64,000 nt of DNA from NCBI RefSeq assembly GCF_001543895.1, contig NZ_JYIJ01000017.1, positions 558,001 to 622,000 on the forward strand, read 5' to 3'. Below, piece by piece: positions 1-64,000 of this stretch; within the stretch, counting starts at the first letter, position 1; each line of letters begins with the position of its first letter. Made by a program: the position numbers and the translations under genes. The notes beneath the pieces were generated by a model that was not told the DNA's origin, did not search any database, and saw nothing but the letters and a program-made list of their open reading frames with translations. Source of the DNA: Carbonactinospora thermoautotrophica. Its GTDB lineage: Bacteria; Actinomycetota; Actinomycetes; Streptomycetales; Carbonactinosporaceae.

Positions 1-2
1 CG

Positions 3-1025
3 GCCCTGCCCAAGGGCGTGCTGCTCACCCACCGCAACATCGTCGCCAACATGATCCAGACCAACTCGGTGCTGCACATGGGCGAGGGAGAGCGGCTGGT
101 CGCGGTGCTGCCGTTCTTCCACATCTACGGCATGGCCGTGCTGATGAACCACGCCCTGGCCAACGGCGCCACGGTCGTGGTGCTGCCCCGGTTCGAGCTG
201 GAGCAGTTCCTGGACGTGCTGGCCGAGCACCGGATCACCCGCGCGTACGTGGCCCCGCCGATCGTGCTCGCGCTGGCCAAGCACCCGATCGTCAGCTCCT
301 ACGACCTGTCGTCGCTGCGGCTGGTGCTGAGCGCCGCCGCGCCGCTCGACCCGGACCTGGCCGAGGCGTGCGCGCGGCGGATCGGCTGCAAGGTCGCGCA
401 GGGGTACGGCATGACCGAGCTGTCCCCGGTGTGCATGGTCGTGCCGGACAGCGACGATGACCTCCCGGCCGGCACGGTCGGCAAGCTGATCGCTGGCACC
501 GAGGGCCGCCTGGTCGACCCGGCCACCGGCGCGGACGTCGGCGTCGGTGAGACCGGCGAGCTGTGGGTGCGCGGCCCGCAGGTGATGAAGGGCTACCTGA
601 ACCGGCCGGACGAGACCGCGAACATGATCGACGAGGACGGCTGGCTGCGCACCGGCGACATCGCCCGGGTCGACGCCGACGGCAACTGGTACATCGTCGA
701 CCGGGTCAAGGAGCTGATCAAGTACAAGGGCTACCAGGTGCCGCCCGCCGAGCTGGAGGCGGTCCTGCTCACCCACGAGAAGATCGCGGACGCGGCCGTG
801 ATCGGCGTGCTGGACGAGGAGGGCAACGAGGCGCCGAAGGCCTTCGTGGTCCCCGCCGCGGGTGCCGCGCTCACCGAGGACGAGGTGATCGCGTACGTGG
901 CGGAGCGGGTCGCCCCGCACAAGAAGGTGCGCCGCGTGGAGTTCATCGACGCCGTCCCCAAGGCGGCCTCCGGCAAGATCCTCCGCAAGGAACTGCGGGC
1001 CCGGGAAGCGCGGGTGCGGTCGTGA
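3..1025 (+). CDS. Acyl-CoA ligase (4-coumarate-CoA ligase-like), 5' end outside window
   Basis: This is the C-terminal two thirds of an adenylate-forming acyl-CoA synthetase, which activates a carboxylic acid with ATP and transfers it to CoA. The frame is open from the window edge. The first residues (ALPKGVLLTHRN) are the end of the AMP-binding P-loop, so roughly 180-200 N-terminal residues are missing. Visible family motifs are QGYGMTE (adenine binding), GELWVRGP, the hinge TGDIA followed by VDRVKELIKYKGYQV, and the catalytic lysine near the end in ASGKILRKEL. The stop overlaps the start of the enoyl-CoA hydratase gene, so the two are translationally coupled. The substrate (fatty or aromatic acid) cannot be read from the sequence. 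Confidence 0.93.
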   Translation, partial: ALPKGVLLTHRNIVANMIQTNSVLHMGEGERLVAVLPFFHIYGMAVLMNHALANGATVVVLPRFELEQFLDVLAEHRITRAYVAPPIVLALAKHPIVSSYDLSSLRLVLSAAAPLDPDLAEACARRIGCKVAQGYGMTELSPVCMVVPDSDDDLPAGTVGKLIAGTEGRLVDPATGADVGVGETGELWVRGPQVMKGYLNRPDETANMIDEDGWLRTGDIARVDADGNWYIVDRVKELIKYKGYQVPPAELEAVLLTHEKIADAAVIGVLDEEGNEAPKAFVVPAAGAALTEDEVIAYVAERVAPHKKVRRVEFIDAVPKAASGKILRKELRAREARVRS

Positions 1026-1789
1026 CCGGGGAACTGGTCCACCTGGACGTCGATGGCGTGATAGGGGTCATCACCCTCGACTCGCCGCACAACCGCAACG
1101 CGCTGTCCGCGCGGCTGGTCGCCGAGCTGTCCGACCGGCTCGACCAGGCCGCGGCGGACGATGCGGTGCGGGCGATCCTGCTGCGCAGCGCCGGCCCGGT
1201 GTTCTGCTCCGGCGCGGACCTGACCGAGGCGGCCGAGGTGGAGCCGGGCGCGCGGGCGCTCGCCCGGGTCCTGCGGGCGATGGTCTCGGCGCGCAAGCCG
1301 GTGGTGGCGAAGGTGGCCGGGCCGGTCCGCGCGGGCGGCGTCGGGCTGGTCGCCGCGGCCGACATCGCCCTGGTGGCCGACACGGTGACGTTCGCCTTCC
1401 CCGAGGTGCGGCTCGGGCTGTGCCCGGCGGTGATCTCGCTGACCACGCTGCCGCGCATGGAGCCGCGGGCCGCCGCCCGGTACTTCCTGACCGGTGAGGA
1501 GTTCTCCGCGGCCGAGGCGGCGCGGATCGGCCTGATCACGCAGGCGGTGCCGGCCGAGGAACTGGACGCGGTCACCGACCGGGTGCTCGACCGGCTGCGC
1601 CAGGCCGCGCCGAAGGCGTTGGAGCGCACCAAGGAGCTGCTCACCCGCGCGGAGCGCGCGGTCATCGACGACCTGAGCGAGCACCTGGTCTCGCTCACCG
1701 CCGAGCTGTTCGCCTCCGCTGAGGGCCGGGAGGGCATACGCGCGTTCCTGGAACGCCGCCCGCCCGCCTGGGCCCGTCAGGGCGGATAA
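1022..1789 (+). CDS. Enoyl-CoA hydratase/isomerase family protein
   Basis: This crotonase-fold protein of 255 residues probably hydrates an enoyl-CoA in a beta-oxidation-type pathway. The GTG start overlaps the ligase stop (GTGA), which fixes the start. Typical features are HNRNALS near residue 20, the oxyanion-hole segment VFCSGADLTE, and the RAGGVGLVAAADI region. At that second segment most active hydratases have a catalytic Glu in a GxxxGxGxxL context; here the context is V-R-A-G-G-V-G, and Glu residues appear further on in AFPEVRLGL. Coupling to the acyl-CoA ligase suggests one catabolic operon. A 13-bp hairpin follows the stop. The family is clear and the substrate is unknown. Confidence 0.9.
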   Translation: MTGELVHLDVDGVIGVITLDSPHNRNALSARLVAELSDRLDQAAADDAVRAILLRSAGPVFCSGADLTEAAEVEPGARALARVLRAMVSARKPVVAKVAGPVRAGGVGLVAAADIALVADTVTFAFPEVRLGLCPAVISLTTLPRMEPRAAARYFLTGEEFSAAEAARIGLITQAVPAEELDAVTDRVLDRLRQAAPKALERTKELLTRAERAVIDDLSEHLVSLTAELFASAEGREGIRAFLERRPPAWARQGG

Positions 1790-1803
1790 CCCCGCACGCG
1801 CGG

Positions 1804-1840
1804 GTCGCCCCGCCTCATCCTCATTCAGGGGTGGGGCGGC
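1804..1840 (+). terminator. Hairpin terminator after the enoyl-CoA hydratase gene
   Basis: A 13-bp stem (arms 1804-1816 and 1828-1840, with three G-T wobbles) encloses an 11-nt loop. It lies 15 bp after the hydratase stop and between convergent genes, so it may serve both strands. It has no T-tract, as is common in high-GC actinobacteria. Confidence 0.6.
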
Positions 1841-1855
1841 CCGTCGTACCCGAGG

Positions 1856-2081
1856 TCACTTCGCCCAGACGATGTTGACGACGCTGATCGTATTCCTCAT
1901 GTCGTCGACGTAGACCACCAAACCCTCATCGCTGCCTCCGAACGGGCAGCAGCGCGTGAACGGGTCGCTCCCGTATGGCCGACCGAACAGGATCCTGGGC
2001 GATCAGCTTCAGCTTCGCCTTCAACGGCAATGTGTCGTAGATCCGCTGCGCGGCTGGCCGGAACTCGACCCGGTACGCCAT
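1856..2081 (-). pseudogene. RelE/ParE-like toxin gene, frameshifted
   Basis: The start codon overlaps the antitoxin-like stop by one base (TGATG), the normal coupling in toxin-antitoxin pairs. The first frame reads MAYRVEFRPAAQRIYDTLPL, a RelE/ParE-type N-terminus, and stops after 51 codons. The second frame continues the fold (GSDPF, then GLVVYVDDMRNTISVVNIVW) and ends at 1856. The 226-nt span is one base too long for one frame. The slip lies near plus-strand 1975-1985: skipping one base there restores R-P-Y-G-S-D-P-F, which resembles the PYG-type segment of this family. An intact toxin would be a ribosome-dependent mRNA nuclease or a gyrase poison. As written it is probably inactive, unless the shift is a sequencing error or is bypassed in translation. 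Confidence 0.6.
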
Positions 2082-2389
2082 CAGTCATCCCAGTCGAGGT
2101 CGAACGGGATGCCGGGTACACCCGCTAGCGCGTCACGGGTTCCTTGCTCGACGGCCTGCCGTCCGCCGGACTGGACACAGACCTGGGCGACCGGCCACCA
2201 GCGCTCCAGCATGTCGAAGGCGGGCACGAGGTCGAAGGACTCCTTGGCCTGGTCCAGGGCGGCCACCCATTCGGCGGCATACTCAGCGCGCAGGTCCTCG
2301 TCGAGCGCTTCCCGCACCGCGGCGGGGGTCTTCTCCACCCGGGGGGCGTAGGGGGTCACGACGGGGATGTCATCAGAAAAGTCGCTCAT
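2081..2389 (-). CDS. Small antitoxin-like protein (DUF6247-type)
   Basis: This 102-residue acidic protein lies directly upstream of, and overlaps by one base, a RelE/ParE-like toxin gene. The middle (AVREALDEDLRAEYAAEWVAALDQAKESFDLVPAFDMLERWW) is a predicted helical block, and the C-terminus is acidic (PFDLDWDD). I recall this layout from actinobacterial DUF6247 proteins next to RelE-family toxins; the family name is from memory. The likely role is to neutralise the toxin and repress the operon. There is no strong ribosome site in front of the ATG, so the start is only moderately certain. Confidence 0.6.
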   Translation of the reverse strand: MSDFSDDIPVVTPYAPRVEKTPAAVREALDEDLRAEYAAEWVAALDQAKESFDLVPAFDMLERWWPVAQVCVQSGGRQAVEQGTRDALAGVPGIPFDLDWDD

Positions 2390-2495
2390 GGGGAGAATTG
2401 TGTCGCCCGGCCGAGCCGGGTGGCAGCCTGGAACGGCATGCCGCCTCCGGTTCGGGTGAGGGTGGCGCGGACGCGTCGGTGCAGGGCGGACGTCC

Positions 2496-2990
2496 CTAGC
2501 TCGCGCGGGCTAGCAGCTGGCCCAGATCTTTGACGACGTCCCCGAACGAGGACGGCACAGCAGGCCATGCCCGCTCGACGTGCTCCACCACCTTCCGCAG
2601 CAGCGCCGCGGTACGCGCTGATCCCACCTCGCCCACATACCCGAACACGTCGTCGATGACCGATTCCGCATCCCCCCACGCCCTCAAGGTCACCAGGGCC
2701 TCAAGCAGGTGCGCCAGGTAGATGTACCGGCCACGGGGCTTGTCAGCCGGGCACAGGTCCACAGTTCGCCAGAACAGGTCGACCGCGTGCCGCCAGTCAC
2801 CCAGCTCGGCGTGGCACATCGCTTCGTGCCAGGTCAGCTCGCACTCGTTGACCCACCACGTCCACGCGGGGTCACGAGTCGTGATGCCGTCGCTCAGCAG
2901 CGCCCATGCCTTGGCGAGATCGTCGAAGGCGCGCGGTCCGTCACCGAACTGCGCGAGCGCGCGGGCCCTGCGCACATGGAACAGGGCCCG
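2496..2990 (-). pseudogene. C-terminal remnant of an XRE/TPR regulator
   Basis: About 165 codons encode helical repeats (RARALAQFGDGPRAF, then ECELTWHEAMCHAELGDWRHAV, then HLLEALVTLRAWGDAE) like the C-terminal half of the XRE regulators elsewhere in this window. There is no helix-turn-helix domain and no plausible start. Upstream on the same strand the frame runs into an ASCH-domain remnant read out of frame. This looks like a gene cut by rearrangement. It could still be translated from an internal start, but nothing supports that. Confidence 0.55.
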
Positions 2991-2995
2991 GCCGA

Positions 2996-3170
2996 TCACA
3001 CCCGCTCCACCTCGATGGCGAGCACACCCAGGGCCTCCTTCTCCGGCGGGTAGATCCGGCGCATGCTCGGGTACCCGACCCGCACCTCCACGGTCTTGCG
3101 CCCCGAGGCGATCAGGTCGAAGTACTCCTTGTACAGCCACGTGTTCCGGGTCACCGGCTCGGTCTCACCC
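2996..3170 (-). pseudogene. ASCH-domain gene with an internal deletion
   Basis: The frame reads GETEPVTRNTWLYKEYFDLI, then a central block, then PPEKEALGVLAIEVERV and a stop. It is a close copy of the ASCH gene at 15012-15348 but lacks the middle ~160 bp. The junction falls exactly on a 9-bp word (plus strand GATCCGGCG) that occurs once at each side of the missing segment in the longer copy. This points to deletion between short direct repeats. The ATG present in the other copy is also lost. ASCH domains are beta-barrel RNA-binding modules; this copy is probably dead. Confidence 0.65.
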
Positions 3171-3333
3171 CTCGATCGGTTCTCCGTAAGGAGGACAGGG
3201 CGGTTGGGGTTGCGCGAATTGGGTAACGATTTGGTAAAGGCTAAATCATCTTTGCCACGGCCACTTCACCCACTCGCCATTGTCGGTTCTGGTGGTGACA
3301 CTGACTGTGCAGGGGGAAAGGAGGGAGGGCACG

Positions 3334-3552
3334 GTGACTCCCATCACAAGCGCGTTAGCGCAGGCGGAATGCGAGGACGACATCGTCATTCAGGTCACGC
3401 CGGAGGAGTACGACCGGGCCGTGCAGCATGCCCTCGACGAGTTGGGGATCACCTACGAGGAGCTTGAACGTCAGGCGAGAAACCGGGACTTCCAGTCCCA
3501 TCAAGCGCAGCTGCTGTGGGTCGCCATCGGAGGTCGAGACCGCGACTGCTGA
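3334..3552 (+). CDS. Hypothetical 72-residue protein, possible partner of the next gene
   Basis: The GTG start is chosen because a strong ribosome site (AAAGGAGGG, 3317-3325) sits 8 nt upstream. The acidic product (AECEDDIVIQVTPEEYDRAV, then LDELGITYEELERQARNRDF) is mostly helical and has no recognised domain. It ends 3 bp before a 219-residue gene, so the two are probably one operon. The pairing of a small acidic helical protein with a larger one is compatible with a toxin-antitoxin arrangement, but no family was recognised. Confidence 0.6.
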   Translation: MTPITSALAQAECEDDIVIQVTPEEYDRAVQHALDELGITYEELERQARNRDFQSHQAQLLWVAIGGRDRDC

Positions 3553-3555
3553 CCG

Positions 3556-4215
3556 GTGACTGCCCAACTGTTCGACAAAGCCCGCGAGTTCGCTGCCACC
3601 ATCACGGGCATCCTCAACGGGACAATCTGTAACGGTGTGGTGATCAAGGCGGTCCTCGATCCCCGCGACGGCACGCGCGTGATCGCCGGGAATGGCCTCA
3701 GCCACCAGAACCCCTTGGTGGCAAAGCCGTTCCCCGTACGCCTTGGCCAGGAGAAACCACGATGCTGGTTGAACCTGAGCTACCGGCTCTGTCTGGATGA
3801 GACTCGAAGCTGGTTAACCGTCGTCTCCTCATATATCGGCGTGTTCGTCGACGAAGACTGCCAGGTATGCCTGTGCCACTTCGACTACGAGCGGGACAAG
3901 GGCAACGGCTACCCCGAGGCACACCTGCAGATTCATGGTTCCTCGCCAGCCCTTGATGTGCTCCGGGGTCGCGGTGCGAGCGTGAAGGCGTTGGACAAGC
4001 TGCACTTTCCGGTGGGCGGTAGGCGCTTTCGTCCATCCCTGGAGGATGTGATCGAGTTCCTCGTTGTCGAGCAGCTCGTCCAACCCCGAGCCGGGTGGCA
4101 GAGGGTCGTGGAGCAAGGTAGGGAGAAGTTCCAGGAGATCCAGCTTGCTGCTGCGATACGTCGTCATCCGGACATAGCTCGTCGGGTTCTCAGCGAGATG
4201 GAAGGCGCGAACTGA
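3556..4215 (+). CDS. Hypothetical protein, 219 residues
   Basis: I do not recognise a named family. The conserved-looking core is CLCHFDYERDKGNGYPEAHL, then a C-terminal LHFPVGGRRFRPSLEDVIEF segment and a Trp/Gln-rich tail. The order 'D-Y...H...' followed by 'F-x-S-L-E-D-V-I-E-F-L' loosely resembles the layout of small TumE/DUF6516-type toxins. That comparison is from memory and weak. The GTG start lies 3 bp after the stop of the 72-residue gene, and no other start fits the operon spacing. Confidence 0.6.
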   Translation: MTAQLFDKAREFAATITGILNGTICNGVVIKAVLDPRDGTRVIAGNGLSHQNPLVAKPFPVRLGQEKPRCWLNLSYRLCLDETRSWLTVVSSYIGVFVDEDCQVCLCHFDYERDKGNGYPEAHLQIHGSSPALDVLRGRGASVKALDKLHFPVGGRRFRPSLEDVIEFLVVEQLVQPRAGWQRVVEQGREKFQEIQLAAAIRRHPDIARRVLSEMEGAN

Positions 4216-4343
4216 CGACTCCGCCGGATGACGGAAAGCCGCTCCGGCCGGCACCTGGGTTAGGGGTCGACCGGGGCGGCTTCGTCAGTGAGACGCCGGG
4301 GAGCCGAGTCCGTTCAGAGGTGGGATGGCTTTCGCGTTTCCGC

Positions 4344-5738
4344 TCAGGCGCTGAACAGTTCTCGGGCCTGTTCCCGGAACGTGCGCACGCACGCGGCGTC
4401 GCTGCGATCCAGCCGCTTGGCGAACGCTCGTACCTGCCCCACGGCCCGCTGGGAGGACACGCCCTGCAGCATCGTGACCGCCTGGCTACCCAGCTCGCAG
4501 GCGTGCTCTAGGTCACCCCGTTCGGCATGGATCCCCGCGACCGTGATCTTCTTGAGGGCCGCGCTTCGCGTCGCCCCCGGCCGGGACATCTCAATCGAGC
4601 GTGTTGCCTGGCGCAGCGCCTCGGCGGTCTCGCCCAGGTCGTTGAGGCAGTACGCCTTCTCGGCGGCGAGCCCCGACTCGTCGATGAGGTCGGAGTCGGG
4701 GAGCAGCTCCTCAGCGCGGCGCAGCGCCTCCAGGCACTCCTTGCGCTGGCCGAGGAGCGCGTACCCCCGGGCCTGACGCGCGTACACGGCCGCGAGCTGC
4801 GCGTGCTGCAGCGCCTGGGAGGTGAGTTCGACGACACGTTCCCCGTTTCGCTGGGTGATCGCCCCATGCGCCTGGCTGTTGAGGATCACCGCGCTGCGTA
4901 CCTCATCCCCGGCCGCGCGGGCCAGTTGGTAGGCCTTCTGGTAGTTGCGGTACGCCACCTCGTGCTGGCCCATGTCGTAGGCCATCCAGCCGGCGCGGTG
5001 GACCAGCGCGGCAGCACCGGCCAGCACCGGTGCGCGCACGTCGTCACCCAGGTCGGATCGCAGCAAAGGCGCGACGCGATCCCGGAGGAACTGGGTGAGC
5101 AGGGGGCGCGCGTATCCGCCGCCGAGGGAACTGTCGAGAGTGCGGAAGAACCCCTCCGCGTCGCGGAGCGCCGTCACGTGCGCCGCGGTTACCCGGGCGG
5201 GCCGCCAGTCGGTGTGCGTCCCGCCGAAGACCTTCTCGATTCCGGCGCTGCCAGGCACCAGGAGGACAGCCGCAGAGCCGAACATCATTTCCCGGCGGTC
5301 GAGCAAGGTGTGCCTCCTCGGGTCGACGACGAGCACCAAGCTACCCGTAGGCCCTAATGACAGATCAAGGTCAAGGCTTCCGATTTGCGGATGCGCCGGT
5401 GCGTCGATGTCGTCCAGGTACTCCCTGTACAGACTGAACTCGGATGCCGGGCTGCCAGCCGGGCCGGTGTCCGCGGAAAGGTCGGGCGGCGGGACGAAGC
5501 CGAGCTCATGAGGCTGCTTGCCGGTCAGCGCGATGAGGACCCGCCGGTACACAGGGGAAGGCCAGGTCACCTCGCCTCGTTCCCACCGACCGATCCGTTT
5601 CTCGTCGCACGCGAGGTTGATGCCCAGCTCGGCGGCCTTGTCGCGGACCCGGTCGGCGAACTCGGCCTGAGTCAGGTGCAGGCCGCGGCGGTAGTTCCGC
5701 AGCACGGTGTTCGGCTTGCGCACATCCCCCTGGGTCAT
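4344..5738 (-). CDS. XRE-family regulator with TPR-like domain
   Basis: The protein has 464 residues. The start is the ATG at 5738, preceded by GGGGAGG at good spacing. An N-terminal helix-turn-helix (NYRRGLHLTQAEFADRVR, then DEKRIGRWERGEVTWPSP) is followed by a linker, a DRREMMFGSAAVLL segment, and about 250 residues of helical tetratricopeptide-like repeats (KAYQLARAAGDEVRS, ALQHAQLAAVYARQARGYAL). Such proteins are DNA-binding regulators whose repeat domain senses a peptide or partner. It is divergent from the 58-residue ORF, the GGDEF-like gene and the ATP-grasp locus, so it is the probable regulator of that module. Confidence 0.85.
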   Translation of the reverse strand: MTQGDVRKPNTVLRNYRRGLHLTQAEFADRVRDKAAELGINLACDEKRIGRWERGEVTWPSPVYRRVLIALTGKQPHELGFVPPPDLSADTGPAGSPASEFSLYREYLDDIDAPAHPQIGSLDLDLSLGPTGSLVLVVDPRRHTLLDRREMMFGSAAVLLVPGSAGIEKVFGGTHTDWRPARVTAAHVTALRDAEGFFRTLDSSLGGGYARPLLTQFLRDRVAPLLRSDLGDDVRAPVLAGAAALVHRAGWMAYDMGQHEVAYRNYQKAYQLARAAGDEVRSAVILNSQAHGAITQRNGERVVELTSQALQHAQLAAVYARQARGYALLGQRKECLEALRRAEELLPDSDLIDESGLAAEKAYCLNDLGETAEALRQATRSIEMSRPGATRSAALKKITVAGIHAERGDLEHACELGSQAVTMLQGVSSQRAVGQVRAFAKRLDRSDAACVRTFREQARELFSA

Positions 5739-6025
5739 GCCGAACCTCCCCGAAGGCGTGGTCATTCACCGTAACGATTCAGGCGCGCCTCGGAATACAG
5801 GCGGAGGCAGAAGACCCCCACCAGGGGATCCGCCAAGGGCCGCGGTGGGCGTGGGCAAGATCACCGAGCCACGGTTTCCTGACCACGAGCACTCAGCCGG
5901 CGCCAGCTTGAGCAGGTTGCCTGCTCCGATCGTGTGGATCTGCTGTGAGCCGACCAGGGCCAGCGGGATCCTGGAATATTCGCCACCCGTCCGGGATGGG
6001 ATGGCGGACGAGGAGGAGGTTCAGG

Positions 6026-6202
6026 ATGCGACGCGTTCACCGCGTCTTATGCGACATGACGTCGCTCGTCGTTCTGGCTACCTGCCTGTCTGGGACCCGT
6101 GGTGACTTCCCGCAGCACGACCGCCTCTTCCACACCTGCCGGTGCGGCCCGCGCCTACCCCTGACGCTCGTCGCCGTCCAGCTCGTCCAGCGAGGAGTGT
6201 GA
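6026..6202 (+). CDS. Small hypothetical ORF upstream of the GGDEF-like gene
   Basis: This 58-codon ORF has an ATG preceded by GGAGGAGG about 6 nt upstream. It ends 3 bp before the GGDEF-like gene, which suggests translational linkage. The product is basic with several cysteines (VLCDMTSLVVLATCLSGT, HTCRCGPR) and one weakly hydrophobic stretch. I do not recognise it. It occupies the same position as the tiny first ORFs of the operons at 45.7 and 55.0 kb, but has no visible similarity to them. Confidence 0.4.
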   Translation: MRRVHRVLCDMTSLVVLATCLSGTRGDFPQHDRLFHTCRCGPRLPLTLVAVQLVQRGV

Positions 6203-6205
6203 CCT

Positions 6206-6829
6206 GTGCCCACTGCTACCCGCCTGCCTGTGGCCGGATCGTGGCTCCCCAACGCCCAGGTGTGCCCGCACACCGGCCTCGTCGGCTGGCCCGACTTCCA
6301 CCGTGACGCGCCTGAGCTGATCGCCCGCTCGCTCATGGCGGGCCGGAACCTCGGGCTCGCGATCGGTGACGTCGACGGGCTCAAGTCATTAGCCGAGAAC
6401 TACGACCTCGGGCACGTCGCCGCCAACGTGTTCATGGGGCAGCTGGGCGGCATAATCCGCGACTGGTTCTGCGACCAGAAGACCAACGCCGGGTGCGCGG
6501 CGTGTTTCGGCGGGGACGAGACGCTGATCGTGCTGCAGCTCGACACGCTCGACAGCCTGATCGGCGCGCTCCGGGACCTGCAGGGCCGGGTGAAGACCGC
6601 AGGGCTCTCGCGCACCGTGTCCTTCGCCGCCGCGCTGCTCACAGCCTCGCATCTGCCGGAGACCAGGTGGCCAGGGTGGGAGACGGCATTCTACGAGTAC
6701 GTGCTGCGGCGGGTGGACCGGATCCTGATCTCGATGAAGCACGCCCGTCGCGGCGACGCCTCCTACAACGGATTCCTCACCTGGATCAGCGTGCCCCCCT
6801 TCGGCACCTGCGGCGAGGTCGAGGAGTAA
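6206..6829 (+). CDS. Stand-alone GGDEF-like nucleotidyl cyclase domain protein
   Basis: The protein has 207 residues and is essentially one GGDEF-type palm domain. Residues 50-70 read GLAIGDVDGLKSLAENYDLG, the metal-binding D-x-D plus K/N/G pattern of diguanylate cyclases. Residues 101-106 read FGGDET, the signature loop. There is no sensory, membrane or receiver domain and no RxxD inhibitory site in the usual place. Known proteins with this fold make cyclic dinucleotides or other cyclic nucleotides; the product here is unknown. The GTG start follows GAGGAG by 7 nt. The stop is directly followed by the shared cassette that precedes the ATP-grasp genes. Confidence 0.65.
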   Translation: MPTATRLPVAGSWLPNAQVCPHTGLVGWPDFHRDAPELIARSLMAGRNLGLAIGDVDGLKSLAENYDLGHVAANVFMGQLGGIIRDWFCDQKTNAGCAACFGGDETLIVLQLDTLDSLIGALRDLQGRVKTAGLSRTVSFAAALLTASHLPETRWPGWETAFYEYVLRRVDRILISMKHARRGDASYNGFLTWISVPPFGTCGEVEE

Positions 6830-6886
6830 GCCGCCTCCCCCGGCCGCCCCGACCCCACCGCCCTCCCGGGGCGGGGACGGCCACCG

Positions 6887-6934
6887 GCCCGGCCGGCACA
6901 CCGTCCCCCGTGGTGCCCCGCTGGCCGGGCTTTT
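6887..6934 (+). terminator. T-tailed terminator in cassette R1
   Basis: A 10-bp GC stem (6887-6896 with 6921-6930) is followed by TTTT (6931-6934). The same hairpin with the same T-run is found in R2 and R3. It probably ends or attenuates transcription from the GGDEF-like gene ahead of the ATP-grasp pair. Confidence 0.65.
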
Positions 6935-6935
6935 C

Positions 6936-6983
6936 GTCGAGTGTGCGTGTCGTCACACGCGTGTGACGACACGCACACTCGAC
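6936..6983. promoter_or_regulatory. Perfect 48-bp palindrome in cassette R1
   Basis: Arms of 24 nt (6936-6959 and 6960-6983) are exact reverse complements with no spacer; the centre reads CACACGCGTGTG. It is identical at 44988-45035 and 54249-54296, and a diverged 30-bp form lies at 14947-14976. It starts one base after the T-run of the terminator. It could be a dyad operator or a second hairpin. Confidence 0.85.
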
Positions 6984-7010
6984 GCGGCCAAAGCCGACGC
7001 CACCGGAGCC

Positions 7011-7104
7011 GGCGGGCCGTGCGGGCCCGGACTCCCGCGCCACCGACTCAACCCACGCCCCCTCAACCCTGGTGACCCGAGAGGAACCGCCCGCACGGCC
7101 CGCC
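7011..7104 (+). ncRNA. Candidate structured leader RNA, copy 1
   Basis: A 15-bp perfect inverted repeat (7011-7025 with 7090-7104) encloses 64 nt that are strongly conserved in the copies at 44884-44975 and 54116-54209, including CGGACTCCCGCGCCACCG and a GGTGACC segment. It lies 93 nt upstream of the next start. The architecture is that of a cis-acting leader RNA or riboswitch-like element, but no known class was recognised. Confidence 0.4.
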
Positions 7105-7197
7105 ACCCAGGACCCCCACCCCTGGCGGTCTGGTCTTCCGGTGACCCCACGCGCACCGGATCGTTCCAACAGATCAGGCAGATGAGGAGAAATACGG

Positions 7198-7401
7198 ATG
7201 GATCCGCTGAGCTGCCGGCCCGGCGCGCAGGCCGACACGATCGACGCCCACGAGGACCTCGACGTCCCAGCACCCCTCGCCCCGGTCGGGAGCCGTCTGC
7301 CGCTGGACACCCCGGCCGACACAGCCCAGCAGATCACGACCGGCAGGCCGCGGCTGCTGGCCGTACGCGCCGCCGTGCCGATCCCCGAGGCGGGCGAATG
7401 A
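7198..7401 (+). CDS. Candidate RiPP precursor or accessory peptide, 67 residues
   Basis: The ATG follows GAGGAGA at about 7 nt, and the stop overlaps the ATP-grasp start (ATGA). That is the usual arrangement of a precursor gene before its maturase. The product is short, acidic in the first half (DTIDAHEDLDVP), and has several Thr and Asp residues (LPLDTPADTAQQITTG) that could be ester or amide donors and acceptors. It does not match the common ATP-grasp precursor pattern I remember, so it may be a new precursor type or a short accessory protein. Confidence 0.5.
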   Translation: MDPLSCRPGAQADTIDAHEDLDVPAPLAPVGSRLPLDTPADTAQQITTGRPRLLAVRAAVPIPEAGE

Positions 7402-8339
7402 TCCTCGTCCTCTCCCAGCCGTTCGACGCCACCGCCGCGCTCGTCATCGACGAACTCAAGCGCCGCGGCGTCCCGGTGGTACGGATGGACGTCGCCTGGT
7501 TCCCCGCACAGGTCACCCTGGCCGCCACCCTCGACGGTGGCGGCTGGGGCGGCCGGCTGCACCTCGGCGGGCGAACCGTCGACCTGACGGCGATCCGGGC
7601 GGTGTACTACCGCAAGCCGGGCAACCACTGGGTGAGCGACCGGCTCTCCCCTCAGGAGCGGGTCATCGCCGAGCGGGAAGCCCGGCTGGGGTTCGGCGGG
7701 CTGCTGTTCAGCCTGCCGGTCTTCTGGCTGCCGCATCCGGCGCGGGTGGCGGACGCCGAGTACAAGCCGGCCCAGCTCGCCGCCGCGCGCCGGGCCGGGC
7801 TGGCGGTGCCGGACACGCTGATCACCAACAAGCCGGCCGAGGCCCGTGCGTTCGCCGAACAGCACGGTTGGAACGTGGTGTACAAGACGTTCACCCCGGT
7901 CACCGTCACCCGCGACGGCGCCGGCCACCACACCTACACCACACCGGTCACCCCGCAGCTTCTCGACGACGAGGCGGTCCGCTTCACCGCGCACCTGTTC
8001 CAGCAGCGGGTCGACAAGACCCACGACGTGCGCCTGGTCTGCGTCGGCGACCGGATGTTCGCGATCGAGATCCACTCCCCCGAAGGCGACTGGCGCCGCT
8101 CGTATGACCGGAACACCTACCGCGTGTGCGAGGTGCCCGACGAGGTCGCCGCGGGCATGCGCGCCCTGCTGGAGACCTTCGGGCTGAACTTCGCCGCCGC
8201 CGACTTCGCCGTCGACCACGACCAGCGGTGGTGGTTCCTCGACCTCAACCCCAACGGCCAGTGGGCGTGGCTGGAGCAGGCCACCCGCGCGCCCATCTCC
8301 CGCGCCGTCGCCGACCTGCTGGCCCGCCACACCCGGTGA
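7398..8339 (+). CDS. ATP-grasp peptide maturase (graspetide ligase type)
   Basis: This 313-residue protein resembles the MvdD/SAV_5884-type ATP-grasp ligases that form side-chain ester or amide crosslinks in ribosomal peptides. Visible parts are the N-terminal MILVLSQPFDATAALVIDEL domain, AVYYRKPGNH, VADAEYKPAQLAAARRAGLA, an ATP-binding lysine in VVYKTFTPV, THDVRLVCVGDRMFAIEI, and the C-terminal metal/ATP site AADFAVDHDQRWWFLDLNPN. The ATG overlaps the stop of the 67-residue ORF. No peptidase, transporter or methyltransferase gene is adjacent. Confidence 0.82.
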   Translation: MILVLSQPFDATAALVIDELKRRGVPVVRMDVAWFPAQVTLAATLDGGGWGGRLHLGGRTVDLTAIRAVYYRKPGNHWVSDRLSPQERVIAEREARLGFGGLLFSLPVFWLPHPARVADAEYKPAQLAAARRAGLAVPDTLITNKPAEARAFAEQHGWNVVYKTFTPVTVTRDGAGHHTYTTPVTPQLLDDEAVRFTAHLFQQRVDKTHDVRLVCVGDRMFAIEIHSPEGDWRRSYDRNTYRVCEVPDEVAAGMRALLETFGLNFAAADFAVDHDQRWWFLDLNPNGQWAWLEQATRAPISRAVADLLARHTR

Positions 8340-8359
8340 CCCAGCCGCTCACCGTCCCC

Positions 8360-8406
8360 CGGCGCGCGCCCATCCCTGTACAGCCGGTGCCTACGGGCGC
8401 GCACCG
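8360..8406 (+). terminator. Hairpin terminator after the ATP-grasp gene
   Basis: Arms 8360-8371 and 8395-8406 form a 12-bp GC-rich stem with a single C-A mismatch and a 23-nt loop, beginning 21 bp after the ATP-grasp stop. Confidence 0.55.
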
Positions 8407-8753
8407 GGCTCGGCGAGGAGAAGCCTTGCTGCTCCTTCAAGCCGACGCGGCAGCGAACGACTGGTGGCGTACGGGAAGCCCGGCGCCGAGCCGCGACGGC
8501 GGGTACGAGCGGGCAGGTCGCTGCTGGACGACTCCGTCCGGTGGACCGCGACGCTCTCCGCGGTCATCTGCCTGGTCCAGCTCGTCCACGGCGACAGCCC
8601 GGGACCCGGGGCGGCCCTGCTGCCGGGACGGTCTGGCACGGCCTGCCCCTGCTACCGACCGGCTCGGAGCTGCGGGTGCTGTCCCCAGCGGAGTGGTCGT
8701 CCGGCTCGCGCTAGTCGTAGCTGCGCACCCGGCCAGGACCCCAGTGGCGTCGC
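8407..8753. other. About 350 bp without a clear gene
   Basis: No convincing start, ribosome site or family match was seen. On the plus strand a frame near 8630-8712 reads TVWHGLPLLPTGSELRVLSP before a stop, and could be the tail of a decayed gene. Confidence 0.4.
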
Positions 8754-10133
8754 TCAACCCGTCGAGCACCGCGAGCGCGGCCGCCCGGCCCAGGGCGCCA
8801 CCAGGAGCAGGAGCAGTCCGGCCGCGTACGGGGCGAGGCCGGCGACGGGCAGGCCGCCGGGGCCGACCCCGTGGAAGCTCTTCAGACCCAGGAGGAACAC
8901 GCCACCGGCGGCGGCGGCGACCCCGACCGCCACCGGCCACGCCCCGGCCCGCGGCGGGACACCGGGCGGCACCGGCCGACGCGGCGAGCGTTCGACCCGG
9001 CCGAGCACCGCCACCAGCGGGACCATGACGACGGCCAGCACCAGCACCCAGAGCAGCCGCAGCACCCACCAGAGGGGCGAGCCGACCGGTGGCTGCGGGA
9101 ACAGCCCGGTGGCGTACAGCAGCACCGCCCCGACCAGGACCGGAAGCATGTGCCACAGGTAGAGCGTCATGATCACCGAGTTGCCGGCGACCACCACCGT
9201 CCAGACCCGGGGACGGCGCAGCCAGCGGGTGGCGGGCCCGCGCAGCAGCAGCGCCACACCAATTTGGCACACGCCGAGGCTGAGCAGGGCCAACGTCGGC
9301 GGGGAGGTGTTGTTCACCTCGGCACCCGGCACCCCGACCATGCTCACCGGGTAGGGCCCAGGCACCGCCAGCAGGACCAGCGCGGCCAAACCGCCGAGGG
9401 CGAGCGCCCACGGGGTCACCGGTGACCGGGTCAAGGTGCCGTCCCGCCAGGCGAAACCGAGCTGGTGCAGGCAGAGCCAGACCAACGCGAAGTTGACCGA
9501 GCCCACCACCGGCAGCCCCAGCCCGAGGTGGGCCAGGTCGACGAGGGCAATGCCGGTGACGAGCGCGGCGGGCACCGCCGGACCCCACCGCTCGTGGGCG
9601 GCGTGAGTGACGGGGGTGAGCGCGACGACGCACAGGTAGACCACGAGGAACCACAGCGCGATGCCGGCGGCCCACGCCGCGGCGTCGACCAGCCGCGGAT
9701 CGACCCCGAGCACGCGGGCCACGAATGCGCCGACGGTGACCACCGCGACGAAGAGCGTGGTCGGACGCAGCAGCCGTAGCGCCCGGGACCGCACCCAGAA
9801 GGCGCCGTTCCACCCCCGCTCCCGGCGGGACCGCCAGGAGGCGGCGTTGGCGTACCCGCCGACCAGGAAGAACAGCGGCATCACCTGGAAGACCCAGGTC
9901 GCCCAGTGCGCCCAGGGCAGCAGGGCGAGCGCGTTCTGCCCCACCAGGCGGCCGTCACGGAGGACGATGACAACCGCGAGCCAGTGACCGAGGACGACGG
10001 CGGAGATGGCGAACAGCCGCACCAGGTCGGCGTGGCGGTCGCGGGACGCGGGGGTGGCAGCGACCAGGGCCGCGAAGCTCCCAGGGCGCAGCGCCCCTTC
10101 GGTCGCGGACCCCCGACCTGTCGGGGGTGTCAT
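8754..10133 (-). CDS. Acyltransferase 3 family membrane protein
   Basis: This 459-residue polytopic membrane protein has about ten hydrophobic segments and belongs to the OafA/acyltransferase-3 group, which moves acyl groups onto cell-surface sugars or secreted products. The N-terminus reads ADLVRLFAISAVVLGHWLAV, with the catalytic-type His of the first membrane helix. FLVGGYANAASWRSRRERG, the YLWHMLPVLVGAV helix and an Ala/Val-rich C-terminal pair of helices follow. The ATG has GGGAAGGG just upstream. Only 14 bp separate it from a 173-bp inverted-repeat element, so its native promoter was probably displaced. Confidence 0.85.
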   Translation of the reverse strand: MTPPTGRGSATEGALRPGSFAALVAATPASRDRHADLVRLFAISAVVLGHWLAVVIVLRDGRLVGQNALALLPWAHWATWVFQVMPLFFLVGGYANAASWRSRRERGWNGAFWVRSRALRLLRPTTLFVAVVTVGAFVARVLGVDPRLVDAAAWAAGIALWFLVVYLCVVALTPVTHAAHERWGPAVPAALVTGIALVDLAHLGLGLPVVGSVNFALVWLCLHQLGFAWRDGTLTRSPVTPWALALGGLAALVLLAVPGPYPVSMVGVPGAEVNNTSPPTLALLSLGVCQIGVALLLRGPATRWLRRPRVWTVVVAGNSVIMTLYLWHMLPVLVGAVLLYATGLFPQPPVGSPLWWVLRLLWVLVLAVVMVPLVAVLGRVERSPRRPVPPGVPPRAGAWPVAVGVAAAAGGVFLLGLKSFHGVGPGGLPVAGLAPYAAGLLLLLVAPWAGRPRSRCSTG

Positions 10134-10147
10134 CGTGCCCTTCCCAC

Positions 10148-10320
10148 CTCAGAGCGTGTTGCGAAACCACTTGTCCGGCTCGCCGGCCCCCGCATCCACG
10201 CCGGCTGCGTTGTCGGACAAGCCACGTACGACCCGGTACGAGGCTTGTCCTCCGCCTTGCCGACGTGGCGCGGATGACCGGCTCGCTGATCGAACAGCGG
10301 TTCCGCAACACGCTCTCAGG
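10148..10320. mobile_element. 173-bp MITE-like element, copy A
   Basis: This copy is identical base for base to 25242-25414. The ends are imperfect inverted repeats of about 21 bp (inner core AGAGCGTGTTGCG); the left end differs from the complement of the right at two positions. An internal hairpin is built on GGACAAGCC/GGCTTGTCC. It has no transposase gene. The identity of the two copies implies recent transposition, presumably by a transposase elsewhere in the genome. Confidence 0.75.
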
Positions 10321-10598
10321 CTCGCGTAGGTCGCCGCCGGGTTCGCGTCCGTACACCTACCTCATTCCCGTCCCGAGGGCAGGCGAAGCCGGCGGCACCG
10401 GTGACCCGGCCGAATCGAACGAGTGCTCGATCGTGGGGTACCGGTATGGCCCCGGTCCGGGACACGGGCCAGACCGGCGGGCACGCCGATCGGGCGGGCG
10501 AAGGGGCGCGGCGGAAGGGAGAGGGGCATGAGCGGGCACTCGTCCGGTGGATCCAGGGGGACCGGTGACCGGAACCTCGACGGGATGCTCGGCCGCGT

Positions 10599-10721
10599 GA
10601 GCTCAACCGGGCGACACTCGCCTGGCGGCTGCCGCTGGAGCGGTCGGACCTACCCGTGCTCGACGCGGTCGAGCGGCTGGCCGGGCCGGTGCTGGCGCTG
10701 GGACGCACCGGGGCCCGGTGA
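10599..10721 (+). pseudogene. N-terminal fragment of a winged-helix/AlkZ-like gene
   Basis: The frame reads ELNRATLAWRLPLERSDLPV, then LDAVERLAGPVLALG, and stops. This resembles, from memory, the first helices of winged-helix DNA glycosylase-like proteins, which start 'LNRATLARQxLLER'. It has no rest of the domain and no clear start. It is a short remnant. Confidence 0.35.
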
Positions 10722-10933
10722 CCGCGCGGGTGCGGGACAACCTGCGGCTACTCGTCGCGTACGGCGCGGTGTCCGTGGCCGCGGTGCAGGCCTGCTACTT
10801 CGGGGCGGCGGCCCGGCTACCGGTGAGCACCGCGCTGCTGCTGGAGTACCTGGCACCGGTCCTGGTGGTCGGGTGGGTGTGGCTGGTGCGCCGGAACCCG
10901 CCGCCGGTGCCGGCCTGGCGCAGTGGTCGGTGA
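10718..10933 (+). pseudogene. Fragment of an EamA/DMT-family transporter gene
   Basis: Seventy-one codons contain VRDNLRLLVAYGAVSVAAVQ, then ACYFGAAARLPVSTALLLEY and LAPVLVVGWVWLVRR. This is the pair of transmembrane segments typical of one half of an EamA drug/metabolite transporter. Full-length members have about ten helices, so this is a truncated remnant fused by overlap to the fragment before it. Confidence 0.5.
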
Positions 10934-11033
10934 CGGCCACGGCCGGTGACGGTCACGCCACGGCGGCTCCGAGGCACGGGTCCGCGGGGTGGCCGCTCAA
11001 GCCGCCCGGCCGGAACACCCATAACCGCAGCGC

Positions 11034-12629
11034 TCACTCCCACTCGATCGTGCCCGGCGGCTTGCTCGTGATGTCGAGCACCACCCGGTTGACCTCGGGC
11101 ACCTCGTTGGTGATCCGCGTCGAGATGCGGGCCAGCACCTCGTACGGCAGGCGCGACCAGTCTGCGGTCATGGCGTCCTCGCTGGTCACCGGCCGCAGCA
11201 CGATCGGGTGACCGTACGTGCGGCCGTCCCCCTGGACGCCCACCGACCGGACGTCGGCCAGCAGCACGACCGGGCACTGCCAGATCTCCCGGTCCAGACC
11301 GGCCTCGGTCAGCTCGTGCCGGGCGATGGCGTCGGCGGCGCGCAGGACCTCCAGGCGCTCGCGGGTGACCTCGCCGACGATGCGGATCGCCAGGCCCGGC
11401 CCGGGGAACGGGTGCCGCCACACGATCTGCGGCGGCAGACCCAACTGCTCGCCGACCTTGCGGACCTCGTCCTTGAACAGCCGGCGCAGCGGCTCGACCA
11501 GCTCGAACCGCAGGTCCTCGGGCAGGCCGCCCACGTTGTGGTGGGACTTGATGTTGGCCGCCCCGGTGCCGCCGCCGGATTCGACCACGTCCGGGTACAG
11601 GGTGCCCTGGACCAGGAACTCGACCTGCTCGCCGTGCGTCCCGGCCTCGGCGACGATCTCGCGGGCCGCCTCCTCGAAGACCCGGATGAACTCCCGGCCG
11701 ATGATCTTCCGCTTCTGCTCCGGATCGGTGACGCCCTTGAGCGCGACCAGGAACCGCTCGGCCGCGTCGACCACCTTGAGCTGCACGCCGGTGGAGGCGA
11801 CGAAGTCCCGCTCGACCTGCTCGGCCTCGCCCGCCCGCAGCAGGCCGTGGTCGACGAACACGCAGGTCAGCCGGTCACCGATGGCCCGCTGGACCAGGGC
11901 CGCGGCGACCGCGGAGTCCACGCCGCCGGACAGGCCGCAGATCGCCCGCTTGTCGCCGATCTGCCGGCGGATCCGCTCGATGGCGTCCTCGACGATGTTC
12001 ACCATCGTCCAGGTGGGCCGGCAGCCCGCGCCCTCGTACAGGAAGCGTTCGAGCACCTGCTGCCCGTACTCGCTGTGCAGCACCTCCGGGTGGAACTGCA
12101 CGCCGTACAGCCGGCGCTCGTTGTCCTCGAACGCGGCGACCGGCGCGCCCGCGGTGGCGGCGACCACGGTGAAGCCCTCGGGCGCCTTGGTGACCGAGTC
12201 GCCGTGCGACATCCACACCTGCTGGGAGTCGGGCAGCCCGTGGAACAGGGTGCTGACCGGGCTGGTCACGGTCAGCGGGGTGCCGCCGTACTCGGCGGTG
12301 CCGGTCCGCTCGACGACGCCGCCGAGCGCCTGCGCCATGGCCTGGAAGCCGTAGCAGATGCCGAACGTGGGCACGCCCGCCTCGAAGAGCGCGCGGTCGA
12401 CCTGGGGCGCGCCCTCGGCGTACACCGACGCGGGCCCACCGGACAGGATGATCGCCTTCGGCTTGCGCGCGAGCATCTGCGCGACGGGCATCGTGTGCGG
12501 CACGATCTCGCTGTACACGCGGGCCTCCCGGACCCGCCGGGCGATGAGCTGCGCGTACTGGGCGCCGTAGTCGACGACGAGGACAGTGTCGATCGGAGCG
12601 TCGGCGCGGACGTCGCCAGAAGAGGTCAC
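11034..12629 (-). CDS. guaA: GMP synthase (glutamine-hydrolysing)
   Basis: GuaA aminates XMP to GMP with glutamine and ATP in the cytosol. The 531 residues have the expected length. The N-terminal class I glutamine amidotransferase domain has [17 protein letters not shown] with the nucleophilic Cys, and VQFHPEV for the His-Glu pair. The ATP-pyrophosphatase domain has the P-loop [14 protein letters not shown]. The C-terminal dimerisation domain ends in the strongly conserved KPPGTIEWE. It lies in the same region as guaB and guaB3, so three purine genes are clustered. Confidence 0.98.
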
Positions 12630-12950
12630 CGGGCAACTCCCGAGGTGCGGACAAGGGACTCTGCGAGTCTATCCAGCGCCGGGCAAGACCGTTCTCGCGC
12701 GTCCGCGCAGGTCAGCCGGCCTTTCGTCTCAGGATCCGGACAACGGTAGATCGCCTCTCGGACACGGGTGCACACTGGGGATATGCGGCAGGCGGCGTTT
12801 CGATTTTCCTATGGCTTCCGGAACCGGTCCGGGAGCCCCGTCGCCGTCTGGCCGTGATCACGCCCTCTAAGACGTGACGGATGATGCCCCGGGCCAGCCC
12901 CGGAGCATCTCCTGGAGCCGGCTCGGGCCCGAGAGCCGACGGAGCACACC

Positions 12951-13220
12951 GTGAACGAACTGGTTGCCAAGCCCGAGCCCGCCGACGTCATCGCAGCCGG
13001 CCGCGCGGAGATCGACGAGATCGACAAACAGATCATCGAGCTGGTCCAGCGCCGCGTGACCGTATCGCGCACGATCCAGGAGGCGCGCCTCGCCGCCGGC
13101 GGCCGGCGCGTGGAACTGGCCCGCGAGAACCAGATCATCACCCGGTACCGGGAAGGCCTGGGCAAACCGGGCACGAGCATCGCGCTGACCCTGCTGGAGC
13201 TGTGCCGCGGGCAGCGGTGA
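12951..13220 (+). CDS. Chorismate mutase, AroQ class
   Basis: This 89-residue all-helical chorismate mutase converts chorismate to prephenate for Phe/Tyr synthesis. The usual pattern is present: IDEIDKQIIELVQRRVTVSR in helix 1, IQEARLAAGGRRVELARE with the Arg/Lys and Glu active-site residues, and an ITRYREGLG helix. It starts at GTG 12951. Monofunctional short AroQ proteins of this size near guaA are usual in actinobacteria. No signal peptide is present, so it is cytosolic. Confidence 0.92.
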   Translation: MNELVAKPEPADVIAAGRAEIDEIDKQIIELVQRRVTVSRTIQEARLAAGGRRVELARENQIITRYREGLGKPGTSIALTLLELCRGQR

Positions 13221-13677
13221 CCGGCGCGCGTTTCACTCGAACGGGTTAATCCGCTGGAACCACGTGACCTGATTCTCCGTGCCTCGTTGGTTTGGTCGGG
13301 ACAGCGGAAATCGCCGAATCCCGGCGGGTGGTCGAAACCGGGACAGCGATAACCCAAAACCACGACGAGAGTCGTGATTAGGAACAGCGCCAACGGGGCG
13401 AGCCGGCTCGTGCGGCGGACGTCGCCGGAGCCGGTGACGTGACCGGTTAGCAGGGGACAGCGATCGGTCACCGTGGGAAGGCGGTCCGGCCCAGGGAGAC
13501 GCCCCCGGGCCGGACCGCCGGTCGGACGTCCACCCGGCCGCATCAGCAGGGTGGATGCCGCCGAGGAGAGGGATGACCTACCGCTTCCACCCGACCGGCC
13601 AGCGGTTTCCGGGGGCAGGCCAGCGGGTCGGCACTGGCCCTTCCCCAGCCGGCGGGGCGGGCGCGTACCGTACCAGC
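13221..13677. other. Intergenic region between chorismate mutase and aminotransferase genes
   Basis: About 460 bp without a convincing gene. A minus-strand frame contains one hydrophobic stretch (LAPLALFLITTLVVVLGY, near 13360-13430), but it continues antisense through the chorismate mutase gene and has no good ribosome site. Confidence 0.4.
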
Positions 13678-14889
13678 ATGGAGTTCACCCAGTCGGCCAA
13701 GCTCGCCAACGTCTGCTACGACATCCGCGGACCGGTGCTCAAAGAGGCCAAGCGCCTGGAGGAGGAGGGGCACCGCATCCTCAAGCTGAACATCGGTAAC
13801 CCGGCCCCGTTCGGCTTCGAGGCACCGGAGGAGATCCTGCAGGACGTGGTGCGCAACCTGCCCACCGCGCAGGGGTACTGCGACTCCAAGGGCCTGCTGC
13901 CGGCGCGCCGGGCGGTCGTGCAGTACTACCAGCAGAAGGGTGTGTCCGGGGTCGACATCGAGGACGTCTACCTGGGCAACGGGGTCTCCGAGCTGATCGT
14001 GATGGCCCTGCAGGCGCTGCTCGACGACGGGGACGAGGTGCTGATCCCGGCGCCCGACTACCCGCTGTGGACCGCCGCGGTGAGCCTGTCCGGCGGCACC
14101 CCGGTGCACTACCTGTGCGACGAGCGGTCCGACTGGTACCCCGACCTGGACGACCTCGCGGCGAAGATCACCGACCGGACCAAGGCGCTGGTCGTCATCA
14201 ACCCCAACAACCCGACCGGCGCGGTGTACCCGCGCGAGGTGCTGGAACGCATCGTCGAGCTGGCGCGCCAGCACGGCCTGGCGCTGTTCTCCGACGAGAT
14301 CTACGACAAGATCCTGTACGACGACGCCGAGCACACCTCCACCGCCGCGCTCGCGCCGGACGTGCTCTGCCTGACCTTCAACGGCCTGTCCAAGGCGTAC
14401 CGGGTGGCCGGCTTCCGGTCCGGGTGGCTGGTGGTCTCCGGGCCCAAGCAGCACGCCGCGAGCTACCTGGAGGGCCTGGACATCCTCGCCAGCATGCGGC
14501 TGTGCGCGAACGTGCCCGCGCAGCACGCCATCCAGTCCGCGCTGGGCGGCTACCAGAGCATCAACGACCTGGTCCTCCCCGGCGGCCGGCTCCGCGAGCA
14601 GCGCGACCGCGCCTGGGAGCTGCTCACCGAGATCCCCGGCGTCTCCTGCGTCAAGCCGAAGGGCGCCATCTACGCCTTCCCGCGGCTGGACCCGAAGGTG
14701 TACCCGATCCGCGACGACCAGCGGCTCGTCCTCGACCTGCTGGTCCAAGAGAAGCTGCTGCTCGTCCAGGGCACCGGCTTCAACTGGCCGCACCCGGACC
14801 ACCTGCGCGTCGTCACCCTTCCCCGGGTCGACGAACTGGAGGACGCGATCGGCCGGCTCGCCCGCTTCCTCACCGGCTACCGGCAGTAG
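13678..14889 (+). CDS. Class I aminotransferase, AlaA-like (glutamate-pyruvate)
   Basis: The PLP-dependent aminotransferase has 403 residues and probably makes alanine from pyruvate and glutamate. The ATG at 13678 begins MEFTQSAKLANVCYDIRGPV, matching the usual N-terminus, so the longer upstream open frame is ignored. Motifs are LNIGNPAPFGF, VINPNNPTGAVYP, SDEIYDKILYDD, and the PLP lysine in FNGLSKAYRVAGFRSGW. It converges on an ASCH gene across a 30-bp palindrome. Confidence 0.92.
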   Translation: MEFTQSAKLANVCYDIRGPVLKEAKRLEEEGHRILKLNIGNPAPFGFEAPEEILQDVVRNLPTAQGYCDSKGLLPARRAVVQYYQQKGVSGVDIEDVYLGNGVSELIVMALQALLDDGDEVLIPAPDYPLWTAAVSLSGGTPVHYLCDERSDWYPDLDDLAAKITDRTKALVVINPNNPTGAVYPREVLERIVELARQHGLALFSDEIYDKILYDDAEHTSTAALAPDVLCLTFNGLSKAYRVAGFRSGWLVVSGPKQHAASYLEGLDILASMRLCANVPAQHAIQSALGGYQSINDLVLPGGRLREQRDRAWELLTEIPGVSCVKPKGAIYAFPRLDPKVYPIRDDQRLVLDLLVQEKLLLVQGTGFNWPHPDHLRVVTLPRVDELEDAIGRLARFLTGYRQ

Positions 14890-14946
14890 CCGTCACCCAC
14901 GCGGCTCGTCAGGCGGCTGTGGGGAGCGCCCCGGGTGGGGATCGAG

Positions 14947-14976
14947 TGTGTGTCGTCACACGTGTGACGACACACA
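14947..14976. promoter_or_regulatory. 30-bp palindrome, diverged form of the cassette palindrome
   Basis: Arms 14947-14961 and 14962-14976 are exact complements. The core TGTCGTCACAC is the same as in the 48-bp palindromes of R1-R3, but the outer bases differ and the rest of the cassette is missing. It lies between two convergent genes and may act as a two-way terminator here. Confidence 0.65.
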
Positions 14977-15011
14977 GGCGACGCCCCGGGTCCCGACCGG
15001 CCGCCGGCCGG

Positions 15012-15348
15012 TCACACCCGCTCCACCTCGATGGCGAGCACGCCCAGGGCCTCCTTCTCCGGCGGGTAGATCCGGCGGATGGCGGCCAGCAGCTCCGCGC
15101 GGTCCTCCGTCGCGCCGATCGCCCGGGGGGTCGAGCATCTCCTCGAACGAGCCGTACTCGCCGACCCGCCTCACCCGGGTCAGGCAGTGCTCGTCCCCGG
15201 TCCGGAACCGGATCAGCCACCCCGGCCGGATCCGGCGCATGTTCGGGTACCCGACCCGCACCTCCACGGTCTTGCGCCCCGAGGCGATCAGGTCGAAGTA
15301 CTCCTTGTACAGCCACATGTCCCGGGTCACCGGCTCGGTCTCGCCCAT
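15012..15348 (-). pseudogene. ASCH-domain gene with a +1 frameshift at a C6 run
   Basis: The start overlaps the upstream XRE gene by 22 bp. The first frame reads MGETEPVTRDMWLYKEYFDL, then GRKTVEVRVGYPNMRRIRPG, then FEEMLD. After a run of six C residues (minus strand, near 15120-15130) the ASCH sequence continues one base out of frame as AIGATEDRAELLAAIRRIYP and ends in AIEVERV. Five C residues would join both halves into a ~111-residue ASCH protein, an RNA-binding fold. It is either a pseudogene or a homopolymer sequencing error. Confidence 0.65.
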
Positions 15349-16760
15349 CGGTCCTCCGGCTCACTCCCCGGTCGCAGCGCTGCCCGCTTCACCAGCGCGA
15401 CGTACCGCTCGTGGAAGTCGCGGACCTCCGGCAGTCCGTGGTGACGCCCGCGCAGTACCGCGTCCAGCTCACCCGCCCGGACGCGGACCGCGTCGACCAG
15501 GCGCGGCGACATCAGGGCCGCCAGACCGGTCTGGGCGGCGCCGTCCGGAGCGCCGAGCCGGGCCAGGGCGAGACTGAGGTCCAGTCGGGCGATCGCCTCC
15601 CGGGTGGCGGAACGCCGAGGGGCCTGCTCGTACACGGCGATAGCTTCTTCGGCATGCCGGAGCGCGTCTCGCGGCCGGTCCAGCCACAGGTATGCCGAGG
15701 CGGCGTACGACGACAGCCGCACCGCGTCCGCGCTGAACAACGGGAACCCGTGCCCGGGCAACTGGTCGAGCGTGTGCTCGGCCCGCCGCCGCGCGTCCTC
15801 GAACTCCTCCCGCCGCCCCAGCCTGGCGTGTGCCCGGGCGACCTGGCCGAGCAGCCGCACCTGTGCCGCCGTGCCCCTGGGCGCGTACCGCGCCCCACGC
15901 GCCGCCGCGTCCAGCGCGTCCTCCGGCCGGCCGTCGTAGAGGGCGACCGTGGCCCGCACGTCCATCGCCCAGGCGCACAGCTCCAGGTGCTCTGCCTGCC
16001 AGGCGTGCTCCCAGGCATCCAGCGCGTACGCCTCGGCGGCTCTGGGATCCCCCAGGTCGTGGGCGAGCCAGGCCAGGATGACCGAGAGCCACCCGGCCTG
16101 CGCGTACAGTTCGCGTCCCTCACGCAGGGTGTGCCGCCCGTCGATCAGCTCGGCCACCCGTCGCCGGTACCAGCGCACTTGCGGCCACACGTCGGCCGGT
16201 CGGGTCGCCGCGTACGACCCGCTGAACCGGTGGATCACCAGTTCCAGGTGCTCCAGGACGCCGGACCCCAGCTCAGACGCTCCCGCCCGCCGGGTGAACT
16301 CCAGCGCCTCGGCGGCGGCCTCGCCCAGGACGCTTCCGAGCGCGCCCACGGCGTCGAGGGCGTCCTGGCGGGGCTCGGGGGCGGCCATCGCCAGCGCGCC
16401 GGCCAGGAACTCGCGTCGCTGCACGGGGTCCTCCAGATCGCGCGTTGAATCCACGGTAAACGCGCCGGCCGGCGATGGCGATGATGTTGGCGATGATGTT
16501 CCCCTACGAGTGCTGCGCGGCGGATGGGGCCGAAAACCCAGCGCAGTGCACGGCATGCCGGTGACCGCCTCCAGCGCCCGCCGGTACCGGCCCTGCGGCC
16601 ACTGCACCTCACCGGCCTCCCACTTCGCGACCAGGCGCACATCACACCGCAACTCGTCGCCGGCCGCGTCCCCGGCCCGGTTGATCGCGGCGGCGAACTC
16701 CCCCTGCCCCAGGTTCAACGACTCGCGCACACCCCGCAGGACGTCGTTCGGCTCTGGCAT
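15327..16760 (-). CDS. XRE-family regulator with TPR-like domain
   Basis: The protein has 477 residues from the ATG at 16760 (MPEPNDVLRGVRESLNLGQG); the frame is open further upstream without a better start. The helix-turn-helix is RESLNLGQGEFAAAINRAG, followed by DVRLVAKWEAGEVQWPQGRY, a Ser/Pro-rich linker, a DPVQRREFLAGALAMAAPEP segment, and about 300 residues of helical repeats. It overlaps the ASCH gene by 22 bp and is probably cotranscribed with it. The relation to the other XRE/TPR genes is one of architecture, not near identity. Confidence 0.82.
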   Translation of the reverse strand: MPEPNDVLRGVRESLNLGQGEFAAAINRAGDAAGDELRCDVRLVAKWEAGEVQWPQGRYRRALEAVTGMPCTALGFRPHPPRSTRRGTSSPTSSPSPAGAFTVDSTRDLEDPVQRREFLAGALAMAAPEPRQDALDAVGALGSVLGEAAAEALEFTRRAGASELGSGVLEHLELVIHRFSGSYAATRPADVWPQVRWYRRRVAELIDGRHTLREGRELYAQAGWLSVILAWLAHDLGDPRAAEAYALDAWEHAWQAEHLELCAWAMDVRATVALYDGRPEDALDAAARGARYAPRGTAAQVRLLGQVARAHARLGRREEFEDARRRAEHTLDQLPGHGFPLFSADAVRLSSYAASAYLWLDRPRDALRHAEEAIAVYEQAPRRSATREAIARLDLSLALARLGAPDGAAQTGLAALMSPRLVDAVRVRAGELDAVLRGRHHGLPEVRDFHERYVALVKRAALRPGSEPEDRWARPSR

Positions 16761-16861
16761 GGCCACCCCGTGATCAGGTTCAGATACGGCCGTACCCCGA
16801 CTACTCACGCTGTGTACCGAGTCCGGGACGCATCGGCAAGGACAACCGCGGAACGGCATGA

Positions 16862-16919
16862 AAACGGCCGGTAACCGGCCGGCTGGTTCGCCGTCGAAAC
16901 GGCCGGTAACCGGCCGGCT
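16862..16919. repeat. Tandem 23-bp direct repeat forming two hairpins
   Basis: Two identical units (16862-16884 and 16897-16919) are offset by 35 bp. Each contains GGCCGG-TAA-CCGGCC, a 6-bp stem with a 3-nt loop. They lie directly after the GMC oxidoreductase stop, upstream of the XRE gene on the same strand. A double terminator or a repeated protein-binding site are the likely uses. Confidence 0.65.
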
Positions 16920-18634
16920 CAGCTCCGCTCGACCGGGACGACCGGCAGCCGCAGCGCGCCCGGGGCCGCCTCCGGGACCACCGGGTTGCGCGGCGGCACG
17001 TACGGGATCCGCCGGTACGCCGAGCCCAGCTCCGGGCGCGGGTCGGGATCGCCGGCGTTCGGCCAGAAGGCCATCGCCCGCTCGGCCTGAGCGGTGATGG
17101 TGAGGGAGGGGTTCACGCCCAGGTTCGCGGAGACCGCCGAACCGTCGACGACGTGCAGCCCGGGGTGGCCGTACACCCGGTGGTAGGGGTCGATGACGCC
17201 GGTCTCGGGCGAGTCGCCGATCACGCAGCCGCCGAGGATGTGCGCGGTGACGGGCACGTTGAACACGTCGAACCAGCTACCGCCGGCCTCGCCGTCGATG
17301 TGCCGGGCGATCCGGCGGACGGCCTCGTGGCCGGCGGGGATCCAGGTCGGGTTGGGCTTCCCGTGGCCCTGGCGGGAGGTGAGCCGCTCGCCGAACAGGC
17401 CCTTCTTGCGGAACACGGTGATGGAGTTGTCCAGCGACTGCATCACCAGGGCGATGATGGTCCGCTCGGACCACCGGTACACGGAGAAGGAGCGCAGGAA
17501 CAGGACCGGGTGCCGGAGCACGCGGCCGCAAAACCGCAGCCAGCGCGGCACCCGGCCGCCGCCGTCCACGAGCATGGTGGCGATCAGGCCCATGGCGTTG
17601 GAGCCCTTGCCGTACCGGACGGGCTCGATGTGCGTGCGCGCGTCGGGGTGGAACGAGGAGGTGATGGCCACGCCCTCGGTGAACTCCGGCCGCGGCTTGC
17701 GGGCCATGGCGCCGAGGATCGCCTCGGAGTTGGTGCGGGTCAGCTCGCCGAGGCGGGGCGACAGCTTCGGCAGGACGCCTTCGTCGCGCATCCGGTGCAG
17801 CAGCCGTTGGGTGCCGAGCGCCCCGGCGGCGAACACGACCTGGGACGCGCGGTACACCCGCCGGGTGCGGCGGGGGAACCAGGCGCCGGTGCGCACGGTC
17901 TCCACGGCGTACCCGCCCTCGGGCAGCGGCCGGACCGCGGTCACGGTCGTGTCCGGGATCACCACCGCGCCCGCGCGCTCGGCCAGGTACAGGTAGTTCT
18001 TGGTGAGCGCGTTCTTGGCGCCGTGCCGGCAGCCGGTCATGCACTCGCCGCACTCGATGCAGCCGCTGCGGCGCGGCCCGGCGCCGCCGAAGTACGGGTC
18101 GTCCACCTCCCGCCCGGGCTCGCCGAAGAACACGCCCACCGGGGTGGGGTGGAAGGTGTCCCCGACGCCCATCTCCTCGGCGACGGCCTTCATGACCTGG
18201 TCGGCGTAGGTGGTGCGCGAGTACGTGGTGACGCCGAGCATGCGCTTGGCCTGGTCGTAGAAGGGCGCCAGCTCGGCCCGCCAGTCGGTGATGTCCCGCC
18301 ACTGCGGGTCGGCGTAGAAGTCCGGCAGCGGCTCGTACAGCGTGTTCGCGTACACCAGCGAGCCGCCCCCGACCCCGGCCCCGGACAGCACGAGCACATC
18401 CCGCAGCAGGGTGATGCGCTGGATGCCGCGGCAGCCGAGCTTCGGCAGCCACAGGAACCGGCGCAGGTCCCAGGAGGTCTTCGGGTACGTCCGTTCGTCG
18501 AACCGCCGGCCCGCCTCCAGCACGGCCACGCGGTACCCCTTCTCGGTCAGCCGCAGCGCCGCGACCGAGCCGCCGAAGCCGGAGCCGACGACCACGACGT
18601 CGTAGCTGCCGGCGTACTCCCCGGTCCCGCTCAT
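16919..18634 (-). CDS. GMC-family FAD oxidoreductase (cholesterol-oxidase-like)
   Basis: The flavoprotein has 571 residues. The ATG overlaps the aldehyde dehydrogenase stop (ATGA), which fixes the start. The FAD-binding N-terminus is VVVVGSGFGGSVAALRLTEK. A four-cysteine block, GCIECGECMTGCRHGAKN, resembles a ferredoxin-type pattern and is typical of this subgroup. The C-terminal GMC part is HILGGCVIGD, then LHVVDGSAVSANLGVNPSLT. The likely reaction is oxidation of an alcohol, sterol or other hydrophobic substrate. Coupling to the aldehyde dehydrogenase suggests an alcohol-to-aldehyde-to-acid route. Confidence 0.9.
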   Translation of the reverse strand: MSGTGEYAGSYDVVVVGSGFGGSVAALRLTEKGYRVAVLEAGRRFDERTYPKTSWDLRRFLWLPKLGCRGIQRITLLRDVLVLSGAGVGGGSLVYANTLYEPLPDFYADPQWRDITDWRAELAPFYDQAKRMLGVTTYSRTTYADQVMKAVAEEMGVGDTFHPTPVGVFFGEPGREVDDPYFGGAGPRRSGCIECGECMTGCRHGAKNALTKNYLYLAERAGAVVIPDTTVTAVRPLPEGGYAVETVRTGAWFPRRTRRVYRASQVVFAAGALGTQRLLHRMRDEGVLPKLSPRLGELTRTNSEAILGAMARKPRPEFTEGVAITSSFHPDARTHIEPVRYGKGSNAMGLIATMLVDGGGRVPRWLRFCGRVLRHPVLFLRSFSVYRWSERTIIALVMQSLDNSITVFRKKGLFGERLTSRQGHGKPNPTWIPAGHEAVRRIARHIDGEAGGSWFDVFNVPVTAHILGGCVIGDSPETGVIDPYHRVYGHPGLHVVDGSAVSANLGVNPSLTITAQAERAMAFWPNAGDPDPRPELGSAYRRIPYVPPRNPVVPEAAPGALRLPVVPVERS

Positions 18635-20280
18635 TTCTTCCCCAGCTTCTTCATCAGGGACAGCGATGTGGTGAGCAACCGCGTCCATCGCCGCGCGTCG
18701 AGCCCGAACGCCGGGGCGAACGGCACGAACCGCTGGATCGCCACGTTCTGCACCTCGGTGAACTTGAGGATGCCCTCCGCGCCGTGCCGCCGGCCGAGCC
18801 CGGAGTCGCCCATGCCGCCCATGGGGGCGTCGACGCTGCCGTAGGCGGCCGCGTACGCCTCGTTCACGTTGACCGTGCCGGCCTTGATCCGCTCGGCCAG
18901 GGCGCGGGCGCGCCGGATGTCGCGCGTCCAGACGCTGGCGTTGAGCCCGTACTTGGTGTCGTTGGCCTTGAGTATCGCGTCCTCGGCGGACTTGACCGGG
19001 TACACCGAGACGACCGGGCCGAAGGTCTCCTCCGCGTACACGAGCATGTCGCGGTGCACGCCGGTGAGGATCGTGGGCTCGAAGAAGTACGGGCCGATGT
19101 CCGGCCGGGCGATGCCGCCGGCCACGACCTTGGCGCCCTTGGCCCGGGCGTCCTCCACGTGCCGGCGCACGGTCTCCAGCTGCCGCTTGGAGGTGAGCGA
19201 GCCGACGTCGGCGCTGAAGTCCAGGGCGGCGCCCAGGCGGAGCGAGCGGGTCCGCTTGACGAACCGCTCCAGGAACTCCTGGTAGACCGCGTGGTGCACG
19301 TACAGCCGCTCGATCGAGACGCACAGCTGGCCGGCGGAGGCGAAGCAGCCGCGGATCGCGCCCTCGACCGCCTTGTCCAGGTCGGCGTCCTCCAGCACGA
19401 TCATCGGGTTCTTGCCGCCCAGCTCCAGCGAGCAGCCGACCAGCCCGTACGCGGCCTGCTGCGCGACCTGCCGGCCGGTCCGGGTCGAGCCGGTGAACGA
19501 CACGTAGTCGGCGTGGTCCACCACCGACGGGCCGATCACCGGGCCCTCGCCGACCACGACCTGCCACAGGTCGGTGGGCAAGCCGGCCTCGATGAACAGC
19601 TCGCGGGCCCACAGCGCGGTGAGCGGCGTCTGCATGTCGGGCATGGACACCACCGCGTTGCCCGCCGCGAAGGCCGGGACGGCGTCGGCGGCGCCGAGCG
19701 CGAGCGGGTAGTTCCAGGGGGAGATGATCCCGACCACGCCCTTGGGGTGGCGGATCTCGTAGGTCTTGGTCGCGATCGGGAACACCCCGGCGCGGCGGCG
19801 GGGCTTGAGGTGGGACTTGGCGGTGCGCGCGTAGTACCGGCACACCTGGGCGAGTTCGGCGATCTCCTCGAACGCGTGGAGCCGGGCCTTGCCGTTCTCG
19901 ATCTGGATGATGTCGAGGATCTCAGCCTGGCGCTGGAGCATGAGGTCGTGGGCGCGCAGCAGGACCGCGGTCCGCTCCTCGACAGGGCGGGCGGCCCAGG
20001 CGGCCTGGGCCTTGCGGGCCTTCTCGAAGGCGAGCTGCACATCCCCGGGCGCGGACTGCGGCAGCTCGCCGATGGGCTCGCCGGTGAACGGCGCGTACAG
20101 GGTGTACGTCTGCCGGTGCGAGCCGGTGACGATCGCGCCGGCGAGCCGCGCGACCAACCCGTCGGGCAGGGCGGCGGTCAGCGGGGTGGCCGTGGTCTTC
20201 GTGGCGCCGGGGCGCGACGACGTCTCCGGCGTGTCGGAGACGTGCGTGTCCTGGCTACGGCTGTCCATCTCTGCCATCAC
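18631..20280 (-). CDS. Aldehyde dehydrogenase (succinic-semialdehyde dehydrogenase type)
   Basis: The NAD(P)-dependent aldehyde dehydrogenase has 549 residues, longer than usual because of a ~40-residue Ser/Thr-rich N-terminal extension. The catalytic Glu is in SLELGGKNPMIVLED and the nucleophilic Cys in CFASAGQLCVSIERL. VGIISPWNYPLALGAADAVP and VSFTGSTRTGRQVAQQA are the cofactor-binding segments. It is annotated as succinic-semialdehyde type by overall similarity as I recall it; substrate proof is absent. It overlaps the GMC oxidoreductase gene by four bases. Confidence 0.88.
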   Translation of the reverse strand: MMAEMDSRSQDTHVSDTPETSSRPGATKTTATPLTAALPDGLVARLAGAIVTGSHRQTYTLYAPFTGEPIGELPQSAPGDVQLAFEKARKAQAAWAARPVEERTAVLLRAHDLMLQRQAEILDIIQIENGKARLHAFEEIAELAQVCRYYARTAKSHLKPRRRAGVFPIATKTYEIRHPKGVVGIISPWNYPLALGAADAVPAFAAGNAVVSMPDMQTPLTALWARELFIEAGLPTDLWQVVVGEGPVIGPSVVDHADYVSFTGSTRTGRQVAQQAAYGLVGCSLELGGKNPMIVLEDADLDKAVEGAIRGCFASAGQLCVSIERLYVHHAVYQEFLERFVKRTRSLRLGAALDFSADVGSLTSKRQLETVRRHVEDARAKGAKVVAGGIARPDIGPYFFEPTILTGVHRDMLVYAEETFGPVVSVYPVKSAEDAILKANDTKYGLNASVWTRDIRRARALAERIKAGTVNVNEAYAAAYGSVDAPMGGMGDSGLGRRHGAEGILKFTEVQNVAIQRFVPFAPAFGLDARRWTRLLTTSLSLMKKLGKK

Positions 20281-20427
20281 GCGGAACCCGTTCTGTCAGG
20301 GAAGGCCCAGGGGCGAGCGGGGATCGCTGCCCAGGGTAGGGCTCAGCGTAGCCAGACGATACTGGTGAGTAACTTCACACTTCAATCATCGGATGACCGC
20401 CGTGCTGGCAAGTCACCAGAAACGTGA

Positions 20428-22137
20428 TCAATCGACGGGCACGATCTCCGGGGCGCCCAGCCGGGCGGAGTCCGCGGTCCGGTCGTCCGGCTGCTCCTGG
20501 GACTCGCGCTCGGCCTCCACGCGCTTGCGGTAGTGCTCGATCTCCCGCTTGACCTGTTCCTCGGTCCAGTTGAGCACCGGCGCCATGAGCTGGGCGGCGT
20601 CCGTCGCCGCCCGGACACCCCGGTCGAAGGTCTCGATGGAGACGCGCGTCCGCCGGGTCAGCACGTCGTCCAGGTGCCGGGCGCCCTCGTGCGACGCCGC
20701 GTACACGACCTCGGCCCGCAGGTAGTCCTCGGCGCCGACCAGTGGCTCGCCCAGCTCGGGCCGCTCCTTGATGAGCTGGAGCACCTCATCGATCAGCGAC
20801 CCGTACCGGCGCAGCAGGTGCTCGACCCGCACCACGTGCAGGCCGGTGCGCGCCGCGATGCCGTGCCGGGCGTTCCACAGCGCGTGGTACCCCTCGGCGC
20901 CGATGACCGGGATCCGGTCGGTGCACGAGGGCGGCACCCAGCCGCCGAGCGCGTGCGCGGCCTCGTCGACGGCGTCCTTGGCCATGACCCGGTACGTCGT
21001 GTACTTGCCGCCCGCGACCACCACCAGGCCCGGCACCGAGTGGGTGACGATGTGCTCGCGGGACAGCTTGGAGGTCTCCTCGGTCTCCCCGGCGAGCAGC
21101 GGCCGCAGCCCGGCGTACACCCCTTCGACGTCCTCGTGCGTCAGCGGGGTGGCCAGCACCTTGTTGACGTGGCCGAGCAGGTACTCGATGTCGCTCTTGC
21201 TGGCCGCCGGGTGGGCCTTGTCCAGGTCCCAGGCGGTGTCCGTGGTGCCGATGATCCAGTGCCGGCCCCACGGGATCACGAACAGGACGCTCTTCTCGGT
21301 GCGCAGGATGAGCCCGGTGCGGGAGTGGATCCGGTCACGCGGCACGACCAGGTGGATGCCCTTGGACGCCTTGACGTGGAACTGGGCCCGCTCCCCCACC
21401 ATGGCCATCATCTCGTCGGTCCACACGCCGGTGGCGTTCACCACCTGCTTGGCGCGGATCTCCAGGTCCCGGCCGTACTCCAGGTCGCGGACCCGCACGC
21501 CGACCACACGCTCACCCTCCCGGAGGAAGCCGACCACCCGGGCGCGGGAGGCGACGTGCGCCCCGTAGGAGGCGGCGGTGCGCACGAGCATCATCGTGTA
21601 CCGGGCGTCGTCGACCTGGGCGTCGTAGTACTGGACGGCCCCGACCAGCACGTCCTTGCGCAGCGACGGCATCAGCTGCAGCGCCTGGCGACGAGTGAGG
21701 TGCCGGTGGTGCGGCAGCCCCCGGGTGTTGCCGATGGCCAGCCCCATCATGTCGTACAGCAGGACACCGGCGCCCACGTAGAACCGCTCCCACCCGTGGT
21801 GCGTCAGCGGGTACAGGAACGACACCGGGCGGGCCAGATGAGGGGCCAACCGCTGGACGATCAGCCCGCGTTCCACGAGGGCCTCGCGGACCAGCCTGAA
21901 GTCCAGCATCTCCAGGTAGCGCAGCCCGCCGTGGATCAGCTTGCTGGACCGGCTGGAGGTGCCGGCGGCCCAGTCCCGTGCCTCGACGAGGCCCACCGAC
22001 AGCCCGCGGGTGACCGCGTCGAGGGCGGTGCCGGCGCCCACCACGCCGCCGCCGATCACCAAGACGTCCAGTTCCCGGTCGGCCATGCGCGCGAGCGCGG
22101 CGTCACGCTCGGCAGGACCTAGCTGAGCACTCCTCAT
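20428..22137 (-). CDS. glpD: Glycerol-3-phosphate dehydrogenase, FAD-dependent
   Basis: GlpD oxidises glycerol-3-phosphate to dihydroxyacetone phosphate and feeds electrons to the quinone pool at the membrane. The 569 residues start at MRSAQLGPAERDAALARMAD, with GGGGAG upstream. The FAD site is LDVLVIGGGVVGAGTALDAV. SSKLIHGGLRYLEMLDFRLV is the family hallmark, and GTTDTAWD and VVVAGGKYTTYRVMAKDA follow. The C-terminal ~40 residues are charged and variable. The open frame continues upstream of the chosen start, but without a ribosome site. Confidence 0.96.
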   Translation of the reverse strand: MRSAQLGPAERDAALARMADRELDVLVIGGGVVGAGTALDAVTRGLSVGLVEARDWAAGTSSRSSKLIHGGLRYLEMLDFRLVREALVERGLIVQRLAPHLARPVSFLYPLTHHGWERFYVGAGVLLYDMMGLAIGNTRGLPHHRHLTRRQALQLMPSLRKDVLVGAVQYYDAQVDDARYTMMLVRTAASYGAHVASRARVVGFLREGERVVGVRVRDLEYGRDLEIRAKQVVNATGVWTDEMMAMVGERAQFHVKASKGIHLVVPRDRIHSRTGLILRTEKSVLFVIPWGRHWIIGTTDTAWDLDKAHPAASKSDIEYLLGHVNKVLATPLTHEDVEGVYAGLRPLLAGETEETSKLSREHIVTHSVPGLVVVAGGKYTTYRVMAKDAVDEAAHALGGWVPPSCTDRIPVIGAEGYHALWNARHGIAARTGLHVVRVEHLLRRYGSLIDEVLQLIKERPELGEPLVGAEDYLRAEVVYAASHEGARHLDDVLTRRTRVSIETFDRGVRAATDAAQLMAPVLNWTEEQVKREIEHYRKRVEAERESQEQPDDRTADSARLGAPEIVPVD

Positions 22138-22410
22138 CGCGCGGTTCTCCCCTCGTGCCCTGGACGCGCCTGGAACCTCTGTAAGTTCGAGTGACCCACC
22201 TGGACGACTCCAAACGCGATCCTCTGGTCCAAGGGCCTGTCCGGCTCGGCTCGCCGGCCCCACATCGACGCTGGACAGGGGCGCGGGGGTGGCCAGCGCC
22301 GCGGCAGCCGAAAGTCGCTCGAGGCACGCAGGTGCGTGCCTTGAGCGGCGCCTTTCCGTCACGCTGACCGAACACCCTGACCGCCAATCAGGCCCGCGCG
22401 GCCAGACGGG

Positions 22411-23532
22411 TCACCCCTGCTGGGGGCTGACCGTCACCTCCACGCGCTGGAACTCCTTGAGTTCGGAGTAGCCGGTGGTCGCCATGGCGCGGCGCAGCGC
22501 CCCGAAGAGGTTGAGCGAGCCGTCCGGCGCGTCCGACGGGCCGAGCAGGATCTGCTCCAGCGAGCCGACCGTGCCGACGTGGACGCGGGCGCCGCGCGGC
22601 AGCTCGGCGTGGTGCGCCTCCGCACCCCAGTGGTATCCGCGGCCGGGCGCCTCGACCGCCCGCGCCAGCGGCTTGCCGATCATGACCGCGTCCGCGCCGC
22701 AGGCGATCGCCTTGGCGATGTCGCCGCTGCGGCTCATGCCGCCGTCCGCGATCACGTGCACGTACCGGCCGCCGGACTCGTCCATGTAGTCGCGCCGGGC
22801 CGCCGCCACGTCCGCGACCGCGGTCGCCATCGGGACGGCCACGCCCAGCACGGTCTGCGTGGTGTGCGCCGAACCGCCGCCGAAGCCGACCAGCACCCCG
22901 GCCGCGCCGGTGCGCATGAGGTGCAGCGCCGCCTGGTAGGTGGCGCAGCCGCCCACGATCACCGGGACGTCCAGGTCGTAGATGAACTGCTTGAGGTTCA
23001 GCGGCTCGGCCCGGCTGGAGACGTGCTCGGCCGAGACCGTGGTGCCGCGGATCACGAACAGGTCCGCGCCCGCGTCGAGCACGGCCTTGTAGTACTGCGC
23101 CGTGCGCTGCGGGGTCAGCGCGGCGGCCACGGTGACACCCGCGTCCCGGATCTCCTTGAGCCGCGCGCCGATCAGCTCCTCCTTGATCGGCTCAGCGTAG
23201 ATCTCCTGCAGGCGCCGGGTGGCGGTGGCCTCGTCCAGCGCGGCGATCTCGGCGAGCAGCGGTTCGGGATCCTCGTACCGGGTCCACAAGCCCTCCAGGT
23301 CGAGGACGCCGAGCCCGCCCAGCCGGCCGATGGCGATCGCGGTCTGCGGGGAGACCACGCTGTCCATCGGCGCGGCCAGGAACGGCAGCTCGAACCGGTA
23401 CGCGTCGATCTGCCAGGCGATCGACACCTCCTCCGGATCACGGGTGCGCCGGCTGGGCACGATCGCGATGTCGTCGAAGCTGTACGCCCGGCGGCCGCGC
23501 TTGCCGCGACCGATCTCCACCTCTGTCGACAC
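22411..23532 (-). CDS. GuaB3-type IMP dehydrogenase-related protein
   Basis: This 373-residue actinobacterial IMPDH/GMP-reductase paralog has a TIM barrel without the CBS pair. It begins [20 protein letters not shown] from a [38 protein letters not shown] and [20 protein letters not shown] correspond to barrel segments. The classical IMPDH catalytic loop GPGSICTTR is replaced here by [15 protein letters not shown], so the active-site Cys is missing. Proteins of this kind lie beside guaB in many actinomycetes. Its reaction is less certain than that of GuaB. Confidence 0.9.
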
Positions 23533-23561
23533 GCTGGGGCCTTCCTGGATCTCGTAGTGCT

Positions 23562-25187
<1,626 letters not shown>

Positions 25188-25241
25188 TCATGCTACTCGC
25201 CACGCCGCGCCTTACCTGCCGCCGGTGCGGGCCGGACCCGG

Positions 25242-25414
25242 CTCAGAGCGTGTTGCGAAACCACTTGTCCGGCTCGCCGGCCCCCGCATCCACGCCGGCT
25301 GCGTTGTCGGACAAGCCACGTACGACCCGGTACGAGGCTTGTCCTCCGCCTTGCCGACGTGGCGCGGATGACCGGCTCGCTGATCGAACAGCGGTTCCGC
25401 AACACGCTCTCAGG
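25242..25414. mobile_element. 173-bp MITE-like element, copy B
   Basis: This copy is identical to 10148-10320. It lies between guaB and the anti-sigma gene. Its last bases supply the stop codon of the anti-sigma frame (TCA on the plus strand, 25410-25412), so insertion at this site probably trimmed that protein's C-terminus. Confidence 0.75.
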
Positions 25415-26234
25415 CGCCGTCCGTGGCGTCGGAGTCCCGGTGCTGGTCGCCGGACCAGTCCTGCGGCGGGTCGTCCGGGTCCGGTGCCGGGGAGGAGCGT
25501 GCCTTGCGCTTGTCTTGCCCCTGGTCGTCGTCGGCCTTCCCGTGGTCCGAGCTCCGGTCGCCTCGCTTCTCGTCCTGCTTGCCCTTCTCCTGCTTCTCCT
25601 CACCGGACCGCTCGCCCGTGTCGGAGGCCGCCGGCCGCTCGGCCTTCTCGGCTCCGCCGCGCAGCTTCCTCTCCACGCTCTCGATCTTCTTCTTCGCACC
25701 GGCCTCGGTCGCCGGGTCGGGCAGGTCCCGCACGGCCTCGCGGGCCTCGCGGAGCTTGCGCTCGGCGGTCGCCCGGTCACCGTGGTGGAGGGCCTCGTCA
25801 GCCTCGCGGAGCTTGCGCTCGATCTCGTCGGTCGGGGCGCTGGTCGAGGGCTTCCGCTCCTCGCCGCCCACCACGGACATGACCTTCTTGAACGGCTTGA
25901 GCGGATCACCCGTCGTCACCGCGCCGGTCACCGCGGCCGCCACGCCGCTCACGGAGACGAGCGCGCCGCAGACGGTGAGGGCGACGATCCCCCGACCGCT
26001 CAGCCGGCGCCGGAGCGCCTTGCGTCGGCGTTCCGCTACCGCTCGCGCGGCAGGCTCCAGGACCGGGGCGGTCCTCGCCGCCGGTGCCGCTTCCTCGTCC
26101 ACGTCGGCCGCGAGGGCCGCCAGGAGGCGGACGGCGGCGTCGTCAGCTTTCACAGGACGGCGAGCGGCCAGCGCCTCGGTGATCTCCTCGTCCCGCTGGA
26201 CCGCCCCCATGTCCAGTTCCTCGTCACGGCTCAC
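25410..26234 (-). CDS. RsdA-like anti-sigma factor, C-terminus set by an element
   Basis: The 274 residues have an N-terminal cytosolic sigma-binding region ([35 protein letters not shown]). One transmembrane helix follows near residue 80-105 ([20 protein letters not shown]), then an extended charged, Asp/Lys/Glu-rich outer region with a coiled-coil-like middle ([20 protein letters not shown]). The gene overlaps the sigma gene stop, the usual sigma/anti-sigma coupling. Position next to guaB and the sigma factor matches RsdA of the SigD/ShbA system. The final stop lies inside the 173-bp element, so an ancestral tail may be lost. Confidence 0.75.
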
Positions 26235-26809
26235 GCGCTCACCTCCTCGGCAGCGAGCGAGCGCAGTCGGTTCAGGGCCCGGTGCTGGGCCACCCGCACC
26301 GCACCGGCGGTCATGCCCAGCACGCGGCCCGTCTCCTCGGCCGACAGGCCCACGGCCACCCGCAGGATGAGCAACTCGCGGAGGTTCGGCGGAAGCCGGT
26401 TGAGCAGGGCTCGGCAGCGCTCGGCGTCACTGCGCCGTACCGCTTCTTCCTCGGGACCCATCGCCTCGTCAGCCGTGTCCGGGAGCTCAGGCGTCGGCAC
26501 CGCTGCCCGGGACACGGCACGCTGGACGTCCGCGACCTTGTGCGCGGCGATGCCGAACACGAATGCCTCGAACGGGCGCCCCTCATCCCGGTACCGAGGA
26601 AGGGCGGACAATACGGCGAGACAAACCTCCTGCGCCGCGTCATCAGCGGCATGATCGGCCCCGGATATCCGCCCGAGCCGAGCCCGACAGTAGCGAACGA
26701 CCAGGGGACGGATGCGGGCGAGCAGGTCGTCGATCGCCCGCCGATCCCCCCGAGCCGCCCGAGCGGCGAGGACGCGCAGGCCGTCCTTCGCCGCTCGGCT
26801 ACTGCTCAT
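26231..26809 (-). CDS. shbA: ECF-type sigma factor, ShbA/SigD-like
   Basis: This sigma factor of about 192 residues starts from [20 protein letters not shown]; an upstream GTG at 26857 would add 16 residues. Region 2 is seen in [20 protein letters not shown] and [18 protein letters not shown], and region 4 in [20 protein letters not shown] with the [23 protein letters not shown]. Its location between bldM and the anti-sigma/guaB pair is the ShbA (Streptomyces) or SigD (Mycobacterium) position. In streptomycetes ShbA drives the principal sigma gene hrdB; the same role here is inference. Confidence 0.82.
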
Positions 26810-26861
26810 TGGGCTCGAGCTGTTACTTGCTATGTCCTGAAAGGCACGATCTGTCACTCGA

Positions 26862-27479
26862 TCACCGGACCAGGCCCCAGCGGAAGCCCAAGGCTACCGC
26901 GTGAGCCCGATCCGAAGCCCCAAGCTTCTTGAACAGCCGCCGCGCGTGGGTCTTCACGGTGTCCTCCGAGAGGAAGAGTTCACGACCGATCTCAGCGTTG
27001 CTCCGGCCGTGGCTCATCCCCTCGAGCACCTGGATCTCACGCGCGGTGAGCGCGGGTGGACTGCCTGCGGCCTTCTCCGCGGCCCGGAGGCGGCGCGGGG
27101 CGAGCCGCCACGCCGGGTCGGCGAGTGCCTGGGCGACCGTCGCACGCAACTCGGCTCGCGACGCGTCCTTGTGCAGGTACCCGCGCGCTCCGGCGGCCAC
27201 CGCCACCGCCACCCCTTCCTGGTCCTCCGGCATCGTCAGCATGATGACGCGCGCGCTGGGATCTGTCGCGAGCAACCGGCGCACAGTTTCGACTCCGCCG
27301 AGGCCGGGCATGCGGACATCCATCAGGACGAGGTCAGGGCGCTCGATGTTCCAGCGGCGCAGGACCTCCTCGCCACTGGCGGCGATCGCCACTCGCTCGA
27401 CGCCCGGGACAGTCGCCACTGCGCGGCGGAGGGTCTCCCGTACCAGTGGCGAATCGTCGCAGATCAGGATGGTGCTCAT
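26862..27479 (-). CDS. bldM: BldM-type developmental response regulator
   Basis: The 205-residue protein has a receiver domain ([20 protein letters not shown], phosphorylation-site-type Asp54 in [20 protein letters not shown]) and a C-terminal LuxR-type HTH ([20 protein letters not shown], then [20 protein letters not shown]). The last ~65 residues match the BldM sequence I know almost word for word. The start has GGGGGAGG ahead of it. BldM is an orphan regulator needed for aerial hyphae and spore formation in Streptomyces, where it can act with WhiI. Presence here suggests a morphologically complex host. Confidence 0.93.
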
Positions 27480-27749
27480 ACGCCTCCCCCGTAGATACCC
27501 GTGCAAGTGGGTCTCCACGTGAATCTCGCTCTGTCGCCTAAGTTGCCGATGTGCCTAATTCCCGGAATGCCCCATTTTGCATACTTAACGAGCCTCACCC
27601 GAAAGGGTCACGACACCTATTCGGCGTGTGGGCCCGGGTACTTGAGCGGCTCGTCGCGCCTCGGCGCCGATTCCAGTCCGGCCCGCAGACTCGTATGCCT
27701 TTCACACCCGCCTTAACGAGACGAACCGATCTAGGACACGCCGATTCAC

Positions 27750-28682
27750 TCAAAGCCCGACCGCGGCCAGCAGCGCGTGGGTCGCTTCCGACAGGTCAAC
27801 GACGGTGCGGATCCCGTACGGCAGCCGGGCGCCCGCCCAGCCCGGGCCGCCCACGACGACCACGGAGGCGGGGCGGGTCCGGGGCAGCGCCCGCACGTAC
27901 TCCGCGGTGCCGTACCCGGGCATGCGCGCCCACAGGAACACCGCGGCCGGACCGATCCGGCGCACCGCCGCGGCGGCGGCTGTCGCCGGTACCCGCGCCC
28001 CCAGCAGCCGGGACGCGACCCGCCGCTCGGCGAGCGCGGCCGCCACGGCGTACAGCGGCAGGCTGTGCTGCTCCTCGGCGACGCAGGAGAGCAGCACCGG
28101 GCGCGCGTTGGCCGGCTGGCGCAGCCGCTCGAGCCCGCGTCGCAGGACGGCCATCGCGCAGTCGGCCAGCGCGTGTTCGACCTCGATGCCCTCGCCGCTG
28201 CTCGCGCACCGCTCACCCGTCGCGATCAGCACCGGGACCAGGAGGTTGTCCCAGGTCCAGATGACGCCGCGTTGCTCGATGCTGCCGGCCAGCAGCTCGG
28301 CGACCGCGGGAGTGTCCAGCGCCATGGCCGCGCGGGCCAGGCCCCGGGCCGCGGGGATGCCGTCACGCAGCCGCGGTACCGGACCGCCGCGCCGGCGCGG
28401 CCGTGGCCGGGGCGGCTCTTCGAGGACCTTCTCCGGGCCGACGTCCTCCACGTCCAGCGCGAGCGCGGCGCGGGCCGCCTCGGCCGCGGAGACGCCGTCG
28501 AGCATGAGCCGGTGCATGGTCTCCAACCGGGCGATGTCGGCTGGGGTGTACCGGCGGTGGGCGCCGGCGACGTGGCCGCTCGGCTCCAGCCCGTACCGCC
28601 GTGCCCAGGTCCGCAGGGTCGCGGGGGCCACGCCCAGTCGCCGCGCGACCGCCGACACCGTGAGCGCCGGACCACCCCTCAT
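27750..28682 (-). CDS. MerR-family regulator with B12-binding-like C-terminal domain
   Basis: About 310 residues start from the ATG at 28682, which has GGGAG upstream; an ATG at 28706 is possible. The N-terminal winged helix is VSAVARRLGVAPATLRTWAR, RYGLEPSGHVAGAHRRYTPA. The middle helical domain is SIEQRGVIWTWDNLLVPVLI, and the C-terminal Rossmann-like domain runs from LLSCVAEEQHSLPLYAVAAA. It resembles LitR/CarH-type light regulators, but the cobalamin DxHxxG motif is not evident: the sequence at that place is E-E-Q-H-S-L-P-L. It may bind another ligand or none. Its target is unknown. Confidence 0.8.
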   Translation of the reverse strand: MRGGPALTVSAVARRLGVAPATLRTWARRYGLEPSGHVAGAHRRYTPADIARLETMHRLMLDGVSAAEAARAALALDVEDVGPEKVLEEPPRPRPRRRGGPVPRLRDGIPAARGLARAAMALDTPAVAELLAGSIEQRGVIWTWDNLLVPVLIATGERCASSGEGIEVEHALADCAMAVLRRGLERLRQPANARPVLLSCVAEEQHSLPLYAVAAALAERRVASRLLGARVPATAAAAAVRRIGPAAVFLWARMPGYGTAEYVRALPRTRPASVVVVGGPGWAGARLPYGIRTVVDLSEATHALLAAVGL

Positions 28683-28706
28683 CAGCCCGCTCCCGCAGCC
28701 GCTCAT

Positions 28707-29528
28707 CACATGGTGTGACCAGAATTCACAAACCTTCTTCGTGAGTTGCGCATTTTGGTTTAATTGAACAATCCACGAAACGCTATGCCCCGAATGGGGG
28801 TTTCCCCCGTCGGGACATGGGTTTTCCACAGATCTGCCAGCCCACCCTTGCCCGCCCGACCCCAGGCGGGGAACCTGGTTACACCCTTGCGGGTGGGTTC
28901 GCCCCCCTTGGGAGGGTGGGGGCTTGCTCACCGCCCTGGGCGCGCGCTCCCTCCGGTGGCGGTTTCCCGCCGGGGCCGTCCCCGGCCGTGTGCCGCTCCC
29001 GGCGAAAAAGCCGCACGGCTGGCGCAGGCGTCCCAGCCAGGCCGCCCTGCGCACCGCCGAGGCCGCCCGGGTGAGCGTGATCGACGTGTTCAGCCGCCGG
29101 CTGTTCGATGGCCGCCCTCCTTGCGCGCCGCCCCGGTCTGCGACGCCCTCGGTCGCCACCCGCGGCGGCCATGTCGGGTCATCTGGACGTTAGATGTGCA
29201 GGGCTGATGCTCCCCGCACTCGTACTCCGTCTCGCCTCGGATCTGTCGAGGGCCCGGGGTACCCCGACGAGGCGTTCGCCTCGTCCCCGACGGGGCCCAA
29301 GGAGAGCCTGGCCCAGGGCGCCCCACCACTCCGAGGACGGCATCGAACGGTGCGAAAAACCCGCGACCGGCCATGACCCCCGAAGCGAAAAGTGCCCGAG
29401 TTCCGGGGGTCGAAAAATATAGTGATCATCGTCTATTCATCTTTTGATTGATCTTTCGCCGGAGCCGGGTTTCCCGGCGGTGACTACAACACAGCGCGAT
29501 CCTTCCCAAGCCCTGACAGGAGCTGTCC
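28707..29528. other. About 820 bp without a supported gene
   Basis: The region separates the divergent MerR gene and the secreted nuclease gene. Several GC-rich hairpins are possible near 28840-28960. A plus-strand frame near 29000-29110 (KKPHGWRRRPSQAALRTAEA) has no start and no recognised match. An AT-rich stretch (29415-29450) lies just ahead of the nuclease gene and may hold its promoter. Confidence 0.4.
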
Positions 29529-31922
29529 ATGGATCGCGTCATCTCCCCACCCGCGCGCCGGCGCGTCCTCGCGGGCGTCGGCGCCCTGGCGCTCGCCGCC
29601 GCGTCCCTGGCCCTGGCCGCCGCCTCGCCCGCGCGCGCCGCCTCCGCCGACGTCGTGGTCAGCGAGGTGTACGGGGGCGGCGGCAACAGCGGCGCGCCGT
29701 ACGCGAACGACTTCGTCGAGCTGTACAACCGGGGCGGCGCGCCGGTGAGCCTGTCCGGCTGGTCGGTGCAGTACGCCTCGGCGTCCGGCACGATCTGGTC
29801 GGTCACCGCGCTGTCCGGCGCCATCCAGCCCGGGCGGCACTACCTGGTCAAGCTGGGGTCGGGCGGTGGCGGCGGCGCCGCGTTGCCCACCCCGGACGCC
29901 ACCGGGAGCACGAACCTCTCGGCCACCTCGGGCAAGATCGCGCTGGTCACCAGCACCGCGAAGCTGACGTGCGGCGCCGACTGCGACCGGGCGGCCGGCG
30001 TGCGCGACTTCGTCGGGTACGGCAGCGCCAACGACTACGAGACCGCCCCCGCCGCCTCGGGGTCGAACACCCTGGCGGTGGCCCGCGCCAACCCGGCCAC
30101 CGACACCGACGACAACGCCGCCGACTTCGCCGCCGGATCCCCGACGCCGAGCAACTCCTCCGCTGGCGGTGACGCCTGCGGCTACCCGTCCCCGCGGATC
30201 CGCGACGTGCAGGGCGCGTCCCACCTGTCGCCGCGCAACGGCCAGCAGGTCAGCGGGGTGCGCGGCGTGGTCACCGCGGTGAGGTCCACCGGCTTCTGGT
30301 TCCAGGACCCCTGCCCCGACGCCGACCCGGCCACCTCCGAGGGCCTGTTCGTGTACACCTCCAGCGCCCCGACCGTGCAGGTCGGCGACGAGGTGTCCGT
30401 CAACGGCACGGTGACCGAGTACCGGCCCGGCGGCTCGACCACCGCCAACCTGACCGTCACCGAGCTGACCTCCCCGACGATGACCCGGCTCGGCACCAAG
30501 CCGGTCCCCGCACCGACCGTGATCGGCAACGGCGGGCGGGTCCCGCCGGCGAGCGTGATCGACGACGACGCGACCGGCGACGTCGAGGCCTCCGGCACCT
30601 TCGACGCGGCTACCGACGCCATCGACTTCTACGAGTCGCTGGAGGGCATGCGCGTGCAGGTGAACAACCCGGTGGCGGTCGGGCCGAGCAACGCGTACGG
30701 CGAGATCCCGGTGCTCGGCGACGACGGCGCGAACGCCTCGGTGCGCACCAGCCGCGGCGGCATCGTGCTGCGGCAGGCCGACCCCAACCCCGAGCGGATC
30801 ATCCTCGACGACGCCGTGCTGGCCGGCTCCACCCCGGCCGGCGTGAACGTCGGCGACCACTTCTCTGGCCCGGCCGTCGGGGTCATCGATTACTCGTTTG
30901 GGAACTTCAAGCTGGAACTCACCGCCGCGCTGGCCCGCGTCGCCGGCTCCACCGGCAAGGAGACCACCGCGCCGGCCGGCTCGGGCGAGCTCTCGGTGGC
31001 CACCTTCAACGTGGAGAACCTCGACCCCACCGACCCGCAGAGCAAGTTCGACGCGCTCGCCCAGCAGATCGTGCACAACCTCGCCTCCCCGGGGATCATC
31101 GCGGTCGAGGAGGTCCAGGACAACGACGGCCCCGCCAACACCTCGGTCGTGGACGCCGACCAGACGTGGGGCAAGCTGATCACGGCGATCTCGAACGCGG
31201 GCGGGCCGACGTACGACTACCGGCAGGTCAACCCGGTCGACGACGCCGACGGCGGGGAGCCGGGCGGCAACATCCGGGTCGGCTTCCTGTTCCGCACCGA
31301 CATCGGGCTGGAGTTCGCGCCGGGCACCCCGGGCGGCCCCACCACCGCCGTCGGGGTGGTTTCCACCGGCGACCCCGCGGACCCGGTGGGCCTCACCCAC
31401 AACCCGGGTCGGATCGACCCGACCGACCCGGCGTTCGACAACAGCCGCAAGCCCCTGGTGGGCAAGTTCCGCTTCGGCGGCAAGCCGCTGTTCGTCATCG
31501 CCAACCACTGGAACTCCAAGGGCGGGGACGACCCGCTGTTCGGCCGGTACCAGCCGCCGCGCCGGCCCAGCGAGACCCAGCGCGGCCAGCAGGCCCAGGT
31601 GGTCGCGGGCTTCATCCAGCAGGTCCTCGCCGTCGACCCGCAGGCGCGGATCGTGGTCGCCGGTGACCTGAACGACTTCGAGTACTCCGGCGCCGTGCAA
31701 ACCCTGGTCGACGCCGGGCTCACCGACCTGCCGGCCAGCCTGCCGGACGCCGAGCGCTACACGTACGTGTACGAGGGGAACTCCCAGGTCCTCGACCACA
31801 TCCTGCTCTCCCCATCGCTGGCGGGCGCGCCACACGGGTACGACGTGGTCCACGTCAACGCCGAGTTCGCCGACCAGACCAGCGACCACGATCCACAGGT
31901 GGCGCGGCTGACCCTGCCGTGA
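29529..31922 (+). CDS. Secreted nuclease: lamin-tail domain plus endonuclease/exonuclease/phosphatase domain
   Basis: The 797-residue exported protein has a signal peptide of about 38 residues with a basic start (PPARRRVLAGVGALALAAAS) ending ARAASA. Residues ~38-190 form a lamin-tail/LTD domain (VVVSEVYGGGGNSGAPYAND). An OB-like region follows (VSGVRGVVTAVRSTGFWFQD). From about residue 485 an EEP nuclease domain carries LSVATFNVENLDP, IIAVEEVQDNDGPANTS, FVIANHWNSKGGDDP, VVAGDLNDFEYS and TSDHDPQVARLTLP, the full set of metal and catalytic residues. Likely role: extracellular DNA/RNA degradation for phosphate or nutrient supply. A 17-bp hairpin follows. Confidence 0.93.
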   Translation: MDRVISPPARRRVLAGVGALALAAASLALAAASPARAASADVVVSEVYGGGGNSGAPYANDFVELYNRGGAPVSLSGWSVQYASASGTIWSVTALSGAIQPGRHYLVKLGSGGGGGAALPTPDATGSTNLSATSGKIALVTSTAKLTCGADCDRAAGVRDFVGYGSANDYETAPAASGSNTLAVARANPATDTDDNAADFAAGSPTPSNSSAGGDACGYPSPRIRDVQGASHLSPRNGQQVSGVRGVVTAVRSTGFWFQDPCPDADPATSEGLFVYTSSAPTVQVGDEVSVNGTVTEYRPGGSTTANLTVTELTSPTMTRLGTKPVPAPTVIGNGGRVPPASVIDDDATGDVEASGTFDAATDAIDFYESLEGMRVQVNNPVAVGPSNAYGEIPVLGDDGANASVRTSRGGIVLRQADPNPERIILDDAVLAGSTPAGVNVGDHFSGPAVGVIDYSFGNFKLELTAALARVAGSTGKETTAPAGSGELSVATFNVENLDPTDPQSKFDALAQQIVHNLASPGIIAVEEVQDNDGPANTSVVDADQTWGKLITAISNAGGPTYDYRQVNPVDDADGGEPGGNIRVGFLFRTDIGLEFAPGTPGGPTTAVGVVSTGDPADPVGLTHNPGRIDPTDPAFDNSRKPLVGKFRFGGKPLFVIANHWNSKGGDDPLFGRYQPPRRPSETQRGQQAQVVAGFIQQVLAVDPQARIVVAGDLNDFEYSGAVQTLVDAGLTDLPASLPDAERYTYVYEGNSQVLDHILLSPSLAGAPHGYDVVHVNAEFADQTSDHDPQVARLTLP

Positions 31923-31927
31923 CCCAT

Positions 31928-31965
31928 GACCGTGGGCTGCGCGCGGGCGCGCGCAGCCCACGGTC
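31928..31965 (+). terminator. Strong hairpin terminator after the nuclease gene
   Basis: A perfect 17-bp stem (31928-31944 with 31949-31965) with a 4-nt loop begins 5 bp after the stop. The T-tract is absent. Confidence 0.8.
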
Positions 31966-32109
31966 GTCGCGGCGCCGGTCGGGAAACCTCGTGCGAGTAG
32001 GGCTTCGGCGAGGCCGGCCCCGTGTTCGGCGGGCCGGTGAGCCCACGGCCGCGACTCGTCGCCCGCCGGGCGCGGTCTCTTCCCAGGCGGTGCCGTCCGG
32101 GTGCCGGGT

Positions 32110-33033
32110 TCAGGCGCGTGACGGCAGCTCCGCGGCGACCTCACGCAGCGAGTCGAGGGTGACGGCGATCGACCGGACGGCGGCCAGGTCCGGCAGCGTG
32201 TAAGCGGTGATCCGGCGGACGGACGGCGGCTCGACCGGACGGGCGACCACCCCGGAGTGGTGCACGGAGTCCAGGGCGAGGCCGGGCAGCAGGGCCACGC
32301 CCAGGTCCGCCGCCACCAGCCCCTGCACCACGGCGACGTCGTCGGTGGAGAACGTGATGGCGGGCGTGAACCCCACTGCGGCGCACGCCTGGACGAGGTG
32401 GCCCCGGCAGCGGGGGCACCCGGCGATCCAGCGCTCCCCGGCCAGGTCGGCGAGCCGGATCCGCCGGCGCCGGGCGAGCCGGTGCCCGGCCGGCAGCACC
32501 GCGTACAACCGGTCGGCGCACAGCGGCACCGCCGCCAGGTCGGCCACCGCCCCCTCGGCGTCCTGGTCCGGGTCGTCCCCGTCGTAGGAGAACGCCAGCG
32601 CGATGTCGCAGTCGCCCTCCCGCAGCCGCTCCACTGACTCCGGCGGCTCGGCCTCGGCGAACTCGACCCGCAGGCCGGGGTGCCTGCGGGTGACCTTGGC
32701 GATGGCCGCCGGGACCAGCGTCGAGCTGCCGCTGGGGAACGCGATGACCCGTACCCGGCCGGCACGCAGCCCGGCGATCGCGGCCACCTCCTCCTCGGCG
32801 GAGGCGAGCGCGCTGAGGATCGTGGCGGCGTGGCGGTTCAGCACCTCGCCGGCCTCGGTGAGCCGCATCCGGCGGCCGACGCGGACGACCAGCGGGGTGC
32901 CGGCGGCCCGCTCCAGGGCGCGCATCTGCTGGCTGATCGCCGGCTGGGTGTACCCCAGCTCACGCGCCGCGGCCGAGTACGAGCCGGTGCGCGCGACCTC
33001 GCGCAGGACACGGAGGTGGCGGGAGTCGAACAC
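32110..33033 (-). CDS. LysR-family transcriptional regulator
   Basis: The regulator has 307 residues from GTG 33033, giving a start of VFDSRHLRVLREVARTGSYS; the frame is open 42 bp further upstream. The winged helix SAAARELGYTQPAISQQMRA is clear, followed by the linker helix and the two-lobed effector domain. It is divergent from the class V PLP enzyme gene with about 80 bp between the starts, so it most likely controls that gene in response to its substrate or product. Confidence 0.9.
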   Translation of the reverse strand: MFDSRHLRVLREVARTGSYSAAARELGYTQPAISQQMRALERAAGTPLVVRVGRRMRLTEAGEVLNRHAATILSALASAEEEVAAIAGLRAGRVRVIAFPSGSSTLVPAAIAKVTRRHPGLRVEFAEAEPPESVERLREGDCDIALAFSYDGDDPDQDAEGAVADLAAVPLCADRLYAVLPAGHRLARRRRIRLADLAGERWIAGCPRCRGHLVQACAAVGFTPAITFSTDDVAVVQGLVAADLGVALLPGLALDSVHHSGVVARPVEPPSVRRITAYTLPDLAAVRSIAVTLDSLREVAAELPSRA

Positions 33034-33115
33034 GGGACAACTATAAGTCAGGCTTTGATTTCCACGAAGAAACATTCATTGGACTTTTAGACAGGGTGCC
33101 ACACACGCTGGGTGC

Positions 33116-34180
33116 ATGAGTACCACCGACCGTGTCGCATCCCGCGTCTCGCTGGCCGAGGCGCAGGCGCTGTTCGCGCCCCAGGTCACCTACCTCGACA
33201 CCGCCTCCGCGGGGTTGCCGCCGAGCACGGTGACCATGGCGCTGGAACAGGCCCTGGCCGAGTGGGCCGCCGGCCGCGCCACCCCGCACGGGTACGACGC
33301 GGCGGTCACCGAAGCCCGCGCGCGCTTCGCCCGGCTGGTCGGCGTCGACGCCGAGGACGTCGCGGTCGGCGCCCAGACCTCGGTGTTCTCCGGCCAGGTC
33401 GCCGCCTCGCTCCCGCCGGACGCCGAGGTGGTCGCGGCCGAAGAGGACTTCACCTCGGTGTTGTTCCCGTTCCTCGCCCGCCAGGGCGCCCGGGTACGCC
33501 TGGTCCCGCTCTCCCGGGTGGCGGACGCGGTCTCCGCCCGCACCGCGCTGGTCGCGGTGAGCGCGGTCCAGTCCGCCGACGGCGCGGTCGCCGACCTGGA
33601 CGCCATCGCGCAGGCCGCGGCCGCTTGCGGTGCGCGCACCTACATCGACGTCACCCAGGCCTGCGGGTGGCTGCCCTTCGACGCCTCCCGCTTCGACTAC
33701 GTGGTCTGTTCGGCGTACAAGTGGCTGCTCTGCCCGCGCGGAGCGGCGTTCCTGTACGTCCGCCCCTCCCGCCGGGACGAGCTGCCCCCGGTCAACGCCT
33801 GCTGGTACGCGGGTGAGGACGTCTGGTCTTCGGTGTACGGGGGCCCGCTGCGGCTCGCGTCGTCGGCACGCCGCTTCGACGTCTCCCCCGCCTGGCTCGC
33901 CTGGGCCGGCGCCGTCCCCGCCCTGCGCCTGATCGACCAGGTCGGCGTCGAGACCATCCACGCCCACGACGTCGCCCTGGCCAACCGCTTCCGCGCCGGC
34001 CTCGGGCTCCCCCCGGGCGAGTCGGCCATCGTGTCGGTGAAGGGGGTGCCCGCCGGCACCTGTGACCGCCTGCGCGCCGCCGGCATCCGCACCTCGGTCC
34101 GCGCCGGCTGCCTGCGCGTCTCCTTCCACCTGTACAACACGCCCGCCGACGTCGACCAGGTCTTGGCCGCCCTGGCCTGA
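33116..34180 (+). CDS. Class V aminotransferase / cysteine desulfurase-like PLP enzyme
   Basis: The fold-type I PLP enzyme has 354 residues. The N-terminus reads VTYLDTASAGLPPSTVTMAL. The PLP-binding Lys is in YVVCSAYKWLLCPRGAAFLY, and the aspartate that holds the pyridine is in ARTYIDVTQACGW. It resembles EgtE-like and other small class V enzymes with C-S lyase activity. No ergothioneine genes adjoin it, so the reaction is open. Divergent LysR control is likely. Confidence 0.82.
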   Translation: MSTTDRVASRVSLAEAQALFAPQVTYLDTASAGLPPSTVTMALEQALAEWAAGRATPHGYDAAVTEARARFARLVGVDAEDVAVGAQTSVFSGQVAASLPPDAEVVAAEEDFTSVLFPFLARQGARVRLVPLSRVADAVSARTALVAVSAVQSADGAVADLDAIAQAAAACGARTYIDVTQACGWLPFDASRFDYVVCSAYKWLLCPRGAAFLYVRPSRRDELPPVNACWYAGEDVWSSVYGGPLRLASSARRFDVSPAWLAWAGAVPALRLIDQVGVETIHAHDVALANRFRAGLGLPPGESAIVSVKGVPAGTCDRLRAAGIRTSVRAGCLRVSFHLYNTPADVDQVLAALA

Positions 34181-34297
34181 CCGCCCAGGACCCGGACCTG
34201 GTCTCCTGGGAGCCGCTTGAACTCAGCTGGCCGCCAAGGGGACCAGGTGACCTTCAGCGGCCGCCCCCGGGCAAGCGCTGACCGCGGCCCAGTTGAA

Positions 34298-34328
34298 GAG
34301 CGGGCCGGCCCTGAGGGCCGGCCCGCTC
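34298..34328. terminator. Bidirectional hairpin between class V enzyme gene and groEL
   Basis: A perfect 14-bp GC stem (34298-34311 with 34315-34328) with a 3-nt loop lies between convergent genes, so it can stop both. Confidence 0.8.
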
Positions 34329-34345
34329 CGTGTCGTACAGGTCGA

Positions 34346-36049
<1,704 letters not shown>

Positions 36050-36057
36050 TCACGTGG

Positions 36058-36363
36058 TTACTTCTCGATGACCGCGAGAACGTCGCGCGCGGACAGGACG
36101 AGGTACTCCTCGTTGTCGTACTTGACCTCGGTACCGCCGTACTTGCTGTACAGGACGGTGTCACCGACCTTCACGTCCAGCGGCAGGCGCTGCCCGTTCT
36201 CGAACCGGCCCGGGCCGACGGCCAAAACGACACCCTCCTGGGGCTTCTCCTTCGCGGTGTCGGGGATGACCAGGCCAGACGCCGTCACCTGCTCGGCGTC
36301 GATCGGCTGGACCACGATGCGGTCCTCGAGCGGCTTGATCTTGACCTTCGTGGCGGTCGTCAC
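36058..36363 (-). CDS. groES: Co-chaperonin GroES
   Basis: The 101-residue lid of the GroEL chamber starts at GTG 36363 with GGGGAGGT at the right distance; the frame is open upstream but lacks a site. [20 protein letters not shown], the mobile-loop region [20 protein letters not shown], and the C-terminal YNNEEY-type segment (here [20 protein letters not shown]) are typical. It lies 77 bp upstream of groEL; two CIRCE operators lie upstream of it. Confidence 0.97.
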
Positions 36364-36461
36364 GATGTGACCTCCCCTTTCGGAGATCTCACGGGAGTTT
36401 TCTCGGTGTTGGCGACGACCTGGAGGCCTGCCGTCGCGGGTGCCAGACCTGCCTCGTCGCG

Positions 36462-36488
36462 TTGGCACACTCGCACCGAGAGTGCCAA
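36462..36488 (-). promoter_or_regulatory. CIRCE operator, proximal (one mismatch)
   Basis: A 9-9-9 inverted repeat has arms TTGGCACAC and GAGTGCCAA, one mismatch from the HrcA operator consensus. It lies about 100 bp upstream of the groES start. Confidence 0.8.
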
Positions 36489-36507
36489 CCCGAACACTAG
36501 GACGCGG

Positions 36508-36534
36508 TTAGCACTCAGTCAACACGAGTGCCAA
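36508..36534 (-). promoter_or_regulatory. CIRCE operator, distal (near-perfect)
   Basis: The arms TTAGCACTC and GAGTGCCAA are separated by 9 nt. This is the canonical HrcA-binding site of heat-shock groES-groEL operons. Two such sites 20 bp apart indicate tight HrcA repression. Confidence 0.9.
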
Positions 36535-36643
36535 CGAGTGGGTTAACGCCGGGATCCGCTCGAGCAGCGAGCCGGCAACGGCCGAAAGATCACCCGATCC
36601 GCAGCCCTGCGCGGGCAGCGGGATGGGGCGGGAGAATGGGCGC

Positions 36644-37900
36644 GTGGACGTGGAGGCGGTACGGGCGCTGCGCGGCCCGCAGGGGCAGCGGCTGCTCGCC
36701 GCGCTCGCCGGGTACGACCCGGCGGACGAGCTCCGGCTGGCCACGCGCCTGCGCCGGGAGTACCCGCCCGGGCTGGTCGCCGCCGCCCTCACCCAGGCGC
36801 GGCTGCGGCAGCGGGCGCGGGAGAAGTTCGGGGCCGACGCCGACCGCATGCTCTTCACACCCGCAGGACTGGAGCAGGCCACCCGCAAGCCGGTGGCGGA
36901 GTACCGCGCCGGCCGGTACGCGGCGGCCGGCCTGGCCCGGGTGGTCGACCTGTGCTGCGGCATCGGCGGTGACCTGCTCGCCTTCGTCCGGGCCGGCCTG
37001 GCCGTGCTCGGCGTGGACCGCGACCCGGTCACCGCCGCCGTGGCCGCGGCCAACGCGGAGGCGCTCGGGCTGGCCGACCGCGTCGAGGTGCGCTGCGCCG
37101 AGGTCACCGAGGTGGATCCGGCCGGGTACGGGGCGGTGTTCTGCGACCCGGCCCGGCGTGACGAGCGGGGCCGGGTGTTCGACCCGGAGGCGTACTCCCC
37201 GCCCTGGTCGTACCTGCTCGGCCTGGCCGACCGTGTCCCGGAGACCGCGGTGAAGGTGGCGCCGGGCATCCCGCACGAGCTGGTCCCCGAGGGTGCTGAG
37301 GCCGAGTGGATCTCCTACCGGGGGGAGGTCAAGGAGGCCGCGCTGTGGTTCGGCGCCCTGGCGTCCGCGCGGCGCCGGGCGACGCTGCTCCCCGGCGGGC
37401 ACACGCTGACCGAGCGCGACCTGCCCGAGGTGACGGTCGGCCCGCCCGGCCGGTACCTCTACGAGCCGGACGGCGCGGTGATCCGCGCCCACCTGGTCGG
37501 CCACGTCGCCGCCCAGGTGGACGGGAGGCTGCTCGACCCGACCATCGCGTACGTGGCCTCCGACCGGCTGGTCCCCACCCCGTTCGCGACCGCGTACGAG
37601 GTCACCGACGTGCTGCCGTTCCAGCTCAAGCGGCTGCGCGCCCTGCTGCGCGAGCGCGGCGTCGGCGTCTTGACCATCAAGAAGCGCGGCTCCGCCCTCG
37701 AGCCGGACCGGCTGCGCCGCCAGCTCAGGCTGACCGGTGACTCCGCGGCCGTGCTGATCCTCACCCGGGTCGCCGGCGCTCCAACCGCCCTGCTGGCTCG
37801 ACCGGCCAGCCAGACCGGCCGAGGCGGGTCCGGGAAGCCAGCGAGAGCCGGACCTGCTCGGAGACCCCTACCCGGCCCGGGAAACGAAATCGCGAAATAA
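36644..37900 (+). CDS. Class I SAM methyltransferase with THUMP-like domain
   Basis: About 418 residues run from GTG 36644; an ATG at 36623 is possible. The Rossmann methyltransferase core is LARVVDLCCGIGGDLLAFVR, with a downstream acidic residue in LGVDRDPVTAAVAAANAEAL and a catalytic-type loop YGAVFCDPARRDERGRVFDP. The C-terminal part (VLPFQLKRLRALLRERGVGV, TIKKRGSALEPDRLRRQLRL) is the THUMP-like region seen in this actinobacterial family. A nucleic-acid substrate, probably RNA, is likely. It is divergent from groES. Confidence 0.82.
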   Translation: MDVEAVRALRGPQGQRLLAALAGYDPADELRLATRLRREYPPGLVAAALTQARLRQRAREKFGADADRMLFTPAGLEQATRKPVAEYRAGRYAAAGLARVVDLCCGIGGDLLAFVRAGLAVLGVDRDPVTAAVAAANAEALGLADRVEVRCAEVTEVDPAGYGAVFCDPARRDERGRVFDPEAYSPPWSYLLGLADRVPETAVKVAPGIPHELVPEGAEAEWISYRGEVKEAALWFGALASARRRATLLPGGHTLTERDLPEVTVGPPGRYLYEPDGAVIRAHLVGHVAAQVDGRLLDPTIAYVASDRLVPTPFATAYEVTDVLPFQLKRLRALLRERGVGVLTIKKRGSALEPDRLRRQLRLTGDSAAVLILTRVAGAPTALLARPASQTGRGGSGKPARAGPARRPLPGPGNEIAK

Positions 37901-38028
37901 TAATTATATTCGTAAGTAAGCATCAGCTATTTAACAAACGCTGGTAGTCTTCCCTGCTACCTTGGGGATTCCTATCAGCAGGGGACCGGAAGCCAGCACA
38001 TCGAAGGCGCGAAGACGGGACAAGATCG

Positions 38029-38910
38029 GTGGACGTACAGGACGTCATGCGACAGGACCTGCGCCAGCTGTTGGCCCGCTGGCGCGACCAGGTCGTGGAC
38101 CGCTGGGTCGAGTCCCAGCGCCAGCACTTGGAACCGTACGGGGTCTCGGTCGAGGACCTGCGACGCGAGGCCTGGGAACTGCTGAAGCACCTGAACGACG
38201 GACTCGATGGGCAGACCCCGATCGACCGCCTCGCGTTCGACTACGACCCGCTGCGCCGCATGCTGAGCGAGCTGTCCCTGAACCGGGCGCGGCTCGGGGC
38301 GACTCCCACGGAGACCGCAGTGGGGATCCTGGCGTTGAAGCACGCGTTCATCGAGGTCCTGCGCGAGCAGGCCGGCGCGGACCCCGACGCGGTCCTGAAC
38401 ACCGTGCTGAGCATGAACCGGCTGGTGGACTCGGCCGCGCTGCTCACCTTCGAGACCTACGTCAAGGGCCGCCAGGAGATCATCAACCGGCAGAACCAGC
38501 AACTGCTGGAACTGTCCACCCCCGTGGTGCAGGTGTGGCGCCACGTGCTGGCGGTGCCGCTCATCGGCACGTTGGACAGCACGCGCACCCAGGTGGTGAT
38601 GGAAAGCCTCCTGCAGGCCATCCAGGATCGGGAGGCCCGGGTGGCGATCATCGACATCACGGGCGTGCCGACCGTGGACACCCTGGTCGCCCAGCACCTG
38701 TTGCAGACCGTCACCGCGACCCGGCTGATGGGCGCCGAGTGCGTGATCAGCGGGATCCGGCCGCAGACCGCCCAGACGATCGTGCAGCTGGGGATCGACC
38801 TGTCTGACATCGTCACCAGGGCGACGCTGGCCGACGCGCTCGCGACCGCGATCGAGATGACCGGGGATAAGGTGGGGGTGAGTGTCCCGACCCGCCCGGA
38901 GCCGGCCTGA
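38029..38910 (+). CDS. rsbR: RsbR-type stressosome protein with STAS domain
   Basis: The 293 residues have an N-terminal helical, globin-like sensor region (LLARWRDQVVDRWVESQRQH, DRLAFDYDPLRRMLSELSLN) and a C-terminal STAS domain (VPLIGTLDSTRTQVVMESLL, VAIIDITGVPTVDTLVAQHL). The STAS Thr/Asp-Thr-Leu segment is the expected RsbT phosphorylation area. It is the first gene of a five-gene operon; its stop overlaps the rsbS start (TGATG). RsbR and RsbS form the large stressosome that sequesters RsbT. Confidence 0.9.
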   Translation: MDVQDVMRQDLRQLLARWRDQVVDRWVESQRQHLEPYGVSVEDLRREAWELLKHLNDGLDGQTPIDRLAFDYDPLRRMLSELSLNRARLGATPTETAVGILALKHAFIEVLREQAGADPDAVLNTVLSMNRLVDSAALLTFETYVKGRQEIINRQNQQLLELSTPVVQVWRHVLAVPLIGTLDSTRTQVVMESLLQAIQDREARVAIIDITGVPTVDTLVAQHLLQTVTATRLMGAECVISGIRPQTAQTIVQLGIDLSDIVTRATLADALATAIEMTGDKVGVSVPTRPEPA

Positions 38911-39323
38911 TGAGCAAGCCGTCATCCATCCCGATCCTGCGGCTGGGCGACGTGCTCCTGGCGAGTGTGCAACAGGAACTCGACGACTCCACCGCGCTCG
39001 CGTTCGCTGACGAACTCACCCAGCGGATCGCGGAGACCACGGCGCGCGGGGTGATGCTGGACATCAGCAAGCTGGAGGTCGTCGACTCGTTCATCGCCAG
39101 GGTGCTGGTCGAGATCACCGCGATGGCTCGGCTGCTGGGGGCACGGGTGGTGGTCGCGGGCATGCGGCCGGCGGTCGCGATGACGCTCGTGGAGCTGGGG
39201 CTCGCCCTCCCCGGCGTGGAGACCGCGCTGACGGTGGAGCGGGCGTTGGAGAAGCTGGCGGGGGACTCGCCGCTGCGGCCGAACAGGCCACGGGACAAGG
39301 GGCCTGGTAGTGCGAAACACTGA
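38910..39323 (+). CDS. rsbS: RsbS-type STAS protein
   Basis: This 137-residue single STAS domain includes IPILRLGDVLLASVQQELDD and VMLDISKLEVVDSFIARVLV; the Ser in VVDSF is the likely phosphorylation site by RsbT. The length fits the family, with a short charged C-terminal tail. The overlap with rsbR upstream (1 bp) and rsbT downstream (14 bp) shows tight coupling and a fixed protein ratio. Confidence 0.92.
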   Translation: MSKPSSIPILRLGDVLLASVQQELDDSTALAFADELTQRIAETTARGVMLDISKLEVVDSFIARVLVEITAMARLLGARVVVAGMRPAVAMTLVELGLALPGVETALTVERALEKLAGDSPLRPNRPRDKGPGSAKH

Positions 39324-39747
39324 AGCTGGCGCTGAGCTGGTGGTTGAGCGGACAGCCACAGTGCAGATCCGCTCCGCGGAGGACATGGTCCTCGCGCGTC
39401 ACCAGGTCCGGTCGGCGGCGATCGCGGCCGGCTTCTCACTGGTCGAACAGACCAAGATCGTGACCGCGGCGAGCGAACTGGTACGCAACTGCCTGGTCCA
39501 CGGCGGAGGCGGCTCGATCACCATCGAGCAGGTGTCCCGCGACGCCCGCCGGGGCGTCCGGCTCACCGTCTGCGACTCCGGGCCGGGGATCGCCGACATC
39601 AACATGGCGCTGCAGGACGGCTACTCGACCGGGCGGGGGCTCGGCTACGGGCTGGGCGGGGCGAAGCGGCTGGTGGACGAGTTCGCGATCGAATCCGAGG
39701 TGGGCCGCGGCACCGTGGTCACCGCGACCCGTTGGAGCACCCAGTGA
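39310..39747 (+). CDS. rsbT: RsbT-type serine kinase
   Basis: This 145-residue GHKL kinase phosphorylates RsbR/RsbS and then activates a phosphatase partner. N-box ASELVRNCLVHGGGGS, G1 LTVCDSGPGIADINMA and G2 STGRGLGYGLGGAKRLVDEF are all present, so the ATP site is intact. It starts at GTG 39310 within the rsbS 3' end. Confidence 0.93.
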   Translation: MRNTEAGAELVVERTATVQIRSAEDMVLARHQVRSAAIAAGFSLVEQTKIVTAASELVRNCLVHGGGGSITIEQVSRDARRGVRLTVCDSGPGIADINMALQDGYSTGRGLGYGLGGAKRLVDEFAIESEVGRGTVVTATRWSTQ

Positions 39748-40790
39748 ACCCGATCACCCGCCGCGTCGTCATCGACGACGTGAGCGCGGTGCACGAGGCG
39801 CGCCGAGCCGCCGCCCAACTGGCGGCGGATCTGGGATTCTGCGAGGTACGCCGGGAGCAGGTGGCGATCGCCGCTTCAGAGCTGGCCAGCAACGCGCACA
39901 AGCACACCCGGGGGGGCGACGTGTACCTCCAGCCCGCGCCCCACCTGCCCGGACCCGTGCTGGAGATGATCGCCGCCGACCACGGCCCCGGCGTCGCGGC
40001 GTTCGAGCAGTGCCTCGTCGACGGCTACAGCACCACCGGCACCCTCGGCGCGGGCCTGGGCGCGGTACAGCGCCTCGCCAGCTACTGCGCGGCGTACTCC
40101 TGCCCCGAACGGGGCACGGTGGTGCTCGCGCGCTTCACCGCCCAACTCGACCCGCCGATGTGGACCCCACCGGTCCGGCGGCTGGACGTCGGCGCGCTCG
40201 CCCTCCCCGCCCCGGGCGAGACCATCAGCGGGGACGCGTACACGATCGCCGAGGACCCGGACGGTGTCACCGTGGCCGTGGCCGACGGCCTGGGCCACGG
40301 CCCGGACGCGGCCGAGGCGGCGCGAACGGTGATCGACTCGTTGTCAGAACTCACCGGGCTCACCCCCGCCGAGCAGTTGCGGGAACTGCACGCCCGGCTG
40401 CGGAGCACGCGCGGCGCCGCGGCCGCGATCGCCCGCATCGACCGGGTTTCGCGCACCGTCCGCATCGCCGCCGTCGGCAACGTCACCTGTGCCGTCTGGG
40501 AGCCCGACCAGGGCCTGACCCGGCTCGCCGGGCGTCCGGGCGCCCTGGGCATCCGGTTGTCGAAGCCCTTCGAGCAGGTCGTACCGCTGACGCCGAACAC
40601 CCGACTGGTGCTCCACAGCGACGGGCTGCACAACCGCTGGGACCTCACCGCGTATCCCGGGCTGTTCACCGGCCACCCGGCCGCGCTGACCGCCGCCACC
40701 CTGTTCCGCGACTGCGAGCGGGGCCGGGACGACGCCACCGTCGTCGTCCTCGGCGCACTCGACGCGCCGCTCCACGGAGACTTCGGATAG
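39744..40790 (+). CDS. Fused GHKL ATPase and PP2C-type phosphatase (RsbX-like)
   Basis: The 348 residues start at GTG 39744, overlapping the rsbT stop (GTGA). The first ~135 residues are a second RsbT-like ATPase (IAASELASNAHKHTRGGDVY, MIAADHGPGVAAFEQ, TTGTLGAGLGAVQRLA). The rest is a small SpoIIE/RsbX phosphatase (GETISGDAYTIAEDPDGVTV, VADGLGHGPDAAEAART, RLVLHSDGLHNRWDLTA, GRDDATVVVLG). Such proteins reset stressosome phosphorylation. The fusion of both activities in one chain is common in actinobacteria. Confidence 0.87.
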   Translation: MNPITRRVVIDDVSAVHEARRAAAQLAADLGFCEVRREQVAIAASELASNAHKHTRGGDVYLQPAPHLPGPVLEMIAADHGPGVAAFEQCLVDGYSTTGTLGAGLGAVQRLASYCAAYSCPERGTVVLARFTAQLDPPMWTPPVRRLDVGALALPAPGETISGDAYTIAEDPDGVTVAVADGLGHGPDAAEAARTVIDSLSELTGLTPAEQLRELHARLRSTRGAAAAIARIDRVSRTVRIAAVGNVTCAVWEPDQGLTRLAGRPGALGIRLSKPFEQVVPLTPNTRLVLHSDGLHNRWDLTAYPGLFTGHPAALTAATLFRDCERGRDDATVVVLGALDAPLHGDFG

Positions 40791-40799
40791 GAATACACC

Positions 40800-42086
40800 G
40801 TGCACAGGGTGAACGGTCTACACGTCCGGGCGTACGCGGACGTGGCCGAACTGCGCCGGCGGCTGCGTGCGCTCGCCGGCTACCTGGGCATCGCTCCCGC
40901 GGAGCGCGCCCGCCTGGTCCTCGCGGTCACCGACGCGGTGCGAGCCGCCTTACAGTCCGGGCAGTGGCTCAGCGTCAGCGTCTCGCTGGCCGACCACGCG
41001 CGGCCCCCAGCCTTGCACGTCGAGCTGACCGGCGGCGGCGAATGGCCGGCCACCGCGCCCGGCAGCCTGCCCATGCCGACCCAGCGCACCCCGGACGGCC
41101 TGGTCATCAGCTTGCCGCTGGCGACCCTGCCCGCAGGCATCGACCTGACCGCCGCGTGGAAGGAGACCCCACCGCCGGAGCATGCCGCGCTCGAGGAGGA
41201 GCTGCGCGCCGCCCTCGACCTGGCCGAACGGCGCCGGGAGCAGCTCGTCCAGGTCACCGAGGAGCTGGAACAGACGAACCGGGGCACCGTGGCCTTGTAC
41301 GTCGAACTGGAGCAGCGCGACGAGCAGCTACGCCAGGCCCACCGGAAGGTGTTCCGGGAGCTGGAGGACGCCCTCCGCCCGCCACCGCCGGAGGTGACCG
41401 GGGTGGAGCTCGCCGTGCACTACCTGCCGGCCCAGGAGGACGCCCCCACCGGGGGCGACCTGTACGACTGGATCGTGCTGCCCGACGGCCAGCTGCACGT
41501 GACCGTGGTCGACGTCATGGGCCACGGCGTCACCAGCACGCGCGACGCGCTGAACGTGACCCACGCCGTGCGCATCCTCGCCCTGGAAGGGCACGGGCTG
41601 GACACGTTGATCGCGCGCGCCAACGCGCTGCTGGAAACGCAGAACCCCGAGTTGTTCGCGACCGTCGTAGTGGTGCGCCTGGACCCGAAGACGGGCACGG
41701 TCCACATCGCCAACGGCGGCCACCCTCCCGTGCTGCACCTGCTGCAGGACAGGGAAGCCCGCTACTTGGAGGCCAAAGGGCGGCCGCTCGGCTACCCCGC
41801 GGCAGGCAGCGACGAGGTCCGCACCGAGCGGCTGGCCCCCGGCGACGTCCTCCTGCTGTACACCGACGGGCTCGTCGAGAGCACCCGGGACATCCTGGTC
41901 GGCCTGGAACGGCTCGCGAAGACGGCCCGCCAGTCCGCGGCCCTCGCCACAGCCGAACTGCCGGGAGCGATCGTCCGCGCCATCCTCGGTGAGCACGGCC
42001 ACCGCGACGACACCCTCGCCCTCGCCCTGCGGTGGACCCCGGACCGGCCGGCCGGGGACGCGGACTCCGGCGCGCAGGGGTCGTAG
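40800..42086 (+). CDS. rsbU: RsbU-type PP2C phosphatase
   Basis: The 428 residues begin with a degenerate ATPase-like domain (ERARLVLAVTDAVRAALQSG). A coiled coil follows (residues ~125-185, EELRAALDLAERRREQLVQV), then a SpoIIE-type phosphatase with PTGGDLYDWIVLPDGQ, VVDVMGHGVTSTRDALN, TVHIANGGHPPVLHLL, LLLYTDGLVESTRD and RDDTLALALRW. All metal-binding Asp residues are present. It probably dephosphorylates an anti-anti-sigma factor to release a stress sigma factor. Its last ~415 bp are duplicated at 47437-47849. Confidence 0.92.
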   Translation: MHRVNGLHVRAYADVAELRRRLRALAGYLGIAPAERARLVLAVTDAVRAALQSGQWLSVSVSLADHARPPALHVELTGGGEWPATAPGSLPMPTQRTPDGLVISLPLATLPAGIDLTAAWKETPPPEHAALEEELRAALDLAERRREQLVQVTEELEQTNRGTVALYVELEQRDEQLRQAHRKVFRELEDALRPPPPEVTGVELAVHYLPAQEDAPTGGDLYDWIVLPDGQLHVTVVDVMGHGVTSTRDALNVTHAVRILALEGHGLDTLIARANALLETQNPELFATVVVVRLDPKTGTVHIANGGHPPVLHLLQDREARYLEAKGRPLGYPAAGSDEVRTERLAPGDVLLLYTDGLVESTRDILVGLERLAKTARQSAALATAELPGAIVRAILGEHGHRDDTLALALRWTPDRPAGDADSGAQGS

Positions 42087-42185
42087 CGCCGTACGGCCGG
42101 CGTGCTACGAGCCGTACCCGGTCGGGGTGAAGAAGCGGCGCGGGCTGCTCGTGGAGTGATCAGTCGCTGCGACCGGGAAGCCCGT

Positions 42186-43022
42186 TCAGAGCAATGCGGC
42201 AAAAGTTGGTGAGCGCAGCCAGCCGAAGTCACCGTCGAGGCCCGCGGCGAGGATGCGGTTCACGTTGACGGCGCCGACCCAGTCCGCCCGGCCGGTGGCG
42301 CGGAGGGCGACGAGCGCGGCGGACAGGCTGTGCCGCAGGTTGAGCACGCTGATCCGTTCGCGCGCTTCCGTTCGGCCGGTCTCCAGCCAGGTCCGGTGCA
42401 GCGCGGTCATGGAGGTACCGCGTAGCTCCGGCTGGGTGACGTCCAAGCCCAGGTCGGTGCAGACGTCGACCAGGCGGCGCGAGGCGCAGCCGAGGATGTG
42501 CCCGGCGTCGTACCGGGTGTCGACCACACGGCGGGTCGCGAGCTCGGCATCACGGCGGGCCCGCCATGCGTGGCGGGCTGTTTCGATCGCCTCGGGCGGG
42601 GCGGCGGCTGCGTTCGCCAGCACGGCGAGATCGCTGGAGAGCTGGTGCCCGATGATCTGGTCGGCGGCGTCGAGGCAGGCGCGCAGCTCAGCGTCGGCGA
42701 GCCGGATCAGCTCCTCGGTCTCGTCGGTGTTCTCCACGTACACGCTGGTGTACCGGAAGGGCAGTTCGGTGACGTCGACCGGGCCGTGGGTGGGGACGGC
42801 GAGGTACACGGCCGAGTAGCAGAACGGCCGGTTGCCGTTCTTCACCCGGTAGTTCTTGGTCCACTCCACATCGACGCTGGCGAGCAGCCGCGACCCTTGC
42901 GGCCGGCGAGGCGGGCGCGCGGGCCCGCCGAGAGTGCTGGTGACGATCACCCGAGTGCTCTCCTGGATGGTGACAGGGGCGTGCGTCGGCCCGGCCGCGT
43001 GGCTCACGGCCGGGCCGATCAT
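42186..43022 (-). CDS. DEDD exonuclease-fold-like protein, partner of the radical SAM gene
   Basis: The protein has 278 residues. GSRLLASVDVEWTKNYRVKN gives the D-x-E of exonuclease motif I (D51, E53), and QIIGHQLSSDLAVLANAAAA gives the H...D of motif II. The third motif expected near the C-terminus (H-x4-D or Y-x3-D) is not evident: the segment is NLRHSLSAALVALR. The fold therefore looks like a DnaQ-type 3'-5' exonuclease with a degenerate site. It is a distant paralog of the adjacent 267-residue protein. Both follow the radical SAM gene on the same strand and probably belong to one operon. Confidence 0.55.
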   Translation of the reverse strand: MIGPAVSHAAGPTHAPVTIQESTRVIVTSTLGGPARPPRRPQGSRLLASVDVEWTKNYRVKNGNRPFCYSAVYLAVPTHGPVDVTELPFRYTSVYVENTDETEELIRLADAELRACLDAADQIIGHQLSSDLAVLANAAAAPPEAIETARHAWRARRDAELATRRVVDTRYDAGHILGCASRRLVDVCTDLGLDVTQPELRGTSMTALHRTWLETGRTEARERISVLNLRHSLSAALVALRATGRADWVGAVNVNRILAAGLDGDFGWLRSPTFAALL

Positions 43023-43037
43023 GGTACGAGCTTGACG

Positions 43038-43841
43038 CTATCTGCATCCGGACAGCGACGCGGCGTAGTCGAAGGTGGTGAACCTGTCCCAGGTTTCGCG
43101 GGCCAGCAGTGGCGCGACCGGCAGCGGCTCGGCCCACGCGTACTTGCCGAGCGCCGCAGCGGCGACCAGCGCAACCGCGAGGGTGCGTTCCAGACTCCCG
43201 GCCAGCAACAACTCCCCCGAGCGGCGGTCTCCCTCATCCGCCAGCGACTCGTACAGGCTGCGCACGCTGGCCACGTTCAGCGGCCCAATCGGGAGAGATT
43301 CGATCTCGACGTTGTGCGTCGCGCAGGCGTCGGCGAGGCCCCGGCAGGGGATCGGGCCGACGTCACAGCAGGTGTCGAACAGGCAGGCGATCCCGCGTTG
43401 CTGCTGGCGGCGGTCTTCCCACTCGGCGGTGAGGGCTGTCACCCCGGGCACGCCCACGCCGACGGTGTCGGCGAGAGCGTGCAAGCCGGCCAGGTCGTCG
43501 GTGAAGGAGTGACCGGCCAGCACCGCGGCGTGGCGGCGGGCCTGCACCAACACCCGGTCGACCAGGGCGACGAGCTGGGCAGCCTCCTCGTCGTGCTCGA
43601 TCACCACGGCATGGAAACCGAAGCCGATCGTGTCGACGTCGACGGGCAGGGTCCGGGTGCGATGCACCCGCAGATACACCGCAGAGGCGCACACCGGCAC
43701 GGCGCGCTCACCGTCATCGACCCATTCCAGTCTGACGGCGGTGAGTATCTGGGCCGGGCGGCCGAACGGGCGTTGCTCGGCACCGTAGGGGGTGCTCGGC
43801 CAGCTCAGGTTGGTGATCTCACGCATCGGGGCCTCCGGCAC
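43038..43841 (-). CDS. Second exonuclease-fold-like protein, more degenerate
   Basis: The protein has up to 267 residues. The start could be 43841 or the internal ATG at 43826; both overlap the radical SAM stop. It parallels the 278-residue neighbour: AVRLEWVDDGERAVPVCASA for the first strand (the motif I Asp is replaced), AAVLAGHSFTDDLAGLHALA for motif II, and CLFDTCCDVGPIPCRGLADA, which is Cys-rich. Nuclease activity is doubtful. A scaffolding, peptide-binding or nucleotide-binding role with the radical SAM protein is possible. Confidence 0.5.
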   Translation of the reverse strand: MPEAPMREITNLSWPSTPYGAEQRPFGRPAQILTAVRLEWVDDGERAVPVCASAVYLRVHRTRTLPVDVDTIGFGFHAVVIEHDEEAAQLVALVDRVLVQARRHAAVLAGHSFTDDLAGLHALADTVGVGVPGVTALTAEWEDRRQQQRGIACLFDTCCDVGPIPCRGLADACATHNVEIESLPIGPLNVASVRSLYESLADEGDRRSGELLLAGSLERTLAVALVAAAALGKYAWAEPLPVAPLLARETWDRFTTFDYAASLSGCR

Positions 43842-44808
43842 GGGCCACGGTGCGGATGCTGCGGCCGAGGTACTTGGCGAAGTGGTTGCGCTTGAACCGG
43901 TACCGCTTCCAGATCTCGGTCACCGGTTCCTCCAGCAGGTTGCCCAGCGGCTCGAACAGGTCGGGGGCGTCGTAGACGGGCCACGCGTTCGCCTTGCCCG
44001 TGGGCTCGACGACGATCATGTGTCCCTCGGTATGGGGCGTCCACGTCGTCATGCGCAGCGCGGGCCGCCAGTCATGCACCGCGCGCAGCTCGGCCAACCG
44101 ATTGAAAGTGTCTGCGGCCTCGACCTGGGTGATGAACTCGTTCTCCTCCAGGTCCAGGGCGTTGCCCTTGCGCAGTGGCAGGATCAGCTTGAGCTTGCCG
44201 GCGCCGAGCACGTCGGCGATCTGGTACGTGAACGGCAGGGCGTGCAATGTGGACCGGTAGACGACCGCGGACAGGGAAATCGGCAGCCCGGCGTCCAGGA
44301 ACGCGCGCACCCCGGCCATCACCTGGTCGTAGTCGCCGCGCACCCGGTTGGTCGTCGACCGCGGCCCCTCCAGCCCGACGTTGACGAACGCCACCTTGCC
44401 GGCGAGGTTCTTCGCATGCTCCAGCCCCCGCGTGGCGTTGGTCGGCACACCGATGATGAAGTCGGCGTACATGTCGACGATCTCACCGAAGTCCCGGCGC
44501 AGCAGCGGCTCGCCTCCGGACAGGAACACCCGCTGCACACCGGTGAGGTTCGCGCGCATCGTGTCGAGCTGGTCCAACGTGGGGTCGGGGAGCTGCAACG
44601 TTTCTGAGCAGAACGAGCAGTCGAAGTTGCACCGCTTGGTGACCTGGAGAATCACCGAGAGCGGTACGGTGGCCGACTCGGCGAGTTCGTCTAGGTTGAC
44701 GTCCTCGGTGAGGGTGAAGTGGTGGCCTTCGGTGAACCGCACCGGTCCCGTGGCCTGCCGCATCGACGGCTTCGGGGTCGGCATCGAGGGCATGCCCAGT
44801 AAAGTCAT
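43819..44808 (-). CDS. Radical SAM protein of a candidate peptide-modification locus
   Basis: The protein has 329 residues. The ATG at 44808 has GGAGGT 9 nt upstream. The iron-sulfur motif is CNFDCSFC (C60, C64, C67), a standard CxxxCxxC, followed by the SAM-binding GGEPL segment (RVFLSGGEPLLRRDFGEIVD). A long C-terminus (PLRKGNALDLEENEFITQVE, PLGNLLEEPVTEIWKRYRFK) resembles the tail of peptide-acting radical SAM enzymes but lacks the extra Cys cluster of SPASM proteins. No precursor ORF was found close by. The shared cassette R2 lies 73 bp upstream. Confidence 0.85.
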   Translation of the reverse strand: MTLLGMPSMPTPKPSMRQATGPVRFTEGHHFTLTEDVNLDELAESATVPLSVILQVTKRCNFDCSFCSETLQLPDPTLDQLDTMRANLTGVQRVFLSGGEPLLRRDFGEIVDMYADFIIGVPTNATRGLEHAKNLAGKVAFVNVGLEGPRSTTNRVRGDYDQVMAGVRAFLDAGLPISLSAVVYRSTLHALPFTYQIADVLGAGKLKLILPLRKGNALDLEENEFITQVEAADTFNRLAELRAVHDWRPALRMTTWTPHTEGHMIVVEPTGKANAWPVYDAPDLFEPLGNLLEEPVTEIWKRYRFKRNHFAKYLGRSIRTVARAGGPDA

Positions 44809-44883
44809 AGGTCTTCTACCTCCGATCTTGGCGTTCTCTGGCGTGGGCACTGTCTGACGGCTGCCCCTGGAGTACCGGTGGAT

Positions 44884-44975
44884 GGCGGGCCGTGTGGGCG
44901 GTTCTTCTCGGTCACCGGGTTGCGGGGGCTTGGGTTGAGCCGGTGGCGCGGGAGTCCGGGCCCGCACGGCCCGCC
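44884..44975 (-). ncRNA. Candidate structured leader RNA, copy 2
   Basis: The closing stem (44961-44975 with 44884-44898) has 14 of 15 pairs; one position is C-A here. The loop keeps CGGACTCCCGCGCCACCG and the GGTGACC region. The start of the radical SAM gene lies 75 nt downstream. Confidence 0.4.
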
Positions 44976-44987
44976 GGCTTCGGCCGC

Positions 44988-45035
44988 GTCGAGTGTGCGT
45001 GTCGTCACACGCGTGTGACGACACGCACACTCGAC
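44988..45035. promoter_or_regulatory. Perfect 48-bp palindrome in cassette R2
   Basis: Sequence and length are identical to those at 6936-6983 and 54249-54296; arms are 44988-45011 and 45012-45035. No change has accumulated although flanking bases differ, which suggests function or gene conversion. Confidence 0.85.
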
Positions 45036-45036
45036 G

Positions 45037-45087
45037 AAAAGGCCCGGCCGGCGGGGCACCACGGGGGACGGTGTACCGGCCGGGCCT
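45037..45087 (-). terminator. T-tailed terminator in cassette R2
   Basis: A 12-bp stem built on GGCCCGGCCGG and its complement is followed on the minus strand by TTTT (45040-45037). It is expected to end the four-small-ORF operon before the radical SAM gene. Confidence 0.65.
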
Positions 45088-45149
45088 GGTGAGGGCCGTC
45101 CCCGCCCCGGGGAGGCGGCGAGGGTCGGGGCGGCCCTGGGGGAGGCGGT

Positions 45150-45257
45150 CTAGCGGGGCAGCCAGCCCAGGGCGTACAACAGGCCGGGCAACGCCAGCAG
45201 GGCCAGGCCGAGGATGAGGATCAGCGTGACCTCGGTCTCACGGCTGAGCCGGCGCAT
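45150..45257 (-). CDS. 35-residue single-helix membrane peptide, copy 1
   Basis: MRRLSRETEVTLILILGLAL continues to LLALPGLLYALGWLPR. A basic start is followed by one hydrophobic helix, so it is a small inner-membrane peptide. It is 35 residues long, like the copy at 54407-54514, with only a handful of differences. Its start lies inside the 3' end of the zinc-ribbon ORF, so the genes are coupled. Function unknown. Confidence 0.6.
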   Translation of the reverse strand: MRRLSRETEVTLILILGLALLALPGLLYALGWLPR

Positions 45258-45399
45258 CGGGTGCCTTCTTCCCGTACAGGAACGCGATCTCGCTCGGGGT
45301 CAGCGGCAGCGAGCACGGGCCGCACGGGTTCCCGTTGACGGTGCCCGTACCGTGGCAGGTGGCGCACGCGGGGTCGACCACGGCGTGCAGCTCGCTCAC
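45238..45399 (-). CDS. Small zinc-ribbon-like protein, copy 1 (intact)
   Basis: The 53-residue product holds two CxxC pairs in VDPACATCHGTGTVNGNPCG followed by PC, like a shortened DnaJ-type zinc finger. The tail reads SLPLTPSEIAFLYGKKAPDA. GTG 45399 overlaps the stop of the 83-residue ORF (GTGA). The copy at 54.5 kb is split in two frames. Confidence 0.6.
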   Translation of the reverse strand: MSELHAVVDPACATCHGTGTVNGNPCGPCSLPLTPSEIAFLYGKKAPDAPAQP

Positions 45400-45647
45400 C
45401 CCTGCCACCCCCACTGCCGGGCGTGAGCCTCCACGCTGGAGCGGATGTTCGGGTGGGTGTCGAGCAGGCTCACCACCAGACCGGCGAGCAGGTTCGTCCA
45501 CTCCCTGTAGGTCATCAGGTCGGACAGGGTCGGGTTCTGGAGTTGCGCCCCGGTGCGGATGCCATGCAGGTATTCCTCCAGCGTGGGCGGGGCCGGCGGG
45601 AAGTGGGTGACTTGGCCGTTGGGGCTCTGCTGCGGGGGAATGGTCAC
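45396..45647 (-). CDS. Conserved 83-residue protein, copy 1
   Basis: The product MTIPPQQSPNGQVTHFPPAP, TLEEYLHGIRTGAQLQNPTL, ... HARQWGWQG is not a family I recognise. It has a Pro-rich start and then helices. About four fifths of the residues are the same in the copy at 54655-54906, which argues that it is a real protein. GTG 45647 has GGGAGGAG upstream and overlaps the stop of a tiny leader ORF. Confidence 0.7.
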   Translation of the reverse strand: MTIPPQQSPNGQVTHFPPAPPTLEEYLHGIRTGAQLQNPTLSDLMTYREWTNLLAGLVVSLLDTHPNIRSSVEAHARQWGWQG

Positions 45648-45727
45648 CGCTCCTCCCCTCGGCGCGGGGCGAGGAGCTTGACCGGTGTCATGTCCTGGGC
45701 CTCTGGGTGGGTCTCATTCGTGTTCAT
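45644..45727 (-). CDS. Tiny first ORF of the small-gene operon, copy 1
   Basis: A 27-codon ORF (MNTNETHPEAQDMTPVKLLA, then PRRGEER) ends in a GTGA overlap with the 83-residue gene. An internal ATG with GAGG ahead of it may be the true start. The ending parallels the 42-codon ORF at 54903-55031 (PAQRRGGDR). It may be a translated leader or a small partner protein. Confidence 0.35.
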   Translation of the reverse strand: MNTNETHPEAQDMTPVKLLAPRRGEER

Positions 45728-46589
45728 GGCCACAGGAGACCCGAACGCCAGCCGGTGACTCTAGGCTGAGAGTCGCTCACTCACAGCTCACTCACACTCA
45801 CAGCTGGACCGGGGGAGACAACGTGACCGCGGCCGAGGAACGAGCGCCCGCGGCGCCGGGCGAAGTGTTCATCGCGGAGCTGAAGCGTTGGCGTGACGTG
45901 CGCGGAATGTCGCAGTCCGCGCTGGCGAAGACGGTCGGCTACACGCCTTCGTACGTGTCGAAGGTCGAAAGCGGCCAGCAGCGTCCCTCGGTCGCGTTCG
46001 CCGAGCAGGCCGACCGCGTTCTCCGTGCCGGAGGGGCGCTGCGTCGGGCGTACCACGAGTACGAGACGCAGCTCCGCCGTGGAACCGCCGACCAGGAGCC
46101 CCAGACTGCCGTACCGGCGGGTGAGCCGGTCGAGAGCGCGACCGGCAGCCTGCTGGTCGAGCACGACGACGCCGAGCTGTACTACGCGCGTGTACCGGGC
46201 CACGCAGCGGCGGAAGCTGTACAACGCGACCGACGCCCCGGTGACGCGGTACCTGATCCGGATCTCGGTGGACCGCTACCCGGGCAACCCGGAACGTTCG
46301 AACCGGCTCTACCGGGAGCACCCGCTGACCTGGGAGGAGATCAACCTCCAGGCGCGCTGCGGCAACGACCCGATGCGCTGGAAGGTCCAGCACGACCGGG
46401 ACGCGTTCAAGGAAGTCTGGCTGCTGTTCGAGAACGAGTACGGCCGGTTCCCCCTGTATCCGGGGGAAAGCACGTGGATCGAGTACAGCTACACAGTCGG
46501 AGACGACAAGTGGGGCAACTGGTTCCAGCGCGCGGTGCGGCTCCCGACCAAGCGCCTGAGCGTGCGGCTGGACTTCCCGGCTGAGCTGG
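45724..46589 (+). repeat. 866-bp duplicated segment, copy 1
   Basis: This segment is nearly identical to 50531-51396. It covers the divergent promoter region and the first ~255 codons of the HTH-deformylase gene. The identity ends abruptly at 46589/51396. Confidence 0.85.
45775..45805 (+). promoter_or_regulatory. Direct-repeat operator-like site upstream of the HTH-deformylase gene
   Basis: ACTCACAGCT occurs at 45779-45788 and 45796-45805, and GCTCACTCAC at 45775-45784 with CTCACTCAC at 45787-45795. It lies 18-48 bp upstream of GTG 45823 and is repeated at 50582-50612 with one base changed. A binding site for the HTH protein itself is the simplest reading. Confidence 0.5.
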
Positions 46590-47332
46590 ACCCGGTGGTG
46601 TGGGGCATGGAGACCACGATGACCGCCGAGGCGTTCCCGTTCCGGACCGCGATCAGCCAGGACGAACGGGACGGCCGGCGCGTCTTCTCCTGGTCCACGG
46701 AGAATCCGCCGCTGCACGCGCGCTACCGACTGGAATGGAAGTTCCGCGCACGCTCCGAGGAGAAGGACGCCGGCCCGGTGACGACGACAGCGAGCGAGAC
46801 CATGCGGTCCCTGGGGGTCGTCCAGGAGGGCGATCCGATCCTGCGCCAGGTCGCGCGTCCCTTCGACCTGCCGGTCGAGGCCGAGGACGCCCGGCGGGTG
46901 GTCGCCGAGCTGCACTCGGCGATGGAGCGGGTGGCGAACGCGCACGTGTTCGTCAAGGGCATGGGCATAGCCGCCCCGCAGATCGGCATCGATCGAGCGG
47001 CGGCCATTGTCCGCTTCCCGACCGGCGAGATCATCACCCTGCTGAACCCGCGCGTTATCGAGGAATCGGACGAGACCGATGAGAAGTACGAGGGCTGCCT
47101 GAGCTTCTTCGACGTCCGCGGCATGGTCCCCCGCCCGCTCGCCATCCAGGTCGAGCACCAGGACATCGACGGCCAGCGCCGCATCACGATCTTCGAACGC
47201 GGCGACGCTCGCCTCGTCGCGCACGAGATCGACCACCTTGAGGGGAAGCTGTACACGGACCGCATGCGGCCAGGGGTGAAGCCCATCCCCGTCTCCGAAT
47301 ACCGAGGGACCGGGCAGACGTGGCAGTACTAG
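45823..47332 (+). CDS. HTH - central domain - peptide deformylase fusion, interrupted by a +1 shift
   Basis: Frame 1 from GTG 45823 (ribosome site GGGGGAG) encodes an XRE domain (AELKRWRDVRGMSQSALAKT, VGYTPSYVSKVESGQQRPSV) and runs to VEHDDAELYYA. From 46187 the sequence continues one base over: RVYRATQRRKLYNATDAPVT, then a central domain of ~200 residues, then a class-III-like peptide deformylase with GMGIAAPQIG, EGCLSF and HEIDHLEG, all metal and catalytic residues intact. From memory, actinobacteria encode this fusion in one frame. The shift near 46186 is also present in the second copy. The gene may be broken, split, or use frameshifting. Deformylase removes the formyl group of nascent peptides. 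Confidence 0.62.
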
Positions 47333-47423
47333 CTGTGTTGTTCGGACAGGTTGGTACCACAGCGACCAGGCGGCGCCGGGCGCAGCCGGCAGCCACAATC
47401 GCGCCCATGAACGACATCACCCA

Positions 47424-47849
47424 TTGGACGCGCTGGTGGTGCGCCTGGACCCCGTGACGGGCACGGTCCACATCGCCAACGGCGGCCACCCGCCCGTGCT
47501 GCACCTGCACGACGGCGGCACCAGCTACCTGGAGGCCAAGGGCCGGCCGCTCGGCTACCCCGCGGCGGGCAGCGACGAGGTCCGCACCGAGCAGCTGGCA
47601 CCCGGCGACGTCCTCCTCCTGTACACCGACGGGCTCATCGAGAGCACCCGCGACATCCTGGCCGGCCTGGAACGGCTCGCGAAGACGGCCCGCGAGTCCG
47701 CGACCCTCGCCACCGCTGAGCTTCCGGGGGCGATCGTCCGCGCGATCCTCGGCGACCACGGCCACCACGACGACACCCTCGCCCTCGCCCTGCGGTGGAC
47801 CCCGGACCAGCCGGCCGGGGACGCGGACTCCGACGCACAGGGGTCGTAG
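47424..47849 (+). pseudogene. Duplicated 3' fragment of rsbU
   Basis: From 47437 the DNA matches the end of rsbU (41671-42086) with ~90% identity: TGTVHIANGGHPPVLHLHDG, LLLYTDGLIESTRDILAGL. It lacks the first two thirds of the phosphatase domain and has no proper start. Similarity continues past the stop for about 80 bp. The fragment and rsbU thus flank the 5.3-kb segment 42.1-47.4 kb as direct repeats. Confidence 0.8.
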
Positions 47850-47976
47850 CGCCGACCGGGTACGACTCGCGTGCTACGAGGCGTACCGGCCGGCGTGAAG
47901 AAACGGCGGGGACTGCTCGTGCAGGTCCTCGATGAGCTGCGCGGTGCGCGTCCGCGACTTGTCCAGCCGTGGCCGG

Positions 47977-48190
47977 TCATGCCGGCGTCGAGTACACGAA
48001 CCCCAGCGTGGCGAGCCCTTCGGACAGGTAGCGCTGTTCGGATGCTCCCCCGACCTCGGTCTCTGGTAGGCCGCCCCGTTGTGCTGTCCCCAGTGCATCG
48101 CGGCGCGTCACAGGGCACGGCCGTAGCCCCTGCCCCGGTATCCGGGCAGCGGCGGGATCTGTGCACCCGCTGTCCCAAGCGTGGTGTGTC
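47977..48190 (-). pseudogene. GNAT acetyltransferase remnant
   Basis: One minus-strand frame reads QIPPLPGYRGRGYGRAL and stops; the motif Y-R-G-R-G-Y-G is the acetyl-CoA-binding loop. The rest continues in other frames (MHWGQHNGAAYQ, then EQRYLSEGLATLGFVYSTPA). At least two frameshifts are needed. It is a decayed gene. Confidence 0.45.
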
Positions 48191-48360
48191 TGCGCGCCGC
48201 GGTTCGGCTTGGGTAGTGTTGCGGTCTCCGGCAGTGGACGTGCCGAAGGAGGTGAGACCCATTAACGCCAGATCAGGCTGGGTGCTCTCACCTCACGGCC
48301 GTGCGGTCCGCCTGGCGTAGGTGACCGAGAGAGCGCCCTTCGGCATCGCGAAAGGCTCTC

Positions 48361-49251
48361 ATGTCGGTTTCCCCGTCATCACCTTGCCCTCGATCCGTCA
48401 TCGTCACCAGGCTTCGGGCCGCCGGCTGTGTCTTCGCCGAGGACGAGGCGCGGTTGCTCATCTCCGCGGCACAAACGCCAGCCGACCTCGCCGCCATGGT
48501 GGACCGGCGAGCCGCCGGCATGCCCCTCGAACACGTCCTCGGCTGGGCGGAGTTCTGTGGCCTGCGGATAGCCGTGGACCCCGGAGTCTTCGTACCCCGC
48601 CGCCGCACCGAGTTCCTCGTCCGCCAGGCCGCCGCCCTCGTCCGTTTGGCCGCCAGCCCTGCCGGCCAGGCTCTCGCCCGGCCACGAGCTGTCGTCGTTG
48701 ACCTGTGCTGCGGCTCGGGCGCGGTGGGCGCCGCGCTGGTCGCGGCCCTGGACGGGGTCGAGTTGTACGCCGTCGACATCGACCCCGCCGCGGTGCGGTG
48801 CGCCCGCCGCAACGTCGCCGCCGCCGGTGGTCAGGTGTACGAAGGCGACCTCTACGAGCCGCTGCCCGCAACGCTGCGGGGCCGCGTCGATGTCCTGGTC
48901 GCCAACGTGCCCTACGTACCCACCGAGGAGATCGGGCTGCTGCCCCCGGAGGCCCGCCTGCACGAGCCGCGGGTGGCGCTCGACGGTGGCGCGGACGGGC
49001 TTGACGTCCTGCGGCGGGTGACCGCCGCAGCGCCTCTATGGCTGGCACCTGGCGGCCACCTGCTGGTCGAGACGAGCGAGCGCCAGGCGCCGCAGACCGT
49101 CGAAACCGTCGCCCGCAACGGGCTGATCCCGCGGGTGGCCAGGTCCGACGAACTGAACGCCACCGTCGTCATCGGAACCAGGCCCGCCCCCAGAGTGGAC
49201 AGGGCGGCTAGCCCTGTCCACGGACATGAGCATTTGCTCCTACCGTCGTAG
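48361..49251 (+). CDS. PrmC-like protein N5-glutamine methyltransferase paralog
   Basis: The SAM-dependent methyltransferase has 296 residues. The N-terminal helical part includes DEARLLISAAQTPADLAAMV. The substrate-binding part has GMPLEHVLGWAEFCGLRIAV and PGVFVPRRRTEFLVRQAAAL. The SAM site is VVVDLCCGSGAVGAALVAAL. The catalytic motif reads VANVPYVPTEEI: NVPY replaces the NPPY of true PrmC. This matches, as I recall, a separate actinobacterial subfamily annotated as putative N5-glutamine methyltransferase. Release-factor methylation is not assured. Confidence 0.85.
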   Translation: MSVSPSSPCPRSVIVTRLRAAGCVFAEDEARLLISAAQTPADLAAMVDRRAAGMPLEHVLGWAEFCGLRIAVDPGVFVPRRRTEFLVRQAAALVRLAASPAGQALARPRAVVVDLCCGSGAVGAALVAALDGVELYAVDIDPAAVRCARRNVAAAGGQVYEGDLYEPLPATLRGRVDVLVANVPYVPTEEIGLLPPEARLHEPRVALDGGADGLDVLRRVTAAAPLWLAPGGHLLVETSERQAPQTVETVARNGLIPRVARSDELNATVVIGTRPAPRVDRAASPVHGHEHLLLPS

Positions 49252-49362
49252 TGGAATGCCGAGGGAGATCGGGGTCCTGCGACTGGCTTCGTCGCGTTTG
49301 CCTTTACAGACCGTTTCAAAATGAGATCGGCGTGTTAGCTGGCGGTTGACAGCGTTTCCAGG

Positions 49363-49520
49363 CAGGGATTGGACCGGCGTGTGGCCTCGGCTGCATGAGG
49401 TGTTGCTGGTCGAGCTGCGGGCGGCAGGCCTCTCGACATGGAGCATGCCGCGATCGACGGCTCGCACATCCGCGCCCGCAAAGGCAGGAACCGTACCGGA
49501 TCGGGGCTTGAGGAAGATCT
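49363..49520 (+). pseudogene. IS5-type transposase remnant
   Basis: FPGRDWTGVWPRLHEVLLVE and then, in another frame, DMEHAAIDGSHIRARKGRNR match the region before and around the first catalytic Asp (VDGSHxRA) of IS5-family transposases as I recall them. Both ends and the reading frame are lost. No terminal repeats were found. Confidence 0.55.
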
Positions 49521-49686
49521 CGGGGAATCCCCCGCTAACCGCTGCACGCTGGTGTCGAGAAACGATCGTTTCCGAGACACCCCGTGGCCGTCGGTGTCAG
49601 CCAAGGTCAGGCGTGTCGCACAACCCGTGCCTGAAAACAATGTCTCACCACGCGGTGGGGGAACCGTTTGCGCGACACTCCCTGGC

Positions 49687-49770
49687 GTGGCGAAGATCGG
49701 CTACGCGCGGGTGTCCGCCCGCGACCAGAGCCCCGACTCCCAAATCGACGCGTTGAAGGCCCCGGCGTGA
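49687..49770 (+). pseudogene. N-terminal fragment of a serine recombinase
   Basis: GTG 49687 begins AKIGYARVSARDQSPDSQID, the classical start of resolvases and invertases with the catalytic Ser in RVSARDQ. The frame breaks after 27 codons; RIFVDSTDEW continues in another frame for a short distance. The rest of the enzyme is missing. Confidence 0.65.
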
Positions 49771-49864
49771 TCGGATCTTCGTCGACTCGACGGATGAGTG
49801 GGATGAGTGGCCGCCGTCTCGTCTACTAGGTCGTCGACATCTGGGCGCGACATGTTGAAGGAAG

Positions 49865-50311
49865 GTGACTCGAGTGCCGGAGGAGAAGGTCTCGGTCGTT
49901 GTGCTGGCGACCGCTGACGTCGTGTGGCAGGTCCTCACGGACGTCGAACGGTGGCCTGAGTGGACGCCGTCCGTCACCGAGGCCAAGCGTCTCGACAACG
50001 GTCCGCTCCGCGTCGGAAGCCGCGTCGTGATAAAGCAGCCGAGGATGACGCGGATGGAGTGGGAGGTGCGCAGCCTCCACCCCTTCCGGAGCTTTTCGTG
50101 GAGTACCACCAGCGTGGGCGTCACGACGGTCGCGACGCATGACATCGAGGAGGTCGGCACCGGCACCGTGTCGGTGTCACTCGCGGTGCGGCACACCGGC
50201 CCGCTGGCGCCGCTCGTCCGCCTTCTCACCACTCGTATGACACGGCGGTACCTCTCCTATGAGGCAGAGGGCCTCAAGAGACGGTGCGAGCAGAACGCGG
50301 ACAGGAGCTGA
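49865..50311 (+). CDS. SRPBCC (START/polyketide cyclase-like) protein
   Basis: The 148-residue protein has a helix-grip fold: VSVVVLATADVVWQVLTDVE, RWPEWTPSVTEAKRLDNGPL, then strands and a C-terminal helix (LLTTRMTRRYLSYEAEGLKR). Such proteins bind hydrophobic ligands. GTG 49865 is preceded by GAAGGAA. No functional partner is adjacent; remnants of mobile DNA lie upstream and a duplicated segment downstream. Confidence 0.8.
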   Translation: MTRVPEEKVSVVVLATADVVWQVLTDVERWPEWTPSVTEAKRLDNGPLRVGSRVVIKQPRMTRMEWEVRSLHPFRSFSWSTTSVGVTTVATHDIEEVGTGTVSVSLAVRHTGPLAPLVRLLTTRMTRRYLSYEAEGLKRRCEQNADRS

Positions 50312-50330
50312 CGAGACGACGTGTGTGCCC

Positions 50331-50452
50331 ATGGCGTGCACGCTGCCGACGGCAGCCGCTACGCGTCGCGGAGTTCGACGCGCTGTTCGCCGCCTCCCGG
50401 TCGAACGACTCGGCCCGACCCTGCTCCGGCTCGTATTCGACGCTGAGACGTG
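50331..50452 (+). pseudogene. Remnant of a small conserved actinobacterial gene
   Basis: Pieces in different frames, MACTLPTAAA, then PLRVAEFDALFAAS, then VERLGPTLLRLVFDAET, follow the order of a small protein family I remember from actinobacteria that usually continues into a Cys-containing segment. At least two shifts break it, and the duplicated segment begins soon after. Confidence 0.35.
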
Positions 50453-50530
50453 TGGGGCTCCGATACGCCGTCGTGGTGGTTGAGCCGCGGTTCTGCCCGC
50501 ACGACAGGACCAGCGGCGACGCACCGGCCG

Positions 50531-51396
50531 TCATGGCCACAGGAGACCCGAGCGTCAGCCGGTGACTCTAGGCTGAGAGTCGCTCACTCACAGCTCACTC
50601 ACATTCACAGCTGGACCGGGGGAGACAACGTGACCGCGGCCGGGGAACGAGTGCCCGCGGTGCCGGGCGAAGTGTTCATCGCGGAGCTGAAGCGTTGGCG
50701 TGACGTGCGCGGAATGTCGCAGTCCGCGCTGGCGAAGACGGTCGGCTACACGCCTTCGTACGTGTCGAAGGTCGAAAGCGGTCAGCAGCGTCCCTCGGTG
50801 GCGTTCGCCGAGCAGGCCGACCGCGTTCTCCGTGCCGGAGGGGCGCTGCGTCGGGCGTACCACGAGTACGAGACGCAGCTCCGCCGTGGAACCGCCGACC
50901 AGGAGCCCCAGACTGCCGTACCGGCGGGTGAGCCGGTCGAGAGCGCGACCGGCAGCCTGCTGGTCGAGCACGACGACGCCGAGCTGTACTACGCGCGTGT
51001 ACCGGGCCACGCAGCGGCGGAAGCTGTACAACGCGACCGACGCCCCGGTGACGCGGTACCTGATCCGGATCTCGGTGGACCGCTACCCGGGCAACCCGGA
51101 ACGTTCGAACCGGCTCTACCGGGAGCACCCGCTGACCTGGGAGGAGATCAACCTCCAGGCGCGCTGCGGCGACGACCCGATGCGCTGGAAGGTCCAGCAC
51201 GACCGGGACGCGTTCAAGGAAGTCTGGCTGCTGTTCGAGAACGAGTACGGCCGGTTCCCCCTGTATCCGGGGGAAAGCACGTGGATCGAGTACAGCTACA
51301 CAGTCGGGGACGCCAAGTGGGGCAACTGGTTCCAGCGCGCGGTGCGGCTCCCGACCAAGCGCCTGAGCGTGCGGCTGGGCTTCCCAGCCGAGCTAG
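50531..51396 (+). repeat. 866-bp duplicated segment, copy 2
   Basis: This is the counterpart of 45724-46589. It includes the operator-like direct repeats (50582-50612) and the first part of the HTH gene. Few substitutions separate the copies, so duplication was recent or conversion occurs. Confidence 0.85.
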
Positions 51397-51473
51397 ATGT
51401 TCTGTCCTGTGAGGTTGGGTACGCGGTTCTGGGACCATCCCGCAGCCGGGCCGGGTGCCGCCTGATCTGCTGA
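50630..51473 (+). pseudogene. Truncated copy of the HTH-deformylase gene
   Basis: It starts at GTG 50630 with the same ribosome site. The HTH, the +1 shift after VEHDDAELYYA and the central domain are kept. The match ends at 51396, and the frame closes at 51473 in unrelated sequence, so the whole deformylase domain is missing. The HTH part alone could still bind DNA. It lies directly upstream of the GNAT and cyclase genes. Confidence 0.7.
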
Positions 51474-51556
51474 TGCCGGTCCCTGGTGTCGAGCCGTAAG
51501 CCGTAGAGTGGGGTTCCCGTAAGGTTCTCCCCCGCGCTGGCTTGAGGAGGCCTTGG

Positions 51557-52126
51557 ATGTTCGCGATGCGCTTGGCCGTGGCGGCGGATGCGCCTGCGGT
51601 CGCGGCCATGATCCACGCCCGCTGCACTTGGCTGGAGGAGCGCGGCCTGCCGAGCTGGCGTGACAGCGTGGATGAGCTGGCTGCGCAGGCGGAGAACCCG
51701 GACGGCTCCATGTGGGTGTTGGAGGACGATGGCGGCCGGATCGTGGGCTGTACCACGGTTCAGGAGGAGACGCCGCCGTGGGGCTGGACGCCGGAGGAAC
51801 TGGCCGAACCCGCGCACTACTTGTACACGACGGTCACTGATCCGGCGTATCGGGCGTTCAAGCCCGGGACTTTGATCGCGTGGTGGGCGGTGGACCGGGC
51901 GGCGCAGGTCGGCAAGAGCTGGGTGCGCCGGGGCTGCTTTTTCCCCGGCCTGGTGCGCTACTACGAGCGTCAGGGGTTCACGCTGTTCCACGAGGTGCAG
52001 CGCACCAGGCGCCGGGTGTACCTGATGGGGCGCCGCGCCGAGCGGATCGCGGGCCTGGAGCGGATGTTCGCCGACCCTACGGATCCGGCTGCTGCGGCGG
52101 CGTTGACGGCTGTAGCGCGGTTGTGA
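51557..52126 (+). CDS. GNAT-family N-acetyltransferase
   Basis: The 189-residue protein starts at ATG 51557, with GAGGAGG 6 nt upstream. The N-terminus MFAMRLAVAADAPAVAAMIH is a typical GNAT start. SMWVLEDDGGRIVGCTTVQE is the central strand pair, and RGCFFPGLVRYYERQGFTLF is the C-terminal part. It converges on the asparagine-synthetase-like gene with 53 bp between stops. Acetyltransferases occur in albusnodin-type lasso clusters, so a role in modifying a peptide is possible but not shown. Confidence 0.8.
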   Translation: MFAMRLAVAADAPAVAAMIHARCTWLEERGLPSWRDSVDELAAQAENPDGSMWVLEDDGGRIVGCTTVQEETPPWGWTPEELAEPAHYLYTTVTDPAYRAFKPGTLIAWWAVDRAAQVGKSWVRRGCFFPGLVRYYERQGFTLFHEVQRTRRRVYLMGRRAERIAGLERMFADPTDPAAAAALTAVARL

Positions 52127-52179
52127 CGCTGTCCAACATGGAGCGGCGGGAGCGCTGAGCCCTCGTCGTCCCGCGCCGG

Positions 52180-53745
52180 CTACAGGAACGCCTGGGTTGC
52201 GAGGTGGAGGTGGATGACCTCCAGAAGCTTGGCGTCGTCGTCCTCGCTGTAGCGGCCGTCGCGGACGCGTGTCACCGCTTGGCGCAGGCCGTCGGGGTCC
52301 ACCAGCCCCGCGTCGAACAGGGCGGACCCCTCGCGCAGCATCCGGGCGAACAGCGGCTGGGCGTGGGTGGTCAACGTGTGCTGGACGACCTCGGCGAAGG
52401 ATTCGCGCTCCACCGGCTGGGTGACGTCGGTGCTCAGGCCGAGCGAGGCGAGCTGGCGCCGCTGAAGCTGCTTGAGTTCCCGCCAGTGCATGGGCAGCCA
52501 CTCGCCGAGCTGGACCATCCCAGGATCGGTGAATGGGTGTACAGGCCAGATACCCGCACGTAGCAGGACAGGTGCTGCGGTCTCCAGGGCCAGCAGGGTC
52601 ATGGAGTTGACGACGGCCGGGGGTGCGATGGCGTCGTCCGCGTACTCCAGCGCCTGCCGGGCGCGCTCACCGATCCACGGCAGCGCATCGGTGATCTCGC
52701 CCATGGACCGGTGCGGGTACTCCTCCTGGGACAGTGCCACCATCTCATCGCCGCCGAGCCCGGTGACCACCGCACGTACCCCGTGGCCGGCGAGGATTCC
52801 GGCCAGGCGGGTGAACGGCCAGTGCAGCGGCTCCTCGTAAGGGCTGATCAGCTCCCCGCGTACCCGGGCGCAGTCCGGGTGCAGGGGCGCGTCCTGCATG
52901 GCGTCGACAAGGTCGTCCCGCTCGCCGAACGGCAGGATGGTGCGCATCTCCTTGCGTCGACGAATCTGCTGGGCACGGCCGGGGCCGCCGATCAGGAGCG
53001 CAGCGGTGTGGACCTGACCGGGGTAGCGTTGCGCGGCGCGGGTGGCCACGGTCCCGGAGTCAAAACCTCCGGTGAGGTGGAAGACGGTGCTCGCGAGGTC
53101 GAGGGGGCGCAGGTCCAAGGCGTTGTCGATCGCCTGAACGAAGGCGCCCAGCACGTCGGCGTCGGGCGCGAGTTTCCGCGGGGTGCCGTGGAGCGCTGGT
53201 TCGGGGTAATGCAGGTGAAGATGGCCGCCGTAGAAGGCGGTGGCGCGCTCGGTGAGCCGGTGAACTCCCCGAAACAGGGTCTCGCTGCCGTAGCGGGGGC
53301 GATAGATCAGCAGGCGGGCGGCTTCCCGGGCGCACAGGCCGGTGATGTGGTTTCGCAGATCAGCCATGTCCCACGAGCCGTACAGGCTGCTCGCGTCATG
53401 GGCGAGGTACAGCGGGGCGATGCCGCACGCGCCGGCGGTGACGCGCACCGGCATCCGTGGTGCGGTCTCCACGAGCACGTAGTCGACCGGCCATTGGGCG
53501 GCGAGGGCCCGGGCGCGGTCGTAGTCGGCAGCAGACAGCGGGCGCGTGGCTGGATCGCAGGGCGGACGCCCCGCGACGCGTTCCCGAAAGACCAGCAGGG
53601 TCCGAGTGCCGTCGGTGACGGCTAAGTGTTCCAGCATCGGGTGCTGGAACGGGGTGATCTCGCTTGAGCGGCCGGCTGTGGTGTAGCGAGTACCGTCCCA
53701 GCTCCAGGTGGTGTCCGCGTACGGGGTCAGGCGCAGTTTGATCAC
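52180..53745 (-). CDS. Asparagine-synthetase-like (lasso cyclase-type) enzyme
   Basis: The protein has 521 residues from GTG 53745. It has the class II fold without the N-terminal nucleophilic Cys, so it cannot use glutamine in the normal way. The ATP-pyrophosphatase site is TVFHLTGGFDSGTVATRAAQ (TGGFDS in place of SGGxDS), and RAVVTGLGGDEMVALSQEEY is the second ATP segment. This combination is seen in McjC-type lasso peptide cyclases and other amide-forming tailoring enzymes. It follows a 53-codon ORF and a 14-bp hairpin. No McjB-type leader peptidase or RRE gene was seen nearby. Confidence 0.82.
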   Translation of the reverse strand: MIKLRLTPYADTTWSWDGTRYTTAGRSSEITPFQHPMLEHLAVTDGTRTLLVFRERVAGRPPCDPATRPLSAADYDRARALAAQWPVDYVLVETAPRMPVRVTAGACGIAPLYLAHDASSLYGSWDMADLRNHITGLCAREAARLLIYRPRYGSETLFRGVHRLTERATAFYGGHLHLHYPEPALHGTPRKLAPDADVLGAFVQAIDNALDLRPLDLASTVFHLTGGFDSGTVATRAAQRYPGQVHTAALLIGGPGRAQQIRRRKEMRTILPFGERDDLVDAMQDAPLHPDCARVRGELISPYEEPLHWPFTRLAGILAGHGVRAVVTGLGGDEMVALSQEEYPHRSMGEITDALPWIGERARQALEYADDAIAPPAVVNSMTLLALETAAPVLLRAGIWPVHPFTDPGMVQLGEWLPMHWRELKQLQRRQLASLGLSTDVTQPVERESFAEVVQHTLTTHAQPLFARMLREGSALFDAGLVDPDGLRQAVTRVRDGRYSEDDDAKLLEVIHLHLATQAFL

Positions 53746-53763
53746 GGGAATCCTCCGCTCGCA

Positions 53764-53802
53764 GCCGGGGGTACGGCCCTGGCCGCGAGCCGTACCCCCG
53801 GC
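53764..53802 (-). terminator. Hairpin between the candidate precursor and the cyclase gene
   Basis: A perfect 14-bp stem (53764-53777 with 53789-53802) with an 11-nt loop lies in the 67-bp gap. Partial terminators at this place are common in peptide clusters, where they keep precursor mRNA in excess over enzyme mRNA. Confidence 0.65.
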
Positions 53803-53812
53803 AGCCGACGTT

Positions 53813-53974
53813 TCAGATGGCCGTGGTGTCGTACGTCTTGGCGGCGTCGGAGGAGCCCGCCTTCTTCTTGTACTCGTGACTCTGGGCCGGGCTCTGAATC
53901 CTGTGTCGGGTCTCGGTCACGAACAGGTCCTCGTAGGACGCGGTGGGCGTCTGCGGGGGCAGGAAGTCGTCCAT
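53813..53974 (-). CDS. Candidate RiPP precursor peptide, 53 residues
   Basis: The ATG at 53974 follows GGAGGGG by 5 nt. The product is MDDFLPPQTPTASYEDLFVT, then ETRHRIQSPAQSHEYKKKAG, then SSDAAKTYDTTAI. An acidic, hydrophobic first half could be a leader; the KKK stretch could mark a cleavage zone, and the Thr/Asp/Ser-rich end could be the core. It does not show the usual lasso leader pattern (YxxPxL...G...T). Size, strong ribosome site, following hairpin and adjacent cyclase are the evidence. Confidence 0.6.
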   Translation of the reverse strand: MDDFLPPQTPTASYEDLFVTETRHRIQSPAQSHEYKKKAGSSDAAKTYDTTAI

Positions 53975-54115
53975 GTTTCCCCTCCATCCTGGGCGGTCGG
54001 TGGCGCACTGCTTGTCCTGTTGCTCTCAGCCTGCGACGTTAGCGCCATGCAATCGCTTCCGTGGCTGTTTATGTCCGTTACTGCCGGGCCCCCACCGGCT
54101 CGCTGCAGCTTGGGT

Positions 54116-54209
54116 GGCGGGCCGTGCGGGCGGTTTCTCTCGGGTCACCAGGGTTGCGGGGGCATGGGTTGAGTCGGTGGCGCGGGAGTCCGGGCCCGCA
54201 CGGCCCGCC
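54116..54209 (-). ncRNA. Candidate structured leader RNA, copy 3
   Basis: The 15-bp closing stem (54195-54209 with 54116-54130) is perfect, and the loop is nearly the same as in copy 1. The precursor ORF starts 141 nt downstream. Confidence 0.4.
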
Positions 54210-54248
54210 GGCTCCGGTGGCGTCGGCTCCGGCCGCGTCGCCACCCCC

Positions 54249-54296
54249 GTCGAGTGTGCGTGTCGTCACACGCGTGTGACGACACGCACACTCGAC
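54249..54296. promoter_or_regulatory. Perfect 48-bp palindrome in cassette R3
   Basis: It is identical to the palindromes at 6936-6983 and 44988-45035; arms are 54249-54272 and 54273-54296. Confidence 0.85.
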
Positions 54297-54297
54297 G

Positions 54298-54342
54298 AAA
54301 AGGCCCGGCCGGCGGGGCACGGGACGGTGTACCGGCCGGGCC
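54298..54342 (-). terminator. T-tailed terminator in cassette R3
   Basis: An 11-bp stem (54332-54342 with 54302-54312) is followed on the minus strand by TTTT (54301-54298). The loop is shorter than in R2, but the stem and T-run are kept. Confidence 0.65.
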
Positions 54343-54406
54343 GAGTGAGGGCCGTCCCCGCCCCGGGGAGGCGGCGGGGGTCGGGGCGGCCCAGGGGGAG
54401 GCGGCT

Positions 54407-54514
54407 TCAGCGGGGCAGCCAGCCCAAGGCGTACAGGAAGCCGGGCAGTGCGAGCAGGGCCAGGCCGACCAGCAGGATCAGCGTGACCTCCGCCTCACGG
54501 CCCAGCCGGCGCAT
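54407..54514 (-). CDS. 35-residue single-helix membrane peptide, copy 2
   Basis: MRRLGREAEVTLILLVGLAL continues to LALPGFLYALGWLPR. Length, basic start, helix and C-terminal ALGWLPR are as in copy 1 at 45150-45257. Conservation of the protein with silent and conservative changes supports it as a real gene. Confidence 0.6.
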   Translation of the reverse strand: MRRLGREAEVTLILLVGLALLALPGFLYALGWLPR

Positions 54515-54611
54515 CGGGCACCTTCCCCTGGTACAGGAACGCGATCTCGCTCGGTGTCAGCGGCAGCGAGCACGGGCCGCACGGGTTGCCGTTCACCTGA
54601 CCGGTGCTCAT
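54495..54611 (-). CDS. Second half of the split zinc-ribbon gene, copy 2
   Basis: The 38-codon frame starts at ATG 54611 (MSTGQVNGNPCGPCSLPLTP) and keeps the second CxxC pair and the tail of copy 1. It overlaps the stop of the first half by ATGA. Either the ancestral gene was broken by indels or the two halves are made as separate peptides. Confidence 0.45.
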   Translation of the reverse strand: MSTGQVNGNPCGPCSLPLTPSEIAFLYQGKVPDAPAGP

Positions 54612-54658
54612 GAGCAGGTGGCACAGGCGGGGTCGACGACCGCGCGCAGTTCGGTCAT
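54608..54658 (-). CDS. First half of the split zinc-ribbon gene, copy 2
   Basis: Sixteen residues (MTELRAVVDPACATCS) end just after the first CxxC pair. The ATG overlaps the 83-residue ORF stop (ATGA), as in copy 1. On its own it is too short to fold. Confidence 0.4.
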   Translation of the reverse strand: MTELRAVVDPACATCS

Positions 54659-54906
54659 CCTCGCCACCCCCAGCTCCTGGCGTGGGCCTCCACACTGGGC
54701 CGGATCTGCGGGTGGGTCTCGAGCAGGTTCGCGACGAGGCCGGCGAGCAGGCCAGTCCACTGCTTGTACGTGAGCAGGTCCTGCAACGTCGGGTTCTGGA
54801 TCTGCGCCCCGGTGCGGATGCCCCGCAGGTACTCCTCCAGCGTGGGCGGAGCCGGCGGAAAGTGGGTGACGTGGCCGTTGGGGCTCTGCTGCGGCGGGAT
54901 GGTCAC
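54655..54906 (-). CDS. Conserved 83-residue protein, copy 2
   Basis: MTIPPQQSPNGHVTHFPPAP, then TLEEYLRGIRTGAQIQNPTL, ends HARSWGWRG. It is a clear paralog of the protein at 45396-45647 with the same length. The GTG overlaps the stop of the 42-codon ORF. Function unknown; its constant link to cassette R and a modifying enzyme suggests a role in that module. Confidence 0.7.
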   Translation of the reverse strand: MTIPPQQSPNGHVTHFPPAPPTLEEYLRGIRTGAQIQNPTLQDLLTYKQWTGLLAGLVANLLETHPQIRPSVEAHARSWGWRG

Positions 54907-55031
54907 CTGTCCCCTCCTCGGCGCTGGGCGGGGATCCCAGCCGGGACCAGGCAGATCGAGACAGGCGGCTGGGCCGGCTGACTGTCCTCCAGCGCAGCCA
55001 GGAGCCGTTCGAGGTCATCGCATCTGGTCAT
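54903..55031 (-). CDS. First ORF of the small-gene operon, copy 2 (42 residues)
   Basis: MTRCDDLERLLAALEDSQPA continues to PAGIPAQRRGGDR. The ATG has GGAGG 5 nt upstream, and the stop overlaps the next GTG. The first half is helical and acidic. Only the last few residues resemble the shorter ORF at 45644-45727. Confidence 0.45.
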   Translation of the reverse strand: MTRCDDLERLLAALEDSQPAQPPVSICLVPAGIPAQRRGGDR

Positions 55032-55184
55032 GGTCGCCTCCGCGGTCGAGGTTCGTTCCTGGGGCACGCCAGGCAGGTAACCGCGTTCCCCTGGTCTCGT
55101 TGAAGCGGGCAGGCGCCATGCGCATCACGCACATGCAAGATCCGCATATGCCCTCTCGCGGGTGACCGGATAGTTACGCTAAGT

Positions 55185-55202
55185 GGATATCCGCGGATAT
55201 CC
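55185..55202. promoter_or_regulatory. 18-bp perfect palindrome upstream of the XRE gene
   Basis: GGATATCCGCGGATATCC is its own reverse complement and lies 27 bp before GTG 55229, in the divergent promoter region. A further GGAT half-site follows at 55207-55210. A likely autoregulatory operator. Confidence 0.6.
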
Positions 55203-55228
55203 GCACGGATCGGCCGGGGAGCGGACCA

Positions 55229-56569
55229 GTGACGGCACAGGACAGACGTGTCGGGTTGCGCACCGCGGGCGCAGAACAGCCCGCTACACCGTTGCGCCCT
55301 CCCCCAGCGCAGCTGTGGGCCTCGCCCGCCATGCGGCGGGCCGCCGGCAGACCCGGTCAGGTCATCGCCTTGACCCGACAGGCCCACGGGCTCACCCAAC
55401 GCCAGCTCGGCGAACTCGCCGGCTACACGCAGTCGACGATCTCCCGGCTGGAGGACGGCGCCGACAACGCATACGACATCCGCGTCTTACGCCACTTCGC
55501 GACCCTGTTGCGTATCCCGCCGCGCCTGCTTGGCCTGGCTGATGGCCCGGATACCGTAGGTCCCCACGAACTGGAGCGAGATGTGAAACGACGCGAGTTC
55601 CTCGAGCTGCCTGCCGTCCTGGCCGGTACCCGGCTGGAGTCCTGGGACCTGGACCCAGTACAGGACCGTATCTCGGCGGCGCAGGTGCGGATGGTGCGCG
55701 ACCAGGTCGCGGCGTTACACACTCTCGACTTTCAGTTCGGCGGTGACAGGCTTCATGAGACGGCCGGGCTGCTACTCGCTCGCGTTCAGCGGTGGCTCAA
55801 CGACTGCACCTACGGGCCGGCCATGGAACGCCAACTGTACGCGGTGATGGCTGAGGTGGCCGCCGCCGCGGGGTGGTTCGCCTACGACGCCGGCCTCCAA
55901 GCCGAAGCGCGCCGCTACTACAACGAGGGGCTGCGCGCCGCCGTGCTCGCCGAGGACCGCGCCTTGCAGGCACGCGTATGCCAGCACATGGCCCAACAGG
56001 CACGGTTCCTCGGACGGCCCCGTGAGGCACTCGGCCTTGCCAAGCGGGCGCTCCGACTCACGGAAGGCCGGGCCCGCAAGCGGCTCATCGCGCTGGTGGC
56101 CGTCCGTGAGGCGCTCGCTTGGGCAAAGCTCGGGGACACATCCGCGAGCCGGCGAGCACTCGACCGGGCGCGGGAAACCCTCGACGAGGCGAAGCGTGAC
56201 CGTCCGCCCGCATGGCTGGCGTACATGAACGTGGCCGAAGTGGCTGGCATGGCCGCGGTCGCCGAGATCGACCTTGGGAACTTTCCCCGCGCGGCCGAAC
56301 TCACCCGCGAGGCGCTCGACGCCTACGGGAACGACTATCCGAGGAACACGCTGTTCTACACCGTCCAGCTGGCAGAGTGCTACCAGCGTATGGGGGACCT
56401 CGACGAGGCGTGCCGGGTCGGGCATGACGCCCTCGTCCGCCTGCCCGAGGTCACCTCGACCCGCAGCCGCACCAAGCTTCGCGCCTTCCGGGACACCATC
56501 ACCCGGGCCGCGCCACGAGAACGGGCCGTGCGCGAGTTCGTCGACCACTGCGCCGTGGTGGGCATTTGA
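55229..56569 (+). CDS. XRE-family regulator with TPR-like domain
   Basis: The protein has 446 residues from GTG 55229 with GGGGAG upstream. The HTH is VIALTRQAHGLTQRQLGELA, followed by GYTQSTISRLEDGADNAYDI. DVKRREFLELPAVLAGT is a linker typical of this group. The C-terminal ~280 residues are helical repeats (RRYYNEGLRAAVLAEDRALQ, KRALRLTEGRARKRLIALVA). It is divergent from the small-ORF/precursor/cyclase operon and is the probable regulator of it. Confidence 0.88.
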   Translation: MTAQDRRVGLRTAGAEQPATPLRPPPAQLWASPAMRRAAGRPGQVIALTRQAHGLTQRQLGELAGYTQSTISRLEDGADNAYDIRVLRHFATLLRIPPRLLGLADGPDTVGPHELERDVKRREFLELPAVLAGTRLESWDLDPVQDRISAAQVRMVRDQVAALHTLDFQFGGDRLHETAGLLLARVQRWLNDCTYGPAMERQLYAVMAEVAAAAGWFAYDAGLQAEARRYYNEGLRAAVLAEDRALQARVCQHMAQQARFLGRPREALGLAKRALRLTEGRARKRLIALVAVREALAWAKLGDTSASRRALDRARETLDEAKRDRPPAWLAYMNVAEVAGMAAVAEIDLGNFPRAAELTREALDAYGNDYPRNTLFYTVQLAECYQRMGDLDEACRVGHDALVRLPEVTSTRSRTKLRAFRDTITRAAPRERAVREFVDHCAVVGI

Positions 56570-56583
56570 GGAGGCGGCCGACC

Positions 56584-57147
56584 GTGGAACCGACTGAGAT
56601 GGCCAAGCTGACATTGCGCCGCTACGACTCGGCCTCCCTCGAGCAGATCTTCGAGCAGCTGCTCGACATCTACGCCGAGGTGTACGCCGACCACCTCGAC
56701 GACCCGTTCTTCGCGGTCGACCGGTTCGCCGAGCGTCTGCGTGCCCATGCACACGCCCCCGGTTACGAACTCGTCCTCGGCGAGGTCGCCAGCGAGCCGG
56801 TCGGCTACATCTACGGCTACCCGCTCGGGCCCGGAAGCCGCTGGTGGCAAGGCGTCACGACACCGGTCGACCCGGACCTCCTGACCGAACATGCGGGACG
56901 CACCTTCGCGATCTGCGAACTCATGGTGCGCCCCGCGTGGCAGGGCAAGGGCTTCGCGCGGCGACTGCACGACGCGCTCCTCGGCAAGCGTCGCGAGGAG
57001 CGGGCGACGCTGCTGGTCGAGCAGGACAACGAGCACGCGCGCGGCATCTACGAGCGGTGGGGATACCGCAAGGTCGCCGAGGTACGGCCCTCGTGGCCGG
57101 ACGCGCCCACCCTCGACGCGCTGATCCTGGCGCTGCGGACGGACTGA
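56584..57147 (+). CDS. GNAT-family N-acetyltransferase
   Basis: The 187-residue protein starts at GTG 56584, which has GGAGG 9 nt upstream and lies 14 bp after the XRE stop, so it is in an operon with that regulator. LGEVASEPVGYIYGYPLGPG, ICELMVRPAWQGKGFARRLH (acetyl-CoA loop Q-G-K-G-F-A) and LLVEQDNEHARGIYERWGYR show an intact fold. The substrate is unknown. Confidence 0.87.
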   Translation: MEPTEMAKLTLRRYDSASLEQIFEQLLDIYAEVYADHLDDPFFAVDRFAERLRAHAHAPGYELVLGEVASEPVGYIYGYPLGPGSRWWQGVTTPVDPDLLTEHAGRTFAICELMVRPAWQGKGFARRLHDALLGKRREERATLLVEQDNEHARGIYERWGYRKVAEVRPSWPDAPTLDALILALRTD

Positions 57148-57307
57148 GAACAGCAAAGAGCCGCCCGGCCCGCTGTGAAACCGTTGGCGAATCGATCGCG
57201 AGACGGGGCTCCTACACGACCGCTTGGCGGTCATGACGGCCGGGCAGGCACCGCAGGAGTTCGGGACGGCGGGACAGGCCGCCCACGCGCGCCGGCGGCC
57301 CGCCTGC

Positions 57308-57970
57308 TCAGCGGGCGCGGCGGGTTTTGTCGACGCCGCCGTCTCGCGGCGCGACGGGCGCGAGGCCGTTGAGGACGAAGGTGGCCAGCTCGGCGAACGC
57401 GTCCGCCGAGGTGAGGCCGGTGCGCTCCAGGATGTCGCCGCGCTGGATGCCGGCGATGGTGACGTTGATCATCTCGGCGACCAGGGCGGCGTGCACGTCC
57501 CGGAACACGCCCTGCTCGACCCCCTCGCGGATGAAGCCGCGGATGCGTTCGGCGGCGAACCGGGCGTTGGTCTCGTACGCGGCGCGTGCCGGCTCGAAAG
57601 CGGCGATGTCCTCGATGAACTCCCCGGAGGCGGGCCGCAGCTCGTCGCCGATGGCGGCGAGGTAGGCGCCGATGCGTTCCCGGACGTCGATGACGTCGCG
57701 GATCCGCTCCTCGATGCGGGCCGCCACGCTTTTGAAGTAGTGCCGTACCACCGAGACGGCGAGCTGCTCCTTGCTGGGCGCGAGCGCGTACAGGGTGGAC
57801 TTGGAGCAGCGCAGCCGGGCGGCCAGGTCGTCGAGCGTGAAGTGGGCGAACCCCTCGGCGAGGAACAGCGCCTCCAGGCGGTCCAGCAGCTCGGTCTGGC
57901 GGCGGGTGCGCGTCCTGGACGCACCGGGCCGCGTCCCCCGGGTGCCGCGCGAGAGGACTGCCTCGGTCAT
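57308..57970 (-). CDS. TetR-family regulator
   Basis: The 220-residue regulator has an HTH of LDRLEALFLAEGFAHFTLDD and LAARLRCSKSTLYALAPSKE, followed by a helical ligand domain. It is divergent from an acyl-CoA dehydrogenase/acyl-CoA synthetase/SDR operon. Regulators in this position usually repress beta-oxidation genes and are released by an acyl-CoA. The intergenic region has several GTAC-based repeats. Confidence 0.9.
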   Translation of the reverse strand: MTEAVLSRGTRGTRPGASRTRTRRQTELLDRLEALFLAEGFAHFTLDDLAARLRCSKSTLYALAPSKEQLAVSVVRHYFKSVAARIEERIRDVIDVRERIGAYLAAIGDELRPASGEFIEDIAAFEPARAAYETNARFAAERIRGFIREGVEQGVFRDVHAALVAEMINVTIAGIQRGDILERTGLTSADAFAELATFVLNGLAPVAPRDGGVDKTRRAR

Positions 57971-58054
57971 GTGACAAAGGCTTCCAGATCAAGCCGCCGG
58001 ATCTTGCCCGGTATTACCCGTGACATGGATCACATAGTATCCTCTATACGTCCT

Positions 58055-58077
58055 GGAATAGTACTGGAGTACGTTCC
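58055..58077. promoter_or_regulatory. Operator-like inverted repeat between TetR and acyl-CoA dehydrogenase genes
   Basis: GGAATAGTAC and GTACGTTCC flank a short centre. Further AGTAC or GGTAC words follow at about 58079-58108. The spacing is consistent with one or more TetR dimer sites controlling both promoters. Confidence 0.45.
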
Positions 58078-58167
58078 TCAGTACTGACCCAGGTACTGAT
58101 CACAGTACCCAAATCGCCGATCGCAGTCCCCGAACCCCGGCCGACCCCAAGGACCCCGCACAGAACA

Positions 58168-59313
58168 ATGCCTGCCGACCGCATCCTGCCGACCCCAGAA
58201 GCCGAGGACCTCCTCGCCCTGACCCGGGAGATCGCCGCCGAGGAGCTGGCGCCACGGGCGGCCGAGCACGAGGAGGAGGGCCGGTTCCCGCGTGACGTGT
58301 TCCGCCTGCTCGGCAGATCCGGGCTGCTGTCGCTGCCGTACCCGGAGGAGTACGGCGGAGGCGGCCAGCCCTACGAGGTGTACCTCCAGGTGCTGGAGGA
58401 GCTTGCCTCCGCCTGGCTGACCGTGGCCCTGGGCGTGAGCGTGCACACCATGGCCTGCTACCCGCTCGCCACGTACGGCACGGAGGAGCAGAAGAAGCAG
58501 TGGCTGCCCGACATGCTGGGCGGGGAGCTGCTCGGCGCGTACGCGCTGTCCGAGCCGCACGCCGGCTCCGACGCGGCCGCGCTCTCCACCCGCGCCACCC
58601 TGGCCGGTGACACCTACGAGATCAGCGGCACCAAGGCGTGGATCACCCACGGCGGCGTGGCCGACTTCTACACCCTCATGGCCCGCACGTCCGACGACGG
58701 CGGGAAGGGCATCAGCTGCTTTTTGGTCCCCGCGGACACGCCCGGGCTCAGCGCCGCCAAGCCCGAGAAGAAGATGGGCCTGACCGGCTCCCCCACCACC
58801 CAGATCCACCTGGACGGCGCACGGGTCCCAGCCGAGCGGCGCATCGGCGCCGAGGGCTGGGGCCTGAAGATCGCGCTGTCCGCGCTGGACTCCGGCCGGC
58901 TCGGCATCGCCGCCTGCGCGGTCGGCGTGGCCCAGGCCGCCCTCGACCACGCGGTCGCGTACGCCAAGGAACGCAGGCAGTTCGGGCAGCCGATCATCGA
59001 GTTCCAGGGCCTGTCGTTCCTGCTCGCCGACATGGCGGCGGCGGTCGAGTCGGCGCGGGCCACGTACCTGGAGGCGGCCCGCCGCCGTGACCGCGGCCTG
59101 CCCTTCACCCGTCAGGCGTCGATCGCCAAGCTGGTCGCCACCGACGCGGCGATGAAGGTGACCACCGACGCGGTGCAGGTGCTCGGCGGGTACGGCTACA
59201 CGCGCGACTACCCGGTCGAGCGCTTCATGCGCGAGGCCAAGGTCATGCAGATCTTCGAGGGCACCAACCAGATCCAGCGGCTGGTCATCGGCCGCCACCT
59301 CGCCCGCGACTGA
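58168..59313 (+). CDS. Acyl-CoA dehydrogenase
   Basis: The FAD enzyme has 381 residues and introduces the 2,3-double bond into acyl-CoA. LLSLPYPEEYGGGGQPYEVY, GAYALSEPHAGSDAAALSTR (FAD/substrate signature), KAWITHGGVADFYTLMARTS and the C-terminal YGYTRDYPVERFMREAKVMQ, IFEGTNQIQRLVIGRHLARD carry the usual motifs. The catalytic Glu is the one in IFEGTNQ. First gene of a three-gene catabolic operon. Confidence 0.95.
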   Translation: MPADRILPTPEAEDLLALTREIAAEELAPRAAEHEEEGRFPRDVFRLLGRSGLLSLPYPEEYGGGGQPYEVYLQVLEELASAWLTVALGVSVHTMACYPLATYGTEEQKKQWLPDMLGGELLGAYALSEPHAGSDAAALSTRATLAGDTYEISGTKAWITHGGVADFYTLMARTSDDGGKGISCFLVPADTPGLSAAKPEKKMGLTGSPTTQIHLDGARVPAERRIGAEGWGLKIALSALDSGRLGIAACAVGVAQAALDHAVAYAKERRQFGQPIIEFQGLSFLLADMAAAVESARATYLEAARRRDRGLPFTRQASIAKLVATDAAMKVTTDAVQVLGGYGYTRDYPVERFMREAKVMQIFEGTNQIQRLVIGRHLARD

Positions 59314-59369
59314 CCCGGGCGGCGTCACCACCCCCTTCCCTCCCCAGCACGATCCCCAGGAGAACCCCC

Positions 59370-60998
59370 ATGACGACCCCTGACGTCCGGGTGCGAGAAC
59401 TGCTCGCCGAGGCGGGCCGGCACGACACGTGCGTGGCGGACCTGCTGTGCGACCGCCACCCGGCCGACTCGGTCGCCTTCACGATCGTCGAGCCGGACCT
59501 GTCCTCCTACGACCTCACCTACGGCGAGCTGCGGGACCGCTCGGAGCGGTTCGCGGCGGCGCTCGCGGACCTGGGGGTGGAACCCGGCGACCGGGTCGCC
59601 ACCCTGATGGGCAAGTCCGCGGACCTGGTGGCCGCGATCCTCGGCATCTGGCGGCGCGGCGCGGTCCACGTGCCGCTGTTCACCGCGTTCGCCCCATCCG
59701 CGATCGACCTGCGGCTCACCGCGAGCGCGGCCAAGGTCGTCGTGGTGGACGCCGCCCAGCGGCCCAAGCTGGACGAGCTGACCGGCTCGTGGCGGGTGGT
59801 GACCGCGGGCGGGCCGGGCCGAGACGGCGACCTGAACTTCGCGACGTTGCTCACCACCTACCAGCCGGGTGCGGCGGCCGTCGCGGTCGGCGGGGACGCG
59901 CCGCTGATCCGGCTGTTCACCTCCGGCACCACCGGGGAGCCCAAGGGCGTGGTGATCCCGGTGCGCGCGATCGCCGCGTTCCGGGCGTACCTGGAGTTCG
60001 GGTTCGACCTGCGGGCGGATGACGTGCTGTGGAACGCCGCCGACCCCGGCTGGGCGTATGGCCTGTACTACGCGGTCACCGGGCCGCTCGCCGCCGGGCA
60101 CCGCGGCATCCTGCTGCACGCGCCGTTCTCGGCCGAGCTGACCTGGAAGGTGCTGTCGAAGTTCCGGGTCACCAACTTCGCCGCCGCCCCGACCGTGTAC
60201 CGGGCGCTGCGCAACGACCCGACGCCGGTGCCCCAAGACCTGGTCCTGCGCTGCTGCTCCAGCGCGGGCGAGCCGCTGAACCCTGATGTGGTCGCCTGGG
60301 CCGAGCGCACCCTCGGGGTCCCGGTCCGCGACCACTACGGCCAGACCGAGCTGGGCATGGCGATCATCAACGGCCACCACCCGGCGATCCGCCGGTCGCT
60401 CAAGCCCGGCTCGATGGGCCACCCGATGCCCGGCTGGTGGGCTGAGGTGCTGGACCCGGAGCGGGACGAGATCGCCCCGCCCGGGACGCGCGGCCGGGTC
60501 GCGATCGACCTCACCCGCAGCCCGCTCATGTGGTTCAGCGAGTACGCGGACGCGCCGGAGAAGACCAAGGAGCGGTTCTCGCCCGACGGGCGCTGGTACC
60601 TCACCGGCGACGCGGGGCTGAAGGACGAGGAGGGGTACTTCTTCTTCTCGTCCCGCGACGACGACGTGATCATCATGGCCGGCTACCGGATCGGACCGTT
60701 CGAGGTGGAGTCCGTGCTGATGGAGCACCCGGCCGTGGCCGAGGCGGCCGTGGTCGGCGTGCCGGACGAGCTGCGCGGCGAGGTGGTCGAGGCGTTCGTT
60801 GTCCTGCAGCCCGGCGTCACCGGCGACGAGCTGCTGGTCACCGAGCTGCAGCAGCACGTGAAGCGCCGGTACGCGGCCCATGCCTACCCGCGGGCCGTGC
60901 ACTTCGTGCCCGAGCTGCCGAAGACGCCGAGCGGCAAGATCCAGCGCTTCGTGCTCCGGCAGCGCCGCAGCGAGGAGCTGGCGGCCCCCACCGCGTAG
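59370..60998 (+). CDS. Acyl-CoA synthetase, medium/branched-chain type
   Basis: The adenylate-forming ligase has 542 residues. The P-loop is LIRLFTSGTTGEPKGVVIPV, then DHYGQTELGMAIINGHH, GRWYLTGDAGLKDEEGYFFF, SSRDDDVIIMAGYRIGPFEV and the C-terminal lysine in TPSGKIQRFVLRQ. It is closest in pattern to ACS-M/AcsA-type synthetases. The start at 59370 (MTTPDVRVRELLAEAGRHDT) is 56 bp after the dehydrogenase. Confidence 0.93.
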   Translation: MTTPDVRVRELLAEAGRHDTCVADLLCDRHPADSVAFTIVEPDLSSYDLTYGELRDRSERFAAALADLGVEPGDRVATLMGKSADLVAAILGIWRRGAVHVPLFTAFAPSAIDLRLTASAAKVVVVDAAQRPKLDELTGSWRVVTAGGPGRDGDLNFATLLTTYQPGAAAVAVGGDAPLIRLFTSGTTGEPKGVVIPVRAIAAFRAYLEFGFDLRADDVLWNAADPGWAYGLYYAVTGPLAAGHRGILLHAPFSAELTWKVLSKFRVTNFAAAPTVYRALRNDPTPVPQDLVLRCCSSAGEPLNPDVVAWAERTLGVPVRDHYGQTELGMAIINGHHPAIRRSLKPGSMGHPMPGWWAEVLDPERDEIAPPGTRGRVAIDLTRSPLMWFSEYADAPEKTKERFSPDGRWYLTGDAGLKDEEGYFFFSSRDDDVIIMAGYRIGPFEVESVLMEHPAVAEAAVVGVPDELRGEVVEAFVVLQPGVTGDELLVTELQQHVKRRYAAHAYPRAVHFVPELPKTPSGKIQRFVLRQRRSEELAAPTA

Positions 60999-61025
60999 GG
61001 CGACGAGCATTCGAAAGGAGCGAAC

Positions 61026-61787
61026 GTGCGTATCGAGGGAGCATCCGCCCTGGTCACCGGCGGCGCGTCAGGGCTCGGCGAGGCCACGGTACGGCGGCTC
61101 GCGGCGGCGGGCGCGGCAGTCGTCATCGCCGACCTGCCCGGTTCCCCGGGCGAGCGGGTGGCCAAGGAGCTGGGCGAGCGCGTCGTCTTCGCCCCGACCG
61201 ACGTGACCGACGAACAGGCCGTCACGGCGGCACTGGACGCCGCCGAGGCTCGCGGGCCGCTGCGCGCCGTCGTGAACTGCGCCGGCATCGCCACCCCGGG
61301 ACGGGTGCTCGGCAAGAACGGGCCGCTGCCGCTGGACACCTTCCGCAAGGTCGTCGAGGTCAACCTGGTCGGCACGTTCAACGTGCTGCGGCTCGCCGCC
61401 GCCCGCATGGCGGGGAACGAGCCGCTCGACGGCGACCGCGGCGTCGTGGTGTGCACCGCGTCGATCGCGGCGTACGAGGGGCAGGTCGGCCAGGCCGCGT
61501 ACGCGGCGTCCAAGGGCGGCGTGGTGGCTCTCACCCTGAGTGCCGCGCGTGACCTGGCCGACCGCGGCATCCGGGTGGTGACGATCGCGCCCGGGCTGTT
61601 CGAGACGCCGCTGCTGCTCGGCCTGCCCGAGCCCGCGCGGCTGTCCCTCGGCCAGCAGGTGCCCCACCCCAGCCGGCTCGGCCGCCCGGAGGAGTACGCC
61701 GCGCTGGTCGCGCACATCCTGGAGAACCCGATGCTGAACGGCGAGGTCATCCGCCTCGACGGCGCGCTCCGCATGGCCCCGCGCTGA
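61026..61787 (+). CDS. SDR-family 3-hydroxyacyl-CoA dehydrogenase (HSD10-like)
   Basis: The short-chain dehydrogenase has 253 residues: cofactor loop [23 protein letters not shown]-type segment [15 protein letters not shown], catalytic Ser in [20 protein letters not shown], and Tyr/Lys in [20 protein letters not shown]. It resembles HSD17B10-type enzymes that act on 3-hydroxyacyl-CoA. AGGAG-type ribosome site (GAAAGGAG) precedes GTG 61026. It completes an activation, dehydrogenation, oxidation set with the two genes before it; a hydratase is not in this operon. Confidence 0.92.
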
Positions 61788-61894
61788 TCCGGCCGTCGCT
61801 GCCTCTGGCGGGTAGCCATCCGTGATCAAATAGTGCAAAATACGCTAACTATCCCGTATCAAAGCTGTCTCAGGTTGCTGACACAATCGCTTCG

Positions 61895-63079
61895 ATGGCG
61901 AATTCAGAGCCCACCCGGGGACGAGCGGAGGCCCGGATCGACCTGACGGCGATCCGGGAGAACACCGCGCGCATGCGGGAGCGAGCGCCCTCAGCCGCGC
62001 TGATGGCGGTGGTGAAGGCGGACGGGTACGGCCACGGCATGGTGCCCGCCGCCCGGGCCGCGCTGGCCGGCGGCGCCACGTGGCTCGGGACCGCGTTCAT
62101 CAGCGAGGGGCTGCGGCTGCGTCAGGCCGGGATCACCACCCGGATCCTGAGCTGGCTCGCGGTGCCCGGCGACGACTGGGCCGCCGCGATCCAGGCCGCG
62201 ATCGACCTGTCCGCGAACGCCGTGTGGGCGATCGAGGAGATCGCCGCCGCGGCCGCCCAGGCCGGCGTGCCCGCCCGAGTGCACCTGAAGATCGACAGCG
62301 GCCTGGGCCGGGCCGGCGCCACTCCGCAGGAGTGGCCGCGGGTGGTGGACGCCGCGCTCAAGGCGCAGGCCGACGGGCTCCTCCAGGTGGTGGGCCTGTG
62401 GTCGCACTTCGCCTGCGCCGACGAGCCGGGGCACCCGTCGATCACCCGGCAGCTCGCCACCTTCCGCGAGGCGGTCGAGTACGCCGAGCGCGCCGGGATA
62501 CGGCCCGAGGTGCGGCACATCGCCAACTCCCCCGCCACCCTGACGCTGCCCGAGGCGCACCTGGACCTGATCCGGGCCGGCATCACGATCTACGGCCTGT
62601 CCCCGGCGCCCGAGCTGGGCACCGCCCGCGAGCTGGGCCTGCGACCGGCCATGACCCTGGCCGCGCGGCTCGCGCTGGTCAAGCGGGTGCCGCCGGGGCA
62701 CGGGGTGTCGTACGGCCACCGGTACGTGACCGACCGGAACACCACGCTGGCGCTGGTCCCGGTGGGGTACGCCGACGGGGTGCCGCGGGCCGCCGGCGAC
62801 CGCTGCGAGGTGCTGCTGGCCGGCCAGCGGCGCGCGATCCGCGGCCGGGTGGCGATGGACCAGTTCGTCGTCGAGCTCGGTGACGACGACGCGGCCTGCG
62901 GGGAGGAGGTGCTGCTGTTCGGTCCCGGCGACTTCGGCGAGCCCACGGCGGATGACTGGGCCCGGGCGCTGGACACCATCGCGTACGAGATCGTCACCCG
63001 GGTCGGTCCTCGCGTGCCACGGGTCTACCTGGGTGCTCCCCAAGCTGAGCAAGCGAGCGGGATAGGGGTGAGCCGGTGA
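61895..63079 (+). CDS. alr: Alanine racemase
   Basis: The PLP enzyme has 394 residues and supplies D-alanine for peptidoglycan. The PLP lysine is in ALMAVVKADGYGHGMVPAAR. RVHLKIDSGLGRAGATPQEW, VRHIANSPATLTLPEAHLDL and the catalytic Tyr region PPGHGVSYGHRYVTDRNTTL follow. VAMDQFVVELGDD is the C-terminal domain motif. The stop overlaps the following gene (GTGA). Confidence 0.97.
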   Translation: MANSEPTRGRAEARIDLTAIRENTARMRERAPSAALMAVVKADGYGHGMVPAARAALAGGATWLGTAFISEGLRLRQAGITTRILSWLAVPGDDWAAAIQAAIDLSANAVWAIEEIAAAAAQAGVPARVHLKIDSGLGRAGATPQEWPRVVDAALKAQADGLLQVVGLWSHFACADEPGHPSITRQLATFREAVEYAERAGIRPEVRHIANSPATLTLPEAHLDLIRAGITIYGLSPAPELGTARELGLRPAMTLAARLALVKRVPPGHGVSYGHRYVTDRNTTLALVPVGYADGVPRAAGDRCEVLLAGQRRAIRGRVAMDQFVVELGDDDAACGEEVLLFGPGDFGEPTADDWARALDTIAYEIVTRVGPRVPRVYLGAPQAEQASGIGVSR

Positions 63080-64000
63080 CCGTGTGGGAGAAGGTCGGCA
63101 AGCGGGCCGGCGCGTTCGGCCTCGCCGTGAGCGCCGTGGCCGCCGGGGCGGCGATCGGGCTCGCGGCGGAGCGGTACGCGATCGGCCGGTCCTTCCGGCG
63201 TGACCAGCGGGCCAAGAGCGAGCCGTTCGGGCTGCTGCGGGGCGAGCCCCGGTACGTGACCGCCGAAGACGGGGTCCAGCTCTACGTGGAGGTCGAGGAG
63301 CCCGAGCAGGCGGAGTCGCCGGTCACGCTGGTGTTCTCCCACGGGTACGTGCTGAACCAGGACTCCTGGCACTACCAGCGCAAGGAGTTCCGGCGACGGT
63401 TCCGCTGCGTGTTCTGGGACCAGCGCGGCCACGGCCGGTCCTGGCGGGGCGCGCCGGAGACGGCCAACATCGACCAACTGGGCCGCGACCTGCGCGCCGT
63501 GCTGGAGGCCACCGCGCCGGACGGTCCGGTCGTGCTGATCGGCCACTCCATGGGCGGCATGACCGTGATGGCCCTGGCCGACCAGTACCCGGAGCTGTTC
63601 GGCGACCGGGTGCTCGGCGTCGGGCTGGTCAGCACCTCGGCCGGGCGGCTCGCCGACGTCACGCTCGGCATCCCCGCGTACACCGCGAAGATCGTGCGCC
63701 GCCTCGCCCCACGCCTGATGGAGACCCTGCGCCGGCAGGCCGAGCTGATCGAACGCGGCCGCCGGGCCAGTAGCGACCTCAGCTACGTGCTGACCAAGCG
63801 GTACTCGTTCGCCTCCGACGTGCCGCCGGCGCTCGTGGAGTTCGCAGCTGAGATCATCGAGTCCACGCCGATCGACGTGGTCGCCGACTTCTACCCGGCC
63901 TTCGACAGCCACGACAAGCTGCGCGCGCTGCCGGTGCTGCAACGCACCGAGACCCTGGTCCTGGTCGGCGAGCGGGACCTGCTCACCCCGGTCGAGCACA
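63076..64000 (+). CDS. Alpha/beta hydrolase, 3' end outside window
   Basis: At least 308 residues lie in the window. It starts at GTG 63076 within the alr stop. A hydrophobic N-terminal segment (GAFGLAVSAVAAGAAIGLAA) may anchor it in the membrane. The hydrolase core shows TLVFSHGYVLNQDSWHYQRK, CVFWDQRGHGRSWRGAPETA and the nucleophile elbow VVLIGHSMGGMTVMALADQY (G-H-S-M-G). The region LVGERDLLTPVEH at the window edge holds the catalytic Asp. Genes of this type commonly follow alr in actinobacteria. Confidence 0.93.
   Translation, partial: MTVWEKVGKRAGAFGLAVSAVAAGAAIGLAAERYAIGRSFRRDQRAKSEPFGLLRGEPRYVTAEDGVQLYVEVEEPEQAESPVTLVFSHGYVLNQDSWHYQRKEFRRRFRCVFWDQRGHGRSWRGAPETANIDQLGRDLRAVLEATAPDGPVVLIGHSMGGMTVMALADQYPELFGDRVLGVGLVSTSAGRLADVTLGIPAYTAKIVRRLAPRLMETLRRQAELIERGRRASSDLSYVLTKRYSFASDVPPALVEFAAEIIESTPIDVVADFYPAFDSHDKLRALPVLQRTETLVLVGERDLLTPVEH

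What the first reader, a model, noticed from the sequence alone, without database searches (positions are those of the whole stretch)
42186..44808. Radical SAM gene coupled to two paralogous exonuclease-fold-like genes
Both partners keep pieces of DEDD exonuclease motifs (DVEW and GHQLSSDL in one, GHSFTDDL in the other) but lack a full active site. Overlap of the genes argues for a complex. No precursor ORF lies between the cassette and the radical SAM gene, so the substrate may be a protein, a nucleotide or a distant peptide.
Basis: partly seen in the sequence, partly recalled or inferred. Interest (0 to 1): 0.65.

Follow-up and report, generated by a model that had tools for sequence, protein, structure and literature searches.

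The report
Mobile nucleotide-modifying radical-SAM gene cassette
The three genes are the core of a rare, mobile gene cassette, shared by actinobacteria and Streptomyces phages, that probably makes or handles an altered nucleotide, perhaps as a weapon or shield in phage conflicts; its chemistry is untested.

Summary
In detail: three minus-strand genes at 42186-44808 encode a radical SAM (rSAM) enzyme and two homologous DnaQ-fold proteins (31% identity). The model of one (exoA) is confidently DnaQ-like (pLDDT 93; Z 15.6 to polymerase exonuclease domains). It keeps three of four catalytic acids; the fourth appears to be an invariant His. The other (exoB) has lost the site.

In relatives the triplet is followed by a thymidylate-kinase-like kinase and a NUDIX hydrolase (11 of 19 genome loci, 5 of 5 viral contigs, phage Gilgamesh). 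Variants: one DnaQ-fold gene instead of two (3 loci), exoB without exoA (7 loci), MazG with the set (3 loci). The window copy lacks kinase and NUDIX. The rSAM model fits nucleotide-bound viperin best (Z 24.0, against 22.9 for SuiB) and lacks the extra cysteines of peptide and MoaA enzymes, but fails the viperin sequence cut-off (28 against 180 bits).

Best reading: a mobile, viperin-like nucleotide-modification pathway, with the DnaQ-fold proteins as mostly non-cutting nucleotide or strand-end binders. Substrate, product and defence role are inferred. My searches found no paper on it.

The parts
43819..44808 (-). Radical SAM enzyme (329 aa), CxxxCxxC, no further conserved Cys; viperin-like in predicted structure
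   Evidence: Pfam PF04055 2.2e-16; alignment of 17; AlphaFold model pLDDT 87; VIA Z 24.0 to viperin with CTP; Cys count
43038..43826 (-). exoB: degenerate DnaQ-fold paralogue, N-terminal TNLxW motif, catalytic acids lost (ORF also open from GTG 43841)
   Evidence: paralogy to exoA; alignment; 8-nt overlap with rSAM gene
42186..42950 (-). exoA: DnaQ/DEDD-fold protein keeping D27, E29, D107 with invariant H207; likely start GTG 42950 (an ATG at 43022 is also open)
   Evidence: alignment of 18; model pLDDT 93; fold matches; start by homologues
42986..43018 (-). 14-bp RNA hairpin between exoB and exoA; hairpins of unrelated sequence sit at the same place in most relatives
   Evidence: z of -2 or lower in 11 of 16 gaps, absent in L009 and L014
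41670..42156 (.). left copy of a 487-bp direct repeat (3' end of a SpoIIE-type phosphatase gene) ending 30 bp from exoA
   Evidence: 89% to 47436-47924
47436..47924 (.). right copy of that repeat; the pair brackets the triplet and the deformylase ORF

Best explanation
The triplet is the core of a mobile nucleotide-modification cassette that works like a viperin/CMPK2-type module. Proposed course: the rSAM enzyme uses SAM to abstract a hydrogen from the sugar or base of a nucleotide and makes an altered nucleotide; the thymidylate-kinase-like kinase raises the monophosphate (of substrate or product) towards the triphosphate; the NUDIX (or MazG) enzyme cuts the triphosphate back to monophosphate, as a control or self-protection step; the DnaQ-fold partner binds the nucleotide, or the 3' end of a strand carrying it, and delivers, senses or clears it. 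One ancestral DnaQ-fold gene was duplicated: exoB kept the N-terminal motif, exoA kept the acidic pocket. Shown: gene content, conservation, DnaQ fold of exoA (by prediction), two paralogous clades, phage carriage. Inferred: substrate class, the order of steps, the partner's role, and the benefit (most likely phage-phage or phage-host conflict, since the cassette is rare and patchy and sits in temperate phages next to regulators and before the portal gene). The window copy has lost, or never had, kinase and NUDIX and may borrow host enzymes or be decaying.
For: Five-gene cassette in 11 of 19 genome loci, 5 of 5 viral contigs and phage Gilgamesh, and in two more genomes. Kinase with P-loop and Thymidylate_kin/AAA_28 matches; NUDIX with intact box. 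MazG, another NTP pyrophosphohydrolase family, is joined to the rSAM in L017, lies beside the set in L016 and stands in a divergent rSAM operon with a clear thymidylate kinase in L105 (2.4e-20). rSAM model closest to CTP- and UTP-bound viperin (Z 24.0, about 255 residues, 2.5 A); only the three cluster cysteines conserved in 17 of 17. AbmM and BlsE, which I recall as nucleoside-acting rSAM enzymes, are also among the matches. exoA fold. exoB-only loci: in 7 of 7 genomes the only exoA-profile hit is exoB itself. Trees: exoA and exoB clades each 100/100, single genes with exoA; phage copies nested among Streptomyces. Rarity: 1 true hit (the window's own genome) of 396, 4 of 391. Gilgamesh genes 39-43 lie between HTH/HATPase genes and the portal gene, with the same neighbours in several viral contigs.
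Against: By sequence the rSAM is not a viperin (28 bits against cut-off 180); its best solved sequence matches are SkfB and PqqE, and its best NCBIfam scores are MoaA and PqqE. SuiB and SkfB follow viperin closely in Z (22.9, 22.2). The viperin model rings weakly in nearly every genome (190 of 198, none over cut-off), so weak viperin scores mean nothing. The kinase has only weak similarity to solved enzymes (21 bits to thymidylate kinase). The window genome has no kinase of this family (best E 0.026). Defence role: among 72 neighbours of 8 loci only one locus (L006) showed a named defence system (Qat); the two detailed scans of 20 neighbour proteins gave otherwise generic matches.
Confidence: 0.5

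Rival explanations
1. The rSAM acts on the nucleic acid polymer: the DnaQ-fold protein holds a 3' end (or a base-flipping HhH-GPD protein holds a base) and the rSAM alters that nucleotide in place; the kinase acts on the altered base, as in phage thymidine hypermodification.
For: Partner swaps between two nucleic-acid-handling folds: DnaQ in the main family, HhH-GPD in the divergent L105 operon. P-loop kinase and phage carriage.
Against: No thymidylate-synthase-like gene among the 156 annotated Gilgamesh features, though most are unnamed; NUDIX and MazG act on free nucleotides; cassette also in non-phage chromosomes.
Confidence: 0.17
2. Nucleotide-pool or strand-end repair: the cassette removes or reverses a damaged nucleotide rather than making a new one.
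For: NUDIX best matches are MutT-like; MazG, exonuclease-like and glycosylase-like partners are all sanitation folds.
Against: Rare, patchy distribution is unlike repair; partner active sites decay.
Confidence: 0.13
3. Biosynthesis of a secreted nucleoside natural product.
For: AbmM and BlsE among the rSAM matches; Streptomyces hosts.
Against: No conserved transporter, ligase or tailoring gene beside the cassette; present in phages and in a 0.8-Mb genome.
Confidence: 0.08
4. RiPP-type peptide or protein modification.
For: SkfB, SuiB and PqqE are near neighbours by sequence or fold.
Against: No auxiliary-cluster cysteines; no conserved small ORF; constant partners are nucleotide enzymes.
Confidence: 0.06

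Closest known systems
Viperin / SAND (RSAD2) and prokaryotic viperins
   Same: rSAM core plus C-terminal extension without extra clusters; best structural match, nucleotide-bound; neighbouring thymidylate-kinase-like kinase, as I recall for vertebrate CMPK2 and for some pVips (PADLOC names a pVip model 'associated with kinases')
   Different: Far below the viperin sequence cut-off; adds NUDIX or MazG and DnaQ-fold partners
DEDD (DnaQ-like) exonucleases: RNase T, family B polymerase exonuclease domains
   Same: fold, motif I DxE and motif II D
   Different: fourth metal-binding acid replaced by His in exoA; acids lost in exoB; stand-alone with an rSAM
SPASM/twitch rSAM peptide maturases (SkfB, SuiB) and PqqE, MoaA
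   Same: rSAM core; best sequence matches
   Different: no C-terminal cysteines; no precursor
Phage thymidine hypermodification (recalled)
   Same: P-loop kinase and, in some phages, an rSAM
   Different: no thymidylate-synthase-like gene annotated in Gilgamesh

Membership tests
Radical SAM superfamily | CxxxCxxC and PF04055 over cut-off | tested here: met
   60.9 bits against 29.5; C60, C64, C67 in 17 of 17
Viperin/SAND | NCBIfam NF038283 score over 180 | tested here: not met
   28.1 bits
Viperin/SAND | overall fold without auxiliary cluster | tested here: met
   model: Z 24.0 over 255 residues; no other conserved Cys. SuiB is close behind at 22.9
Viperin/SAND | makes a ddh-nucleotide from a ribonucleoside triphosphate | not testable with these tools
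   needs enzyme assay
SPASM peptide maturase | C-terminal auxiliary-cluster cysteines | tested here: not met
   best further Cys column 3 of 17
SPASM peptide maturase | conserved precursor peptide gene | tested here: not met
   window small ORFs have no tblastn match in 19 loci; no other conserved neighbour (ORFs under 45 aa not examined)
MoaA | family score over cut-off | tested here: not met
   55 bits against 325 (TIGR02668), 47.5 against 284 (TIGR02666)
DEDD exonuclease | DnaQ-like fold | tested here: met
   exoA only; exoB by homology, not modelled
DEDD exonuclease | four acidic metal ligands | tested here: not met
   exoA: three, the fourth position reads His (27 of 27), position inferred from alignment ends; exoB: D27 absent in 28 of 28
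NUDIX hydrolase (relatives' fifth gene) | intact Nudix box | tested here: met
   G39, E45, R53, E54, E57, E58 invariant in 10 of 10; not in the window
Known anti-phage defence system | match to a PADLOC system | tested here: not met
   only generic pVip core matches, 39.5 bits, and one NUDIX candidate family

The most novel reading that the evidence does not exclude
A new kind of system in which a viperin-like rSAM enzyme is aimed by a disabled exonuclease: the DnaQ-fold subunit binds the 3' end of a nascent phage strand (or the nucleotide leaving it) and the rSAM converts that nucleotide into a terminator or mark, with kinase and NUDIX setting the pool of the product. Temperate Streptomyces phages carry it to exclude rivals.
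Probability: 0.15. Interest if true: 0.88.

Novelty: new variant of a known kind. Interest (0 to 1): 0.62.

Why it matters
It joins rSAM chemistry, nucleotide salvage enzymes and a decayed proofreading fold in one mobile cassette. If the product is a modified nucleotide it would add to the few natural chain terminators known and show a phage-borne counterpart of the viperin/CMPK2 pair. The small, well-defined gene set and natural deletion variants (exoA only, exoB only, no kinase) make the role of each part directly testable.

Tried and rejected
Peptide substrate: rejected as unlikely (no extra Cys, no conserved small ORF). Heterodimer as a strict requirement: rejected, because L015-L017 have one gene of the exoA type and seven genomes have exoB alone. 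Active nuclease as the core function: unlikely for the same reason. Calling the rSAM a viperin: rejected by sequence score, although the structure is viperin-like. PADLOC pVip match: discounted after the control. Phage thymidine hypermodification: kept as a rival only. Searching PDB sequences with the exoA profile gave nothing; plasmids gave nothing; Rfam found nothing in the window. A residue-by-residue comparison of the rSAM with viperin's CTP ligands was not done: the papers are not held and I did not type viperin into any tool. I first guessed that Qat genes lay beside L007 or L004 (notebook); one search showed not, one search placed QatA in L006 at 13797-15617; QatC (2.8e-62) I assign to L006:11741-13012 by elimination, not by its own scan. 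Gene calls for neighbours are a rough codon-GC method of mine. The tree outgroup L105 is very long-branched, so rooting of the rSAM tree is open. No paper on the cassette turned up in searches (0 papers each); one search listed 2 papers, of which I saw the listing and the start of the abstract only; two searches likewise (listings). Searches (viperin ligands) were empty. Of PMC9642334 I saw passages, of PMC9415739 outline and abstract.

Full report
Observation. On the minus strand an rSAM gene (44808-43819) overlaps by 8 nt a second gene (ATG 43826 to 43038); a third (to 42186) follows. The second and third are homologous: 31% identity, E 1e-15, hhalign probability 99.4 over 236 columns. Homologues of the third begin where the window has GTG 42950, so the exoB-exoA gap is 87 nt and carries a 14-bp hairpin. 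Hairpins of different sequence lie in that gap in most relatives: folding energy at least two standard deviations below shuffles in 11 of 16 gaps, clearly not in L009 and L014. Two of those 16 stretches (L005, L009) had no mapped exoB stop and were cut by length.

Fold of exoA. An AlphaFold model from 18 sequences has mean pLDDT 93. Foldseek's best PDB matches are polymerase exonuclease domains and RNase T (probability 0.95-0.99, but E 2.7e-3 or weaker); VIA-align gives Z 15.6, rmsd 3.0 over 183 residues with DNA polymerase alpha, and about 14 with archaeal family B polymerases. Viral structures agree. In one search the archaeal polymerase rows align model 20-222 to 134-330, so D27 and E29 fall on residues 141 and 143 and H207 on 315, if no gaps intervene; I recall these as the catalytic positions D141, E143 and D315. 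D27, E29, D107, D144, D148 and H207 are invariant in 27 of 27 exoA-type sequences; in 28 exoB sequences D27 is never present, E29 only in the window copy, D107 in 22, H207 in 2. exoB was not modelled.

The wider cassette. One scan of GTDB genomes gave 19 loci. By tblastn, rSAM, exoB, exoA, kinase and NUDIX stand together in 11 of the 19 (L003, L004, L006, L007, L010-L014, L018, L019). L021 has rSAM and exoB, with exoA cut by the contig end. L009 has rSAM, exoA, NUDIX and a weak exoB-like stretch (5.8e-6). L008 lacks rSAM, L005 lacks rSAM and exoB, L020 holds only an exoA fragment, and L015, L016 and L017 have rSAM with a single DnaQ-fold gene. All 5 distinct viral contigs and Streptomyces phage Gilgamesh genes 39-43 have all five genes, as do two further genomes, G752 and G459. 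No gene outside the cassette is shared by most loci. In the window only rSAM, exoB and exoA are found, and no kinase of the family in its genome (best E 0.026).

Variants that tell about the parts. A class-wide rSAM search gave 11 of 296 genomes including the window's own. Seven of these (L106-L112) have rSAM, exoB and kinase without exoA, and the only exoA-profile hit in each genome is the exoB gene itself; a NUDIX gene lies beside the kinase in six, and is split or displaced in L110. Two (L113, L114) hold rSAM fragments. One, L105, is a divergent rSAM (32-35% identity) in an operon MazG (weak Pfam match, 0.024), thymidylate kinase (2.4e-20), HhH-GPD-like protein (9.1e-5), rSAM. MazG is also fused to the rSAM of L017 and encoded beside the L016 set (47% to the L105 MazG). 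So an rSAM, a nucleotide kinase and an NTP pyrophosphohydrolase recur with a partner from a nucleic-acid-handling fold. G1004, a 0.8-Mb genome, has a lone exoA-type gene (136 bits) with no rSAM of the family (best 30 bits).

Evolution. In the tree of 55 DnaQ-fold rows, exoA types (27) and exoB types (28) are two clades, each 100/100; single genes group with exoA. The N-terminal [TS]N[LM]x(W/R) motif is in 29 of 29 exoB sequences and in 2 of 3 single genes; in the paired exoA set only L004 shows a form of it. This fits one duplication followed by division of roles: exoB kept the N-terminus, exoA the acidic pocket. Long-branched rows and the rSAM root are uncertain. Phage and prophage rSAMs nest within the Streptomyces clade. 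The family is rare: the window genome alone of 396 in the phylum sample (a second hit, G217, is a 36-residue match I discount), 4 of 391 in the order, 2 of 286 in the phylum of the L017 genome.

What the rSAM resembles. The sequence matches many rSAM families weakly; the best NCBIfam scores are MoaA (55 bits, cut-off 325) and PqqE, with viperin at 28.1 (cut-off 180); the best PDB sequence hits are SkfB (3.7e-11), PqqE, AbmM and MoaA, with viperins from 2e-7. The predicted structure (pLDDT 87, low at residues 1-16 and lower at the cluster loop) is nearest to viperins, several holding CTP or UTP: Z 23.2-24.0, rmsd 2.5, 252-256 residues, then SuiB 22.9, SkfB 22.2, PqqE 19.9, BlsE 19.4, MoaA 18.6. 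By plain Foldseek E-value SkfB and PqqE come before viperin. Only the three cluster cysteines are conserved (17 of 17; next best 3 of 17), as in viperin and unlike SPASM or MoaA enzymes. R93, K205 and K207 are invariant; I recall basic residues at similar places binding the triphosphate in viperin, which I could not check.

Context. In Gilgamesh the cassette lies between HTH and HATPase_c_2 genes and the portal gene, and neighbours of this block recur in the viral contigs and in several Streptomyces loci. Of 72 neighbours of eight chromosomal loci, four carry DUF5753, three HATPase_c_2, and some are transposases or a TrwC relaxase; one locus, L006, has a Qat defence ATPase 4 kb away. No defence family covers the cassette itself. 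In the window, a 487-bp direct repeat (89%) brackets the triplet plus a peptide-deformylase ORF, which suggests arrival or duplication by recombination.

Reading. I hold the nucleotide pathway at 0.5: gene content and the rSAM's architecture favour it, sequence scores neither help nor exclude, and no biochemistry was possible. That the DnaQ-fold partners mostly do not cut follows from the exoB-only loci and the lost or changed metal ligands; that they bind nucleotides or strand ends is inference from fold. The defence role is the least supported step (about one in three in my view). My ten literature searches include five aimed at the cassette, all empty; the library holds open-licence papers only.

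Noticed in passing
window 41670-42156 and 47436-47924: 487-bp direct repeat, 89% identical, of the 3' part of a SpoIIE-type phosphatase gene; the 5.3 kb between holds the triplet, two small ORFs and a deformylase ORF.
   Followed up: partly
window 45724-46590 and 50531-51397: 867-bp direct repeat, 98% identical, at the start of an ORF that runs into a peptide deformylase domain in the first copy.
   Followed up: partly
window 44987-45036: Perfect 50-bp palindrome without a loop, about 180 bp before the rSAM gene; it could be a terminator or an operator.
   Followed up: no
window 38029-42086, + strand: Stressosome-like run: RsbR-type STAS, STAS-like, HATPase-like, HATPase-SpoIIE and SpoIIE phosphatase genes, convergent with the triplet (the second and third read by eye only).
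   Followed up: partly
window 45238-45647, - strand: Two small ORFs upstream of the rSAM gene, one with a CxxCxGxG-like stretch; neither is found in the 19 related loci.
   Followed up: partly
L105 6874-10780: Operon MazG, thymidylate kinase, HhH-GPD-like, divergent rSAM and an unnamed gene; a possible second type of the system.
   Followed up: partly
L079 7755-8588: Lone exoA-type gene in a 0.8-Mb genome without the rSAM; an HhH-GPD gene lies 2.4 kb upstream.
   Followed up: partly
L006 11741-15617: Qat-type defence genes about 2 to 6 kb downstream of a five-gene cassette in Actinocorallia.
   Followed up: partly
L035 12418-13026 (Gilgamesh gene 38): Unnamed gene just before the rSAM gene, with homologues near the cassette in several Streptomyces loci and in L006; no Pfam match.
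   Followed up: partly

Follow-up and report, generated by a model that had tools for sequence, protein, structure and literature searches.

The window, i.e., the whole analysed stretch of 64,000 nucleotides of Carbonactinospora thermoautotrophica DNA, contains a putative compact RiPP cluster, consisting of a precursor gene, a hairpin, a cyclase gene, and a gene of a presumed tailoring acetyltransferase. The features are located as follows:

51542..52126 (+): GNAT acetyltransferase gene (Pfam PF00583), convergent with the cyclase gene; likely start ATG 51557 with a Shine-Dalgarno sequence
52180..53745 (-): AsnS/beta-lactam-synthetase-like cyclase gene, 521 aa, GTG start
53756..53810 (-): intergenic hairpin with a 16-bp core stem, between precursor and cyclase genes
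53813..53974 (-): precursor peptide gene, 53 aa, MDDFLPPQTPTASYEDLFVTETRHRIQSPAQSHEYKKKAGSSDAAKTYDTTAI, Shine-Dalgarno sequence GGAGGGG
53846..53866 (-): codons K37-D43 (KKAGSSD), proposed 7-residue ring, based on Lys-x5-Asp conservation; the bond itself is putative

The ribosome-binding site of the 53-residue ORF is as strong as the initial annotation described, with GGAGGGG placed 4 nt 5′ of the ATG (GGAGGGGAAAC-ATG). Wherever a homologous cyclase is intact and its 5′ flank can be read, a homologous small ORF immediately precedes it; for L006, the closest relative, this flank is masked by N. The close cyclase homologs, 62–80% identical and present in Streptomyces and one Frankia MAG, are preceded by a shared peptide with the leader LF(T)TKxxRR(V/I)Q followed by HEYKKxxGSSDxxxTYDT. 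The reading frame is intact in the relatives, and the pN/pS of the precursor (0.37 overall and 0.20 in the C-terminal part, calculated for 11 sequences) points to purifying selection that is strongest towards the C-terminus. The small ORFs upstream of more distant cyclase homologs are also homologous to the window ORF. An HMM built solely from window-clade precursors was run on 4535 ORFs: ranks 1–6 went to the ORFs next to the cyclases of six divergent loci and, after those six had been added, the adjacent ORFs of the clades with an ABC transporter or methyltransferase gene took ranks 7 to 11, with weak scores. For a second actinobacterial family, a precursor was detected by HMM beside the cyclase in 25 of 27 loci, the cyclase ORFs of the other two being partial. 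No NCBIfam match, including to the curated lasso and albusnodin precursor models, was obtained for eight family precursors. Comparison of these sequences shows the 53-aa ORF as a genuine precursor gene, homologous across actinobacterial clades, and, as is expected of a RiPP, this conserved precursor gene is tied to a modifying enzyme. One locus (L138, about 3093–3391) has a tandem pair of diverged precursors, RHDYKKKAGSSDTAHTQDEIIT and RYEHKKFAGTSDTAHTKDE, ahead of a single cyclase.

The only residue pair present at fixed spacing in all of the 26 representative precursors is Lys-x5-Asp. It occurs in 26/26, including five proteobacterial groups, and the precursors of L157, L162–L165, and L167 are less independent examples, since their ORFs are unannotated and were picked from the upstream sequence. 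Shuffled peptides contained the pair in 5.7 ± 2.1 of 26 cases, with a maximum of 13 (2000 shuffles); for the five proteobacterial groups alone, shuffling gave a chance of about 2.5e-4. Leaders and tails vary between groups despite the constant pair, which reads KKAGSSD in the window and, in other precursors, KIPGSSD, KPQESSD, KMPGGGD, KGGKPGD (Rhizobium), KRRLPGD (Mesorhizobium), KPYLGDD (Xanthomonas), KGPFPSD (Bradyrhizobium), or KFLVRGD (Rhizobium NLR16a, with a precursor of 31 aa, MKVRLIKLNAPRATGRATKFLVRGDSARYRY). Across a larger set (58 sequences), the invariant Lys can be preceded by K, T, E, D, H, or R, i.e., this position is not conserved; the lone non-Lys residue at −6 in this set (L101, which reads YKKEEGDSD) is an anchoring artefact. 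In the same set, a second Asp at +6 (D49 in the window) is nearly invariant in actinobacterial precursors and might itself serve as the acceptor, or else mark the site of a second crosslink. The Lys is also kept in clades in which a methyltransferase or ABC gene replaces GNAT and, being kept whatever the tailoring gene, it therefore belongs with the shared cyclase. Two other explanations of this residue were considered. Acetylation by GNAT as its only role is disfavoured by the persistence of Lys in clades without GNAT, and cleavage after Lys, giving a 6-residue ring, is disfavoured by the Pro that follows Lys in KPSGNGD, KPQESSD, KPAGTED, and KPYLGDD.

The cyclase has a predicted asparagine-synthetase fold and no functional glutaminase site. 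Unlike asparagine synthetase B, it lacks the N-terminal nucleophile Cys (no Cys is present at position 2, so the amidotransferase Cys is indeed missing, as had been annotated) and fails the cut-off of the asparagine synthase model TIGR01536 (20 bits vs. 267). The cyclase passes Pfam Asn_synthase PF00733 (30 bits, cut-off 21) and fails the albusnodin/ikarugamycin cyclase model NF033561 (27.5 bits, cut-off 300); its relatives are below the NF033535 cut-off. In a Foldseek search with the AlphaFold2 model (pLDDT 92.9), beta-lactam synthetase (E 7e-17) came out as the closest solved fold, together with asparagine synthetase B (E 2.5e-13) and carbapenam synthetase, and hydroxyamidotransferase TsnB9 was also matched; identity to the beta-lactam and carbapenam synthetases is about 12–17%. 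A sequence-profile search of the PDB gave a single match, again beta-lactam synthetase, an enzyme that forms an amide within one molecule. Beta-lactam and carbapenam synthetases are AsnS-like and close an intramolecular amide, as is proposed here; however, they act on small molecules, whereas the substrate here would be a ribosomal peptide. An alignment of 14 cyclases shows conservation of [ST]GGxDS and GxGGDE, the motifs of the ATP site. The replacement of SGGxDS by TGGFDS, to which the initial annotation drew attention, is present in the window cyclase, but it had to be rejected as a mark of the class: TGG occurs in only part of the window's own clade, and SGGxDS is found in relatives whose set of genes is the same. 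In lasso cyclases, the Lys of the R-R-x-K motif is catalytic; in the family cyclases, this position aligns with Arg or Pro, which suggests that the catalytic details differ. In a tree with 8 lasso-type reference cyclases, the family cyclases (46/46) group together with support of 0.971, to the exclusion of the references. A single 489-aa ORF on a short contig (L102 5546–7012, minus strand) matches both a cyclase stretch (profile 96–371) and GNAT and is possibly a deletion fusion.

It is proposed that these genes represent a stand-alone ATP-dependent macrolactam-forming RiPP family, in which a Lys side chain is probably joined to Asp without leader removal. According to this proposal, the cyclase would adenylate the side-chain carboxylate of Asp43 on the full-length precursor, and the side-chain amine of Lys37 would attack it, giving a 7-residue Lys–Asp macrolactam. 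The product would have a short C-terminal tail, AAKTYDTTAI, with the leader still attached, and GNAT might then acetylate a product amine, for maturation or self-protection. No lasso-type leader peptidase or RRE would be needed, because a side chain, and not a new N-terminus, would close the ring. A bond from the Lys side chain to Asp on a leader-bearing precursor is suggested by the invariance of Lys, the variability of the preceding residue, the lack of B2 (PF13471) in 18 of the 28 genomes carrying the cluster, and the kinship of the enzyme to intramolecular amide synthetases. By atom count, such a ring has 26 members (7 from Lys, three from each of five residues, and 4 from Asp). The G1–E8 ring of microcin J25 also has 26 atoms (3 + 18 + 5) and, because of this equal size, threading of the tail is conceivable. 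We lean, less firmly, towards a separate RiPP class that is found in Actinomycetota as well as Proteobacteria (legume symbionts among them) and in which a stand-alone AsnS-fold enzyme joins a Lys side chain to the Asp six residues on and the product could be a threaded lariat. That the ORF is the precursor of a different amide-forming RiPP class, as had been supposed from the window alone, is strongly supported by the comparative evidence. The expectation that the product is a C-terminal segment minus water has to be modified: with a Lys side-chain bond, the water loss would fall on the whole precursor, and a cleaved segment is not necessary.

The cluster appears, on comparison of its genes, to work like lasso cyclisation and to be related to it. 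An AsnS-fold ATP-dependent cyclase, a short upstream precursor gene, a macrolactam to Asp (proposed here), and the order of ring and then tail are shared with lasso peptides; the cluster differs in the absence of a B protease and RRE, in the invariant Lys as the proposed nucleophile, and in its separate cyclase clade. Three defining features of lasso systems, B2, B1/RRE, and clade membership, were tested and are lacking, and the cluster is therefore not classed with them. No PqqD or Transglut_core3 domain (lasso B1/B2) occurs anywhere in the 64-kb window, so that the noted absence of an adjacent McjB/RRE gene holds for a much larger distance. Annotated B2 lies beside or close to the cyclase in 6/6 plasmid lasso-type reference loci, and Lys-x5-Asp is absent from five precursors of lasso-type loci. 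The only B2 of the genome is found in a separate lasso-type locus with a cyclase, PqqD, and B2 (contig C18:347652–349613; L001, L052, L148). A protein reading like a PIMT-type methyltransferase is encoded downstream of that locus, as in aspartimide lasso peptides. A trans-acting lasso B2 is unlikely as a rule, given the 18/28 host genomes without one, though the window genome has B2 in its lasso-type locus.

A non-canonical lasso pathway might nevertheless operate, in which an unlinked housekeeping protease cuts before Lys37, the α-amine of Lys37 is joined to Asp43, and AAKTYDTTAI is the threaded tail. Homology of the window cyclase to lasso C proteins is evident from its comparison with the lasso-type cyclase on C18 (hhalign, E 2.8e-16), a ring followed by a 6–12-residue tail resembles lasso cores, and lasso rings of 7 residues are known; the xanthomonins belong to this type, according to a reference in PMC13352647. 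However, closure by an α-amine needs no Lys, yet Lys is found in every precursor, the residue before it is unconserved, unlike a cleavage site, no B protein is adjacent and B2 is missing from most of the carrier genomes, and the family cyclases are in a clade separate from the reference cyclases. We consider this pathway, the chief alternative, unlikely. It is improbable to a higher degree that no macrocycle is formed at all, i.e., that Asp43 (or Asp49) is adenylated and then reacts with ammonia or a small amine, or with a backbone amide to give an aspartimide, Lys37 being required for recognition only. AsnS-fold enzymes do use diverse amines, and the structural match to TsnB9 fits such a reaction, but the glutaminase Cys is absent and an invariant Lys at exact spacing in very different sequences fits a nucleophile better than a recognition residue.

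The reading of a Lys side-chain macrolactam can also be set against other known systems. Graspetides share a Lys–Asp side-chain-to-side-chain macrolactam (proposed here), but their macrocyclase is an ATP-grasp ligase (PMC8939145), whereas the Pfam assignment and predicted fold of the window enzyme point to the AsnS/beta-lactam synthetase fold. An acetyltransferase gene is also present in albusnodin, triculamin, and lariocidin clusters; the albusnodin and lariocidin clusters contain B proteins (PMC9266682; PMC11451635), and none is present in the window cluster. The parallel with albusnodin drawn in the initial annotation did not survive: it appears superficial, since an annotated albusnodin-family locus (L169) has B2, a GNAT without a meaningful BLASTP match to the window GNAT, and a precursor without Lys-x5-Asp. 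Streptomyces triculaminicus carries the cluster (L008). Identity with the triculamin cluster was rejected, as the L008 precursor is unlike the triculamin core, SKKSKPGDGIRGKGVRG.

The convergent GNAT gene of the window was correctly noted, and throughout the window's clade a GNAT gene lies next to that of the cyclase, in either orientation, with the exceptions of L020 (broken cyclase frame) and L105 (divergent). It is present in 27/27 loci of the second actinobacterial family; two other clades have a methyltransferase or ABC transporter in its place, and some rhizobial clades have a phosphotransferase, with or without GNAT. In L155, L162, and L164 (Mesorhizobium, Rhizobium), the cyclase is followed by a phosphotransferase and GNAT. 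These rhizobial GNATs gave no BLASTP alignment to the window GNAT, which suggests that the modifying enzymes have been recruited repeatedly. No conserved transporter was found in the GNAT clade.

A search with the 14-cyclase alignment found family members in 14/395 genomes of the class and 38/394 of the order, and a search with a larger cyclase alignment found them in 28/299 genomes of another actinobacterial family. The family is patchy, because only 2/397 genomes of a phylum-wide sample are carriers. Searches of plasmids extended it to Rhizobium, Bradyrhizobium, Mesorhizobium, Aminobacter, and Xanthomonas; the Mesorhizobium cyclase had no match in a search against phages. In R. leguminosarum relatives, the gene order is AHL synthase, a 52-aa ORF, and the cyclase, with nifHDK next in some plasmids. 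The cyclase annotated on pRL10 of R. johnstonii 3841 is shorter; strain WSM4643 has a full-length copy. In four rhizobial plasmid loci (L152, L153, L158, L160), an AHL synthase gene is immediately followed by a small ORF and an AsnS-like gene; two of these loci, L153 and L158, have nifHDK downstream of the pair. This placement of the pair, behind the gene for AHL synthase and on some plasmids directly ahead of nifH, points to a candidate quorum-controlled peptide in legume symbionts, with a possible role in symbiosis. A survey published in 2026 on the quorum-sensing loci of Rhizobium (PMC13133039) nowhere uses the word “asparagine.” Literature searches found no description of the cyclase/Lys-x5-Asp family, but subscription papers were mostly outside these searches, so an earlier description is possible. 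If the proposed mechanism is correct, then lasso-type cyclases have relatives working without a protease or RRE and using a different nucleophile, and a two-gene system would make the needs of lasso cyclases for ring closure (and threading) directly testable. The combination of a cyclase with a Lys-x5-Asp small ORF also gives a simple mining rule for clusters that are at present annotated only as “asparagine synthase-related” and “hypothetical.”

The hairpin described before the cyclase gene is borne out by folding of the intergenic sequence 53746–53812, with an energy of −46 kcal/mol (z=−4.1). A strong stem is present between precursor and cyclase in 14/14 loci folded and its sequence differs between loci, a pattern in keeping with the likely role of the hairpin in setting the ratio of precursor to enzyme. 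The strong hairpin in every locus folded would also fit a small ORF that is a regulatory leader peptide or attenuator of the cyclase gene and not a substrate, but this is very improbable in view of conservation at the protein level, with purifying selection concentrated C-terminally, residues conserved across phyla, and the tandem diverged precursor copies in L138. Upstream of the precursor gene, at 54248–54297 of the window, lies a perfect 50-bp palindrome, CGTCGAGTGTGCGTGTCGTCACACGCGTGTGACGACACGCACACTCGACG, which is also found near 6947 and 44999. Its 42-bp core has 27 genomic occurrences at ≤3 mismatches; in several of them the changes are symmetric, i.e., compensated in the other arm, and by its sequence the palindrome resembles a dispersed palindromic element.
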